Below are positions 1 to 53,852 of a DNA stretch of 53,852 nucleotides, one piece after another. The notes under the pieces were generated by a model, which did no database searches, was not told where the DNA came from, and saw nothing but the letters and a program-made list of their open reading frames with translations. The position numbers were made by a program, and so were the translations under genes. Every line of letters starts with the position of its first letter. The first letter of the stretch is position 1. This DNA comes from a bacterium (GTDB lineage Bacteria > Zixibacteria > MSB-5A5 > GN15 > FEB-12), in the NCBI GenBank assembly GCA_030605565.1, contig JAUWIB010000087.1, forward strand, positions 1-53,852, read 5' to 3'.

Positions 1-155
1 ACCTTGCAACTGTCCAACTCGATACCCAACTCACCGAAATCAAGCGCCTCCACAAAAGCGTCATACGCCCGAACAGGCGCATCGGCTGACACATAATCCT
101 CGATGCTCGCCGGTAAAAGATCATGCTCATGACGTTTGCCATATCGATATGCCAT
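1..155 (-). mobile_element. IS1182-type transposase, N-terminal fragment (runs off the window)
   Basis: The minus strand reads from an ATG at 155 with no stop to the window edge. The product begins MAYRYGKRHEHDLLPASIED and continues with a segment containing DAPVRAYDAFVEALDF. This pattern (LLP-SIEDYV--D-PVRAYDAFV-ALDF-ELGI) is the hallmark N-terminus of IS1182/DUF772 transposases. A GAGGAT ribosome site lies a few bases upstream. The element probably extends rightwards to about 243, where CCTATTGCGACACAGCC could be its terminal repeat, because homology to the neighbouring methyltransferase begins just after it. Only about 51 residues are visible, so activity cannot be judged. Confidence 0.8.
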
Positions 156-223
156 TTCAATATCCTCACTACCTATCTTGATTGAACCACAACATATCGA
201 CTATGTAATCCATACTCAACTAA

Positions 224-2032
224 AAAACCTATTGCGACACAGCCTGGGAGTTCAAGGGTAAGATTGATCTCATCTATATCGATCCGCCGTTTGATGTTGG
301 TGCCGACTTCACTCTGAACATACCGCTGGGCGGCAGCGGCGACAAAGTACTGAAGGACCAAAGCACGTTAGAAATGGTGGCCTATCGCGACATGTGGGGG
401 AAGGGACCTGACTCCTATTTGCAGACCATGTACGAACGTGCTGTGTTGATGAAGGAACTCTTGGCTCCTGACGGTTTCCTGTTTGTACATCTCGCCCCCA
501 CCGTGAGCCACAACTATCGAGCGCTGTTGGACAGTCTGTTCGGTCCACAGAACTTCCGCAACGAAATCATCATCAATCGACCCATCTCCAAGAACCTGCA
601 GAGGCAGTTCGATTTCATTGCAGCACTTCCTCAGGGTCACGACGTGATTCTGTGCTACTCCGCGTCTACGTCTACCCGCATACCCAACTTGCTGGTTCCG
701 TATGAAACTGCACACCGTGAGGGATACTGGCACCGCTTCTGGAGTGGGGCAGATAGGCCAACGATGAGGTATGACTTGCTCGGAGAGATACCCACGCATG
801 GACAATGGAAGTGGTCAAAAGACAGAGCAGAGAAAGCTGTAAGGAATTACAGGGCATACTTGCGAGAGGCACCTCACAAACTGCTTGTGGAATACTGGGC
901 AGAGACCGGCAAGACACTTGAGTTCATTCGCAAATCGGAATCCGGAACTGTTGAGAACTGGTTTTCTCCCAGAAATGATAAGGTAGGAGATACTATTTGG
1001 GACGACGTCAAAGCCTATGAGAACATAAAGGACTTCCCTACACAGAAGCACCGAGAATTGCTGAAAAGGATCGTAAACTGGGTGACCGCCGAGAACGCGC
1101 TGGTCGCCGATTTCTTCTGTGGCTCGGGCACTACGGGAGTTGTCGCTGAGCAACTCAACAGGCGCTGGGTTATGGCTGATCTGGGGCGCTTTGCAATTCA
1201 CACGGCGCGCAAGCGCTTGATCGATCTTCAGCGCAAACTTTATTCGGAAGGCAAGCCGTATCGCTCGTTCGATGTTTACAATCTCGGCCGATACGAGCGA
1301 CAGTGGTGGCAACAGGAGCGACTACAAGGTGCGGATGAAGAACATAGACGAATAGTCCTTGAGTTTTTCAGGGCTGAGATTCTGTCTCAGGCTCCATCAC
1401 CCCTGATTCACGGGCGCAAGGCAGGCGCATTCTGTCATGTCGACAGCATTGACTCAATCTTCACACGCGACGAGGTAAGAGCCGTTGCGCGTGCGGTAGC
1501 TCAAGCTGGCGGCAAGGAGGTTTACTGTCTCGCCTGGGAGTTTGAGATGGACTTGCGGCAACGCTGCCTTGCACTGGAGGCTGAGCTTGGAGTCAAGATC
1601 AAGCTGATTCCTATTCCGCGTGAGATCATGGAGAAAAACCGGACCTCGCCGCCGCCTTTTCTTGAGATGGCTGTACTTGAGGCAGAGCCTGTCTACAAGA
1701 AGTCCGGCAAGAAACGCACAGTTGACATCAAGTTGACCAAGTTTCTGCCGTCTCTCGCTGAAGTTCCCAGTAAGGAGTTGGAGGCTCTCAAAGAACGCGC
1801 AATGAAAAGCGGGATCGACTTTGTGGATTTCTGGGCTATTGACTTTGACTGGCAACCTGGGAAGCCATTCAATCATCACTGGCAGGATTACCGAACAAGG
1901 AAAAATCGCAGCCTCAAGACAATCAGTGACGCTCATCACGAGTATTCGAAGGCTGGGACATACACGGTCTGCGTGAAGGTTGTTGATACCTTCGGCTGCG
2001 ATACAAGCATCACGGTCGAGGTGGAAGTATGA
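224..2032 (+). CDS. DNA (adenine) methyltransferase of a type III-like restriction system, 5' truncated
   Basis: A beta-class DNA methyltransferase, expected to methylate adenine in a recognition sequence and protect the host from the nuclease encoded next. The frame opens after a TAA at 221-223. Recognisable homology starts near 245 (WEFKGKIDLIYIDPPFDVGA). Motif IV is DPPF at 281-292 and motif I FCGSGTT at 1115-1135, in the beta order (IV before I). A conserved block with YRDMWGKG follows motif IV. The last 30 residues resemble a PKD-like strand pattern (GTYTVCVKVVD). The family normally has a substantial N-terminal region before DPPF, and this is missing, apparently replaced by the IS. The first ATG (374) lies after motif IV, so no intact start exists. 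It overlaps the restriction gene by 4 bases (ATGA). It is probably a remnant, although both catalytic motifs survive. Confidence 0.85.
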   Translation, partial: KTYCDTAWEFKGKIDLIYIDPPFDVGADFTLNIPLGGSGDKVLKDQSTLEMVAYRDMWGKGPDSYLQTMYERAVLMKELLAPDGFLFVHLAPTVSHNYRALLDSLFGPQNFRNEIIINRPISKNLQRQFDFIAALPQGHDVILCYSASTSTRIPNLLVPYETAHREGYWHRFWSGADRPTMRYDLLGEIPTHGQWKWSKDRAEKAVRNYRAYLREAPHKLLVEYWAETGKTLEFIRKSESGTVENWFSPRNDKVGDTIWDDVKAYENIKDFPTQKHRELLKRIVNWVTAENALVADFFCGSGTTGVVAEQLNRRWVMADLGRFAIHTARKRLIDLQRKLYSEGKPYRSFDVYNLGRYERQWWQQERLQGADEEHRRIVLEFFRAEILSQAPSPLIHGRKAGAFCHVDSIDSIFTRDEVRAVARAVAQAGGKEVYCLAWEFEMDLRQRCLALEAELGVKIKLIPIPREIMEKNRTSPPPFLEMAVLEAEPVYKKSGKKRTVDIKLTKFLPSLAEVPSKELEALKERAMKSGIDFVDFWAIDFDWQPGKPFNHHWQDYRTRKNRSLKTISDAHHEYSKAGTYTVCVKVVDTFGCDTSITVEVEV

Positions 2033-5000
2033 GTGAAACACCTGTCATCAATGCCGCTGCCCTTGAGCCTCTGTTTAGTACCTGGGAAGAGCCAAATGCG
2101 CACCGGGTGCGGGCCGATAAGTCTGGCCAACCTGCCAAGGTGGTCAAGCACCGACGTCCGAGCCCTGTTGTCATAGCTCAAAACTTGCGCTCGGACGTGC
2201 GCGACTGGCGCCAAGCCTTCTATGCTGGGGCAAGTGATACAAGCCGCTATCTGTTGGAGCACTGGTTTGAGCGTCCTCACAGGATGAAGACTCCTGCCGG
2301 GGAAGAGTTTGAATTCAGATATTACTTCTGTCAGCGTGAGGCGATAGAAACGCTGATCTATCTGAAAGAGGTCCGTAAGCTTGAGACTCTCTCGCAGATT
2401 ATAGCTGAGTACGGCGGCCCGGATGCTGAAATCGCAGCTTTAGGTATCACGGAAAATGAGGATGCCTGGAGCCGTTACGCTTTCAAGATGGCGACAGGGG
2501 CAGGCAAAACTAAAGTCATGAGCCTGGCAATTGTCTGGAGCTATTTTCACTCGCTGCGCGAGTCGGATTCTGAGATGGCTCGGCATTTTGTGGTGGTAGC
2601 ACCAAACCTGACAGTCTTTGAAAGGCTGAAGGAAGACTTTGGAGACGGTCGGATATTCTATGGTCCTAAGTGTGATCCACTCATTCCGCCAGAGTGGGTA
2701 GGCGACTGGAATCTATCGGTAGTACTTCAGGACGAAGCCACCGGTGCTTCGACCGGCGGTGTACTGTATTTGACAAACATCCATCGGCTCTACGATATCG
2801 CAAAACGCCGCAAGAAGAAGGAAGAGGAAACGTATCCCTGGGTAGGTCCTCCGGTTTCTAAAGGCACCGCTCTTGATACTGGAGCCGCGTTGCGTGAACG
2901 TATCACAAGTCATCAACATGTGATGATCCTGAATGACGAGGCTCACCACGTATGGGACCCAGATTCCGCCTGGAACGAAGCGATCCAGTTCCTTCATGAA
3001 GCGATTCGCAAGAAGACCGGGGGCGAGCTGATGGCCCAGCTTGATTTCAGCGCCACACCGAAAGACAACAAAGGTCAGCTTTTCAAACATATTATTTGTG
3101 ATTCTCCTTTGGGTGAGGCTGTGGACGCTGGAATCGTGAAGTCTCCGATCATTGGCAGCGGAGGGAAGCTGGTTGAGCTCGCAAGCGATAACGCCGCGTA
3201 CAAATATGAGCAGCATCTTCGTATAGGATACGAGCGCTGGAAAGTGTCTTGCGAAGAATGGAAACAGTCAGGCAAGAAAACTCTCCTCTTTGTGATGTGT
3301 GAGGACACAAAGGCGGCAGACGATATTGCAAAACGTCTAAACACAGACGAGGTGTTCAAGGAACTCAACGGCAGGACGGTTAACCTCCACACAAACCTTA
3401 AGGGCAAGATCAAGAAGGTTGGCAGGGGCAAAGACAAGAAAGAGGTCTTTGTTGAGAGCGAAAAGGAGATAAGTGACGAGGACCTGAAGGCTTTGCGGAA
3501 GCTGAGCAGGGAGTTGGATCAGAACCAGAGTCCCTACCTGTGCATTGTCTCGGTGCTGATGCTCCGGGAAGGTTGGGATGTCCGCAACGTCACGACCATT
3601 GTGCCGCTTCGGCCTTTCAGTTCCAAGGCGAATATCCTGCCTGAACAGACCCTGGGCCGTGGTCTGAGAAGAATGACACCACCTGGTCAAGCTACGGAGC
3701 TTGTGACGGTTGTGGAGCACCCTGCTTTCGCCAGTCTATATCAACAGGAATTGGCTCAGGAAGGTCTGCCGATTGAAATAGTCGATATCGAGCATGTTCC
3801 CAGAACAACAGTCTCCATCTTCCCTGATCCCAACAAGGATAGGGCGAAACTCGACATTCGCATTCCTCAACTGAGTCCAGCTCACAGGACGCTTCCAAAG
3901 ATCGAGGGTTTAACAATCGAGGACGTGCGGGAGGCCTTCAAACAGTACAAGCGCCTGCCCTTTGGTACCGAAATCAAAACTGAAATCGACTACGAGGGGA
4001 AGCACTTAATCACCGGCGAAATCATTGAGAAGATGAAGATGAATCTTCCGCTGCTGGAGTCAGGAGCGGGCGCTGTTTCCTTCTACGTCAAGGAACTGGA
4101 GTTCATCTGCAAGATTAGGGGAACACATTCCGTTTTAGGTCCACTGCTGCAAGAGTTTCTGGAGAAGATTCTTTTCGACAAAGCCGGTAGTATCTATGTT
4201 AAGGAGTTTGTTGCCAGACTCGGTTCCGGGGATGTTAGAGAGCACGTCCGGGCTACGTTTGTGCCTCTGATCCGAAAGAAGATCACCACAACAGAAACTC
4301 GGGAGAAAGCGGACGCTCCGGTTTCCCTTTTTGACTGGAAGCCCTTCCAGGTAACACACTCCGAGAACAAGCCTGTCATCGCCGCCAAGAAGACACCGTT
4401 CAATCTGGTCCCGTGCGACAGGTCATTGGAGGTTGGCTTTGCGAAGTTCTCTGAAGCAGCGGCGGATGTGGCGTCATTTGCAAAAAACGCCGGTCCTCAA
4501 TGTCTACGGATTGACTACCTTACAGCAGGCTCGCGGTTGGCGTTCTACACTCCCGATTTTCTCGTAAGGGCTAACGACGGAACCTGCTACCTTGTGGAGA
4601 CAAAAGGCAAGCGGGATGTCGACGTATCGCTGAAGGCGAGTGCTGCAAAGGCGTGGTGCGAGTCTGCTTCAAATGGTTCAAAGTGGCAATACCTATACGT
4701 GCCTCAGAATGTCTTCGAGCGGACCGATGCGGACCATCTTGGTGAATTGTCTCGGGTTTGCGCTCCCGCTTTGCAGGAACTTCTGTCCGAAGCAGACAAG
4801 GTTCAGGTCGAGCCGCCGCTGTATACTGGTGATGCGGCAACCGCTGAAGCCGGAGTGGAACAGTTTCTGCCGATAACGGTATTCAGAAAGCTCCCGCCGC
4901 GCTATCAGAAGTCCATTGAGCAGGCGGCAGCCCTCTATTCCTTTTTTGAGAAGAAGAAGGGACAGAACTTTGCCCCGGCCTTTCAGCCTTTGCTTGGCTC

Positions 5001-5436
5001 AATCGATGAGTCCGCGAAAGGTCTGATCATGAGGAGGCTCGGTGATGACGTGCCGTCTCACCCTGTCGAGCTTGATGACTTCTTCTCGCCGCATCTGGGC
5101 AATCTACCTGGAAAAGTCAAAGGTTATCTCAATAAGCACGCTATGAATCTGAAAAAGACCCTTGTCTATCGTAACGGTCTCTGGCCTATGGGTCTGCTGG
5201 CCTTTTGTCTCGACTTCGGACTTAATGGGGAAGAAGGGCTTGGTGGAGTATTCGACACGCTGAAGCGACAATTCGGCGTAGGCGAAGATGCTAAGCTTTA
5301 CAAAAAGGTCGACCAGGTCAACAGGTTCCGCAACTCGTACATCGCTCACTCCGACAAAGAACTGAGTGACCCGGTTAGGGCTCAGAGTGCACTCAAGTAT
5401 TGGCTCGAAGGGATATTCGAGATTTCGGTGGCGTAG
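2029..5436 (+). CDS. Type III-like restriction subunit (Res): DEAH helicase + PD-(D/E)XK nuclease + HEPN-like tail
   Basis: An ATP-dependent translocase/nuclease, expected to pair with the methyltransferase just upstream (ATGA overlap, so translationally coupled). The 1135 residues carry Walker A MATGAGKT (154-161), DEAH (303-306), SAT (341-343) and a motif VI-like LPEQTLGRGLRRM, all superfamily 2 features. A PD-(D/E)XK nuclease follows: PDFLV with D843, then VETKGK with E857 and K859. Beyond this lie about 200 extra residues ending in RFRNSYIAHSD (R1101, H1107), an RX5H pattern like that of HEPN domains. The frame is intact although its methyltransferase partner is truncated. Assignment to the type III/Res family is firm. 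The HEPN reading of the tail is inference from the motif and the helical composition. Confidence 0.88.
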   Translation: MSETPVINAAALEPLFSTWEEPNAHRVRADKSGQPAKVVKHRRPSPVVIAQNLRSDVRDWRQAFYAGASDTSRYLLEHWFERPHRMKTPAGEEFEFRYYFCQREAIETLIYLKEVRKLETLSQIIAEYGGPDAEIAALGITENEDAWSRYAFKMATGAGKTKVMSLAIVWSYFHSLRESDSEMARHFVVVAPNLTVFERLKEDFGDGRIFYGPKCDPLIPPEWVGDWNLSVVLQDEATGASTGGVLYLTNIHRLYDIAKRRKKKEEETYPWVGPPVSKGTALDTGAALRERITSHQHVMILNDEAHHVWDPDSAWNEAIQFLHEAIRKKTGGELMAQLDFSATPKDNKGQLFKHIICDSPLGEAVDAGIVKSPIIGSGGKLVELASDNAAYKYEQHLRIGYERWKVSCEEWKQSGKKTLLFVMCEDTKAADDIAKRLNTDEVFKELNGRTVNLHTNLKGKIKKVGRGKDKKEVFVESEKEISDEDLKALRKLSRELDQNQSPYLCIVSVLMLREGWDVRNVTTIVPLRPFSSKANILPEQTLGRGLRRMTPPGQATELVTVVEHPAFASLYQQELAQEGLPIEIVDIEHVPRTTVSIFPDPNKDRAKLDIRIPQLSPAHRTLPKIEGLTIEDVREAFKQYKRLPFGTEIKTEIDYEGKHLITGEIIEKMKMNLPLLESGAGAVSFYVKELEFICKIRGTHSVLGPLLQEFLEKILFDKAGSIYVKEFVARLGSGDVREHVRATFVPLIRKKITTTETREKADAPVSLFDWKPFQVTHSENKPVIAAKKTPFNLVPCDRSLEVGFAKFSEAAADVASFAKNAGPQCLRIDYLTAGSRLAFYTPDFLVRANDGTCYLVETKGKRDVDVSLKASAAKAWCESASNGSKWQYLYVPQNVFERTDADHLGELSRVCAPALQELLSEADKVQVEPPLYTGDAATAEAGVEQFLPITVFRKLPPRYQKSIEQAAALYSFFEKKKGQNFAPAFQPLLGSIDESAKGLIMRRLGDDVPSHPVELDDFFSPHLGNLPGKVKGYLNKHAMNLKKTLVYRNGLWPMGLLAFCLDFGLNGEEGLGGVFDTLKRQFGVGEDAKLYKKVDQVNRFRNSYIAHSDKELSDPVRAQSALKYWLEGIFEISVA

Positions 5437-5733
5437 GCCTATAAGAGAACCCGAGAAATACCCGGGAATGGCCCCGGCAAGTCCCCGGGAACGGCCCCGG
5501 TAAGTCGCCGGGAACAGTCCCGGTGAATCCCCGGGAACCGGCCTGGTGAAATCCTGGAGGATTACCTTGAAATCGTTGTCACGAAGCTGGAGTGTCTCGG
5601 TCGAAGACCGGCAAATCCACAGAGGGACATACTGGATATCACCTACGACGCCCGATGCGCGGTGGAGGTTTCGGACGCAGTAATGAGAATGTGATTTGAC
5701 TCCGGAGTAGTTCAGATAGGTTGAGAGGTAGTT
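5437..5733. other. Intergenic region, no gene seen
   Basis: Non-coding. It begins with the 23-bp tandem repeats described separately. The remaining 180 bases show no open frame I can support. A ribosome site GAGAGGTAG stands just before the next ATG at 5734. Confidence 0.6.
5459..5550. repeat. Four tandem copies of a 23-bp GC-rich repeat
   Basis: Copies at 5459-5481, 5482-5504, 5505-5527 and 5528-5550 follow the pattern t-ccCCGGGAAcggcCCCGGtaag. Each contains CCGGG and CCCGG blocks able to fold locally. A period of 23 is not a multiple of three, so the array is not a coding repeat. It sits between the restriction gene and the membrane protein. Confidence 0.85.
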
Positions 5734-6441
5734 ATGGAAGGCAAACTGACGTTGTACGACATGCTCGCTGCGGTTATCCCTGGCGGCATACTGCTGGTTT
5801 CAATAACGGTCCTGTTTTCGATGCTCCCGGTTCAACTGCCGACCGGCATTACCGGAGGAATAACAGGTACCACAGTGTTCTTGGTTATTGCGTACTTCTT
5901 GGGTCAGTTCATCCAAGGTATAGGTAAGTGGTACGAACGGACATGTCTGATCCCAGCTTGGGGCGGGTTTCCATCAGTAAGGTTTCTTCGAGAGGGCGAC
6001 TCGAAGTATTCGGCAGAATTCCGGAACAAACTGATGGACGCCATATTCAACTGCTTCAAGATTGATCTACGTTCAGACACCGAAAACCAGGACCTACAGG
6101 ACAAGCGTATACAGGAAGCGTTCAACCTCTGTTACAGCTACGTATTGGATAATGGACTTGTCTCTCTCGTATCGGTTATGAACGCTACGTATGGCTTGTT
6201 TCGGGGACTTGTGGTTTCTTCTCGGCTCTCAGCCCTTAGTCTGTTAGCATGCGGTGCGATCGTTGCTTTGCACGAGCAGTGGGATTCAACAATCCTCTTT
6301 GCCTCGTTGGCGTTGTTCATGATCTGGGCTGGTGCGGTTTTCAGAAGGCGTACGAAGCAGCGAGGGGAATACTTCGCAGACCACATATACAGGGCGTTTC
6401 TGTCAGAGGTTTCAACCACTGAGTCAAGGGGGAAGCTGTGA
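5734..6441 (+). CDS. Predicted four-helix inner-membrane protein of the defence-like island
   Basis: I do not recognise a named family. The 235 residues show four hydrophobic segments at about 10-31, 43-63, 158-180 and 186-203. Between helices 2 and 3 is a soluble stretch of about 90 residues rich in charged residues. The N-terminus (LTLYDMLAAVIPGG) places a Tyr-Asp-containing amphipathic start before helix 1. A ribosome site GAGAGG lies 6 bases upstream. The stop codon overlaps the GTG start of the next gene, so the two proteins are very probably made together. Membrane proteins of this layout often serve as effectors or anchors in phage-defence loci; that role here is inference from the neighbourhood. 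Confidence 0.75.
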   Translation: MEGKLTLYDMLAAVIPGGILLVSITVLFSMLPVQLPTGITGGITGTTVFLVIAYFLGQFIQGIGKWYERTCLIPAWGGFPSVRFLREGDSKYSAEFRNKLMDAIFNCFKIDLRSDTENQDLQDKRIQEAFNLCYSYVLDNGLVSLVSVMNATYGLFRGLVVSSRLSALSLLACGAIVALHEQWDSTILFASLALFMIWAGAVFRRRTKQRGEYFADHIYRAFLSEVSTTESRGKL

Positions 6442-7274
6442 AAGTCATCATTTTTGATGTTGAGCATGGTTTCTGTGCGTTCATCAAATCACCAAATGGA
6501 TACGGGCTGATGATTGACTGCGGAAGAAGAGCGCTTTTCTCACCGGTAACCTGGATTGTCAATAATGAAGCGACAAATCTATCGATGGTCAACGGTCATC
6601 AGCTCGCACAGCTCATCGTGTCACACCCCCACGACGACCATCTTCAGGACATAAGCAGCGTGAGATCGTACCTGAAGCCGGCAACCCTGCTGCGCCAGCA
6701 TTACGATTGGACATCGTTAAAGGACCCATCGGCTGGTGACGAGTATGAGAATCTGGACGAATACAACACCTGGCAGCAGACATACAACCGGCCCGCCACC
6801 AATCCCGATTGGGGAATGTGGATGAAGGTTGGCCCCTACTTGTCGCCAGACGATGCGAAAAAGGTCAACGAGACGGATTATGTGAATAACTCAAGTATTC
6901 CGGTGTTCATCGAGTACAAAGGACTCAAGTTCACTTTCTCTGGCGATCTAATGGCTAGTGGTTGGCAGAAACTATTAGAGCAGGAAGCACTCAAGAAGAA
7001 CCTGTCAGGAACCGGAGTATTCGTGACATCGCATCATGGTCACAATTCCGGTTTCTGCAGTGATGTGTACTTAGCAATGGGCAAACCAGAGTTGAATGTG
7101 GTATCGGCTCACAGACGCGATCAGAGCGTCGACCCGCGCTACTCGTCTGACGAGTATGCAAAAGGCTGTCAGTTTCAAGGGGAGCGTAGAAAGATGCTAT
7201 CTACTCGGAATGACGGTACAATCGTATTCGAATACACTAACAATGGCTGGGGTGTTTATGCACAGGACCTCTGA
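6438..7274 (+). CDS. ComEC-type metallo-beta-lactamase-fold hydrolase
   Basis: A metal-dependent hydrolase of the metallo-beta-lactamase superfamily, 278 residues. Strand 1 (VIIFDVEHGFCAFI) and LMIDCG resemble the hydrolase domain of ComEC/Rec2 proteins. The metal site is complete to the eye: HPHDDH at 63-68 (HxHxDH), FSGDL with D170, and TSHHGHNSG with H199/H200. A C-terminal LSTRNDGTIVFE is also typical of the group. No membrane segment is present, unlike true ComEC. The start is GTG, overlapping the TGA of the membrane-protein gene by four bases (GTGA), with GGGGGAAG as ribosome site. Substrate unknown; cleavage of a nucleic acid, a nucleotide or a phosphodiester are all possible. Confidence 0.85.
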   Translation: MKVIIFDVEHGFCAFIKSPNGYGLMIDCGRRALFSPVTWIVNNEATNLSMVNGHQLAQLIVSHPHDDHLQDISSVRSYLKPATLLRQHYDWTSLKDPSAGDEYENLDEYNTWQQTYNRPATNPDWGMWMKVGPYLSPDDAKKVNETDYVNNSSIPVFIEYKGLKFTFSGDLMASGWQKLLEQEALKKNLSGTGVFVTSHHGHNSGFCSDVYLAMGKPELNVVSAHRRDQSVDPRYSSDEYAKGCQFQGERRKMLSTRNDGTIVFEYTNNGWGVYAQDL

Positions 7275-7296
7275 CAAAGGTGGTGGCGATAATTCA

Positions 7297-7431
7297 ATGT
7301 CGAACAGTACACAGCCAAACACACAGCGGCACCTATATGTGGATGACGACCTGTTGGATGAAGAACGGCTACAGAATCTTGTCGATCTGGTGGTGTTTCT
7401 TGACAAGTGGGGACGGGAGCTCAATCCGTAA
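7297..7431 (+). CDS. Small acidic protein of 44 residues
   Basis: Begins MSNSTQPNTQRHLYVDDDLL. The ATG at 7297 is preceded by AAGGTGG about 10 bases upstream and starts 22 bases after the MBL-fold gene, so it is probably in the same transcript. The C-terminal half (ERLQNLVDLVVFLDKWGREL) looks like one amphipathic helix. The function is unknown. It could be a small regulator or antitoxin-like protein of the island, or a fortuitous frame. Confidence 0.45.
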   Translation: MSNSTQPNTQRHLYVDDDLLDEERLQNLVDLVVFLDKWGRELNP

Positions 7432-7507
7432 CCGCGGGAAGAAATCTCTGGCGGAATGACGAATGGAATACGACGATCCGGCCACTTCAATATGAGGAGA
7501 AAACGCT

Positions 7508-7741
7508 ATGAGCCACTGTGTTTACCGCTCCATCGTGAAAGCAGTCGACAGCGGGAGTCTTAAGGAGCCATTCAAGGCTGCGGACATGAAAGCAGCCTGT
7601 CCAGGATTCGCGGATCGAACATACTGGAGATTCCTGTCCAAACACAGCAAAGGAAATCCAGGGGATGACACGGAGTTATTTGAACGGGTCGCGAGAGGTC
7701 GCTACCGGTTGCTGAAGCCGATAAAATACGGGATTGTTTAG
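7508..7741 (+). CDS. Small basic protein of 77 residues, possible winged-helix fold
   Basis: Starts MSHCVYRSIVKAVDSGSLKE behind a good GAGGAG ribosome site (7494-7499). Later segments FKAADMKAACPGFADRTYWRFL and GRYRLLKPIKYG suggest a helix-rich protein ending in a beta hairpin, as in small winged-helix domains, but this is only a visual impression. No named family recognised. It lies 76 bases after the preceding small gene, on the same strand, and closes the island. There is no terminator between it and the next region. Confidence 0.55.
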   Translation: MSHCVYRSIVKAVDSGSLKEPFKAADMKAACPGFADRTYWRFLSKHSKGNPGDDTELFERVARGRYRLLKPIKYGIV

Positions 7742-7927
7742 CGGACCGAGAGAGTTTTCTATTTGGAAAGCTCAGTTCCCAGTGTCATACAGCCTTCTTT
7801 TTCTCTCTATCTTGAGCGGAAACCGTGAACTCTATTGGGATTATTACTTGTACGTTTCGTTCAAGTCCCTGCACCGCTATTGTACTTAGATACAGATTTG
7901 TAGAGGTGGGCAGGTTGAAGGGATTTC

Positions 7928-8005
7928 GTGCGCGGCAGACGTCCTCGTCTACCGCGTTCACCCCGAGAAGTTGTCGGCGCACGGGGACATACGCCGCCCA
8001 CAAAT
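7928..8005. repeat. Dispersed intergenic repeat, family 1 (copy A)
   Basis: Contains gcGGCAGACgtcctcGTCTacc followed by gcgcacggGGACATACGCCgc. The two blocks recur at 24300-24328, 41596-41758 and 51801-51874. The GGCAGAC...GTCTGCC part is palindromic. Confidence 0.7.
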
Positions 8006-8090
8006 ATCAAATATTGCTGTTCAACCCAAGTGTTTTGGGGAAAGTCCAATAACCCTCAGAGTTGTTTCTCAGTTTTGATTCCAATATGGG

Positions 8091-8104
8091 TTGCATATTT
8101 GCAA
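8091..8104. promoter_or_regulatory. Palindromic activator site TTGC-N6-GCAA upstream of the sigma54 regulator
   Basis: TTGCATATTTGCAA, a perfect inverted repeat centred 51 bases before the activator ATG (8149). Three similar sites lie in front of the first cluster gene, between 9483 and 9595. The shared spacing supports a binding site for the encoded activator and suggests autoregulation. Confidence 0.6.
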
Positions 8105-8148
8105 TGCGGGACGTATCATGAATTGAGAAGCTGTGGCAGTAAAGAGTT

Positions 8149-9477
8149 ATGACAGACAAGAACAACGATACCACCGAGATAATCCTCGACTCCATAGCCG
8201 ATGGAGTATTCACAGTTGACCGCGACTGGCGTATTACATCCTTTAACCGGGCGGCCGAGGAGATAACCGGCATTCTCAAAGAAGAGGCTATCGGCCAACG
8301 GTGTTGCGATGTATTCCATGCTTCGATCTGCGAGACAAATTGTGCCCTCAACGAGACATTCGAGACCAATCGACCGGTCGTCAATCGCACGGCTTATATT
8401 ATTGATGCCGATGGAGTCAGAGTCCCGATCAGTATTTCAACGGCGGTTTTGAGAGACAAGACGGGAGATGCTATAGGCGGCGTAGAGACCTTCAGGGATC
8501 TAAGCACGATTGAGGAACTCCGACGGGAATTGGAAAAGAAGTACTCCTTTCATGATATCATAAGCAAGAACAGCGAGATGCTTCGGATCTTTGATATCCT
8601 TCCAAGCGTCGCCGAGAGTGACAGCACAGTGCTTATCGAAGGCGAAACCGGAACCGGCAAAGAACTGATCGCCCGTGCCCTGCACAATCTATCGCATCGG
8701 AAGGACAAGCCGTTTGTCGCTGTCAACTGCGGCGCTCTTCCCGACACCCTTCTCGAATCGGAGCTTTTTGGCTATAAAGCAGGGGCCTTTACCGACGCCC
8801 GCAAAGACAAACCGGGACGCTTCGCCATGGCCGAATCCGGGACGATATTCCTTGATGAAATCGCCGATATATCTCCTGCTTTACAGGTGAGGTTACTGCG
8901 GGTGATTCAGGAGAGAACTTATGAACCGCTCGGCGCTACAGAATCAGTTCAGGCGGATGTTCGCATTGTTACTGCCACGAACCGAAGTCTCGAAGACCTC
9001 GTCAAATCAGGAAAGTTTCGGGAAGATCTCTACTATCGGATAAACGTAATTCGTGTCAAGTTGCCGCCGCTTCGTGAACGCAAAGAAGATATCCCCCTGT
9101 TGGTTGATCACTTTATTCGCCGCTTCAACAATCTCAAGAAAAAGCTCATCGCTGATGTCTCACCTGATGTCTTAGCGGTTCTGGTGGGTTATGACTACCC
9201 GGGCAATATCAGAGAGCTCGAAAACATCATCGAACATGCCTTCGTTCTCTGTCGGGGAACCGTCATTGACGTCGAAAACCTCCCGAAGAATGTCAGGCCG
9301 GAAGAGGGCAGGTCTTTAGCCCGATTGACATCAATGGATGATGTCGAAGTTGCTTTTATTACGGAAGCACTAAGAAGAAACAACTTCAATCGGAAGAAGA
9401 CGGCCCAGGAGCTCGGAATGCACAAGACGACGCTCTGGCGAAAAATGAAGAAACTGGGAATTCAGTCTACCGCTTAA
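8149..9477 (+). CDS. Sigma54-dependent transcriptional activator (PAS - AAA+ - Fis HTH)
   Basis: An enhancer-binding protein that remodels RNA polymerase carrying sigma54 using ATP. The 442 residues hold a PAS domain (about 10-120) with a cysteine group C52, C53, C61, C65, which may bind iron or sense redox state. The AAA+ domain has Walker A GETGTGKE (165-172), the sigma54-contact loop GAFTDA (212-217; consensus GAFTGA) and Walker B FLDEIAD (234-240). A C-terminal Fis-type helix-turn-helix contains [20 protein letters not shown]. The ribosome site is weak (AAAGAGTT). The gene stands immediately upstream of the NifX/MinD cluster, and the palindromes on both sides make that cluster and itself its likely targets. 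The same arrangement of a cognate sigma54 regulator is known for the Desulfovibrio orp operons. Confidence 0.93.
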
Positions 9478-9482
9478 CAGCC

Positions 9483-9595
9483 ATTGCACAAGCGCAATCC
9501 TATCCCTTAAAAAGGTTGCGTCAGTGCAGCCACTCTCGCTTTCTGTTCTCCGGCAGACAACTCGCGTCCTCCCTATAAGTCGCTGCACATAAGCA
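9483..9595. promoter_or_regulatory. Cluster of three upstream activator sites (TTGC-N6-GCA)
   Basis: Sites: ATTGC-ACAAGC-GCAAT (9483-9498), TTGC-GTCAGT-GCAG (9516-9529) and CTGC-ACATAA-GCAT (9583-9596). All keep TGC-N6-GCA. The first two are 32 bp apart (about three helical turns). They lie 35 to 150 bp before the -24/-12 promoter, the usual place for sigma54 enhancers. Confidence 0.6.
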
Positions 9596-9626
9596 TGATA
9601 GCCTCGTAGTGCGCCTTGTTTCAAGT

Positions 9627-9647
9627 TTCCGGCATGAGTTATGCTTT
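9627..9647 (+). promoter_or_regulatory. Sigma54 (-24/-12) promoter of the NifX/MinD cluster
   Basis: The sequence ttccGGcatgagttatGCttt has GG at 9631-9632 and GC at 9643-9644, exactly 10 bases apart as sigma54 requires. It compares well with TGGCACG-N4-TTGCT. Predicted start of transcription is near 9656, leaving a leader of only about 8 bases before the first ATG. Confidence 0.65.
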
Positions 9648-9663
9648 AAGTTCAAGCAAGATT

Positions 9664-10077
9664 ATGAAGGTTGCAATTCCGATATGGGATGGGCGCATTT
9701 CGCCCCTGATGGACACAGCGTGTTATCTGCTGGTTGCGGACATCGACGAGGGTCGAGTGGTTTCAAGAGAGACGGTCGGCATCCCTCGAGCGGGCATTCC
9801 CGGGCACGTGAGTTTCCTGACAGATCGCCACATTGATGTATTGATCTGTGGCGCTATATCGCATCAGTTGGAACGGATGCTGGCGGCCTCGGGGATAAGG
9901 TCATACCCCTGGGTTCGCGGCGAGGTTGGAGAGGTCATTGCTGCCTACTGTAATGGAGTTTTACAGAACGATAATTTTCTTCTGCCCGGTTGTGGGCGAC
10001 GCCGCCGTCGGGAGAGAGGTCAACGGTGCGGACGACGCATGGGCTTCGGAGCGCGCAAACTGTTTAAGGAGGAATGA
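9664..10077 (+). CDS. NifX/NifB C-terminal-like protein (FeMo-cofactor-binding family), first copy
   Basis: Member of the dinitrogenase iron-molybdenum cofactor family, small RNase H-like folds that bind metal-sulfur clusters. ATG 9664 is chosen because MKVAIPIWDGRISPLMDTA is the conserved family start; an upstream in-frame ATG at 9616 would place the start before the sigma54 promoter. Of 137 residues, the last 30 are unusual, a basic CGRRRRRERGQRCGRRMG tail with two Cys. It is the first gene after the promoter and overlaps the next by 4 bases. In nitrogen fixers such proteins carry FeMo-co, but no nitrogenase is seen here, so a role with another metal cluster (as in the Mo-Cu orange protein) is more likely. 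Confidence 0.85.
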   Translation: MKVAIPIWDGRISPLMDTACYLLVADIDEGRVVSRETVGIPRAGIPGHVSFLTDRHIDVLICGAISHQLERMLAASGIRSYPWVRGEVGEVIAAYCNGVLQNDNFLLPGCGRRRRRERGQRCGRRMGFGARKLFKEE

Positions 10078-10439
10078 TGAGAATAGCGGTTTCATCTCAA
10101 GGAACGGATCTAACCAGCAAGGTTGATCCACGATTCGGGCGGGCGCCATATTTTCTGGTTTTTGATACCGGCGACGAGAGCTTTGAGGTTGTCAATAATG
10201 AGCAGAATGTGAATGCAGCAGGAGGAGCCGGGATTCAGGCTGCCGAGAATGTCGCTCGTGAGAAAGTGGACATGATAGTGTCGGGGAATTTCGGCCCGAA
10301 GGCTTTTCGAGCCCTTAACGCGGCTGGTATCAAGATTGCGCTGTGGTCGGACGGGACGGTATCGGAAGCAATTGAGCTGGCTCGGAACGACAAGCTTGAG
10401 ATAAGCGACCAGGCCAATGTCGAGGGGCATTGGATGTAG
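10074..10439 (+). CDS. NifX/MTH1175-like metal-cluster protein, second copy (orange-protein type)
   Basis: 121 residues starting MMRIAVSSQGTDLTSKVDPR, with the RFGRAPYFLVFDT and GNFGPKAFRALNAAGI signatures of the stand-alone dinitrogenase iron-molybdenum cofactor family. ORP of Desulfovibrio, which holds a Mo-Cu-sulfide cluster, belongs to the same family. A strong ribosome site AAGGAGG precedes adjacent ATGs at 10074 and 10077, and either could be used. Translationally coupled to the first copy. Best guess: binding or delivery of a metal-sulfide cluster with the two MinD ATPases downstream. No cysteine-rich motif is present, in keeping with the family. Confidence 0.87.
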   Translation: MMRIAVSSQGTDLTSKVDPRFGRAPYFLVFDTGDESFEVVNNEQNVNAAGGAGIQAAENVAREKVDMIVSGNFGPKAFRALNAAGIKIALWSDGTVSEAIELARNDKLEISDQANVEGHWM

Positions 10440-10471
10440 TGTCCGCGTTTGTGGATAAGGAGGAATGAATT

Positions 10472-10762
10472 ATGCCGGGACAATTTGACAATGCCAAAAC
10501 AGCTACCGGCGGTGGGAGACAACGCAGGCGACTGAGGGGTATGTTCACCGGCAAGACCGGTAAGGCGATTGGTTTCACATCAATCGCAGCGCCGATTATT
10601 GGGTATATCGTCAACGATCTCAAGAAACCCAACAGTCTTGTCCGTGGTCTTATCGGGAGCGTGGCCCGCAAACTTCTTCCGGCAAAGTCGGAACAAGCGA
10701 AGGTGATTGACATCACTGACGATGTTGAGATTCTCGAGAACGACAGCGACAAGAAAAGTTAA
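10472..10762 (+). CDS. Small basic cluster protein of unknown function
   Basis: 96 residues, MPGQFDNAKTATGGGRQRRR at the start, then a central hydrophobic stretch (GFTSIAAPIIGYIVNDLKKP) and a polar acidic end (DDVEILENDSDKK). The ribosome site AAGGAGG lies about 8 bases before ATG 10472. It lies 32 bases after the preceding NifX-like gene, on the same strand. The hydrophobic stretch is too short and too interrupted to be a clear membrane helix. Family not recognised; its position suggests an accessory part of the metal-cluster system. Confidence 0.7.
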   Translation: MPGQFDNAKTATGGGRQRRRLRGMFTGKTGKAIGFTSIAAPIIGYIVNDLKKPNSLVRGLIGSVARKLLPAKSEQAKVIDITDDVEILENDSDKKS

Positions 10763-10797
10763 TGTGATTTGGTAACTGAACACGAAAGGAGTTAAGG

Positions 10798-11226
10798 ATG
10801 CCAGGTGGAGACAGAACCGGACCTATGGGCGCCGGACCAATGACAGGACGCGGCGCCGGAATGTGTGCCGGCTATGATGTGCCGGGATATATGAACCCTG
10901 TTTTCGGACGAGGATTCGGAGGTGGTCGAGGTCGCGGCTTCGGACGCGGTTTTCATGGCGGTGGCCGCGGCTGGCGCAACCAGTATTATGCCACCGGATT
11001 GCCCGGATGGGCGCGTGGATATGGTTCTCCGTATCCTTATCCGGCGGGATACGCAGTTGATCCCGGTGCAGCCAGGACCCCGAGAGTGGCTCGGGATGAC
11101 GAACTCGCCTATCTGAAAGAGCAAGCACATCATTTCGAGGGAGTTCTTGACGACATAAAAGCGCGTGTCGATGAGCTTCAGCAGCAATCGGCGGATTCAA
11201 GCAAGACGCCGGAGAAAGACAAGTAG
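10798..11226 (+). CDS. DUF5320 protein
   Basis: Starts MPGGDRTGPMGAGPMTGRGA followed by GMCAGY, the signature N-terminus of DUF5320 proteins, which recur in anaerobes beside NifX and MinD genes. The middle is an RGG-like Gly/Arg/Phe stretch (GRGFGGGRGRGFGRGFHGG). The last 45 residues (LAYLKEQAHHFEGVLDDIKA) form a probable coiled coil. 142 residues. An AAAGGAG ribosome site lies 9 bases upstream. The biochemical role is not known; a scaffold for metal-cluster carriers is a guess. Confidence 0.88.
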   Translation: MPGGDRTGPMGAGPMTGRGAGMCAGYDVPGYMNPVFGRGFGGGRGRGFGRGFHGGGRGWRNQYYATGLPGWARGYGSPYPYPAGYAVDPGAARTPRVARDDELAYLKEQAHHFEGVLDDIKARVDELQQQSADSSKTPEKDK

Positions 11227-11240
11227 TGAGGCAGCGTACC

Positions 11241-11798
11241 ATGTCACCAAGAGGCAGTTCCGGCGGTGGCAGAGGCCGCGGTCAGGGCGGTGGTGGCGGC
11301 CGAGGTATGGGACGCGGCGGCGGACGTGGTATGAGACGCAGTACGGGTATGGAGGCAACTCCAGGTCCGGTCGAGTCACCACACTACCAACCACAATTTG
11401 AACATCCTGACCCGGGAGGATTGAGGCCGGAAAGCCCGGGTCAGGAAATCGAAATGCTCAGAGCCCAGGCTGACACAATGATGGCTCAGTTGCAAACTAT
11501 CAATGCACGCATCTCCGTCCTGCAAGGGGGAAATGCGCCTGCGCCAACCGATGTCGCAGGTGTAGGCGTGCGCCGGAAGACCTTGCATGCTACGAGAGGT
11601 GGAAGAATGGCTGCCATCGTAGACAAAGAAGAATGTGTCAGTTGTGGAATCTGCGCCGGTCTATGTCCGGAGGAGGCAATCACCGTAGAGGATACAGCGG
11701 TGATCAATTCCCAAAGGTGTACCGGCTGTGGTATATGCGTAGACGAGTGCCCGAACGAGGCGATTTCGCTTGTCAAATTGGAAGAAGTGGCGTTATAG
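11241..11798 (+). CDS. Gly-rich protein with C-terminal 2[4Fe-4S] ferredoxin domain
   Basis: The N-terminus (MSPRGSSGGGRGRGQGGGGG) is low-complexity and matches that of the paralogue at 11928, so ATG 11241 with TGAGG ahead of it is preferred over GTG 11226. A coiled coil (EIEMLRAQADTMMAQLQTIN) resembles the DUF5320 tail. Residues after about 125 form a classic bacterial ferredoxin: CVSCGICAGLCPEE and CTGCGICVDECPNE, eight ligands complete. 185 residues. It probably passes electrons within the MinD / NifX system. The fusion of DUF5320-like elements to a ferredoxin fits the cluster and has no exact counterpart I can name. Confidence 0.85.
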   Translation: MSPRGSSGGGRGRGQGGGGGRGMGRGGGRGMRRSTGMEATPGPVESPHYQPQFEHPDPGGLRPESPGQEIEMLRAQADTMMAQLQTINARISVLQGGNAPAPTDVAGVGVRRKTLHATRGGRMAAIVDKEECVSCGICAGLCPEEAITVEDTAVINSQRCTGCGICVDECPNEAISLVKLEEVAL

Positions 11799-11808
11799 TG
11801 AGAATCCA

Positions 11809-11916
11809 GTGGTCAAGCCAGGCTACTATGAAGAGTTCGTGCATCTGAAAGAACAGGCCCGGTATTTCAAGGGATTTCTTGAAGATATCCAGATGCGTGA
11901 GAAAGAGAAAAGGTAA
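11809..11916 (+). pseudogene. DUF5320 tail fragment or very small coiled-coil protein
   Basis: In the 129-base gap between the ferredoxin and zinc-ribbon genes, one frame reads VKPGYYEEFVHLKEQARYFK and then GFLEDIQMREKEKR before TAA. It parallels the coiled-coil end of the DUF5320 protein at 10798-11226 (LAYLKEQAHHFEGVLDDIKA). No ATG is available; GTG 11809 would give 35 residues but has a poor ribosome site. It is either the leftover tail of a duplicated DUF5320 gene or a separate micro-protein. Confidence 0.55.
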
Positions 11917-11927
11917 GAAAGGATACT

Positions 11928-12239
11928 ATGTCACCAAAAGGTAGTTCCGGCGGCGGAGGTCGCGGTCAAGGAGGAGGAGGCGGCCAGGGTCAGGGCGGAG
12001 GTGGCGGCCAGGGTCAGGGCGGCGGCGGAGGTCGTGGTCAAGGAGGAGGAGGCGGCCAGGGTCAGGGCGGAGGTCGTGGTTCAGGACAGGGTCGCGGCAT
12101 GGGTCGTGGTGGACGAGCCCTTGGTCCCAGTGGCGAATGTGTCTGTCCCAAATGCGGCGCCACTGTTCCTCATCAGCAAGGTATCCCTTGTCCTGATGTA
12201 GACTGCCCGAAGTGTGGCCAGAAGATGATAAGGCAGTAG
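11928..12239 (+). CDS. Gly-rich repeat protein with C-terminal zinc-ribbon/rubredoxin-like motif
   Basis: 103 residues. The first 60 are built of GGGGGQGQ / GGGGGRGQ repeats encoded by near-identical G-rich blocks (about 11950-12075). The end carries CVCPKCGATVP and PCPDVDCPKCGQKM, two CxxC pairs that should hold one metal ion (zinc or iron). A ribosome site AGAAAGGA lies about 7 bases upstream. It shares the MSP(K/R)GSSGGG start with the ferredoxin protein upstream, so the two probably arose by duplication with exchanged metal domains. The role within the cluster is unknown. Confidence 0.8.
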   Translation: MSPKGSSGGGGRGQGGGGGQGQGGGGGQGQGGGGGRGQGGGGGQGQGGGRGSGQGRGMGRGGRALGPSGECVCPKCGATVPHQQGIPCPDVDCPKCGQKMIRQ

Positions 12240-12258
12240 GGAACTGAAGAACCACACT

Positions 12259-13110
12259 CTGAAAATATCTATCGCCAGCGGCAAGGGTGGCACAGGGAAA
12301 ACCACCATTGCCACCAATCTGGCCGTAGCCATTGCCCGGATGGGCAAGGATGTTGCCTATCTTGATTGTGATGTCGAGGAGCCGAACGGTCGCATCTTCC
12401 TGAAACCGGAAATCACGGAGCAGATTGACGTTACTGTTCCGGTACCCCGGGTTGATCTCGACAAATGCACCTTCCGTGGTGAGTGTTCCGCCGCATGCGA
12501 ATATCATGCTATCGCCGTTCTGGGAAAAGCAGTGGAGGTCTTTGCTTCGCTTTGTCACGGCTGTGGAGGATGCAGTGATATCTGCCCGGAGGATGCCATC
12601 GAAGAGATCCCCCGAACTATCGGACATATCAGTCGCGGCGTTGGGATGGGAGTCGAGTTCCTTGAGGGACGTCTGAACGTCGGAGAAGCGATATCACCTC
12701 CCGTCACCAAGGCATTAAAGAAGCTCGCCATAACGTCTGATGTTGCCATCATTGACGCCCCCCCCGGTACCTCCTGTCCAGTCATCGAGGCAATCAACGA
12801 TACCGACTTTGTGATTTTAGTAACCGAACCCACGCCGTTTGGACTGAACGATCTTAAGTTAGCCGTAGGCATGGTACGCGAGATAAGTCTGCCGTTCGGT
12901 GTTGTGATCAATCGCTCGGATATCGGCGACAACAAGACCGATGAGTATTGTCACCGGGAAAGAATCGATGTCTTGAAGAAGATCCCGTTTAGTCGCCGGC
13001 TCGCTGAAGCATACTCGCGGGGTGAGATGATGTTCGGTGTCGATTCCGAGTATGAGAAAAGTCTCCGCGAGTTGTATGAGAACATCGCAGGCAGGAGCAA
13101 CCATGACTGA
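12259..13110 (+). CDS. MinD/Mrp-family ATPase with inserted ferredoxin domain, first copy; non-canonical start
   Basis: A deviant-Walker ATPase of the Mrp/MinD type, thought to load or move metal-sulfur clusters. It reads KISIASGKGGTGKTT (P-loop), then DCDVEEPNGRIF, a ferredoxin insertion, and DAPPGTSCPVIEAI (Walker B region). No ATG, GTG or TTG precedes the P-loop. The frame opens at 12232, and CTG at 12259 (or 12244) occupies the expected place of the initiator. The first ATG (12340) would delete the P-loop. In the first ferredoxin half the series is C70, R73, C76, C80, so one ligand is Arg where Cys is normal; the second half (CHGCGGCSDICPED) is complete. It overlaps the next gene by 8 bases. 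Confidence 0.8.
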   Translation: MKISIASGKGGTGKTTIATNLAVAIARMGKDVAYLDCDVEEPNGRIFLKPEITEQIDVTVPVPRVDLDKCTFRGECSAACEYHAIAVLGKAVEVFASLCHGCGGCSDICPEDAIEEIPRTIGHISRGVGMGVEFLEGRLNVGEAISPPVTKALKKLAITSDVAIIDAPPGTSCPVIEAINDTDFVILVTEPTPFGLNDLKLAVGMVREISLPFGVVINRSDIGDNKTDEYCHRERIDVLKKIPFSRRLAEAYSRGEMMFGVDSEYEKSLRELYENIAGRSNHD

Positions 13111-13996
13111 ATTAGTCATAGTCAGTGGTAAGGGCGGCACCGGCAAGACCAGCCTGGTTGGATCACTCGCGGCTTTATCACGGGACAAAGTGCTGGTTGA
13201 TTGTGATGTCGACGCTGCTGATCTTCATCTGATCCTGAAAAACAAAATACAGAAGACGTCTGAATTCACCGGTGGCAAGCAGGCGTTTATTGTTGAGGAA
13301 GACTGCACGAATTGCGGCCTCTGCCCCGAGTACTGCCGATTTGATGCGATCAAGCATGAGGAGTTGACAACCGGCGCCGAAAAAGAGCGCTATTGGATAG
13401 ACAAGCATGCCTGTGACGGATGCGGGGTCTGCGTGCGTCATTGCCCGGAGAACGCAATCGCTTTCAAGGAGGTAATCAGCGGCGAGTGGTACCTCTCTGA
13501 TACACCGTATGGACCTTTGGTGCATGCGCGTTTGGGTTTTGCACAAGCCAATTCAGGTAAGCTGGTTTCACTGTTGCGTCAGCAAGCAAGGTTATTGGCG
13601 GACAAGAGAGGGCTGGATCTGATAATCGTTGACGGTCCGCCTGGAATCGGCTGCCCCGTGATCGCGTCGATCACCGGGGCCGGGTACATTCTGATTGTCA
13701 CGGAACCATCCATGTCGGCCATGCACGATATGGAACGACTATTGCAGTTAACCAAGCATTTCAGAATTCCTACGGGAATATGTATTAACAAGTCAGATAT
13801 CAACCCTGTTTTGACATCTCAAATTGAGGAGTTTGCAAAGAACGAGAAAGTGAGGATCCTGGGGCGAATCCCCTACGACCCGTCCGTGACAGCGGCACAA
13901 TTGGAAGGTGCCACTGTTGTTGAGTACGACGTCAATGGAGCGTCCGAAAGCGTCAAGCTCTTGTGGTCGAATCTTACTGAGGAACTCAAAGAGTAG
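13103..13996 (+). CDS. MinD/Mrp-family ATPase with inserted 2[4Fe-4S] ferredoxin domain, second copy
   Basis: 297 residues. ATG 13103 follows an AGGAG ribosome site and gives MTELVIVSGKGGTGKTS, with the deviant P-loop at the very start as the family requires; an upstream in-frame ATG (13037) is not needed. The ferredoxin insertion is complete: CTNCGLCPEYCRFD and CDGCGVCVRHCPEN. Walker B-like DGPPGIGCPVIASI follows. Paired MinD ATPases of this kind are a fixed feature of the Desulfovibrio orp operons and of many anaerobe NifX clusters. It probably forms a heterodimer with the preceding ATPase. The gene overlaps that ATPase and is followed 67 bases later by a third NifX-like gene. Confidence 0.92.
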   Translation: MTELVIVSGKGGTGKTSLVGSLAALSRDKVLVDCDVDAADLHLILKNKIQKTSEFTGGKQAFIVEEDCTNCGLCPEYCRFDAIKHEELTTGAEKERYWIDKHACDGCGVCVRHCPENAIAFKEVISGEWYLSDTPYGPLVHARLGFAQANSGKLVSLLRQQARLLADKRGLDLIIVDGPPGIGCPVIASITGAGYILIVTEPSMSAMHDMERLLQLTKHFRIPTGICINKSDINPVLTSQIEEFAKNEKVRILGRIPYDPSVTAAQLEGATVVEYDVNGASESVKLLWSNLTEELKE

Positions 13997-14063
13997 AGCA
14001 ATGATCCGAAGCTAAAGTAGCAGAAAAACACGAACGAATAGAAATAGATACGGAGTCTGAACC

Positions 14064-14435
14064 ATGAAAATCGCCATTCCGACAGTAGATGGATTATTGT
14101 GTCCGCATTTTGGTCACTGTCAGCAGTTTGCAGTTCTCGATGTCGATCCTGAGACGAAGTCTGTTAATGCGACTGAGATGCTCACCCCACCCCCGCACGA
14201 ACCGGGCGTGCTTCCCGCCTGGCTGAGTCAGATGGGATGCAATATCATCATTGCCGGCGGTATGGGGGGACGAGCCGTCGACATGTTCCAGCAGAACGGC
14301 ATCAAAGTTGTCATTGGTGCACCGAATGGAAAGCCTGAGGAGATTGTGGCAGCTTATCTGAATAGTGAGCTTGTGAGCGGCGCCAACCCGTGTGACGACC
14401 CTGCTTTTCACGGCGACAAACCCTGCGGGGATTAG
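14064..14435 (+). CDS. NifX-like metal-cluster protein, third copy
   Basis: 123 residues, MKIAIPTVDGLLCPHFGHCQ at the start and GGMGGRAVDMFQQNGIKVVI in the middle, typical of the dinitrogenase iron-molybdenum cofactor family. The variant HFGHCQQF and the end GANPCDD...HGDKPCGD carry His and Cys residues that could bind metal. GGAG lies 8 bases before the ATG. It is the last gene of the cluster; no clear terminator follows. Having three family members in one cluster suggests division of labour, for example carrier, storage and final protein. Confidence 0.88.
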   Translation: MKIAIPTVDGLLCPHFGHCQQFAVLDVDPETKSVNATEMLTPPPHEPGVLPAWLSQMGCNIIIAGGMGGRAVDMFQQNGIKVVIGAPNGKPEEIVAAYLNSELVSGANPCDDPAFHGDKPCGD

Positions 14436-14803
14436 CAGTGTCAGTCAGATGACATCCGACAATCGATTACCCTATCTGTAGCGGGGCGGTGATGAATTGA
14501 CAATTGGATGAGTACGAGCGGTCATTCACCTGTGCGAACAACGAATCAGGAGGTAATAAGACCACTCAGCACAGACTCGCGCGGAAAGATATCTCACTTT
14601 TGAAACTGGGAGAGGTTCACGTTTCCTCTTCCTTTTCTGATGTGTGACAGGAGGCTGTTGAAAAACGCTGCAATTGTCATTGAGCTTGTCTGCCTCGTCG
14701 CGCTTGTCGACCATGTGTATCCTCCTTCAAATGAATATACATCATGGCCGCTTACACAAAATTCCGTACACTCTCTGGAATAGCGGTCAGGTGGAGCGCT
14801 TTA
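14436..14803. other. Intergenic region between the metal cluster and the AT-rich methyltransferase
   Basis: No gene supported. It contains a partial dispersed repeat (14652-14681, family 2). I see no convincing promoter or terminator hairpin. Base composition becomes AT-rich from about 14720. Confidence 0.55.
14652..14681. repeat. Partial copy of dispersed repeat family 2
   Basis: aGGCTGTTGAAAAACGCTGC followed by aattgtcatt is nearly identical to the reverse complement of the right arm of the element at 30862-31010. Only one arm is present here. Confidence 0.75.
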
Positions 14804-15706
14804 TTAACCCTCTTTCATAACTTCTTCGTACTTACTTGCAAAAATCCCATTTTCAATTCTTAAACAAGGAATACCTCCAACAATTGGATAGACAACCAAA
14901 GCTTCTGGGCTAAACAACATGCCGCCAATTCTTTTTAAAGGAGTCTTGAATTTCGGGCAAGCAAGAACATCGGAGGGCAATTCGGTATCACTGTCTTTAC
15001 GAATAATAGTTAATGCAGTAGGATTCAGTGAATTTGAAGTATAGGGGAATAGTTTATGTTCTATCACATCATAACCAAGCAAATCGGAGATTCCCTTCAG
15101 ATTCTTGCAGTACCCGTGAGAATCCATTCTTTTTCTTGCTTCATCATTGGCAAGTTCGTATCCAGGTTCTAAAAGAATCAAGAATTTCCCTGCAACCCGA
15201 TATAACTCTCGCAAAATCGGTTCTTCATTGCCGCCGTTGGGTTCTATAGAATGCGATGTATATACAATATCAATGGAATTATCGAGAAACGGAATATTAA
15301 GCAGGTCTCCAGAACAAAGCACAGTATTGATGATGCCTTTGCTATGAAGCCATTTTTCTGCATATGTGACTCTTGACCAGCTTAAGTCAAATCCATAACT
15401 GTCGATTTCATTTCCCAAATTTCTCAATACGCCAGAAAATGTAGTTGCCTCCCCAATGCCCGCTTCTAGTACAGACACAGGCTCGTACAAAGATAGCATC
15501 GTCCTGGCTATTTCTCTTGAATATTCTTCCTTGTGTTCTGCTATCTCCTCATTTTCCATAGCAGCAATGTAACTTCCCGTCTGCAGATCATAGGAAACTT
15601 CGATAATTTCTCGTGTGTTATATTCCACACCCATTTCACGGCGCATAAATGCACTTATATTCTGTCCTTGATTGTACAGCTTTTTTAATTGAAGTGGTGT
15701 CGGCAT
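14804..15706 (-). CDS. SAM-dependent methyltransferase with Trm112-like tail, probably horizontally acquired
   Basis: Class I SAM methyltransferase, 300 residues from the ATG at 15706 (MPTPLQLKKLYNQGQNISAF), chosen because AAGGAG lies 9 bases upstream; an in-frame ATG at 15748 lacks this. Motif I is VLEAGIGEATTF; later DIVYTSHSIEPNGG marks the motif II region. The last 60 residues (LACPKFKTPLKR...YPIVGGIPCL) resemble the Trm112/UPF0434 fold that often ends such methyltransferases, but with the second zinc cysteine missing. The gene is visibly AT-richer than both neighbours and stands alone on the minus strand, which suggests transfer. Substrate unknown; a small metabolite or sugar is likely. 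Confidence 0.8.
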   Translation of the reverse strand: MPTPLQLKKLYNQGQNISAFMRREMGVEYNTREIIEVSYDLQTGSYIAAMENEEIAEHKEEYSREIARTMLSLYEPVSVLEAGIGEATTFSGVLRNLGNEIDSYGFDLSWSRVTYAEKWLHSKGIINTVLCSGDLLNIPFLDNSIDIVYTSHSIEPNGGNEEPILRELYRVAGKFLILLEPGYELANDEARKRMDSHGYCKNLKGISDLLGYDVIEHKLFPYTSNSLNPTALTIIRKDSDTELPSDVLACPKFKTPLKRIGGMLFSPEALVVYPIVGGIPCLRIENGIFASKYEEVMKEG

Positions 15707-15800
15707 ATGTTCATTCTCCTTTATGTGGGCTAACATAATACTATACAACGCCTTTCCGCGGCGGATGTGACCTGCCGCTCTTGTCTGACATGTACTTATG

Positions 15801-15842
15801 TGTCAGGTCACAATCCCGTTTTCACGGGATCAAGACCTGACA
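15801..15842. repeat. Inverted repeat downstream of the histidine kinase gene
   Basis: TGTCAGGTC at the left and GACCTGACA at the right enclose an inner pair TCCCGT / ACGGGA. It may be a terminator-type hairpin for the minus-strand kinase gene ending at 15926, though no T-run adjoins it. Confidence 0.5.
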
Positions 15843-15925
15843 CAACGGCACAAGGGGGTTTTTCGACACTCTTTCCGTCCTGCCACAAATCAGGATTTTC
15901 AAGATACACCTTTCCTGCTGGTCAC

Positions 15926-18900
15926 CTACTTCGCCGGTATGGTAATCCTGAATTCGGAACCCGAACCTTCACGATTCACAACCTCGATTCTTCCACCGTG
16001 CTCTTTGACAATACCGTAGCTGATTGAGAGACCCAACCCAGTGCCCTGGTCGACGTCTTTGGTAGTGAAAAAGGGAGCAAACACCTTGTCCAGATCTTCT
16101 TCGGGAATGCCGCAGCCAGTGTCAGAGAAACTGACAACGACATTTTCCCCGTCAGATTCAGTAGTAATCGTCAGCCTTCCTCCATCCGGCATAGCATCCT
16201 GCGCGTTGAGGATGATATTCAGGAATACCTGTTGCATCTGCTCGCCGCCGATGAATACGTCAGTCAGGGACTCACCGAAATGACGATCCAACTCGATATG
16301 GCTCTTTGCCAATTGCGAACTCACCAGTGACAGGGTTGTTTTAAGGAGATCGTTGATGTTGTGCCGTGACTTCGCAGTGGGCTGTTGCCTGGAGAAGACC
16401 AAAAGATCGTTGACGATATCCCGAATCCTTCGAGTGACGCGTAACATCCTATCGACACCTTCTGCGTCTTGTGAGTAGTCCAGGATCTTCCCGGTCTTGA
16501 CCGTCTGAAGTGTACCATACAGCACTGACAGAGGGTTATTGACCTCATGGGCCACGCCTGCGGCCAGGCGCCCCACTGTTCGCAATCTATCGGCGTGCAT
16601 GAGCTGGGCACGATGCTCAGCCTCCTTTTGTGTGGCCTGCACCAACGGCGTGACATCGCTGACCGTACATACCACTCCGCCGGCCGTCGTGCCTTTGCCG
16701 TAGGGCGAGCATGTCAGATCGAACCAGGCGGTACTGCCGTCTTGAGCCGGCTCACTGAATCTGCACGTGCACTGTGTGTCTCCGCCGGTCGTGTAGAAGC
16801 CTTGTTTTATACATAGTGGGAAACCATGCTTGGATCCAAAGACATCGTCAATGAACTCACCGACGCAGCTACCGCGAAGGCCACGCATCCTCTCCGCTAT
16901 GCTGTCCATATTGCTGTTGGCCCAGGTGATGCGTGCCTCGCTGTCAAGGAGACCCAACCCGATAGGAACACTGGCCAGAATTCCCTTGTGCAACCGGGTC
17001 AATTGCCTGAGTTCTTCCTCCAGGTGCTTGCGTTCGGTGATGTTGCGGCTGAGAGCAATCAGACGGCCCTCGGTTTCTTGGAGATCACCTTTCGCCGCTA
17101 TCGAGAGTTCGAACCAGGCGGGACCGGAGGGTAGATCGAGCTTGAATGTAGCCCCTGTGTGATTTCCAGATTCGACCGCCTCACTGATTGCGTTCATTAT
17201 GGTTCGGGCGGCATCTTCAGGCAAAACCTCGCTTACTGTTTTGCCAATGAATTCCTCGGGGCGAACGAAGAGCTCAGAGATTCGCTTCGCACGATAACTG
17301 TAAAATCGCCCGTCACGATCGATTTCAAACATCAGGTCGGGCAGGGCAGTGAGGGTAGCCTCGAGTTGTTGGTTTGCCTGTCGCAGGGCCTGCTGGGCAC
17401 GTTTACGTTCTTCCTCGTTACTGAGGGCGCGCGCAAGAGTGGATATGACCCGTATTTCAACCTCAGTGAATTGTCTTGGCTCGACATCCACGACGCAGAG
17501 AGAACCGATCGCTTCTCCACCCAAGTGTATCGGGAACCCGAGATACGATCGCAAAGCGTATCTTCCGACATTGGGGTCGGTTCGTTCATACACGGTTCCG
17601 TCGAGTTCCTCAATTATGACCGACCTGTCGCCGCCCCTGATTGTCGCCTCATAGCATATGTGACCGTCGGGTGTGTCCCTGCGTTCGATGTCGGTTGGCG
17701 CCATAGACTCAGACAAGATGACCAGTGAGTTATCTGAGCGATCAAGTTGATTATAAAGCGAATAAGCTCCACCGATAATGCTGAGGGCCTGTTCTACAAT
17801 GATCTCCATGTTTCTATCGGGGTTGATTCCAAGCCGGAGGAATATCTCATTCAACCGTTCGTTGCTTTCCTCGGCCCGCTTGCGCTCGGTGATATCACGG
17901 AAATACCAGATTCGGCCGTAGTTCTCACCGTTGATGCCAATGAGAGGTGTGGAGAATCTGTCGAGTATCCGGCCGTCCTTGAGTTCGATCTCGTCTCTGC
18001 TTTTGCTCTCTGGATGGTCATACAGGTAGGTGACTTTCTCCACGATGTCGTCTGGGTTCTTGACCATGGTTGTAGTGTGCCGGGCAATTATCTCATCGTC
18101 ATCCCCGGAGTCCAGCAATTGCTGAGGCACGCACCACATCTCGATAAAACGCTTATTGCAGAGGATTACCTTTCGCTCATTACTTACGGCCAGAATCCCA
18201 TCAATCGTAGCTTCAGATTGTGCTTCCAGCAGGGCGGTTTTGAGACCAAGTTCTTTCTCGGCCTGTTTGCGCTCGGTGATGTCTGTGTCCGTACCCAACA
18301 TGCGAATCAGTTTGCCGTAGTCATCACGTATCGCCGTTCCCCGGGCCAGGAACCACCGAATACTCCCGTCCTTGTGCAGCATACGATGCGCCAACTCAAA
18401 GTAAGGTGTCTCTCCGTTGAAGTGCCGGTTGGCCTCGTGTCCCACCGCATCGACGTCATCGGGGTGAACCCTCTTGCCCCAGTCATCCATGTGGTTACGA
18501 ATCTCGTGGTCCTCGTAGCCGAGCAGCGCCTTCAGACGGGGATCGACATAGATATCATTCGTCTTGAGGTCCCAGTCCCAGACCCCCACCATTCCGGATT
18601 CAGTGGCCATCCGGTATCTTTTTTCACTCTCCCTCAGCGCTTCCTCGGCCTGTCTGCGCTTGATGGTCTGAGCCAGATCGGTAGCGGCCGAGCGAAGGAA
18701 GTCCTGTTCGACCGGTTCCCATTTGCGAGGCGAAGTGCAGTTGTCGAAACCGATGAATCCACAGAACTCGCCGTCGACCGTGACAGGTATTACTAAAATC
18801 GCCTTGATACCCTGTTTTTCCAGGAGGGGTTGCTCATCGGGGGGAAGATCAGCCACAAGGTCGGAAATGGCCATACCACGGGAAAGCAACTCCGCCCACC

Positions 18901-19642
18901 GATAGTAGCTCTCATCCACCGGAATGTCCTGCAGGTCCGGGCTGTCTATCTGCGACTCGATTCCCTCGGCACACCACTCAGCAACCTGACTGACCAGCAG
19001 TCGGCCGTCCTTGTCTTGATGAGTCAGGAACACATAGACGCGACTCGCGAGTGAAGCGGGACCGATAATGTCCACAAAACTCTGATAAGGGATATCGCCC
19101 TGGTGCGGCAAGAGCAGGACCGAAGCGGCATTCAGCGCCTTCAAATAGCGCTCGCGGGTGCGTAGCGCCTGTTCGGCCCGCTTCCGATCCGTGATGTCTT
19201 CGACGGTACCATCATAGTACATTGTATCCCCGGACACATCACGAACAGCCCGGACACTTTCACGTACAAACAGGGTGGCGCCGTCACGACGCTGCCACGA
19301 GTGTTCGAGCCCAATGACCTGCCCCTCCTTATCGACTCTCTCCAGAAACTCTGAGCGTTCATAACCCGGCTCGTAACCGTTCTCGTTCAGATTATATCCG
19401 GTAAGTTCATCAAACGACTTATAGCCCAACATGGCAAGAAGCGCGGGGTTTGCGGCCAGGATCTGTCCATCGCGAGTCGTTTGATACATACCGATGGCAG
19501 TATGCTCAAACATCTGCTGGAACCGTTCGTCCGATCCGGACGCCGTCTCCAGTTTCTGTTGAAGTTCAACTATCTGCGCGTGAAGCCTGTTCACCTCGTC
19601 TGCGATCCGGCTATCCGTCTCGGGCTTTTCTTTCCGGCCCAT
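15926..19642 (-). CDS. Multi-PAS/GAF hybrid-sensor histidine kinase
   Basis: A soluble sensor kinase of 1238 residues with no membrane segment, so it senses an internal signal. Order seen: coiled coil; PAS (about 40-155, ending DITDRKRAEQAL); GAF (about 165-335); PAS (345-465, with YEDHEIR); PAS (475-590); GAF (600-770); PAS (790-900); PAS (915-1020, with several Cys); then HisKA with the phospho-His in AAGVAHEVNNPLSVL and a HATPase with NIILNAQDA, DTGCGIPEED and GTGLGLSISYGI. No receiver domain is attached. The response regulator gene lies directly upstream on the same strand (209-base gap), so the two form a two-component pair. The GAF domain near 600-770 resembles those binding small effectors; the ligand is unknown. 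Confidence 0.92.
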   Translation of the reverse strand: MGRKEKPETDSRIADEVNRLHAQIVELQQKLETASGSDERFQQMFEHTAIGMYQTTRDGQILAANPALLAMLGYKSFDELTGYNLNENGYEPGYERSEFLERVDKEGQVIGLEHSWQRRDGATLFVRESVRAVRDVSGDTMYYDGTVEDITDRKRAEQALRTRERYLKALNAASVLLLPHQGDIPYQSFVDIIGPASLASRVYVFLTHQDKDGRLLVSQVAEWCAEGIESQIDSPDLQDIPVDESYYRWAELLSRGMAISDLVADLPPDEQPLLEKQGIKAILVIPVTVDGEFCGFIGFDNCTSPRKWEPVEQDFLRSAATDLAQTIKRRQAEEALRESEKRYRMATESGMVGVWDWDLKTNDIYVDPRLKALLGYEDHEIRNHMDDWGKRVHPDDVDAVGHEANRHFNGETPYFELAHRMLHKDGSIRWFLARGTAIRDDYGKLIRMLGTDTDITERKQAEKELGLKTALLEAQSEATIDGILAVSNERKVILCNKRFIEMWCVPQQLLDSGDDDEIIARHTTTMVKNPDDIVEKVTYLYDHPESKSRDEIELKDGRILDRFSTPLIGINGENYGRIWYFRDITERKRAEESNERLNEIFLRLGINPDRNMEIIVEQALSIIGGAYSLYNQLDRSDNSLVILSESMAPTDIERRDTPDGHICYEATIRGGDRSVIIEELDGTVYERTDPNVGRYALRSYLGFPIHLGGEAIGSLCVVDVEPRQFTEVEIRVISTLARALSNEEERKRAQQALRQANQQLEATLTALPDLMFEIDRDGRFYSYRAKRISELFVRPEEFIGKTVSEVLPEDAARTIMNAISEAVESGNHTGATFKLDLPSGPAWFELSIAAKGDLQETEGRLIALSRNITERKHLEEELRQLTRLHKGILASVPIGLGLLDSEARITWANSNMDSIAERMRGLRGSCVGEFIDDVFGSKHGFPLCIKQGFYTTGGDTQCTCRFSEPAQDGSTAWFDLTCSPYGKGTTAGGVVCTVSDVTPLVQATQKEAEHRAQLMHADRLRTVGRLAAGVAHEVNNPLSVLYGTLQTVKTGKILDYSQDAEGVDRMLRVTRRIRDIVNDLLVFSRQQPTAKSRHNINDLLKTTLSLVSSQLAKSHIELDRHFGESLTDVFIGGEQMQQVFLNIILNAQDAMPDGGRLTITTESDGENVVVSFSDTGCGIPEEDLDKVFAPFFTTKDVDQGTGLGLSISYGIVKEHGGRIEVVNREGSGSEFRITIPAK

Positions 19643-19851
19643 ATCTATCTGCCTGTAATGTTTGCTTACCTACATTTCACTCCAGAATCGTCCTGCCGAC
19701 AACCACGGCTGCCTCGCCGAAGTACATCCGGTGAATACCGGTCAAGAGGACACCCTGACATTGCAAATCGACGGGTGACCACTGGAAACTCGATTGTCGC
19801 TATCATCTGTGGCTCCGGCCGGACCAACTGGTCTCTGTCGTTCATCGTCCA

Positions 19852-20466
19852 CTAAAGTCCCTTGAAGAACTGCTCCAAAGGTGCATCCAGCGCCGCCGCC
19901 AACCGAGACACAGTTGAGATCGAAGGAGATGACTTGGCGTGCTCCACCTGAGAAATCAAACTCGGTGAAAGCCCGGTCCGATTGGCCAGTTGACGCAAGC
20001 TCAGTTTCTGTTTGCCACGCAGTCGGCGGACCTCATTGGCGATCTGTTCTATCGCCTCCTGATTCAGGTTGGTGCGAAGGCCGTAGTGCTTTATGGCCCT
20101 GTCCAAGGTAGCGATCAGTTCATCAACTTCAAACGGTTTGGTTAGGAAATCGAAAGCCAGCCCGCGCATCGCCTCCACCGCCCGATCGAATGTGGGGTAA
20201 CCCGAGAGCAAGATGATACAGATATCCTTGTCGATCTGGCGAATCTTTCTCAGCAGTTCCAAACCGTCGATCTTTGGCATAACGACATCGAGAATGACAA
20301 TCTGAAACATCTCATCCTGAAGAATCGATACCGTCATTAACGGGTCCGTCGAATACCGTACCACGAAGTTCGCGTTGGTTAGGAGCTGCTCAAGGTGTTC
20401 GCAAACATCCTGATCATCATCGATGATGAGAACCTTGATTTCTCTCTGGGTTGAATGTGTTGTCAT
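19852..20466 (-). CDS. Response regulator with REC and XRE-type helix-turn-helix
   Basis: 204 residues from ATG 20466 (MTTHSTQREIKVLIIDDDQD); the frame extends further upstream, but those residues look non-coding. The receiver domain carries the acidic DDD near 16-18, phospho-acceptor D60 in VILDVVMP, T/S in LLSGYP and K in LTKPF. The C-terminal 65 residues (LRGKQKLSLRQLANRTGLSP...ISQVEHAKSSPSISTVSRL) form a Cro/C1-type helix-turn-helix, an uncommon output domain compared with OmpR, LuxR or Fis types. It is encoded ahead of the large kinase and probably phosphorylated by it. Targets unknown. Confidence 0.9.
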   Translation of the reverse strand: MTTHSTQREIKVLIIDDDQDVCEHLEQLLTNANFVVRYSTDPLMTVSILQDEMFQIVILDVVMPKIDGLELLRKIRQIDKDICIILLSGYPTFDRAVEAMRGLAFDFLTKPFEVDELIATLDRAIKHYGLRTNLNQEAIEQIANEVRRLRGKQKLSLRQLANRTGLSPSLISQVEHAKSSPSISTVSRLAAALDAPLEQFFKGL

Positions 20467-21106
20467 CCGAACGAAGTCCTTCTTGGTTGTCAATACCCTA
20501 TTGACATGTAGCGTGGTTGTTGGTGCCCATGTCAAGCAAGAACTCGTCACGACGCCAGTTTCGCGATGAGGCCGTGCAGCAAGAACGTCCGGATGTTGGA
20601 GCCTGGCAGTGAGGTTTCGTGTTCTGAGTGATTGGTCTCGTGCGGCGAGACTAAGCCTCAATTAACTTCAGTGAATAGGCCGCCTGTTCGTGAGACCGTC
20701 ATAGGCTCGGGTCTTCGTTCTTCTCCGAACAACAACGCGCCGGCAAGAGTATCGACAACCCCCTCGAAAAAACAGTTGACTTATCCCAACCTTCTGTTAT
20801 AATTTGTTTTGAGAGAATGAGTTACGTATTCTGTCGGAATGGTCTCTGCCAGCCACTCACGGGTATGGATCATGGTGGCCGCGGACACGTTTCTTCGAAT
20901 GTCTGAATGAATAATACGCCGGACGTGTCATGTCTGGTTCTGGTTGGTCTGATCTGCTGAGGTCTTGTTGAGTTCAAATCCTGTGGTTGTGCCAATAGCA
21001 ACTGATCACATGTTTAGTGGTGACGACGCGGTTGGATCAAACCGACAAGAATGACAGACGAGGCGATAGTCAGATACCGTGAAGTTACGGTGAGGAACAA
21101 GAGGTT
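20467..21106. other. Divergent intergenic region with a strong promoter and a long leader
   Basis: Separates the response regulator (minus) from the carboxypeptidase (plus). It contains the promoter listed at 20776-20803 and then about 300 untranslated bases. A small hairpin ACCGT-gaagtt-ACGGT (21076-21091) stands just before the start region. No open frame worth reporting. Confidence 0.6.
20776..20803 (+). promoter_or_regulatory. Sigma70-type promoter of the carboxypeptidase gene
   Basis: TTGACT (20776-20781), 16-base spacer, TATAAT (20798-20803). Near-consensus. The predicted start near 20810 leaves a leader of about 297 bases before ATG 21107. Confidence 0.65.
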
Positions 21107-24100
21107 ATGATAAAGAAATCAGTGCTGACAACTATGCTACTGCTGCTGCTGTCGTCGATGGCGGCTGGTTCCGATTTCAACGGTGAGACTTACCTGAAAC
21201 TCACAATTGACGACAGAAGTGAACTTGACAAACTGAGTCGAGTAGTGTCGATCGACAATGTCCGGGGCGAGGTCGTTTATGCTTACACGCACGAGGACAA
21301 TCTCGAGGTTCTTACGACGATGGGTTACCACTACGAGATCCTGCCACATCCCTCGACTTTGATCGATCCCGTAATGTCGGCGGACAAGGCCGCCATCAAG
21401 GATTGGGATGTCTATCCAACGTATGACGCCTACCTCAGCATGATGTATCAATTCGCCATTGACTACCCGACGATATGTCGCATCGAGAATATCGGCAGCT
21501 CGGTCGAGGGGCGGGCGCTGTTGTTTGCCGTAATCTCCGACAACATCTCGGTCGAGGAAGACGAGCCGGAGGTGATGCACACCGGCACCATGCACGGCGA
21601 TGAGACGGCCGGCTATGTGCTGTTGCTTCGGCTGATCGACTCTCTGCTCACCTCATACGGCACGGATCCGCGTATCACGAGTTTGGTCGATGACATGGAG
21701 ATCTGGATCAACCCCCTGGCCAACCCGGACGGCACCTACAACGGCGGCAACCACACCGTCTCCGGCGCCACGCGCTACAACGCCAACGGCTACGATCTCA
21801 ACCGTAACTTTCCTGATCCTGAAGACGGACCTAATCCCGGTGGTACTTGGCAACCGGAAACAATCGCCATGATGAACCTGGCGGAAGCACACAGCTTTGT
21901 TATCTCTGCCAATCATCACGGCGGCGCCGAAGTGGTCAACTACCCGTGGGATACCTGGGTACAGCGTCATGCCGATGATGCCTGGTGGCAGGACATCAGC
22001 CACGCTTATGCCGACTCCGCTCAGGAGTACAGTCCCTCGGGCTATATGGATGGCTTCAATGACGGCATCACTAATGGCTATGATTGGTACAGCATCGCCG
22101 GTGGTCGCCAGGACTACATGACCTACTTCCAGGGTTGCCGCGAGGCTACGATCGAACTTTCCAATAACAAGATGCCCCCTGCCAGCCAGCTTCCGGCATT
22201 CTGGGTGGGTAACCGGGTGTCGCTGTTGCAGTGGCTTGAGAACGGGCTCTACGGCATTCGCGGCGTGGTCACGAATCTCAACACCGGCGTGCCGGTGGCG
22301 GCGATGATCGAGGTGCTCAGTCACGATGTCGACAGCAGCTACGTATACACCGATCCCGATGTCGGTAATTATCATCGCATGATCGAAGCAGGCAGTTGGG
22401 ACCTTCGCTTCACGGCGCTTGGATACATACCGCAAAGTATCTATGGCGTGACTGCCAGTGATTTCAACGCTACTGTTCTCAATGTTCAAATGGAGCCGCT
22501 GTCGACCGATCCGGCGATGGAGTTTGTCAGCCATAACGCCGGTCTCATAGACCCCGGCGACGCCGTTTCCATGAACGTCACGCTGGTCAATAACGGCGGC
22601 GGTGACGCTACCAACCTTGCCGGTACTCTGACCTGCGCCGACAGCTTTGTGACCATAACTCAAGACTACTCCACCTATCCGACCATTACGGCGCTGGGCG
22701 GCACCGGAGCATCCAACAATGCCTACCAGTTCAACGTCTCGTCCGGTTGTCCCGAGGAGCATCCGATAGATTTTGTTCTGCAGTTGCTTGGTGACGATTA
22801 CACCGACAGCGTAGCTTTCTCATTGACCGTGGGGCTCAAGGTTGAGGACTTCGAGAGCGCCGGTTTCGCATCTTATCCCTGGGCGATGTCGGGCAATCAA
22901 AGCTGGGTGGTCAGCAGTACCGCCTATGAGGGAAGCTATGCAGCCAAGTCGGGACCGATCACGCACAACCAGACGAGCACTATGTCGGTAACCTTGAACG
23001 GTCTGACGGCCGGTACCATCAGTTTCTACTACAAGGTATCCTCTGAGGCCAACTACGATTACCTGCGGTTCTACATCGACGGGGCCCAGAAAGGACAATG
23101 GTCGGGCACCGTCAACTGGACATTGGCTGAGTACCCGGTTGGCGATGGCGACCACACTTTCCGATGGACCTACTCAAAAGACGGCTCGCAGTCCGTCGGC
23201 AGCGACTGTGGTTGGGTGGACTACATAACTTTCCCGGCGACAGATTCCGACCGGGATGGCGATGGTGTTCTCAACGCTGAGGACAATTGCCCGGACATCT
23301 ACAACCCACTCCAGGAGGACGGTGACCTCGACGGTGTAGGTGACATCTGCGATAACTGTGCTTCGATCTCCAACCCCAATCAGGAAGATGACGACGTCGA
23401 TGGTGTCGGTAATGTCTGCGACAATTGTCCGACTGTCTACAATCCGTCCCAGACCGACAGTGACGGTGATGAGTACGGCGATGTCTGCGATAACTGTGTT
23501 TCCCTATACAACCCGCTGCAGGAGGATGGTGACCTCGATGATGTCGGTGACGTTTGCGACAATTGTGCTTCGATCTCCAACCCCAATCAGGAGGATGACG
23601 ACGTCGATGGTGTCGGTAATGTCTGTGACAATTGTCCGACGATCGGTAATCCGCTACAGGAGGACGGCGACAACGACGGGCACGGCGACGCCTGTGACAA
23701 CTGCGATGAAGTTTACAATCCGTTGCAGGAAGATGCTGACTGGGACGGAGTAGGTGACAGTTGCGATAACTGCGTACAGCAAAACAACCCATCACAGACG
23801 GATACCGACCTTGACGGTTGGGGCGATGCCTGTGACAACTGCGTTGATGATCCAAATCCACTGCAGGAAGATATCGACGCCGACGCCGTAGGCGACAGTT
23901 GTGACAACTGTCCGACCGTTTACAACCCGCAGCAGGAAGACGCTGACAGCAACGGGGTTGGCGATGCCTGCGACTTCGTTTGCGGTGATATCGACAACTC
24001 CGGCAACGGTCCCGATATCAGCGATCTCGTATATCTGGTTGATTGGATGTTCATTGGAGGACCGGCGCCTGAAAACTGGGCCGCCGCCGACGTTAACGGC

Positions 24101-24184
24101 TCCGGCGGCTACGCCGATATTGAGGACCTCGTCTACCTGGTGGACTACATGTTCAACGGCGGCCCGGCGCCAACCTGTTATTGA
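21107..24184 (+). CDS. Secreted M14-type zinc carboxypeptidase with thrombospondin type 3 repeats and dockerin-like end
   Basis: An exported peptidase of 1025 residues with a signal peptide (MIKKSVLTTMLLLLLSSMAA). The M14 domain (about 100-375) has zinc ligands in MHGDETAGY (HxxE) and NHHGGAEV, substrate-binding NPDGT and DLNRNFPD, and catalytic E in CREATIELS. A CarboxypepD-regulatory-like domain follows (IRGVVTNLNTGVPVAAMIEV), then a beta-sandwich with YEGSYAAKSGP. Ten Ca-binding thrombospondin type 3 repeats (NCPDIYNP...) span about 725-960. The end carries two dockerin-like motifs, DISDLVYLVDWMFIGGPAP and DIEDLVYLVDYMFNGGPAP. It is preceded by a strong promoter and followed by a terminator. 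It probably digests external peptides or cell-wall material at or beyond the outer membrane. Confidence 0.93.
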   Translation: MIKKSVLTTMLLLLLSSMAAGSDFNGETYLKLTIDDRSELDKLSRVVSIDNVRGEVVYAYTHEDNLEVLTTMGYHYEILPHPSTLIDPVMSADKAAIKDWDVYPTYDAYLSMMYQFAIDYPTICRIENIGSSVEGRALLFAVISDNISVEEDEPEVMHTGTMHGDETAGYVLLLRLIDSLLTSYGTDPRITSLVDDMEIWINPLANPDGTYNGGNHTVSGATRYNANGYDLNRNFPDPEDGPNPGGTWQPETIAMMNLAEAHSFVISANHHGGAEVVNYPWDTWVQRHADDAWWQDISHAYADSAQEYSPSGYMDGFNDGITNGYDWYSIAGGRQDYMTYFQGCREATIELSNNKMPPASQLPAFWVGNRVSLLQWLENGLYGIRGVVTNLNTGVPVAAMIEVLSHDVDSSYVYTDPDVGNYHRMIEAGSWDLRFTALGYIPQSIYGVTASDFNATVLNVQMEPLSTDPAMEFVSHNAGLIDPGDAVSMNVTLVNNGGGDATNLAGTLTCADSFVTITQDYSTYPTITALGGTGASNNAYQFNVSSGCPEEHPIDFVLQLLGDDYTDSVAFSLTVGLKVEDFESAGFASYPWAMSGNQSWVVSSTAYEGSYAAKSGPITHNQTSTMSVTLNGLTAGTISFYYKVSSEANYDYLRFYIDGAQKGQWSGTVNWTLAEYPVGDGDHTFRWTYSKDGSQSVGSDCGWVDYITFPATDSDRDGDGVLNAEDNCPDIYNPLQEDGDLDGVGDICDNCASISNPNQEDDDVDGVGNVCDNCPTVYNPSQTDSDGDEYGDVCDNCVSLYNPLQEDGDLDDVGDVCDNCASISNPNQEDDDVDGVGNVCDNCPTIGNPLQEDGDNDGHGDACDNCDEVYNPLQEDADWDGVGDSCDNCVQQNNPSQTDTDLDGWGDACDNCVDDPNPLQEDIDADAVGDSCDNCPTVYNPQQEDADSNGVGDACDFVCGDIDNSGNGPDISDLVYLVDWMFIGGPAPENWAAADVNGSGGYADIEDLVYLVDYMFNGGPAPTCY

Positions 24185-24198
24185 TCGGCCCAAGGCTG

Positions 24199-24228
24199 CG
24201 GCGGGATCGAAATGGGCCCGCCGTTTTT
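24199..24228 (+). terminator. Intrinsic terminator of the carboxypeptidase gene
   Basis: CGGCGGG (24199-24205) pairs with CCCGCCG (24217-24223), followed by TTTTT. It lies 15 bases after the stop codon. Confidence 0.8.
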
Positions 24229-24251
24229 CCACTGGTCTAAAGCGATCTTAG

Positions 24252-24287
24252 GTGATGTACTGTAGGCCGCCGCCTACAGTACATCAC
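24252..24287. terminator. Perfect 16-bp hairpin between convergent genes
   Basis: GTGATGTACTGTAGGC and its exact complement enclose CGCC. It stands between the converging carboxypeptidase and nucleotidyltransferase genes. There is no T-run, so it may be a two-way stop, an RNA-protecting hairpin or part of a repeat element. Confidence 0.55.
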
Positions 24288-24299
24288 ACAGCTGCGACG

Positions 24300-24328
24300 C
24301 ATTAGGACATACGCCGCGCACAGAATAT
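24300..24328. repeat. Dispersed intergenic repeat, family 1 (copy B, core only)
   Basis: The block cattaGGACATACGCCGCGCA followed by cagaatat matches the cores at 7978-8005, 41730-41758 and 51845-51874. The GGCAGAC palindrome of other copies is absent here and the 16-bp hairpin stands in its place. Confidence 0.65.
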
Positions 24329-24360
24329 CGCGTGCGTAGCGCGAAAGTGTGGCTTGCCAC

Positions 24361-25062
24361 CTATTCCAGCAGTTTCTGCACACGGGCGATGTCGCGTTGC
24401 GCGCGCTGATAGTCGTCGGGACGCCCCACATCCAACCAGTACCCGTCGTAACGGTAAGTGTTGACCGGCTCGTCTCGTTCGAGCAAGCTCAGCATCAACT
24501 CGTCGAAACCGAACGGTTTGTTCTCAGGTACGAACTTGAGGATCTCACGTGAAAATACATAGACTCCCATGGACACGGTCAGGTGATTGACAGGTTTCTC
24601 GGTAAACGAGGCGACCCTGCCGTCGGTCCCCACTTCAATCACGCCGTAGTCGACCATATCGCTTCTCTCGTGGATCGCTACTGTCAGATCGGTACCGCCA
24701 TCCAGATGGTGGCGAAACAGTTCAGCGAAATCCAGGTCGGTGAGGATGTCGCCGTTGACTACGAGGAACTGATCCGGCAGCGAACTCATTGCTTTGAGAG
24801 GACCGACCGTGGAAAGAGGCTTGCTCTCGTGCTCGTAGATAACCTCCAGCCAGATGCGTCCGCCGTCACCGATGGCCGCCATTATCAGGTGGGCCAGATG
24901 GTTCACGGCAAGGCGCACTTTAGTGACGCCACATCGCTGCAAGCGACGGAGCAGGATCTCGACGATCGGTCGGTCGCCGATGGTTACCAATGGCTTGGGA
25001 ATCTCCGCCGTCAGCGGTCGAAGGCGCGTACCCTGGCCGCCGGCCAGAACGATTGCTTCCAT
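24361..25062 (-). CDS. Sugar-nucleotide nucleotidyltransferase
   Basis: 233 residues. ATG 25062 gives MEAIVLAGGQGTRLRPLTAE, the diagnostic N-terminal nucleotide-binding loop of NTP_transferase enzymes, followed by IPKPLVTIGDRP, VVNGDILTDLDF (metal/nucleotide site) and the C-terminal GYWLDVGRPDDY. It transfers a nucleoside monophosphate to a sugar 1-phosphate; the sugar cannot be told from sequence. The SD is weak for this ATG; ATG 25080 six codons upstream is an alternative. It lies 109 bases downstream of the epimerase on the same strand, so the pair probably makes a surface sugar. Confidence 0.88.
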   Translation of the reverse strand: MEAIVLAGGQGTRLRPLTAEIPKPLVTIGDRPIVEILLRRLQRCGVTKVRLAVNHLAHLIMAAIGDGGRIWLEVIYEHESKPLSTVGPLKAMSSLPDQFLVVNGDILTDLDFAELFRHHLDGGTDLTVAIHERSDMVDYGVIEVGTDGRVASFTEKPVNHLTVSMGVYVFSREILKFVPENKPFGFDELMLSLLERDEPVNTYRYDGYWLDVGRPDDYQRAQRDIARVQKLLE

Positions 25063-25091
25063 TCTCAGGTTCTTCTCCATTTTCTCTGTCT

Positions 25092-25144
25092 GAGATTGCC
25101 GCGTTCGCCTACGGCACGAGTGCCTTCGGCAAACTCGCAATGAC
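25092..25144. repeat. Partial copy of dispersed repeat family 2
   Basis: gAGATTGCCgcgtTCGCCTaCGGCa and cggcaaaCTCGCAATGAC match the right half of the element at 30862-31010. It occupies the gap between epimerase and nucleotidyltransferase genes. Confidence 0.7.
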
Positions 25145-25171
25145 GGATTCCGGGGATTGTGAATAAGCTCA

Positions 25172-26164
25172 TCATGCGTTCCGGTATAGTCTGCTGTCGG
25201 GGTCAACGATGATCCCCGATCTGATCGCGCCGACAATCTCACGGATCCCATCGCTCACACTCCGGCTCAACTCAAATCCCAACTGTCGCAGCGCTTTGTC
25301 GAAGTTGACGCGGTAGTCGCGTGGGTCTTCATCGCGCTGTACGTAGACAACATTATCGTCACCGGCATCCAGTTCTCTGACGATCATGGCGACGAGACTC
25401 TCTTTTTGATAGTTCTCATCATTCGCGCCGATGTTGAAAGCCTGGCCCGTGACTTTCTCGGTCTCAGTTTCCAGGGCCGTAACACAGGCGGCCGCCAGGT
25501 CACGAGCGTGAGCGTACGGCCGCCAGAACTGCCGCCCGTATACTTCCAGTCGCCGCGATAAAGTCAACTCACGCGTGAACTCGTTGACGGTCAGGTCGAA
25601 CCGTGGACGCGGCGAGAGTCCATAGGCGGTGGCGAAACGGAGCACGGTCGGTGTAAAGTCAGCGCTGTGTGCCTTCAGAAGATACTCCTCAAACCCGACC
25701 TTGAGTTCGGCATAGAGCGACACCGGTCTCAACGGGGAAGTTTCATCGACAAAGGAATCATTGGTATCCATCCGGCCGTAGTTGCTGCAGGTAGAGGCAA
25801 AGACAAATCGTCTTACACCGCTTTGGATCGCGATGGAGCAGAGCATCTCAGCGGCGGTTTGATTCACCTCGCGCGCCAGATCCTGTTCCTTTCGACAGGC
25901 CGGGTCGCCCACGATCGCAGCCAGATGCACGATACTGTCAATACCACTGATGGCGGCGTGCACGTCTTCTTCCTTGCGAAGGTCGCCGTGCTGGAACTCA
26001 AACTGTGCGTGGGTCAGATACGACAGAAGTCCCTGGCCGCCGAAGGTCAGGTTGTCCAGGACCCGCACGCCGTATCCGTGATTCAGCAGCAGACCGACCA
26101 GGTGCGATCCGATATACCCGGCGCCGCCCGTGACCAGAACACTCCCCGGTTGCTTGAACATCAC
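25172..26164 (-). CDS. NAD-dependent sugar epimerase/dehydratase
   Basis: Extended short-chain dehydrogenase/reductase of 330 residues. The Rossmann motif GGAGYIG (13-19) binds NAD. The active site has ST in FASTCSNYG (about 124-130) and YAELK (Y151, K155). RPYAHARDLAAA is the usual downstream signature. It probably acts on a nucleotide sugar made by the neighbouring nucleotidyltransferase for a surface polysaccharide. Two adjacent ATGs open the frame; GGTGAG lies upstream. It is followed in the same direction by the nucleotidyltransferase and preceded by the TPR lipoprotein gene (64-base gap), so the three may share a transcript. Confidence 0.9.
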   Translation of the reverse strand: MMFKQPGSVLVTGGAGYIGSHLVGLLLNHGYGVRVLDNLTFGGQGLLSYLTHAQFEFQHGDLRKEEDVHAAISGIDSIVHLAAIVGDPACRKEQDLAREVNQTAAEMLCSIAIQSGVRRFVFASTCSNYGRMDTNDSFVDETSPLRPVSLYAELKVGFEEYLLKAHSADFTPTVLRFATAYGLSPRPRFDLTVNEFTRELTLSRRLEVYGRQFWRPYAHARDLAAACVTALETETEKVTGQAFNIGANDENYQKESLVAMIVRELDAGDDNVVYVQRDEDPRDYRVNFDKALRQLGFELSRSVSDGIREIVGAIRSGIIVDPDSRLYRNA

Positions 26165-26228
26165 TCACCATCCGCGCGGCGGCGCCACGCAGCATTTCCC
26201 ACCTGCTGGACGTACCTCAGGCTATCAA

Positions 26229-28406
26229 TCACAGTTTGGCCAGCGCCTCCTGGGCCTGTTCGAGTTGGTCGCCGGCCAGACCCAGGGCGACGGACTTCCG
26301 AAGGTTCTCTCTCGCATCGGGATTGTCTTCCATATAATTAGTCATTCCGATCCAGAAATGCGGTTCGGCCCGATAAGGGAAAGATCGGGATGCTTTGGTA
26401 GCTTCGCCCAGCGACAAGTCATAACGCTCCGCCTGGAAATAGACGTAGCAAAGATTCATCCATACGTCGAGATCACCCATGCCGTCGAAAACAGCCTCGC
26501 GGGCGATATTGCTGGCCCGGTCAAGGTCAATCTTATCAGAGGCAAGCAGTTTCGAATAGTATACGTTGTTGGCGACATTATCGCGATCGCGCCTGTGGTT
26601 CTCCTCAAACATGTCGAAGGCCTCACCCCGGTGATCCAATCCGTGCATAGCCCAGGCTTTGACGGCTTGAACGGTAACGTTGTCAGGGTCGATAGCCAGG
26701 GACTGTTCGGTTAGATCAAGTCCGTTTTGGTACCGCCCACGCTCACACTCCCAGATGGCCGCGAGCCCCAAGGCATCGGCGTTGAAAGTGCTTGCCCTGA
26801 GCATATCGATAATCGGATCGACCCGATCAAGTTCCCCACGTCTTTTCATGATATCGAGATACTCCCCGATCGCCGTCAGGTCTCCGCTGATCAGTCTTGA
26901 CCCGCTCATCAGCATCGTCTGAGCTTCATCAAGACGATTGTTTTCAGCCAGCACCAAAGCCTCAAGCAGTCTGATGGCCGGGTAGAGTTCTGAGAAATGA
27001 GGGTATTGCTCAAAAAGATCCAATGCCTCTGTGCATAGCCGACGCGCTCGCTGCATCGCCACATAGTTCTCAAAAGCCGGCCGATACCAGCGGTTCAATT
27101 CCAGGGCTCGGGTGTAAAGTCGCTCGGCCTGGTCGTATTTCCTTATGATCGGCCGGGCGTTCACGTCGGCAATCCCGGTAAGCCAATCCGGCTGAGAACG
27201 ATGGTATTCCTCCAGCAGGGTTATGAACTCCTTATAGCCATCGAAATCCCCGATCTTGTGCATCAGATGCGCAATGCGGAGTTTGACCTGCAGTGCATTG
27301 GCGTATTCGGCCGACAATTCCCGCAACAAATCCATATTCTCTGCACCCGAGATTACTTCGGGGCTGTTAGCCTGCAAGGTGTAAACCATGTAGTCACAAA
27401 ACTCGGGGAGATACCCCTCCTTCTTCAGGCGCAGTTGTAATATGCCCATGTCGGCGCCGGCCGATAGAAAGTCGGAGCTCTCGGCACGAGCCAGAATATC
27501 AAGGGACACCGACATGACTGAAGCATCGGTCAGTCTCCGGTAATCGGAGGAGGCTCCCTTGGCCTTGGAATGCTCGCCGGTGGCGCGATAGTAGTGCAGC
27601 CACATGCCCGTTCGCACCACTTCGCCGCCGTCAGCAGCTTCGATACGAGCTATCGCTTGCCGGGCCTCAAAGAAGTATCTGACCCTGATGCAGCGGAAAA
27701 AGTGATCCAGCAGAAGGTCGTGGTCGGCGGGTCGGCTTTCCAGGGCGCGACGGCCGAAAGATATCGCCGAATCAATCAGACCGACAGTCTCGTACAGATC
27801 GGCTGCACCCATCAGGAAATCCACGGACTCTTGAGGGTCGGCCATCACTCGCTCACGATGGCTTCGAGCCGAATCGATTTCGTTGCGGAGATAGAGAACC
27901 CGGGCCACCATGAGATCACTAACGGCCGATGAGGCGCCCAACTTCTCGGCCTTTATGATTTCCCGCGCGGCGCCACGGTACTGCCCGAGTCCGATCATGG
28001 CCCGGGCCAGCAACAACCGTGCTTCGGGGTCGGCAGGCCGTTGCTGAGCGTTGTCTGAGGCCGCTCGCGTTGCGATTGTATACTCTCCCAAGCGTGAAAA
28101 GGCCCGACAGATTCCCTCAAGAGCAGGCCCAAAGGCGGGGTCAACAGTCCCAACCAGCATATACTCGTGCACCGCGTCCTGGTAGCTAAGTTGACGCTCG
28201 TGAATCAGGCCGGTACAATACGGAATAAAGGGGCTGGCCGGATCCAGTTCGCCCATTTCGTCGATGGTGACCCTGGCCTTTTCAAACTGGTAACGGTCTA
28301 TCTGTTCCTCGGCGGTGGCGTATAGCGACTGCATTTTCTGTTGGGGTGTCTGGCTGCATGCTGCGACCAGGGCGACAATCAAGCTTAAGATCAGAGTTTT
28401 TCTCAT
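26229..28406 (-). CDS. TPR-repeat outer-membrane lipoprotein
   Basis: 725 residues. The N-terminus MRKTLILSLIVALVAACSQT is a lipoprotein signal with lipobox VAAC, so the mature protein starts at C17. The rest is helical with many tetratricopeptide-like pairs (for example AEERLYTRALELNRWYRP-type and YQNGLDLTEQSLAIDPDNVT). No catalytic motif is visible. Such proteins usually act as scaffolds in envelope assembly or polysaccharide export. It is transcribed away from lptB and upstream of two sugar-nucleotide genes, which makes a role with surface polysaccharide reasonable but unproven. Confidence 0.85.
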   Translation of the reverse strand: MRKTLILSLIVALVAACSQTPQQKMQSLYATAEEQIDRYQFEKARVTIDEMGELDPASPFIPYCTGLIHERQLSYQDAVHEYMLVGTVDPAFGPALEGICRAFSRLGEYTIATRAASDNAQQRPADPEARLLLARAMIGLGQYRGAAREIIKAEKLGASSAVSDLMVARVLYLRNEIDSARSHRERVMADPQESVDFLMGAADLYETVGLIDSAISFGRRALESRPADHDLLLDHFFRCIRVRYFFEARQAIARIEAADGGEVVRTGMWLHYYRATGEHSKAKGASSDYRRLTDASVMSVSLDILARAESSDFLSAGADMGILQLRLKKEGYLPEFCDYMVYTLQANSPEVISGAENMDLLRELSAEYANALQVKLRIAHLMHKIGDFDGYKEFITLLEEYHRSQPDWLTGIADVNARPIIRKYDQAERLYTRALELNRWYRPAFENYVAMQRARRLCTEALDLFEQYPHFSELYPAIRLLEALVLAENNRLDEAQTMLMSGSRLISGDLTAIGEYLDIMKRRGELDRVDPIIDMLRASTFNADALGLAAIWECERGRYQNGLDLTEQSLAIDPDNVTVQAVKAWAMHGLDHRGEAFDMFEENHRRDRDNVANNVYYSKLLASDKIDLDRASNIAREAVFDGMGDLDVWMNLCYVYFQAERYDLSLGEATKASRSFPYRAEPHFWIGMTNYMEDNPDARENLRKSVALGLAGDQLEQAQEALAKL

Positions 28407-28589
28407 ATGTTAGCATCCTTTTCGACTACTGAAGCAAGTCCTTAACTCATTTCGGTTATTGAAGTTAATACTTTTATACCGACGAGCAAGCCATTATTTC
28501 CCACTATCGGAAGAGTTGGGCCACAGCAAAAACTGTGCTTGCCCGAGAAAATTGTTTGGTTCCAGCGTTTGTTGCTGTTATATTCGGGT

Positions 28590-29315
28590 ATGGACACATT
28601 GACTTCGGACAGGTTGGTTAAATACTACCGAAAACGGGCTGTCGTCGACGAGGTCACGATGAACATCGAGCCCGGAGAGGTAGTGGGGTTGCTTGGACCC
28701 AACGGCGCCGGAAAGACGACTACGTTCTATATGATCATCGGCTTTGTTCGTCCTGATAAGGGGAAGGTGTTCCTGGGTGACCGCAACATCAGTCGTCTTG
28801 CTATGTACAAGCGGGCCGCCGCCGGGATCGGGTATCTCGCCCAGGAGGCTTCGGTATTTCGCAAGATGACGGTCGAGGACAACATCATGTCTATTCTGCA
28901 GTTTCGGAAAATGAGTCGCAAGCAACGCAAGCAGAGACTACAGGAACTTCTGGAGGAGTTGGATCTGATAGACCTCAGAAAGAACATGGCTTATACTCTG
29001 AGCGGTGGCGAGCGTCGCCGGGTCGAGATTACCCGCGCCCTTGTTAACGAGCCGAAATTCATGCTGCTGGACGAACCGTTCGCCGGTATCGATCCAATTG
29101 CGGTAGAGGATATTCAGAAGATAATCAAGCGCCTGATTGCCAAGAAGCTCGGGGTTCTGATTACCGATCACAACGTTCGCGAAACCCTCTCGATCTGCGA
29201 TCGTGCCTATATCATGTGTGACGGCAAGATTCTCAAATCGGGTACGTCGGAGTTTCTGGCCAATGACGCCGAGGCGCGCAAAATCTACCTTGGAGAAAAA
29301 TTCCGGTTGAATTGA
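28590..29315 (+). CDS. lptB: LptB, ATPase of the lipopolysaccharide transporter
   Basis: ABC ATPase that powers LptFG extraction of lipopolysaccharide from the inner membrane. 241 residues from ATG 28590 ([20 protein letters not shown]). Walker [12 protein letters not shown]-loop [17 protein letters not shown], signature [11 protein letters not shown], Walker [13 protein letters not shown] and the [12 protein letters not shown]-loop are all as in LptB. Its place directly before rpoN and hpf is the usual locus and supports the name. There is no clear ribosome site before the ATG, and a TATATT box lies only 5 bases upstream (see findings). Confidence 0.93.
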
Positions 29316-29456
29316 CGGTGGAAAGAGGATGTCTGATTACTGAACGATTTGGGCTGGTGGTATAAATCATGAGAGCTTGGCTTCCGACATTACTACAAAG
29401 GCGCTTTCTGCGCTGGTAAAGGCGGAAGAATGAATATGCGGATAACAGGTTAAACG

Positions 29457-30860
29457 ATGAAACTGGAACTTCGATTAGGTCTCAGGCAGATACTCGCTCC
29501 GCAACTTATCCAGTCTCTGAAGATGCTTCAGATGCCGGCGCTCAAGCTGGAGCAGACGATCCGTCATGAGTTGGCTACCAACCCCCTCCTGGAGGAAGTC
29601 GAAGAACTCGAGGCCGAGGAACAGCTTGATCTTGACAAAGAGTCGGAGTTCGATGTTGCGGCCGACGACAAGAAGGAAAGTGATGACAGTGTCGATTGGG
29701 ATCAGTTCTTCGCCGACGAAGATGAGGGCTACAAAGTCAACCTGCCGTGCGAGGAAAAGGAGGAGCGCTTTGAAGGTCCCGCCGCCCAACAGGAGAGCCT
29801 GTTCACTCATCTGAGCGACCAGTTGGCCATGCTGAAGTTATCGGAGGAGGAGCATCTGATAGCCGAGTACGTCATCGGGAATATCGCTCCCGACGGCTAT
29901 CTGACAATAAGCGTGGCTGAAATGGCCGCCGAGTTGGAGCTGGAGGAATCCAAGATCGCGGAAGTGCTTGCTCTCGTCCAGCGATTCGACCCCACCGGTG
30001 TAGCGGCGCGCGATCTTCGGGAATCACTCATGATTCAGATGCGGGACAAGGGTATGGAGGGTTGCCTGGCCTGGCGAATCGTGGATGAACATATCAACGA
30101 ACTCGATCGCAAGTCGATCCTTCAGGTGGCTCGGCTGGTGGGTGTCCCGGTAGAAAGGGCGCAGCAGGCGATGGAAGTGATTAAGAGTCTCTCGCCGACC
30201 CCGGCCCATGGTCGATTCGATTCCGGTGCTATGCCGGTGATTCCGGATTTGATGGTAGAGCGCTTCGATGACAAGTACCTGGTCATGCACAATGATGATT
30301 ATGTCCCGAGGTTGCGCATAAACGCCAGTTACCGCAATCTTATCCGACGAGGCAACGAGACACCCAAGGACACCAAGCAGTATATCAGGCAAAAACTGGA
30401 ACAGGCGCGATGGATGATGAATGCCATTCAGCAGCGCCGGTCCACCATGATTCGGGTTATGGAAGCCATTATTGAACGGCAGGCTGAGTTTTTCGAGAAA
30501 GGTCCGGCTTTCCTGAATCCGCTCATCATGGAGGAAATCGCCCAGGCCGTGGAAATGAACGTGGCCACGATCAGTCGGGTTTCGTCGGGCAAGTATGTGC
30601 AGACGCCGTTCGGCGTAAAAGAGATAAAGTACTTCTTCAATTCAGGGATCGCCAAGGCCGATGGCTCGGATATGTCGAAACGTTCGGTCAAACAGCGTAT
30701 CGAGGAGATCATCAAGAGCGAAGCCTTCGATAAGCCGTTTTCCGATCAGGAGGTATTCCGCCGACTAAATGACGAAGGGATCCGACTGGCCCGACGAACT
30801 GTCACCAAGTACCGCGAAGAGTTGAAAATACCGTCAGCCCGTCTTCGCAAGAGGGTTTAG
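29457..30860 (+). CDS. rpoN: RNA polymerase sigma-54 factor
   Basis: 467 residues. Region I is Q- and L-rich (LRLGLRQILAPQLIQSLKML), region II acidic, and the core-binding domain runs from about 110. The C-terminal RpoN box is ARRTVTKYREELKIPS, which reads the -24 GG. It recognises GG-N10-GC promoters such as the one at 9627-9647 and needs an activator such as that at 8149-9477. lptB lies 141 bases upstream and hpf downstream, the standard order. The frame is full length and intact. Confidence 0.97.
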   Translation: MKLELRLGLRQILAPQLIQSLKMLQMPALKLEQTIRHELATNPLLEEVEELEAEEQLDLDKESEFDVAADDKKESDDSVDWDQFFADEDEGYKVNLPCEEKEERFEGPAAQQESLFTHLSDQLAMLKLSEEEHLIAEYVIGNIAPDGYLTISVAEMAAELELEESKIAEVLALVQRFDPTGVAARDLRESLMIQMRDKGMEGCLAWRIVDEHINELDRKSILQVARLVGVPVERAQQAMEVIKSLSPTPAHGRFDSGAMPVIPDLMVERFDDKYLVMHNDDYVPRLRINASYRNLIRRGNETPKDTKQYIRQKLEQARWMMNAIQQRRSTMIRVMEAIIERQAEFFEKGPAFLNPLIMEEIAQAVEMNVATISRVSSGKYVQTPFGVKEIKYFFNSGIAKADGSDMSKRSVKQRIEEIIKSEAFDKPFSDQEVFRRLNDEGIRLARRTVTKYREELKIPSARLRKRV

Positions 30861-31419
30861 TAGGTTGTTGAAAGAGTCCCAACTGATGTCATTGCGAGCG
30901 ACCAAAGGGAGCGCGGCAATCTCCAATTGTTATGGGGCGGCCACTTAGAGATTGCCACGGTCGCCTGCGGCAACCTCGCAATGACGGTTGCAGCGTTTTT
31001 CAACAGCCTGTTAGTAACGGGACGCTGAATTGCCGAAGGGCGGGAGTTTTTTCGAGGCGCCCAAAGAGTGCGCGACGACCTTAGAAGTTCACACAACGAA
31101 AAACCGCATGTGAGTACAACCGTAGTCGGTTGCTTTTCGTATAAAATAGTAGTAGCGGTTACACTTTTGTTTCGCCATAATACAAGAGAGGATGGTGTTT
31201 GCGTAGGCAACCTTCGGCGGAGTAGCCGGGTAGGGCTATAGGATTCAGTTTCGATCAAAGTAGTGGAGTTCGATATCTTGAATATCTGCCTTAGGATAGT
31301 GGTATAACAAAGAAAGCACCTTTTCATGGGAAGAACAGACAGTCGGTCGTTTTGGGCAGCGACGCTGTCATTTCGATAAACCTTTATATGGATTTCGCCA
31401 GGAAAGGAGAAATTCAGCC
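30861..31419. other. Intergenic region between rpoN and hpf
   Basis: It holds the repeat element 30862-31010 and then about 400 bases without a supported gene. A possibly structured stretch lies at 31185-31265 (with TAGCC-gggtag-GGCTA). An AAAGGAG ribosome site precedes the hpf ATG. Confidence 0.55.
30862..31010. repeat. Full copy of dispersed repeat family 2 (MITE-like)
   Basis: Outer arms AGGTTGTTGAAA (30862-30873) and TTTCAACAGCCT (30998-31009) are inverted repeats with 11 of 12 matching. Inside, GTCATTGCGAG and CTCGCAATGAC form a second nested pair. It has no coding content. Partial copies lie at 14652-14681 and 25092-25144, and a left-arm match at about 41553-41587. Confidence 0.75.
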
Positions 31420-31779
31420 ATGCAAAAAACGATCACTGCTCGCCATTTTGACCTCACCAATGAGATGCGAGAACGAGCCGAGACCGAGGTGGAAGGCCTG
31501 ACTCGTTACTTTGAGAATATCATCTCGGCCGACTTGGTTCTGGACACCGAGCGTCACGTGCACAAGGCTGAGCTAAGGGTAAAGGTTTACAACCAGAGTT
31601 TGAGCGGCACCGGTGAAACCGATGACATGTACAACTCGATTTCCGTAGCGGTTGACAAGGTCAAGGGTCAATTGAAAAAGTACAAGGGGAAGCTGAGGGA
31701 CAGGCGGCCGGATGAAATCAGTGAGGTTGTCGATAAACTGACTCGTCCCGCCACTGATGTCGATGAGGTCGACCAGTAG
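31420..31779 (+). CDS. hpf: Ribosome hibernation-promoting factor (short HPF/RaiA)
   Basis: Binds the 30S decoding site of idle ribosomes and stabilises them. 119 residues; MQKTITARHFDLTNEMRERA is the family's first strand and helix. The basic helix VKGQLKKYKGKLRDRR is the rRNA-contacting part. The length shows the short form without the long dimerising C-terminal domain. An AAAGGAG ribosome site lies 9 bases before ATG. It is followed by a strong terminator. Its long upstream region suggests its own promoter as well as read-through from rpoN. Confidence 0.95.
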   Translation: MQKTITARHFDLTNEMRERAETEVEGLTRYFENIISADLVLDTERHVHKAELRVKVYNQSLSGTGETDDMYNSISVAVDKVKGQLKKYKGKLRDRRPDEISEVVDKLTRPATDVDEVDQ

Positions 31780-31805
31780 TCGAATCTGGCAATATAGCTC
31801 TTGAC

Positions 31806-31834
31806 GCCCGTCCGGCGCCGGACGGGCTTTTTTT
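31806..31834 (+). terminator. Intrinsic terminator after hpf
   Basis: GCCCGTCCGGC pairs with GCCGGACGGGC (31806-31827), followed by seven T. Confidence 0.93.
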
Positions 31835-31914
31835 GTGGTGTATTTTGCAGCACCTTGTTTTTTTTCTGTCGGCTTAACCGACCCCTTCAGGAGCGCGGCG
31901 GCGCAGGCCGCTCG

Positions 31915-32880
31915 TTAACCCTTCTGTGTCCGATGGTACTGCGACAGCAACTCCAGGTTCATCCCCCCTTCGAAATTCAGCCGGTCAACCAATTGGCCTG
32001 GACTGGCAGTATCTATCTCCAGAGGCAGGAACTCATAGTCATCGAATTCTCGCTTTTCCGGATCAAGCCTTTCCAGCCGGGCGGTCAGCTCGGTTGGCGT
32101 GAGGTGCGTCAGTATCGCCCCAAACAGTTGGGGTCGTTCACCGCGGAATATCTCGCGGGTGTAGGCCAGGGGGATGTACGTATACTCGGAAGAGGATAGC
32201 CCCAGTTCCTCGGACGCTTCGGCGGCGATGGAAACTCGCATCACATCCAGCAGATTGTCCCGCTCGACCACGTACTCCACCGATCCCGCCACCGAGGGGC
32301 CGAACGATGCTTCCAACGAGGCCAGGTGGGCTGCTCGATGCACCATCAGCAACTCACGGCTCTCCGCCGACTCAACTATAACCCAGGCCGACACGCCCAG
32401 ACAGATGGCCAGCGGGTTGTCCCTGACCTCATGCGATTTGGTTCTCGACGAGTAGTACTCGCGAAGGTTGCCGCCCCAATCAGCAAACAGAGGATGCCGG
32501 TAATCAAGAGCGAAGCAACTCCCTGCCTGCAAACCGTAGTGACAGGGTTGAACCGTCAAGCTCCTGTTCGGTCCGGCCAGATTCGCTTCCACCAGCTTCA
32601 TGACGGGGGGACCGGCATACAGCCGACCCTCGGCCGTCATGCGCTCCTGGATCTCCACCGCAAACCGGGCAATACGATCGTCGGTGAATTCGAATGGTTC
32701 AGCCTGATATGTGATTGCGATTTCGGCCGGATCCACAGCTTCGGCTCCAAAGAACCGGATTATATCGAAGTACCCGAAGTCACGGTTGACCTGCCGCTTT
32801 GATATCTCAGGCGAACCCCCAAAGCGCTCAAAGTACTCAGCTACCAGTAACCGGAACCGGTTGTAGTCAAGGTACATCAT
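31915..32880 (-). CDS. Nudix-like hydrolase of unknown substrate
   Basis: 321 residues. The middle carries SIAAEASEELGL, close to the Nudix box core REUXEEXGU but with Ala for Arg; the preceding GSVEYV and following PLAYTREIFRGE fit the fold. The metal-binding acidic residues remain, so hydrolysis of a nucleoside-diphosphate-linked substrate is possible, though the lost Arg weakens the call. Adjacent ATGs open the frame (MMYLDYN), overlapping the TGA of an EamA transporter remnant upstream. The two were therefore once translationally coupled, which suggests that the protein worked with a transported metabolite. It converges on hpf. Confidence 0.65.
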   Translation of the reverse strand: MMYLDYNRFRLLVAEYFERFGGSPEISKRQVNRDFGYFDIIRFFGAEAVDPAEIAITYQAEPFEFTDDRIARFAVEIQERMTAEGRLYAGPPVMKLVEANLAGPNRSLTVQPCHYGLQAGSCFALDYRHPLFADWGGNLREYYSSRTKSHEVRDNPLAICLGVSAWVIVESAESRELLMVHRAAHLASLEASFGPSVAGSVEYVVERDNLLDVMRVSIAAEASEELGLSSSEYTYIPLAYTREIFRGERPQLFGAILTHLTPTELTARLERLDPEKREFDDYEFLPLEIDTASPGQLVDRLNFEGGMNLELLSQYHRTQKG

Positions 32881-33108
32881 CAGCTTAGAAAGAGAATAGC
32901 TACTCCGGCGACAGCGACTATGGCGCCTCGGAGCAACACTTTCTCCCTATAATAAAGTACGATCAGCATAGAGTCCCACTGCAATCAGGAGTCTGATGAC
33001 GTTGACTCGAAACGAGCCGATAGATTTGCCGGCTTCGGCAAAGAAAATCGACGTCACAGCCCACAAAAAGGCCACCGACAGGCCGGCGATTTCACCGATG
33101 TACTCCAT
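32880..33108 (-). pseudogene. EamA/DMT-family transporter with its middle deleted
   Basis: From ATG 33108 the minus strand reads MEYIGEIAGLSVAFLWAVTS, then IFFAEAGKSIGSFRVNVIRL, a typical EamA first helix, and hits TAG after 53 codons. One base out of frame, just downstream, it reads YYREKVLLRGAIVAVAGVAI, then LFLS and TGA (32882-32880), the family's last helix. Intact EamA proteins have about 280-300 residues and ten helices, so some 200 residues between the ends are gone, with a frameshift at the join. The stop overlaps the start of the Nudix-like gene. Confidence 0.75.
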
Positions 33109-33612
33109 CTACCCAATATACGCCGAGTCGTCGGATATTCCAATCAGTTGCCATCGGGGTCGGCAACCCCGGTCAGTGATTGTTACCGCACCTGCATACA
33201 ATGACTCCGAGTGCATCGTGTGCAACTAAGCAACAACGGCCTAATCAGCATCTGGGCAACACGTTATCAGACGTCAAAATCAAAGGTGGAGTGGCACGTT
33301 TGTTGTGCTAAAGCAGGGAGCTATGGCTTTTGGAATCAACATACTGGACCGGTTGGAGTGCCCATCCAGACCCGAACGGCCCCCCGCACGAGCCGCCCTT
33401 GGCAGAACCACGCGTCGATCTGGACGCCGCAGTGTTGGCAGATATTCGCGGATCGGCGCTGCCAATCAGCCTGGCAACTGCGCCCATTTTCACATCGGTG
33501 ACAGAGTCGGTCGGGGACGACCCACCCGCAAGCGCTCAAAAGCAACCCGCTCCACATGGGCTGACCTAACCGACTCACCGGGAGCCTGAACCAACCCCTT
33601 CGGACCCTAAAC
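33109..33612. other. Region upstream of the TonB-dependent receptor gene, no clear gene
   Basis: About 500 bases. Open frames exist on both strands because of GC-rich sequence. One minus-strand frame has CxxC pairs (LCHRC near 33490, ICQHCG near 33435) reminiscent of a decayed zinc-ribbon protein, but without a convincing start or continuation. No promoter stands out. Confidence 0.45.
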
Positions 33613-36006
33613 ATGATAGCCGGATTATCAACAATACTCACAAGACCGGAGACTCGCCAGGTTGTCAACGCAACGCTCAAAGTAACGGCCTCGTTGTTTC
33701 TCCTGCTGGTTCTGCTCAGTCACGGCGTAGTCAACTCAGCCGATTTGGACCTTGTCCTGGATGGTCGCGTTACCGATCTGGCTGGTCAGCCGCTTGAAAG
33801 AGCCACCGTCGTCATCATTGATGGAGACTCAACTGTTGTCGGTGTGGCGACCAATGCTGATGGCGCTTTTGAAATCGATCTGCCGCTCCGACCGTCCGAT
33901 ACCTGGGTCTTGCGTGTTTCATCGCTTGGCTACGACCGGCAGGAAACAGCGGTATCGCGGCTGTTGCTTGATAACCCTATCGATATCCATCTTGGGCCCC
34001 AGCCGATAAAGATGTCTGGGATCACGGTGTCGCCGGCTGTGGAGACAGGGACCGAATTAGCTGTTCGCGGTGAGGAACTGACTCGCCGATCCCAGCAGTC
34101 TCTGCTGGCCTCCAACCCGATCGGCGCTGTGATTCAGCCCCAGGCAACCCGCGAGGGGTCCAGTCACTCGTCAAAAATACGAGTTAACGGCACTAACCCG
34201 GATTACTTCCTCAATGGACACAATATCGGAAAAGACCCGCATCATTACGGGATGTTTTCGATCATCCCCGGAAGTGTGGTCGACAAGCTACGCTTCTACC
34301 CGCAGGGGACCCCGGCCAGTCATGGACTACCATCGGTGATCGAGCTTTCGACCGAGGCGGTGTTCCGACCCCATCACCACGGCGAACTAAACGTGTCTCC
34401 ACTGGAGGCCACCGGAGCCATGACCGTCGGCAGTCGGCGGGCTTTCGTGGTTGCTTCGGTGCGAAAGTCCGTTCTTGACAAACTGGCCAAACAGTTCGAT
34501 TTGCAGTGGGACCGGCGCACCCTGCCGCCTACCAATTTCCAGGATTTGTTTCTGGCCTCAGGCTTCAGGATTTCGCCGCAGCATCAGGTTTACATCGATG
34601 GCTACCGGGTCAGGGATTATCTGTCATTTGAGAGTCAGTCATCCGCCAAGACTGGAAGTATGATCACTCTGTTCCAGCACAGCGAGGAACGGTTCTGGGG
34701 GGTCCGCTACCAGGGGTTGATGGATCCAGTGCTCGTTGAATTCAAGGGAGCGGTTCGGGCTGCTACCGGTGTGCTCCGGGCTTATCCTTCGGACAACACC
34801 GAAGACGGGACGCCGGCCACCGGCATGCCGGCTGATTTCTCCATTAACCTCAATGAGCAAACAAGAACCTGGCTCACCAGTCTGAAGGCGGAGATTGATC
34901 TCGGACGATCCCGGATTAATATGGGTGGCCGGATTGAATGGATCCCGCGCCGTGAACTGACCATGACCCAGACCAACTGGAATCTCCTTCCGGCCGACGC
35001 CGCCAGTGATAACCCGTTCATTTATCAACCGGAGTTGAACCAGGTTTTCGGGAACTACCGTGAAAGCGCACGGGAGACCAACAGCGCAGCCTTTGTCTCT
35101 TACGCTTTTGGCCTCGGTCGGTTGGCGCTGAAGTCCGGTCTTCGCTATGAACGGTTCGGTAACCTGGCGCAGGTCTCGGCCCTGCTGTATCGGCAGGAGG
35201 TGCGACTAAACACCGGCGCCAACTCAAATTTGCGCTTGACCTTCGGTAGTTACGCCCAGAACCCGGTCGGCAAATCTTCGGAGCCGTACCAGTTACTCGT
35301 GCGAGCCGACCTGGACCGTCTGAAGCCGATCATGACACGAATGGCGTCGCTCTCGTATCATCATCGCGGATTGAAGTTGTCCCTTTTTGGCAAGCAAATC
35401 AGTGATCTGCCGGTAGTGACACCAGATTTCAGCCGGGTGACGACAACCGGCGAACCGACTGCGACCACCAACGTAGAAAAGGGATTTATCACGATGCGCT
35501 CAACCGGTCATGCTGACTTTGCCGGTGGTGATATAACCCTCAATGTGACAGAATTCTTATCACCCCGAATCGGTCTATACAGTTTCTATGGTTACACTCG
35601 GGCGACCAGAACAGAGCATGGACTCTCCGTCCCGTACGAGTTGAATGCGCCCCATCGCTTCTTCATGCAACTTGACTACCGTCCCGGCAGCAAGGTGACA
35701 CTCGGCGCGGACCTGGCTGTCCGCTCCGGTTATGCCTATACTCCGACGCCCGCCTTGTCGTCATCGCCGGAGGATGATCGCTACAGTTCCGAGTACTTTC
35801 TGTCTTGCCGGAAACTGGAAAACACAGCCCGCTTTCCGACCTTCGTGAGTGTCAATCTGCATTTCTCGATTGATTTCGGGGGATCGGAACTGTACTGCAA
35901 CGTAGCCAACGTGACCAACCGCGGCAACCCGATCATGAACACAGCCGACGGTTTTGTTTACGATGCAGGTATCCTGCCGACGGTGGGCTACCGCTTGCGG
36001 TTTTGA
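33613..36006 (+). CDS. TonB-dependent outer-membrane receptor with carboxypeptidase-regulatory-like N-terminal domain
   Basis: 797 residues. A hydrophobic signal (about 20-42, ending HGVVNSA) is followed by a beta-sandwich (LVLDGRVTDLAGQPLERATV, about 45-130) seen before many SusC/CirA-type receptors. A TonB-box-like ITVSPA comes next. The plug follows with KIRVNGTNPDYFLNGHNIG and a block ending PQGTPASHGLPSVIELSTE. The barrel ends in VGYRLRF with terminal Phe, as outer-membrane barrels do. It takes up a substrate across the outer membrane using TonB energy. The ligand is not evident, and no SusD partner is adjacent. The gene converges on the KAP NTPase with a 29-base gap. Confidence 0.88.
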   Translation: MIAGLSTILTRPETRQVVNATLKVTASLFLLLVLLSHGVVNSADLDLVLDGRVTDLAGQPLERATVVIIDGDSTVVGVATNADGAFEIDLPLRPSDTWVLRVSSLGYDRQETAVSRLLLDNPIDIHLGPQPIKMSGITVSPAVETGTELAVRGEELTRRSQQSLLASNPIGAVIQPQATREGSSHSSKIRVNGTNPDYFLNGHNIGKDPHHYGMFSIIPGSVVDKLRFYPQGTPASHGLPSVIELSTEAVFRPHHHGELNVSPLEATGAMTVGSRRAFVVASVRKSVLDKLAKQFDLQWDRRTLPPTNFQDLFLASGFRISPQHQVYIDGYRVRDYLSFESQSSAKTGSMITLFQHSEERFWGVRYQGLMDPVLVEFKGAVRAATGVLRAYPSDNTEDGTPATGMPADFSINLNEQTRTWLTSLKAEIDLGRSRINMGGRIEWIPRRELTMTQTNWNLLPADAASDNPFIYQPELNQVFGNYRESARETNSAAFVSYAFGLGRLALKSGLRYERFGNLAQVSALLYRQEVRLNTGANSNLRLTFGSYAQNPVGKSSEPYQLLVRADLDRLKPIMTRMASLSYHHRGLKLSLFGKQISDLPVVTPDFSRVTTTGEPTATTNVEKGFITMRSTGHADFAGGDITLNVTEFLSPRIGLYSFYGYTRATRTEHGLSVPYELNAPHRFFMQLDYRPGSKVTLGADLAVRSGYAYTPTPALSSSPEDDRYSSEYFLSCRKLENTARFPTFVSVNLHFSIDFGGSELYCNVANVTNRGNPIMNTADGFVYDAGILPTVGYRLRF

Positions 36007-36035
36007 GGACGGGTTCGTACAAAGAATGAATCATC

Positions 36036-38357
36036 CTAAGAACTGGGTATGCGGCGGGCGTAGCCATTGGGGTCTGAGTTGTAGTCATTGAAATCGGCAA
36101 GGAATACCTTCCAAGCAATCCTCGTGTCCTCGCTGTCGTCTTCGGCCAGTCGTGTGCCTGAGACCCTCACATGCGCTTCCCTAATGTCCATGAAATGGCA
36201 TAACCGCCCGAACCCGTACCTGTAGCCTACGGGCCCAGCGATGGCGCCCATGCTAAGCGGCTCCACACGTGTTAAGAACCGAGTTATGAACATCTTGAAG
36301 TTGCTGTCTTCTTTGGTCAGAAACTTGATCTCGCTTCTTATCTCAGTATCGCCGATCCACTCTTTTTGCTGGAGAAGGATACGAACGAAATGTTGGTGCT
36401 TTAGCGACGTGTCATCTTTCAACCACCTCCGCACCCGTGCAGACACTTGGTCTTTGAGCGCATCAACGCGAGCCTCAGGTAACTGTCCAACGTCATCCTT
36501 GGTTCTATCGACGGCACTCAGACTACTAATCACAATGGTTGGGCCGAAGACGCCGTTGGACCTAGCCAACGCACTCTCGATTACATTGGCTCTTACCTCT
36601 GGATTCAAGCGTTCGGTAATGGAGTGAAATTGTGACATGACGGCGTATACGGGATCAGTCGACCCCAGAAAATCACCCTGATCTTGCGGCAGATAGTCGC
36701 TGATCTCAAATAGGAAGCCCAACCAGTCGGATTCGAATAAGCTGGAGGGCATCTGAGGATCCCCAACGTGGGACAACACCCTGTCGATACCCACTAATAG
36801 TACTGGCTTGTAATAATATGGTCTCAGGAGCCCAACGGCCTCCTTGGGTTGATAGACCACTCTGAGGACAGCTGCGATAACTGCATTCGGAATGTCATCG
36901 CTGGTGATCCCGTACTGGAAGTAGCGGTCAAAAAAGTCCTTTCCACACACATACAGATTCTTTGACCATTCCGTTTCCTGGCCACTGTGATCAGTGTTCC
37001 CATGCTTCATGGCTTGGATTTTGGGGAAGATATCAGTCAATAAAGCATCTATTTTCCTGCGATATCGTTGGCTAACCATGTCCTTCAGCGCTTGCTCATA
37101 AGACTCCAGACTTTGCTGGTCCTCACTTGGGGTAGGCAAGGGAAATGTGGACTTATCACTCTCATAAGTGAATAGCGCCTTATTGTCTCTTATGAATCCG
37201 TGGAGTTCTGAAAACTGGACACGTAATAACTCTATACTAAAGAAGTCCACTGGGTCAACTTCGGGTATCTCAGAGCCAAGCACAGTCTGGCTGTCCAGGT
37301 AGAATCCGTTTAGAATCCTCTTAACTTCACGGAGGGTGCGATAAATGTGGCGGAAATAGAAGTGATTTCGATTAATCCACCGAGATCGGGACCAACGGTC
37401 TTGGACCGCCTTGGAGTAGCTATCGATAATTCGCATGACCCTCTGGTGGACGTAGTGCTCGAGAAAGACACTCTCTGGATAGGGAACCGTGAATGGCAAC
37501 TGCACGATCTTGTCAGTGAAACCTTTGTAGAGTTCCCCATATACTCGCGTCAACACATCTGTAACTACCTTTTCATCGAAAGCCAATAAATATGTGAGGT
37601 TAGGAAGATCACCGTTGTTCTTGACTATCTGGAAGACCTGACAGATTTCGGGTGGTGATAGTCTGTCTATATCGTCAATTATGACTAGTATCCGCTGTTG
37701 GCTCTTTGCAAAATCTTCGTCCAAATCGTGCTTCAGTTGTGCCAACGTGATAGCGCCAGCCTCATGCCTACGATCAAGGTACTCTGCTGAAGCTAGCAGG
37801 ATTGTTTTGAATCCTAATATCACTGTGACCAAAAGAACTAAGGATGCTATGAGCCAGTGCCAGCCGTGCCAATAGAAAAGTGCAGACGTGCTTGCACCCA
37901 GTACCCACATGACAATTGCTGCCACTCTACCTGCGGTACTCAAACTTGCTGCTGTTACCGCCGCCGCCGCAGCCATTCTCCGGTAACGGTTAATCAGTTG
38001 AGTGAGTTTTTGGTTTTGGCCGCGACGGCTAGGGGTTCTAACAGTCTTCTCTAATTCGTCATAGAAATTGACTACGTGATCCTCACCAGGATTGAGCCAT
38101 GGACTGTACTCAAGGATCTTGATGTTATTGGTGTATTCCTTCTTCAGCTTCTCGCGTACCAAGTTCAACAGAGTCGATTTTCCTGTACCCCATCCCCCTC
38201 TAACACCTATGACGAAGCTGTGAACTGAAGGCGGTCTGACGATCGCATCGACCAGTTTTTCGACGTGCCCCCTCCAACCTAAGAGGTCCTCGTCGATTGA
38301 CTCTACGGCTCGGTCCGGGTTCAGATTATCGGTCCATGAGTCTTCCGTTGGCCCCAT
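36036..38357 (-). CDS. KAP-family P-loop NTPase with two membrane helices
   Basis: 773 residues from ATG 38357 (MGPTEDSWTDNLNPDRAVES), chosen for GGAAGG just upstream; the frame also opens earlier, inside gyrA. Walker A is GGWGTGKS (54-61) and Walker B ILVIIDDIDRLSP. Between them lies a two-helix membrane hairpin (VAAIVMWVLGASTSALFYWH and WLIASLVLLVTVILGF), the defining layout of KAP NTPases. These act at the inner face of the membrane; some are found in defence or toxin-exclusion loci, but their roles are mostly unknown. The gene starts 14 bases after gyrA stops, on the same strand, so it may be expressed from the gyrA promoter. Its sequence is somewhat AT-richer than gyrA, which suggests insertion. 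Confidence 0.85.
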   Translation of the reverse strand: MGPTEDSWTDNLNPDRAVESIDEDLLGWRGHVEKLVDAIVRPPSVHSFVIGVRGGWGTGKSTLLNLVREKLKKEYTNNIKILEYSPWLNPGEDHVVNFYDELEKTVRTPSRRGQNQKLTQLINRYRRMAAAAAVTAASLSTAGRVAAIVMWVLGASTSALFYWHGWHWLIASLVLLVTVILGFKTILLASAEYLDRRHEAGAITLAQLKHDLDEDFAKSQQRILVIIDDIDRLSPPEICQVFQIVKNNGDLPNLTYLLAFDEKVVTDVLTRVYGELYKGFTDKIVQLPFTVPYPESVFLEHYVHQRVMRIIDSYSKAVQDRWSRSRWINRNHFYFRHIYRTLREVKRILNGFYLDSQTVLGSEIPEVDPVDFFSIELLRVQFSELHGFIRDNKALFTYESDKSTFPLPTPSEDQQSLESYEQALKDMVSQRYRRKIDALLTDIFPKIQAMKHGNTDHSGQETEWSKNLYVCGKDFFDRYFQYGITSDDIPNAVIAAVLRVVYQPKEAVGLLRPYYYKPVLLVGIDRVLSHVGDPQMPSSLFESDWLGFLFEISDYLPQDQGDFLGSTDPVYAVMSQFHSITERLNPEVRANVIESALARSNGVFGPTIVISSLSAVDRTKDDVGQLPEARVDALKDQVSARVRRWLKDDTSLKHQHFVRILLQQKEWIGDTEIRSEIKFLTKEDSNFKMFITRFLTRVEPLSMGAIAGPVGYRYGFGRLCHFMDIREAHVRVSGTRLAEDDSEDTRIAWKVFLADFNDYNSDPNGYARRIPSS

Positions 38358-38370
38358 CGAACTTCCTTCC

Positions 38371-40797
38371 TCATTCCTCTCTGGCAACCCGCGCGACGTC
38401 GGTGACGATGTCACCCTTACCGAGGTTAATCAGACGCACCCCCTGGGTGTTGCGGCCGATGACGCTGATGTCTTTCACCGCCTGACGGTTGGCAATGCCG
38501 TCCTTGGTGATCAGGATCAGTTCGTCGTCGTCGAGCACTTCCTTGATCGCCACCACTTCGCCGTTACGCTCTGTGGTTTTGATATTAATTATGCCCTTGC
38601 CGCCTCGGTTGGTGATGCGATAATCGCCGATAGCGGAGCGCTTACCATAGCCGTTCTCGGCTACTACCAACAGCGAGCTGTCGCGTTTGACTACCACCAT
38701 GCCGATAACGTAATCACCCTTGCCGAGGTTGATACCCTTGACACCATAAGCGGTGCGACCCATCCCGCGCACTTTGGTTTCAGGGAAACGAATCGCCATC
38801 CCCTTGCGACTGGCCAGCACGATATCGGAGGAACCATCGGTGATCTGGGCTTCAATCAGTTCGTCGTCGGTCGGCAGGTTCATGGCGTTGACCCCGACCA
38901 CGCGTGGATTGGAGAATGCGTTCAACGGCGTTTTCTTGATGACGCCGTTACGGGTGGCCATGACCACATACAGATCGGACGAGAACGCACGCACCCGACA
39001 GAAAGCCGTAATCGTCTCGCCGCGCTCCATCTTGCACATGTTGACGATCGGTTTGCCTTTGGCCAGTTTGCCGCCGGCCGGGATTGTGTGCACTTTCACC
39101 CAGTAGCATCGTCCCTTGGTCGAGAAGAACAGGATGTAGTCGTGGGTGGAGGCAACAAACAAATGCTCGGCGAAATCGTCTTCCTTGGTAGCGATCCCCT
39201 TGACACCGCGCCCGCCCCGGTTCTGGCGGCGATAAGCGGAGACCGACAGACGCTTGATATAACCAAGATGCGAGATAGTGATGACCATCTCCTCCTCGGC
39301 TATCAAATCCTCCACCGTCAGTTCGTCGGCAGCATCCTGGATTTCGGTACGACGGTTATCACCGAACCGCTTGGCGAGGTCCTGAGTTTCCTCTTTGATG
39401 ATCTGCATCCGTAGCGCTTTGGATTCGAGGATCGCTTTGAGTTGGCTGATACGCTTGATCAGCTCGCGGTACTCTTCTTCGATCTTCTTGCGCTCCAGCC
39501 CGGTCAGACGCTGCAAACGCATCTCAAGAATGGCGGTTGCCTGCCTGGCCGAGAGCTTGAACTTCTTCATCAAACCGGCATGGGCGGTGGGCGTGTCTTT
39601 CGACTTCCTGATCAGCGCGATAACGGCGTCGATATTGTCCAGCGCGATCCGGTACCCTTCCAGAATGTGCGCCCGTTCCTCAGCCTTGCGCAACTCGAAC
39701 TGCGTGCGCCGGGTTATGACCTCGTGACGATGATCCACGAACGCCTGAATCAGTTGTCTCAGAGTCATCGTCTTCGGTATGCCGTGGTCGAGTCCCAGCA
39801 TCATAACCGAAAACGTCACCTGCATTGTGGTGTGCTTGTAAAGCTGGTTGAGGACGATGTCCGCCTGCTGGTCACGCTTTAACTCGATCACAATACGCAT
39901 ACCGTCGCGATCCGATTCGTCTCGCAGATCCGAGATACCTTCAATGATCTTGTCGCGAACCAGGTCGGCTATCTTTTCGAGCAGATTTGATTTGTTCACC
40001 TGGTACGGTATCTCGTTGACGACAATCGCCTCCTTGCCGTTGGTCATATGCTCGATAGCGGCCCGGGCGCGCACCAGGATGCGACCTCTTCCGCTGCGGT
40101 AGGCTTCACGGATGCCTCCGCGCCCGTTGATGATACCGCCGGTCGGGAAGTCCGGACCCGGCACCAGTTCCATTATATCCTCATTGGTGCAGTCGGGTTC
40201 GTCGATCACCTTCACGATCGCCTCGGCAACTTCAGTGAGGTTGTGCGGCGGCAGGTTGGTCGCCATGCCGACTGCGATACCAGTGGTGCCGTTGCAGATC
40301 AAAGTGGGAAACTTACCCGGTAAAACCGTGGGCTCTTGACGTGTGGCGTCGTAGTTGGACACGAAATCGACCGTCTCTTTGTCCAGGTCGGCCAGGATCT
40401 CCACCGCGATCGGCGTCAAACGTGCTTCCGTATATCGCATCGCTGCCGCACCGTCGCCGTCGATCGATCCGAAGTTACCCTGTCCGTCGATCAGCGGATA
40501 ACGCATGTTGAAATTCTGCGCCATGCGCACAAGGGTGGGGTAGACTACCTGCTCGCCGTGGGGATGGTAATTTCCGGAGGTGTCGCCGGCGATCTTGGCG
40601 CACTTACGATGAGGCCGTCCCGGCTTGAGATTTAGATCGCTCATAGCAACGAGGATGCGACGATTTGACGGCTTCATTCCGTCGCGTATGTCCGGCAAAG
40701 CCCGGTTGGTGATGACCGACATAGAGTAGTCGAGATATGAGGACTTCATCTCCTCTTCGAGAAAAATCGTTTCGATCTTTTCACGTTCGAGCGGCAT
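38371..40797 (-). CDS. gyrA: DNA gyrase subunit A
   Basis: The DNA-cutting subunit of gyrase, 808 residues. The catalytic tyrosine is Y122 in RYTEARL, and the DNA-gate sequence [16 protein letters not shown] precedes it. The C-terminal domain contains QNRGGRG, a GyrA box, which favours GyrA over ParC and means that the protein should wrap DNA and supercoil. In the quinolone pocket it has E82, Q83 and P87 (E. coli D82, S83, D87), in [16 protein letters not shown] lies upstream of the ATG. gyrB is not in the window. Confidence 0.96.
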
Positions 40798-40997
40798 GAG
40801 GCAAATTCCTTATGATGCAAGCAGTTCCAATCAACATCCAGAACAACAAATTACACATACGGTGACCTCAAAGCAACAAAAAACAGACACTCTTTAGTAC
40901 ACATAACCTATTGTTAACCAGGCAGTTGCGACGATTTTCTCGACCCTGCGGCCAGTGTTTGTGTTCCAAGGACTCAGCCCTTCAATAAGTACAAAAC

Positions 40998-41027
40998 TTG
41001 ACATTGCCGATTGCTTGCGTGTATAAG
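40998..41027 (+). promoter_or_regulatory. Sigma70-type promoter placing transcription start at the ATG
   Basis: TTGACA (40998-41003), 18-base spacer, TATAAG (41022-41027). The predicted +1 is near 41034, the second of two adjacent ATGs, so the message may have no leader. Confidence 0.55.
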
Positions 41028-41030
41028 TCC

Positions 41031-41552
41031 ATGATGCATATCTTGTCAATTCGCATAGTAGTTTTGGCCTTCATCGGCAGTACTCTGCTTCCGGCAGCGG
41101 CGATGGCAGGTGATGACGGCCGGAGTTTCGACCCCTGGGCGTTGATCGGAGCATGGAGTGGTCAGGGGATGTTTGTGATGCCGGTGACCGGAATTCGGCT
41201 GTCGATTGAAGGCCGGGCCGGCTTTACCTACGATTCTACTGAAGGTTATATTCGCACCAGCATGGTCGGCACCAAGTTCTTCTACACCTATCGGGATTCC
41301 GGACATCTCTACGTGGACGACGGAGTCGACTCTCTGACCTGGGAAATCTGGGACGGGTTCGGCAAGCATGTCATTTACGAGGGAAGCATCAGGGGGAACA
41401 CTCTGACCGGACGGCGTCTTAAGGGCAGCGCCGTCTACAGCATTACAGCGACGTTAGTATCCAGGGACAGTCTCGATTTTCGATTGGACTACATTGATGA
41501 CCGGGGGCGAAAGTCGGAAAAGGCGCGCTTCAACCTGGGACGCATTCGTTAG
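41031..41552 (+). CDS. Exported protein of unknown function
   Basis: 173 residues from ATG 41031 (or 172 from 41034). The signal peptide is MMHILSIRIVVLAFIGSTLL followed by PAAAMAG, with likely cleavage after AMA. The mature part is beta-rich (GAWSGQGMFVMPVTGIRLSI; TYRDSGHLYVDDGVDSLTWE; GNTLTGRRLKGSAVYSITAT), resembling a small lipocalin-like or membrane-facing barrel of the 'extracellular ligand of stress' kind, but no family can be named. No ribosome site is present. The promoter just upstream suggests a leaderless message. Confidence 0.65.
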   Translation: MMHILSIRIVVLAFIGSTLLPAAAMAGDDGRSFDPWALIGAWSGQGMFVMPVTGIRLSIEGRAGFTYDSTEGYIRTSMVGTKFFYTYRDSGHLYVDDGVDSLTWEIWDGFGKHVIYEGSIRGNTLTGRRLKGSAVYSITATLVSRDSLDFRLDYIDDRGRKSEKARFNLGRIR

Positions 41553-41766
41553 AGTTGTTGAAGGAACCCATTTCTCGTCTTTGCGAGGCCACAAATTCGT
41601 GGGCGGCAGACAACCTGAGGCTGTCCCTGTGCTTCGACTGCGCTCAGCATGACATCCACGTATTCGTGGGCGGCAGACGCCCTCGTCTGCCCCTGTGCTT
41701 CGACTCCGCTCAGCATGACATCCACGTAGTGCACGAGGACGTACACCACGCACAACACACCAGCCC
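41553..41766. repeat. Dispersed repeats, families 1 (copy C) and 2 (left arm)
   Basis: Two direct copies of a 67-base unit (41596-41662 and 41663-41729) contain ttcGTGGGCGGCAGAC and GTGCTTCGACT-CGCTCAGCA. They are followed by the family 1 core gcacgagGACGTACACCACG (41731-41750). At the left, gttgttgaaggaaccc and ctttgcgag resemble the family 2 left arm. The block fills the gap between the exported protein and the convergent radical SAM gene and may end transcription. Confidence 0.7.
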
Positions 41767-42696
41767 TCACTCTTCAAACGGATGATCTTTGTCAAAGTCC
41801 GGGAGATAGTTAGACGGGCTGGAAACATCCTGCGCCCAGCCGCGATGAAAACCCAAACGTTCGAATTCGTCGAGTACTTGTTCGTATTCCCCCGGGTGCA
41901 GGCGGCGACTCAATATGGGATGTTCTTGCACCGCCGCGGTGGGGTGGTATTGCGACATGAGCGAGACGTGAACATCCGGTGAAAGCTCGTCGGCGATGAA
42001 TCTCAGGACGGCTACGCTGTTCTCGACGTGTCCCGGCAGCACCAGGTGACGGATGATCAATCCTCTGGTTATGTGTCCCTCATCATCCAACTCGATCTCC
42101 GCTCCTCTTTGTCGATACATCTCCCGGACAGCAGCGCCGGCCACCTCGACATAATCCGCTACGTCGGAGTATTCGTGCGCCAGATTGTTGTCCATATACT
42201 TCATGTCCGGCAGGTACACGTCTATAGATGTCTCCAACGAACTGATCGTCTCGGCAAGGTCATAACTGTTCGTGTTGTAAACGTAGGCAGGGTGTCGTCC
42301 TCGCTCAGATAGCGCCTGCATGATCATCCTCATTTGCATCAGGCAGTGCGACGGCGACACAAACCCCACCCCTCTGGCCCCGTGGTCCAGTATCTCCTCG
42401 ATCTGACGGACGGCATTCTCCAGCGATACGGCAACGGATGAGGTGCTGAGGCGATTCGAGGAGATCTGGTGGTTTTGGCAGTAGATGCACTGAAGATTGC
42501 AGTGGGCAAAAAAGATATTGCATATCCCGTGCTTACCCGACAGCACCGGTTCCTCACCCATGTGACAGCAGATAGAGGATATCGGCAATTCCGTGCCTAC
42601 CTCACAGTAGCCCAACTCGCCGTAGATACGGTCGGCTCCGCAGCCGCGCGGGCAGAGCATGCAGTGGCTCATTGGGTCGTTCATTGGGTCGCTCAT
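41767..42696 (-). CDS. Radical SAM protein of the PflX (COG1313) family
   Basis: 309 residues. N-terminal CMLCPRGCGADRIYGELGYC (C12, C15, C19, C31) and GEEPVLSGKHGICNIFFAHC are characteristic of PflX-type proteins related to pyruvate-formate-lyase activase. The radical SAM triad is C66, C70, C73 (CNLQCIYCQN), binding the 4Fe-4S cluster that cleaves S-adenosylmethionine. Target protein unknown. Three in-frame ATGs (42696, 42684, 42672) arise from a short coding duplication ATGA-CGACCCA, and no clear ribosome site marks one of them. It stands alone and converges on the exported protein gene. Confidence 0.87.
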   Translation of the reverse strand: MSDPMNDPMSHCMLCPRGCGADRIYGELGYCEVGTELPISSICCHMGEEPVLSGKHGICNIFFAHCNLQCIYCQNHQISSNRLSTSSVAVSLENAVRQIEEILDHGARGVGFVSPSHCLMQMRMIMQALSERGRHPAYVYNTNSYDLAETISSLETSIDVYLPDMKYMDNNLAHEYSDVADYVEVAGAAVREMYRQRGAEIELDDEGHITRGLIIRHLVLPGHVENSVAVLRFIADELSPDVHVSLMSQYHPTAAVQEHPILSRRLHPGEYEQVLDEFERLGFHRGWAQDVSSPSNYLPDFDKDHPFEE

Positions 42697-42913
42697 GGAT
42701 AGGCAATATACACAGATCCGACGTTTGCACAACGGGCGAATCAGGAGGATGAATTCCCCCCTGCCCGGGAATGACATTGGTGAGGGCGGGTATTAATGAG
42801 GGCTGACTTCTGGTGACGGCAGGTGCGCGCAGAGCCACCAGGTGACATGCCACTGCGCGAAACACGAAAGATGATCGGATTACGGCGCGTAGCGCCAAAA
42901 GGTCATTTATGAC

Positions 42914-42946
42914 AAAAAGAAGCGAGGAGAGAACTCCTCGCTTCTT
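42914..42946 (-). terminator. Intrinsic terminator of the large secreted protein gene
   Basis: On the minus strand AAGAAGCGAGGAG pairs with CTCCTCGCTTCTT (42917-42929 with 42934-42946), a 13-bp stem, and the T-run lies at its left end (CTTCTTTTTGTC read on the minus strand). It begins 26 bases after the stop codon. Confidence 0.88.
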
Positions 42947-42972
42947 GTATAGTCAGAAAACTGACTTCTGGC

Positions 42973-45900
42973 TTAGAAGCACCAGTCAAAGCACGGGCAA
43001 GGACCGTCGACTGTATACAAGTAAGCAATCAAATACAGGACGTCGGCCATGTCGACTGCGCCGTCGCAGTTGACATCACCCAAATGCATGAACGGAATCG
43101 GGCCTGGATTCAAACCCGGATCGTTCACATAGCAGGCCAGATGCATAACGTCGAGCAGGTCGATTTCGCCGTCATCATTGACGTCGCCACGACCAGCGCC
43201 AACCCACTTGTTAGCCAGTGCACTGAGAGCGGACACCTCCGGGTAATCCGGAGTGGTAGCACCAGCAAGACCGAAAGTAGCAACGGCGAACTCATAGGTG
43301 TCGCCACCTTCAAAGTCATACTCGACAAGTGTCATATGCCCCTGCATGTCCGGTTGAGTACCGTCCATGACGCCTAGATCATGGTAGCCATGAGGCAGGT
43401 TCATGAGATTCCAGGCAACATCACCCATGTAGGTGTCAGCCCACCAGGCTTGGTTGGGGTTCATGGAAACGACGTTGATCATCGGATCCATGCTGGCATT
43501 CGGTACGGGATCGCCGCAGCCATACGGGAGCTTGATCTGTCCCCACGGATTATCACTGTGGGGATAGCCCGTACCAAAGCCCGCGGATGCGTCGGCATCC
43601 ATGTGCATAATGTCAACATAGCTGCCCGACATATCCCAGTCGATGGTGGAAGCGAACTTCCAGCCTGCGACCGGATCGCCGTTACGCTCGGTGACCTCAA
43701 AGATCTCAACGGTCAGATCCGCGAGCAGGTCGAAGCCGACCGCCCCGACCGTACGGCTGTTGACATACAGACCCATGGTGAGGACACTGTCAAAGGGAGC
43801 ACCGAAGTTCTCCCAATCCCAACCGGAGCCGTCGTCGAAGTTCTGAACACTGTCGATGTAGCTCTTGCAGACCCGGTTACCGATGATCTCTACGTAGGCG
43901 AAACCGTCATCGGTGTAGCCAGGGGTGCAGAACAGATCGACGTCTTCATCCAGGTTAGGCTTACACTCATTGTCGCACCAGTTCGGATCGGCTTGCAACG
44001 ACCAGTATGCATAGGCAGGACCTTGACCATGCCAGGCATGAGTGTTGATAGCCTGCTCATATATGCCGGTAGCATAAATGTACGAACCCTGGTACACTGC
44101 GCCATCTGCGCCATCGATGTCCATAGCGGCGCCCCAGTCACCAGTAGCGATACGACCGTGGTTGTACACTGTCTGGTAATTGGCCGCACCCATACCGAAG
44201 GGCAGATACGTGGTGTCGGTCAAACAGCCACCAACGATCGTAACATGGATTTCCGGAGGACCGAAAAACGCTCCGCTGAGGAAGAAGTCCGGATCATCAG
44301 TGTCAAACACCATATAGAAGTCCTGCGGACCACGCACGACCATCGATTGGTTAACGTCGAGAACGACGTCAACCGTCTCGCCGGCAGGTAACACATCAAG
44401 GTCAGCCGGCGAAACAACAGCATCTGTATGGGTTCCATACTGGAGGAAGGGAACCTGTACAGTAGCGCCCAGATTCATCATCTGCTCGCCACGATCGCGA
44501 AGTACAAAGTACTCGTCCAGATCCTGCTCATTCACCCTCATCGACGACTTGCTCGAGAAGGTCTCGGTCAGATTGTCGCTGATGCTGGAGGCAAGATTCA
44601 TAACGTCCTGACGCACCGCAATAGGCGCGAAGGCCGGGATCCACGGATGAGTACTGTTCAAGTCGGTCGTGATGTTGTTGATCGTCAGGTCGACACAACC
44701 GGTGTTGACCAGAAGGCCGGGAATCGGTACCTCCAAAGACGTGAGAGGACCAAACTCAACCGGAAGGGTCGGCTGGTATGACTGAATTTCAAGACGTGGG
44801 CGATCGTCACCCTTGGCCAGAACAGTGAGACTGCCGTAGTAGTCGCTCATGGCTATATAGCCGGGAGCGATGGCAAAGCTCAAGCCTAAACTGGCCGGGA
44901 AACCACCGTACATCAAACGACGACGGAAGACCTCGCGATCGACCGCGTCAACTTCAGTCGTAAGGTAGCTGATGAAGCCTTCGGTACCGGCAACAAACAG
45001 CTTATCCGGGACACCTTCCGGCTCACAAGTGAGAGCCGCGTCGCCATAGTAGCCGTCGCCCTCTGGGCTGTCGTAGGACCACAGGAGAGCACCGGTGCTC
45101 TTGTGGTAGCCAAACACGTGGGCACCTAAGGGAGGGGTCACCCAGCGCGACAGACCAAGGACGTAGACCATGCTCTGGTCGATTACCGGCGTAGGACCGG
45201 CTGTGCCGCTTGGGGCTATCGAGGCGACTGCGTACTTCAATGAGCCGTCAATCGTGTTGATGGCGTAGAAGACACCGTCGCCGGGATGGTAGGAACCTGC
45301 AATGCGCGAGTTGACGTACAGGACGCCATTCTCGTACGAGCAGCCACTTGGGAAGCCTTCAGCAAGCTGCGGGCCTTGCGGATAGACCGTGTTGGCCTGG
45401 AGGCCGCCTCCTGGAGGCACTGAGAGCTGCCAGTTGAAGGGGCCGCCGGTAGCGGCATTAATCGAATAGACGTCACCATCATAGCTACCTGGGTAGGTAC
45501 AGTAGTAGAGGTTGGTGCCGTCGGTAGCGCCGGACTTAAGAACGGGAAAGGTGACATCGATCGGGTTATTACCCGCGACTGTGGTATCACCCCATCCGGC
45601 ATATAGTCTACCGTTGGCCGCTTCAGCAGCAACGATAGAACCACCGTCAGTACCCCAATACAGAATGTCGGTACCACCCTGATCCAGGATGATAAAGTTA
45701 CAGTACTTGGTTTCACCAAACAGGCCGCCAGATCCGACGGTCCCATAGTCACGGTTCCAGATAAGGGCGCCGGTGGCGAAATTCCAGGCGGTGATAGACT
45801 GTGCGTCACCACCACTGACATATATCACACCGTTGTGAATTAGCGGGGTGCTACGAATATTGCCGCCCAGCGGGGAACCGAGGGTGTACAACGGAGCACC

Positions 45901-47952
45901 ACCGGTGGCCAGATCAAACACCTGAACCTGGTTATCGAAGACGCAAGCGATCTTGTCGCCGGAAATAGCCGGGCCGGTGAACTTGATTCCGTTGGCCGGG
46001 TGCATATAGCTCCACTGCACTGTCAGGTCACACTGGGCATCGCTAAACTCATTGAACGATGCGCCGGTACGCGCCTGATCGTGCTGGTGTGTGAACCAGT
46101 CTTCGCCGCCCACCGGATCACCGCAGTACCGCTCGTCATACGGCCAGCAGCAATGGTACGACCGGGCGTCGAAGGCGATGTCGCAAGGGACGCCGCCCCA
46201 GTCAACGCACAACAGACCCCAGAGCCCGTTCCAGAGTTCGGCTGCGCCGTTAAACATGGGGCCGCCGCCGAAGTCGGTCAGGGTTGCAATACCGTCTGCC
46301 TCAGTCGCTGCGAAGGACTCGATAGCAATCCAGTAGTAGCCGGTAACGTGGACATCCAGCGGTTCGAAGTCAACCGTGGTGTAACTGGGGAAGAACTGAT
46401 ACTCAGCCGGGGTCAGAATGATCGAGGCCAACTCAGTTCCAGGTAGACCGGCGACATCAGAGTACACCGAGACCTTGGAGTCATTGGAGTACCCAGTCGG
46501 GGAACCCCAGTTATACAGAGCCCACGAAACCTCACCAACTATACAATCCTGCCCCACGGCTTTGATTTTCTGGGCATCGGCCACGTCACCATAAGCGTCG
46601 GGCAGTGTCCAGTAGTACAGCGGACCCAGGTTGTAAAAGTTGAGCGAGCAGTCCCAGAAAGGATCCCTACAGAGATTGGCGGTGTACTTCATGTCGACAT
46701 CGACGCCGAAGACACCGGCAATGGTGGACCAACCACCATAATTACAGTAGGAACGACCATGCGGTGTCGTCTCGTCATCCGACAGAGTGGCCTCGCAGTC
46801 AATGCCGACGGTCTCGTCGGAGTTGAAGGAGACAAAGAAGTCCTCTCCATGGAAGACCAGTCCGTGGGAATAGAAATCAACACTGGTGTACGTCGGATAG
46901 AACGGATAAGTACCGGCCGGCACGATCTCGGTAGCGACAACGCTGCCCGGATAGCCGAAGCCGTTATCATCCCACACTTGGATGATCAGGTTACCATTAC
47001 CTGATACCTTAGGCGGGGTGGTACCCATGTTGTACACGCATATGTCTACTGACGCAAGGGTATCTTTACCTACGGCAGTAAACCGCTGTGCATAGTCGAA
47101 AATGTTGTAGCTCGGATGGGGCGATTGCCAGTAGTAGGCGGTGCCTTCATCCCAACTTTGTGAATAGCAATCGGAAAACGCAGTCTCATAGCAACAACGC
47201 TCAGACTCCATCATGAAGCCGACGTCGACACCCCAGTCGTTGAGCATGGAGCCCCAGAAGCCCGCGTAGTTCTCACTGGCGCGTTCTTCACCGACATGGG
47301 GACCTGTGGCCTTATCCGACACGCAGCACAGCACGTCAGAGGGTCCGCCCAGAACAGTCCAGCCGATATGGTACTCTTCACCTTCGGCGAAGACCCATTC
47401 AGCGGCCGACCAGTCAGCGAAGGCCCAGCCGAAGCTGGCAGGCAGGTTGGCATAAAGAACATCTGCCGAGTCCAGCTTGTTGCCGGGGAAGCCCATGTAG
47501 TCGTCCCAAAGGTAGATGCGCATGTCAGGAGTACCTTCCATGTATCCACCATACATCAGGATCCAACCGACTTTCAGAGTGCACTCGAGACCTGCATCAA
47601 CAGTGAAACGCATGTTGAAGAGATCGTCGCCGTACGCGTCCGGAATGGTCCACACATACACCGACGTTGCTGTGTCATCGTAGTAGTAGTCGAAGTCACA
47701 GAAGTACGCCGATGGAGGGGTCGGAGCGACGCCGGACATCTGAACCTCTCTCAAAGCCGATTCCGGCTTCTTGAACGAAGGCTGTTCCGGACGGGCGTCC
47801 GCGATGTCATTATAGAGTTGAGCGTTCGGGTTCACAGTCGGAATAGGGTTCAAACCCTCGACCGGCTTTTCCCCGATGTCTGAAATTGCCGTACCGCTGA
47901 GGGTAAAAACCAAACCCATTACGAATACTGCGAATAACAGTCTTTTTAACAT
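42973..47952 (-). CDS. Very large secreted protein: three beta repeats, PQQ-like propeller and dockerin
   Basis: 1659 residues with a signal peptide (MLKRLLFAVFVMGLVFTLSG). Three related N-terminal modules of about 180 residues share PDAYGD / FTAVG / WDD-GFPG patterns. A PQQ-type beta-propeller (about 620-1070) follows, with repeated blocks such as VFDLATGGAPLYTLGS, AWNFATGALIWNRDYG and GYHKSTGALLWSYDSP. A long beta-rich region comes next. The end is a type I dockerin-like pair of Ca loops, GDVNDDGEIDLLDVMHL and GDVNCDGAVDMADVLYL. No enzyme motif is visible, so it is likely a structural surface or matrix protein. AAGGAGG precedes the ATG. The gene has its own terminator and probably its own promoter (TATTAT box upstream). 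Confidence 0.88.
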   Translation of the reverse strand: MLKRLLFAVFVMGLVFTLSGTAISDIGEKPVEGLNPIPTVNPNAQLYNDIADARPEQPSFKKPESALREVQMSGVAPTPPSAYFCDFDYYYDDTATSVYVWTIPDAYGDDLFNMRFTVDAGLECTLKVGWILMYGGYMEGTPDMRIYLWDDYMGFPGNKLDSADVLYANLPASFGWAFADWSAAEWVFAEGEEYHIGWTVLGGPSDVLCCVSDKATGPHVGEERASENYAGFWGSMLNDWGVDVGFMMESERCCYETAFSDCYSQSWDEGTAYYWQSPHPSYNIFDYAQRFTAVGKDTLASVDICVYNMGTTPPKVSGNGNLIIQVWDDNGFGYPGSVVATEIVPAGTYPFYPTYTSVDFYSHGLVFHGEDFFVSFNSDETVGIDCEATLSDDETTPHGRSYCNYGGWSTIAGVFGVDVDMKYTANLCRDPFWDCSLNFYNLGPLYYWTLPDAYGDVADAQKIKAVGQDCIVGEVSWALYNWGSPTGYSNDSKVSVYSDVAGLPGTELASIILTPAEYQFFPSYTTVDFEPLDVHVTGYYWIAIESFAATEADGIATLTDFGGGPMFNGAAELWNGLWGLLCVDWGGVPCDIAFDARSYHCCWPYDERYCGDPVGGEDWFTHQHDQARTGASFNEFSDAQCDLTVQWSYMHPANGIKFTGPAISGDKIACVFDNQVQVFDLATGGAPLYTLGSPLGGNIRSTPLIHNGVIYVSGGDAQSITAWNFATGALIWNRDYGTVGSGGLFGETKYCNFIILDQGGTDILYWGTDGGSIVAAEAANGRLYAGWGDTTVAGNNPIDVTFPVLKSGATDGTNLYYCTYPGSYDGDVYSINAATGGPFNWQLSVPPGGGLQANTVYPQGPQLAEGFPSGCSYENGVLYVNSRIAGSYHPGDGVFYAINTIDGSLKYAVASIAPSGTAGPTPVIDQSMVYVLGLSRWVTPPLGAHVFGYHKSTGALLWSYDSPEGDGYYGDAALTCEPEGVPDKLFVAGTEGFISYLTTEVDAVDREVFRRRLMYGGFPASLGLSFAIAPGYIAMSDYYGSLTVLAKGDDRPRLEIQSYQPTLPVEFGPLTSLEVPIPGLLVNTGCVDLTINNITTDLNSTHPWIPAFAPIAVRQDVMNLASSISDNLTETFSSKSSMRVNEQDLDEYFVLRDRGEQMMNLGATVQVPFLQYGTHTDAVVSPADLDVLPAGETVDVVLDVNQSMVVRGPQDFYMVFDTDDPDFFLSGAFFGPPEIHVTIVGGCLTDTTYLPFGMGAANYQTVYNHGRIATGDWGAAMDIDGADGAVYQGSYIYATGIYEQAINTHAWHGQGPAYAYWSLQADPNWCDNECKPNLDEDVDLFCTPGYTDDGFAYVEIIGNRVCKSYIDSVQNFDDGSGWDWENFGAPFDSVLTMGLYVNSRTVGAVGFDLLADLTVEIFEVTERNGDPVAGWKFASTIDWDMSGSYVDIMHMDADASAGFGTGYPHSDNPWGQIKLPYGCGDPVPNASMDPMINVVSMNPNQAWWADTYMGDVAWNLMNLPHGYHDLGVMDGTQPDMQGHMTLVEYDFEGGDTYEFAVATFGLAGATTPDYPEVSALSALANKWVGAGRGDVNDDGEIDLLDVMHLACYVNDPGLNPGPIPFMHLGDVNCDGAVDMADVLYLIAYLYTVDGPCPCFDWCF

Positions 47953-48730
47953 TTATTCCTCCTTAAAGTAAGGAAAAAACTCGAGTTTGCTTTCTGAAGC
48001 CCGGTAAATTGCCGGACTGATCGACATCTCATAATATATCGACCGTCATGAGGCATTTCACCACATCCCCGATTGTGTCTAGGGAAAGTAGGGATATAAA
48101 CTTTAGCTAACGAACTCACTTTCTTCCTCTCTTATTGGAGTCGGAGTCTGTCCTCCATTGGACAAACACCGCTAACAGCTGTAAATAATCAAAGCTTCTG
48201 ATCTTCATCTTTCGGTCCATTTCTTCAAGAATACCTCCTGTGAAGGAATACACCCACCAAGACCATAGGTCTTTAGTTGGGATGCCAGCAAGAGATAGGA
48301 TTAAGGATTGGAGACTCAATAGCGTTGTATACGAAGTTGTCGCACGCAAGCGAACCGATAAATCGGAACGTTCGCTCTTGACTACAGACCTTGACCGCCG
48401 AAGCAGCAGATCCCAAACGTTAACACTATTTAAGTCAATAAAAGAAGTACTTATGTGTAGCTACGCTTTATGTCAAGTATGGCTCTCGGACACGCCACGC
48501 AACTTGCACACGCTCAATAGTGCAAGTAATGCGAAATCGGCTTCTTGTCAAGGAAAATATTGCCGGTTTCGGCTCATTTTTTCACATTGGCCCCACTGCA
48601 AATCGGACCGGCAATATGGTCTAACCTGTTACCGCTCTGAGAATTCCGGGCGAACGCTGGATTTCGGCGGGACGATGGCTTTGAAATGTCCTTGACAGTT
48701 GGGCCGACAAGCCGGTTTCTTAGAGAGCAA
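47953..48730. other. Long AT-richer intergenic region with a possible gene remnant
   Basis: The left 60 bases serve the divergent large gene. On the minus strand 48116-48349 reads TTG-started SLQSLILSLAGIPTKDLWSW followed by WVYSFTGGILEEMDRKM, and the frame stays open to about 48460 (FIDLNSVNVWDLLL). It looks protein-like but has no ATG, so it is perhaps a decayed foreign gene. Inverted repeats ACTTGCAC / GTGCAAGT (about 48500-48530) and ATATTGCCGG / CCGGCAATAT (about 48555-48620) lie to the right. No sbcD is present. Confidence 0.4.
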
Positions 48731-51142
48731 ATGCACTTACTGTCATTACAAATCCAGAACTTTCGGGTTATCAGGAGGGCGGTCCTGCCCCTGCCGGATC
48801 ACGTCATTGGAGTAATCGGTCCCAACGGCGCCGGGAAATCGTCGCTGGTAGAGGCAGTGGCGTGGGCGCTGTACGGCAATCCGGCGGCGCGTAGCGGGAA
48901 GGACGAAATCAAATCGCAGTTTGCCGGGGTGGATGATAACTGCGAAGTGATTCTCCAATTCGAGGTGAAGAACATACCATATCGGGTCGTCCGCCGTTTG
49001 GTGGGTCGGACCGAACGGGCCGAGGTCGAGTTGTACCGGGGCGAGAGGTCGGAGTCGGTTGGAGTCAGTGAGACGCAGGCGTATATCAGCCGGCTGTTGG
49101 GGCTCGACCTTAAGGGTTTCCTGACGTCTTTCCTGGCTCGTCAGCAGGAGTTGAACACCCTGTCGGACTTGCAGCCCTCCCGGAGGCGGGATCACCTGGC
49201 CGGGTTGCTGGGCATTGAGCGACTGGATAAGGGGATCATCCGTCTGAAAGAGGACCTTCGTTTCGAGGCCGGACAGATCGATTTCATGGAGCGACAATTG
49301 GCCGAGCGCACCGGCCTGTCTGAGAGGATCGAGGAGCTTACCACTCGGTTAGGTGAACTCAACGCCCGCGAGGGGTCGGTAACCGATGCTGTCCACCGTG
49401 CCGAGACTATGGTTCGGAAGACAACCGATCTATTTGCTTCAGAGCAGGCCAGAAAATCCGATTGGGTACAGATCACCGCCCGGCTTACGGCGGAAAGTGG
49501 AACCCAGGCTCTTCTTGAGCAGCAAAGCAGCCAACTGAAGAACGAACTCTCAGAGCTTCTGAGCTTGACCTCCGAAAAGGATCAACTGGACGAGTTGATT
49601 AAGTCGTTGGCGCCGATTCGCGCTGAGTTTGAACGGATGAGAGAGACCCGCAGTCGCAGTGAATTGAGACGGCAGTTGCAACAGCAATTGGAGCACAGCC
49701 ATCGGGAGAAACAGCAGGTCGAAACCGCTCTTGGTAACTGTCAGAGCGAACTTGATTCTCTGAGTCACACGCTCGAGGCAATCCCTGATGACGTTGCTCA
49801 GCTCCTTGACCAGGCCCACGGTGAACTCGAACAGGCACGTTCCCGGTACAGTCACTTGAAGGCTGAACGCGACAGCCTGGCCCGGCAGATCGAGAAACTG
49901 AATCAGCAGATTCAGTCGGTGGACAAGTTCGGCCCGGAGTCGGTCTGTGATCGGTGCCACCGGCCGCTGGGTAAGGACTTGCCTGAGATTCGACAGCATC
50001 TGACAGATGAGTTGAATGACCTGGAAAAATCAGCATCGGAACTGGACTTACACCTAAAGCAACAGTCTGATCTGGGCAAACAACTGAAAGGTCGCTGGAC
50101 GGAGCTTGAACAGATGTGCAAAACTCGTTACCAGCTCCGGGTCGACAAGGTGGCGGCCGACAAGGAACTGTCATCTCTTCAAGACAAGGACCGTGCGATC
50201 ACAGCATCAATCGAAGAACTGACCGAAAAGCTCGCAGCCAGTTCGGCGGTGGCTTTTGATCAGTCTGAGTTCGACCGGCTTGAGCAGAGATTGGACGAAC
50301 TGGAATCCGCCCAGGCCCGCCGTCAGCTACTACAGGGAAAACTGTCGCGGTTGCCGCTGGTGCAAGTGGAGATAGAGGCGCTCGATTCGAAAATGAAAAA
50401 GGTTGCTGAAGGAATCGAATCCCTAAGTAGCCGGTTGTCCGAGCTTGCCTACGATGCAAAGGCGTTCGACCAAGCCCAACTCGAGTTGACGTCGGTCCAA
50501 CATCGGTTGGAAGAGGCAAGGAACGAACAATTCTCCTTTAGTAAAGAAGTCGAGATCACTCGCGCCGAGTTGGATGAAAAGCTTCGACAGAAGGAAGACC
50601 TCAGGAAGGCCGAGGACGAACTTGAAGAGCACCGCACCAGCAGATACCACCGTGAGAAATTAGGGGTCCTGTTTGCCGATTTCCGCAAAGACCTGATCGC
50701 GCGGATTCGTCCGCGTCTGGCTGAGCTGTCCAGCCGACTGTTCGCTGACATGACCGGCGGCAAATACAGCCTGGTCGAACTTGACAGCAAGTACAATCTG
50801 CGGGTGATGGACGGCGGGGAGTTTTTCGGTGTCGAACGTTTCTCCGGCGGCGAGAAGGATCTTGCCAACCTCTGCCTGCGGCTGGCTATTTCACAGGCCC
50901 TGACCGAGTCGGCCGGCCTGGACCGTTCGTTTGTTATCTTAGACGAGGTTTTCGGATCACAGGATGACGAGCGCAAGGACCTGATCATCAGCGCCCTGGG
51001 TGGTCTCAAGAACCAGTTTCCGCAGATTCTGTTGATCACGCATGTTGACGACATTAGAGACCGCGTCGAGGACCTGATCGAGGTTCGACCGACCGGCGCC
51101 GGATACTCTGAAGTGAAGTTCAATGGCAACGCTACCGCCTGA
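48731..51142 (+). CDS. SbcC/Rad50-like ATPase with zinc hook
   Basis: 803 residues from ATG 48731 (MHLLSLQIQNFRVIRRAVLP), chosen for AGAGAG just upstream. The N-terminal ATPase half holds GVIGPNGAGKSSLVEAVAWA. Two long coiled coils flank the zinc hook VCDRCHRPLG (CxxC near 406-409). The C-terminal half has RFSGGEKDLANLCLRLAISQ (signature) and FVILDEVFGSQDDERK (Walker B). In pairs with the SbcD nuclease such proteins cut DNA hairpins and ends. No SbcD gene adjoins it. Instead the next gene encodes a different nuclease and overlaps it by 20 bases. It is shorter than E. coli SbcC (over 1000 residues). It could instead be a stand-alone SMC-like ATPase. Confidence 0.88.
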   Translation: MHLLSLQIQNFRVIRRAVLPLPDHVIGVIGPNGAGKSSLVEAVAWALYGNPAARSGKDEIKSQFAGVDDNCEVILQFEVKNIPYRVVRRLVGRTERAEVELYRGERSESVGVSETQAYISRLLGLDLKGFLTSFLARQQELNTLSDLQPSRRRDHLAGLLGIERLDKGIIRLKEDLRFEAGQIDFMERQLAERTGLSERIEELTTRLGELNAREGSVTDAVHRAETMVRKTTDLFASEQARKSDWVQITARLTAESGTQALLEQQSSQLKNELSELLSLTSEKDQLDELIKSLAPIRAEFERMRETRSRSELRRQLQQQLEHSHREKQQVETALGNCQSELDSLSHTLEAIPDDVAQLLDQAHGELEQARSRYSHLKAERDSLARQIEKLNQQIQSVDKFGPESVCDRCHRPLGKDLPEIRQHLTDELNDLEKSASELDLHLKQQSDLGKQLKGRWTELEQMCKTRYQLRVDKVAADKELSSLQDKDRAITASIEELTEKLAASSAVAFDQSEFDRLEQRLDELESAQARRQLLQGKLSRLPLVQVEIEALDSKMKKVAEGIESLSSRLSELAYDAKAFDQAQLELTSVQHRLEEARNEQFSFSKEVEITRAELDEKLRQKEDLRKAEDELEEHRTSRYHREKLGVLFADFRKDLIARIRPRLAELSSRLFADMTGGKYSLVELDSKYNLRVMDGGEFFGVERFSGGEKDLANLCLRLAISQALTESAGLDRSFVILDEVFGSQDDERKDLIISALGGLKNQFPQILLITHVDDIRDRVEDLIEVRPTGAGYSEVKFNGNATA

Positions 51143-51794
51143 GAAAAAAACACGATACAGGACGCTCGTCCGGGTTGTCCTTGTTGCTTTATTGGTCGTG
51201 GCGATAGTATGTTTCCGGATGGTGACCGATATCGGGCAGGATGTCAAACCGAGTGACCGCTGGATGATCGTCGAAATCGTCGACGGCGACACCGTTATTC
51301 TCTCCAGTGGTGAAAGGCTCAGACTGGCCAACATCGACGCACCGGAACAAGAACAACCATACTACGAAGAAGCCAAACAGTTTCTCACGGAGTTAGCTTT
51401 GGGCAAGACCGCCCGGCTTGAGTTTCCTGCCAGACGACGCGACAAGTATGGGCGGCTATTGGCATACATGTTCATCGACTCCGTAATGGCTGGTGAGGCG
51501 CTCTTGGAACGTGGTCTCGGCTATCTACTATTATTCAAGCAAAGCGACTATGACCGTCCCCAGATACAGCGTTTGCTGAAGGCGCAACGAAGAGCGATGG
51601 CTGCCGGCGTCGGGCTTTTCTCTATGGAGCGAACGCCGGAAGAGTGCTACCTCGCCCGTTACGGACGGTTCCGCTTCCACCGTCCGGGCTGCACTCAGAT
51701 CGGTAAGTTCCGACCCGACCGCTACCGTCTCTTTGAGACCCGCGACGAGGCTCTCTACGAAGGCCTCACTCCCTGCCGCCGCTGCCGACCGTGA
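51123..51794 (+). CDS. Membrane-anchored SNase-family nuclease with C-terminal metal-binding motif
   Basis: 223 residues. One N-terminal membrane helix (VRVVLVALLVVAIVCF) is followed by a staphylococcal-nuclease domain: VEIVDGDTVIL, RLRLANIDAPEQEQPYYEEA and ARRRDKYGRLLAYMF carry the expected Asp, Arg, Glu and Arg of the active site. The last 50 residues (FHRPGC...GLTPCRRCRP) resemble the Ada-type CxxxC/CxxC zinc site often attached to such nucleases. It cuts DNA or RNA with calcium, presumably on the outer side of the membrane. It starts inside the sbcC-like gene (20-base overlap), so the two are co-translated. Confidence 0.88.
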   Translation: MATLPPEKKTRYRTLVRVVLVALLVVAIVCFRMVTDIGQDVKPSDRWMIVEIVDGDTVILSSGERLRLANIDAPEQEQPYYEEAKQFLTELALGKTARLEFPARRRDKYGRLLAYMFIDSVMAGEALLERGLGYLLLFKQSDYDRPQIQRLLKAQRRAMAAGVGLFSMERTPEECYLARYGRFRFHRPGCTQIGKFRPDRYRLFETRDEALYEGLTPCRRCRP

Positions 51795-51800
51795 AGAGGT

Positions 51801-51874
51801 ACACGTGGGCGGCAGACCTCCCGGTCTGCCCCGTTGATCACGTGGCGCACGAGGGCGTACACCACGCACAGAAT
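51801..51874. repeat. Dispersed intergenic repeat, family 1 (copy D)
   Basis: acGTGGGCGGCAGACC and GGTCTGCC form a perfect 8-bp stem, followed by the core GCGCACGAGGGCGTACACCA and cgcacagaata. It lies directly after the nuclease gene and may act as a terminator. Confidence 0.75.
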
Positions 51875-51952
51875 AACCGAGCATACCGCCGGAGATCTGC
51901 CGACCTCGTGAGTTCTGTGTAGCCCAATGAGACTCACACGCCGCTAATTCGA

Positions 51953-51981
51953 TTGACTTCATCGACATCACACTGTATATT
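51953..51981 (+). promoter_or_regulatory. Sigma70-type promoter of the dockerin protein gene
   Basis: TTGACT (51953-51958), 17-base spacer, TATATT (51976-51981). It resembles the carboxypeptidase promoter in its TTGACT box. Confidence 0.65.
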
Positions 51982-52099
51982 GTGGGTAGCACACTCGGAG
52001 GATTTTGTCTATGTATCACCGGAGGTGAGTTTAGTTTATCGAATTCCTTCGCTAACGTTTTGAATAACGCAGAACGTAAACTTACGCAAAGGAGCAACT

Positions 52100-53377
52100 A
52101 TGTACTACCGCCGTACATTTACTTGCAACAAAGACGTCATTCCTGCTGGAGCCGTTAGCTCGACCACACCCTGGTGTCGTAGCCTGGGGTTGGCTGTCGC
52201 CGTAATTGCACTACTGATGTTGACTGGGCCGGGACTGGCTGCCCAACCGGTATCAATTGAGATCGAACACACTCACAATACAGATCTTGGATCCCTAGCT
52301 ACGGTCGATATCACCCTGGGTAGCACTCCGTACTGGTTCGATATGGCCGGGTTCGATTTGCTTCTGGCCTATGATACTATCGCTTTGGAGATTGTTTCAG
52401 TATCACAGGGAGGGCTCCTGGATAGCTGCGGTTGGGAGTACTTCGAATACCGGGTCGGGTCGGCGGCGGACTGCGGTGGCCAACCCTGCCTGGGAGGCCT
52501 CATTCGCCTGGTAGGGGTAGCCGACCTAGCCGGGACGCCTGGGTCCCCATCCTGCTATGCCGATACCACCGGGACGCTGGCCCGGATAGAATTCCAGGTC
52601 TCTTCCGATTCCGCCTATGAGTGCACGTTCAGGGGGATACAATTCATGTGGTATGACTGCGGCGACAACAGTCTCACCTCGGTATCCGGCGACTCGCTCT
52701 TCATTTCGCAGGGAGTCTACAATTACGATGGTATGATTCACCCCGGGGATACGACTTTCCCGACGCCGTGGGGCGCCCCAGACACCTGTCTTACGGACAG
52801 CAGCACGATGTTCAGGCGGGTAGAATACCACCACGGGGGTGTCGATATCAAGTGCGCCCCGTTACCACTCGTAGTTGGCGATGTCAACCAGAATAACATA
52901 GGATTCGAAGTCGCCGATTGGGTCTTGTTTACGAATTACTTCGTGCGCGGGCTGGACGTATTCAATGTCAATATAGAAGATCAGATTGAAGTTTCTGACG
53001 TCAATGCCGATGGTGTGCCGCTCACTCTGCAGGACCTGGTCTATATGTACTATTACATCGTCGGATATCCCGGGGCGATACCGCACCATCCCCCCGATCC
53101 CGGCGATACAGTCTTTTTCAGCCAGGACACGGTCGCCAAAACAGTCAGTCTTAGCTACCCTGATTCACTAACATCAGTATACATGGTTTTTGAGGGTGAT
53201 TTGGTTCCCTGGGGTGAGGATTGGGAGGGCCGTCCCTTTGACGGTCAGTACACGCGCATTCTCCTCGGAAGCGGCCCTTGGCTCTGGAATGACTCAACGA
53301 TCTTTGAGCAAGATTCATTGCTTTTCTATACCGGCGAGGGCAGTCTCGTGGCCGCATACGCGGCCTTTGATGGATAA
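52100..53377 (+). CDS. Secreted cohesin-like/dockerin protein, cut short by an ochre codon
   Basis: 425 residues to TAA 53375-53377. A signal segment (about 29-48, LGLAVAVIALLMLTGPGLAA) precedes a beta-sandwich (VSIEIEHTHNTDLGSLATVD...AGFDLLLAYDTIALEIVSVS) that resembles cohesin-type or surface adhesion folds. An internal dockerin-like segment follows: VVGDVNQNNIGFEVADWVLF and VSDVNADGVPLTLQDLVYMY. AAAGGAG precedes ATG 52100. The same frame continues past the stop for another 86 residues with a second dockerin pair (see next entry), so this is probably a damaged or recoded longer protein of about 511 residues. Confidence 0.82.
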   Translation: MYYRRTFTCNKDVIPAGAVSSTTPWCRSLGLAVAVIALLMLTGPGLAAQPVSIEIEHTHNTDLGSLATVDITLGSTPYWFDMAGFDLLLAYDTIALEIVSVSQGGLLDSCGWEYFEYRVGSAADCGGQPCLGGLIRLVGVADLAGTPGSPSCYADTTGTLARIEFQVSSDSAYECTFRGIQFMWYDCGDNSLTSVSGDSLFISQGVYNYDGMIHPGDTTFPTPWGAPDTCLTDSSTMFRRVEYHHGGVDIKCAPLPLVVGDVNQNNIGFEVADWVLFTNYFVRGLDVFNVNIEDQIEVSDVNADGVPLTLQDLVYMYYYIVGYPGAIPHHPPDPGDTVFFSQDTVAKTVSLSYPDSLTSVYMVFEGDLVPWGEDWEGRPFDGQYTRILLGSGPWLWNDSTIFEQDSLLFYTGEGSLVAAYAAFDG

Positions 53378-53635
53378 ACACCCAATACCACCGCTATTGT
53401 AGGTTTTTCCGGAGATTGCTGCCTGCATAAGGGCAATGTAGACAACGATCCATCCGGTGAGTTGAACATTGCCGACTTGGTCTATCTGGTAGATTATATG
53501 TTCGAAGACGGTCCGGAACCGCCTTGTATGAGGGAGGCCGATCTGATCGAGGATTGGTCGATTGATATCGCCGACTTGGTGTTTCTGGTGGACTACATGT
53601 TCAACGGTGGCCCGGCGGCGCCGCCGTGTCCGTAG
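53378..53635 (+). pseudogene. Dockerin-like C-terminus separated from its gene by an in-frame TAA
   Basis: Directly in frame after TAA 53375-53377 the sequence reads TPNTTAIVGFSGDCCLHKGN, then LNIADLVYLVDYMFEDGPEP and WSIDIADLVFLVDYMFNGGP, ending in TAG 53633-53635. The paired DLVYLVDYMF motifs match the end of the carboxypeptidase at 21107-24184. It has no ribosome site or start of its own. A single C-to-T change (CAA to TAA) would explain the break. Confidence 0.82.
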
Positions 53636-53681
53636 ACACAGCTACTAACTGGTAACACATATATCGCTCCGGTGGCCTAGG

Positions 53682-53852
53682 GCTTGGAGGCTGTCTCAAA
53701 AGTCGCTTTTTCTATCGCGTAGCGGCGGGCCTTGTGTCCGCCGGAATCGAGGTGGGAGACAAGCCCCCACCCTACGCGGTGTTAGAATCTGTGCACATAA
53801 ACAGTGGTGAGGACGATGCATTCACAACCGAGTTATGAGACAGCCTCCAAGC
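53682..53852. mobile_element. MITE-like element with perfect 17-bp terminal inverted repeats
   Basis: GCTTGGAGGCTGTCTCA at 53682-53698 and its exact complement TGAGACAGCCTCCAAGC at 53836-53852, the last base of the window. The 137 bases between have no gene but contain GTGGGAGAC / GCCCCCACC-type local pairing. The AGGCTGTCTCA terminus is of the kind seen at ends of IS1182- and IS4-type elements. Length about 171 bp, so it could move only with help from another transposase. Confidence 0.8.

Follow-up and report, generated by a model that had tools for sequence, protein, structure and literature searches.

A probable recent nonsense mutation ahead of an intact dockerin-like tail in a draft genome of the Zixibacteria

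The window considered here (the whole stretch of DNA that was analysed, 53,852 bases, which is the entire contig 78 of a draft assembly in 152 contigs with 3.39 Mb and 96% completeness) carries a gene in which an in-frame TAA is followed by an intact and conserved tail; in relatives the same place is occupied by a sense codon. A nonsense mutation that is private to this genome and apparently recent is probably what produced this stop. A change of one base in the linker immediately ahead of the last dockerin would have converted a sense codon, TAC in the nearest relative, to TAA, and translation stopping there would leave a product that keeps its leader, its cohesin-like domain and its inner dockerin-like segment. 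The truncated product is predicted to lose the last dockerin, through which the protein is expected to attach to a partner. The features discussed are collected in Table 1.

Table 1. Features of the interrupted gene and its surroundings, and short dockerin-like stretches elsewhere in the same genome.
Feature	Coordinates	Strand	Remarks
Interrupted gene	52100..53377	+	425 codons ending in the premature TAA; from the ORF list
Parts of the interrupted gene			N-terminal hydrophobic leader, cohesin-like domain, inner dockerin-like segment, further segment
In-frame TAA	53375..53377	+	TAC (Tyr) in the nearest relative
C-terminal type I dockerin-like tail, conserved	53378..53632	+	85 open codons
TAG, stop of the longer frame	53633..53635	+	relative L002 ends at the same TAG
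MITE-like repeat	53682..53852	.	27-nt inverted ends, 89% complementary; ends the contig, outside the gene
Short dockerin-like stretches	C2:1479-1547, C11:12041-12103, C29:3473-3580, C116:30917-30988, C134:9040-9117		elsewhere in own genome

The sequence and the ORF list bear out the arrangement described in the original prediction, with a TAA at 53375-53377 in the reading frame that starts with the ATG at 52100 and a frame that then stays open until the next in-frame stop, the TAG at 53633-53635. As was also claimed, no frameshift is required between the gene body and the tail, and there is no second stop or frameshift in the tail or elsewhere in the gene. Two details need correction: the intact run between the stops comprises 85 residues, not 86, and the two repeats given as DLVYLVDYMF are both present as near-identical rather than identical copies (DLVYLVDYMF and DLVFLVDYMF). 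GC content by codon position is close in the tail (0.576, 0.400, 0.624) and the body (0.574, 0.452, 0.619). The length of the tail is weak evidence by itself, since 85 open codons have a chance of 0.026 at the base composition of the window, 178 of the 3579 stop-to-stop stretches in its six frames are at least as long, and after another frame (31915-32880, minus strand) there are 113 open codons that lack a Pfam domain. It is through homology at the sequence level that the tail is seen to be non-random, with 87% identity to the tail of a same-genus relative and a dN/dS of 0.29.

The state of the codon in relatives, a check called for in the original prediction, bears on the origin of the stop. 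When the 425-residue protein was searched against 61 genomes (own genome included), the nearest relative among the matches listed was a locus of the same genus (L002, G003:C264), 76% identical over residues 129-425, which has TAC (Tyr) opposite the TAA of the window and a frame that is open for 380 codons, through the tail. A second search covering 54 genomes of the family gave, among the candidates scored and the matches listed, L122 and L123 (59% and 55% identical, respectively), both with ATA at the site. Taking all fetched loci that extend 8 residues to either side of the site and removing duplicates, we obtained 28 distinct stretches, among which that of the window is the only one with a stop and the other 27 of 27 have a sense codon; by eye, the alignment at the site is clear in 19 of these 27 and loose in the other 8 (L132, L058, L126, L087, L063, L065, L064, L069). 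The residue found there is variable (Tyr, Ile, Leu, Val, Gln, Thr and others), as one expects in a linker. A point against a nonsense mutation is that, within the genome of the window, none of 12 further matches to the body carries a stop. The TAA itself is seen in one genome, with a sense codon and an intact downstream frame in relatives, which is the pattern of an ordinary nonsense-truncated bacterial gene, and we found no departure from that pattern in this gene. These observations support the suggestion that a nonsense mutation or a sequencing error lies behind the TAA. The specific change from CAA to TAA that had been proposed is not borne out by the nearest relatives, with their TAC and ATA; CAA is present in two more distant ones, L124 and L045.

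The product of the gene would be exported and would combine a cohesin-like domain with a type I dockerin-like domain at its C-terminus. A hydrophobic leader at the start of the protein was judged by eye from the sequence. The cohesin-like assignment refers to a Pfam Cohesin match over residues 64-174 of the body that stays below the cut-off (E 0.009, 16.6 bits against 24.1), and the relatives L122 and L123 exceed that cut-off. An inner dockerin-like segment at approximately 52870-53070 was likewise recognized by eye. Upstream in the window, positions 51123-51794 encode a protein of the staphylococcal nuclease type (Pfam SNase, E 5.7e-15), in which a C-terminal Ada-like metal-binding match stays below the cut-off.

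The tail is best described as dockerin-like rather than as a Pfam member, because it does not reach the gathering score of PF00404: a Pfam search of the window tail found no family, the relative L002 scores 14.4 bits against a cut-off of 22.9, and 2 of 14 aligned tails give a match at E ≤ 0.1. A dockerin fold with two repeated loop/helix units is nevertheless what the structural model suggests. The AlphaFold2 model of the tail (pLDDT 84.8) has helices at residues 31-42 and 64-76, and although no Foldseek match for this model reached E 0.001, its best row was 4fl4_A (E 0.0038, probability 1.00, TM 0.69 by query length and 0.85 by target length), and the titles of the first 30 rows point to dockerins or to cohesin-dockerin and scaffoldin complexes. 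A profile of the 14 tails matched 8 PDB sequences at E ≤ 1, the best again being 4fl4_A (E 0.00061, the sole match below 0.001); by molecule name these are cellulases or other plant-wall enzymes together with one dockerin repeat domain, and the matched parts are presumably dockerins. In comparison to type I dockerins (PF00404; 4fl4_A, 2mte, 5nrk_B), the tail shares the two-fold repeat and the two helices, but scores below the Pfam threshold and has conserved cysteines (C14, C15, C50 and C84). Dockerin-tailed proteins are numerous in this bacterium, and the present one is among them: a dockerin-like query has 101 matching stretches in its own genome (counted as stretches, some of them overlapping, and not as proteins), and since this query was designed after the tail had been read, its E-value of 7.6e-24 is partly circular.

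The tail also appears to have been under constraint. The dN/dS between the window and L002 is 0.248 in the body (294 codons) and 0.289 in the tail (85 codons), the latter being loosely bounded (0.125 to 0.675 by bootstrap). Compared with 13 related tails, that of the window keeps each of the 9 columns that never vary among them and 25 of the 27 that at least 10 of them conserve, the same number as in L002. Because these conserved columns are kept as in the uninterrupted relative, any loss of the domain would be recent, or not real. Judged by eye, three of the differences in the tail look changed on the side of the window and none or one on that of the relative, too few to judge. We also observed that nucleotide identity to L002, taken per 60-column block over 52484-53683, lies at 63-73% over 53024-53383 and then at 90-93% in the tail to 53623. 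Synonymous divergence falls from 0.59 in the body to 0.22 in the tail, and dockerin tails exchanged by recombination or gene conversion could account for this jump along the gene.

The undecayed tail, which fits a consensus error equally well, counts against a nonsense mutation, and so does the fact that the stop is seen in a single genome. The TAA could be an error of consensus or assembly, or a base from a minority strain, with the gene intact in the organism, an explanation that we consider unlikely while giving it serious weight. An undamaged and constrained tail is what such an error would leave, the genome is a draft in many contigs, and a contig end, itself inside a multi-copy repeat, is 475 bases away from the site. 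The stretch 53633-53852 has at least 45 matches in its own genome, itself included (40 of 84 candidates were scored), some of which are only about 58 bases long, and since the copies are numerous and several are at contig ends, this repeat probably breaks the assembly. The site itself is outside the repeat, however, the gene is clear of any further lesion, and the window retains 26 open frames of at least 200 codons, not counting any that a longer frame covers by half. Single-base errors in an otherwise clean consensus are uncommon, which we also count against this explanation.

Programmed or tolerated read-through of the TAA, which would yield two forms of the protein with and without the last dockerin, had been put forward in the original prediction and is not supported by our results; we regard it as very improbable. 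It would give the same intact, constrained and in-frame tail, and the open conserved frame past the stop is indeed a feature shared with known recoding (selenocysteine, pyrrolysine, read-through). The one match of the tail in NCBIfam is also to an Omp28-related selenoprotein (E 0.0011, 18.4 bits against a cut-off of 200; E 0.075 for L002), but this match is weak and confined to the dockerin-like end of the model, and is taken as reflecting that shared part. Unlike the recoded cases, the gene has TAA rather than TGA or TAG. We reject read-through because the stop is not conserved (the same-genus relative is among those with sense codons, at a variable linker residue); no structure signal was seen, nor a suppressor tRNA among those found, in a tRNA list that is incomplete. 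The RNA fold around and after the stop is ordinary, with a z of −0.84 and 38 of 200 shuffles folding as well, and an Rfam search of 51800-53852 returned only a miRNA-family match (E 0.46) far below the gathering score. By ARAGORN, all 36 tRNA genes found have sense anticodons, in a list that is incomplete in that tRNAs for Tyr, Ile and Asp are absent from it. TAA moreover ends 5 of the 26 long frames of the window (interrupted gene included), and on the same count a different genetic code across the genome is unlikely. The 113 open codons past the TAA of the frame at 31915-32880 have no Pfam match, but the frame itself has none either, and the comparison says little on this point.

No more credence is due to a variant in which the stop is real and serves as a population-variable switch at the anchor linker, the stop releasing the protein and occasional read-through restoring the docked form. 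Our literature search found no paper combining dockerin with stop codon readthrough, or dockerin and cohesin with Zixibacteria. Least probable of all is that ribosomes re-initiate beyond the stop and translate the tail on its own: the tail has 8 in-frame TTG, GTG and ATG codons, but its first 28 codons have none of these, the first start codon lies 84 bases past the stop and inside the dockerin, and the product would be without the leader and the start of the domain.

A second isolated stop, which we count towards a nonsense mutation, is found in a protein of the same kind. In the same-genus genome G002, a long cohesin-type protein has one in-frame TAG (L013:1516-1518, G002:C168), and in a comparison with 17 other rows that have the same short motif, CAG or CAA stands there in the five that share its C-x-H-V context. 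At least two genomes thus have an isolated stop in a protein of this type, with different stop codons and at different places, and either could be an assembly error. Within the genome of the window, 5 others of the 101 dockerin-like matches lie in open frames of less than 80 codons (Table 1), and these short stretches are probably remnants.

A nonsense mutation at this position, as the reading we prefer, has little significance beyond the gene itself, which would be one truncated or mis-sequenced case among a large number of dockerin proteins. It does carry the caution that, in a draft genome, an intact domain behind a stop should not be read as recoding. If the stop is real, one secreted protein of this bacterium is predicted to have recently lost its docking domain.
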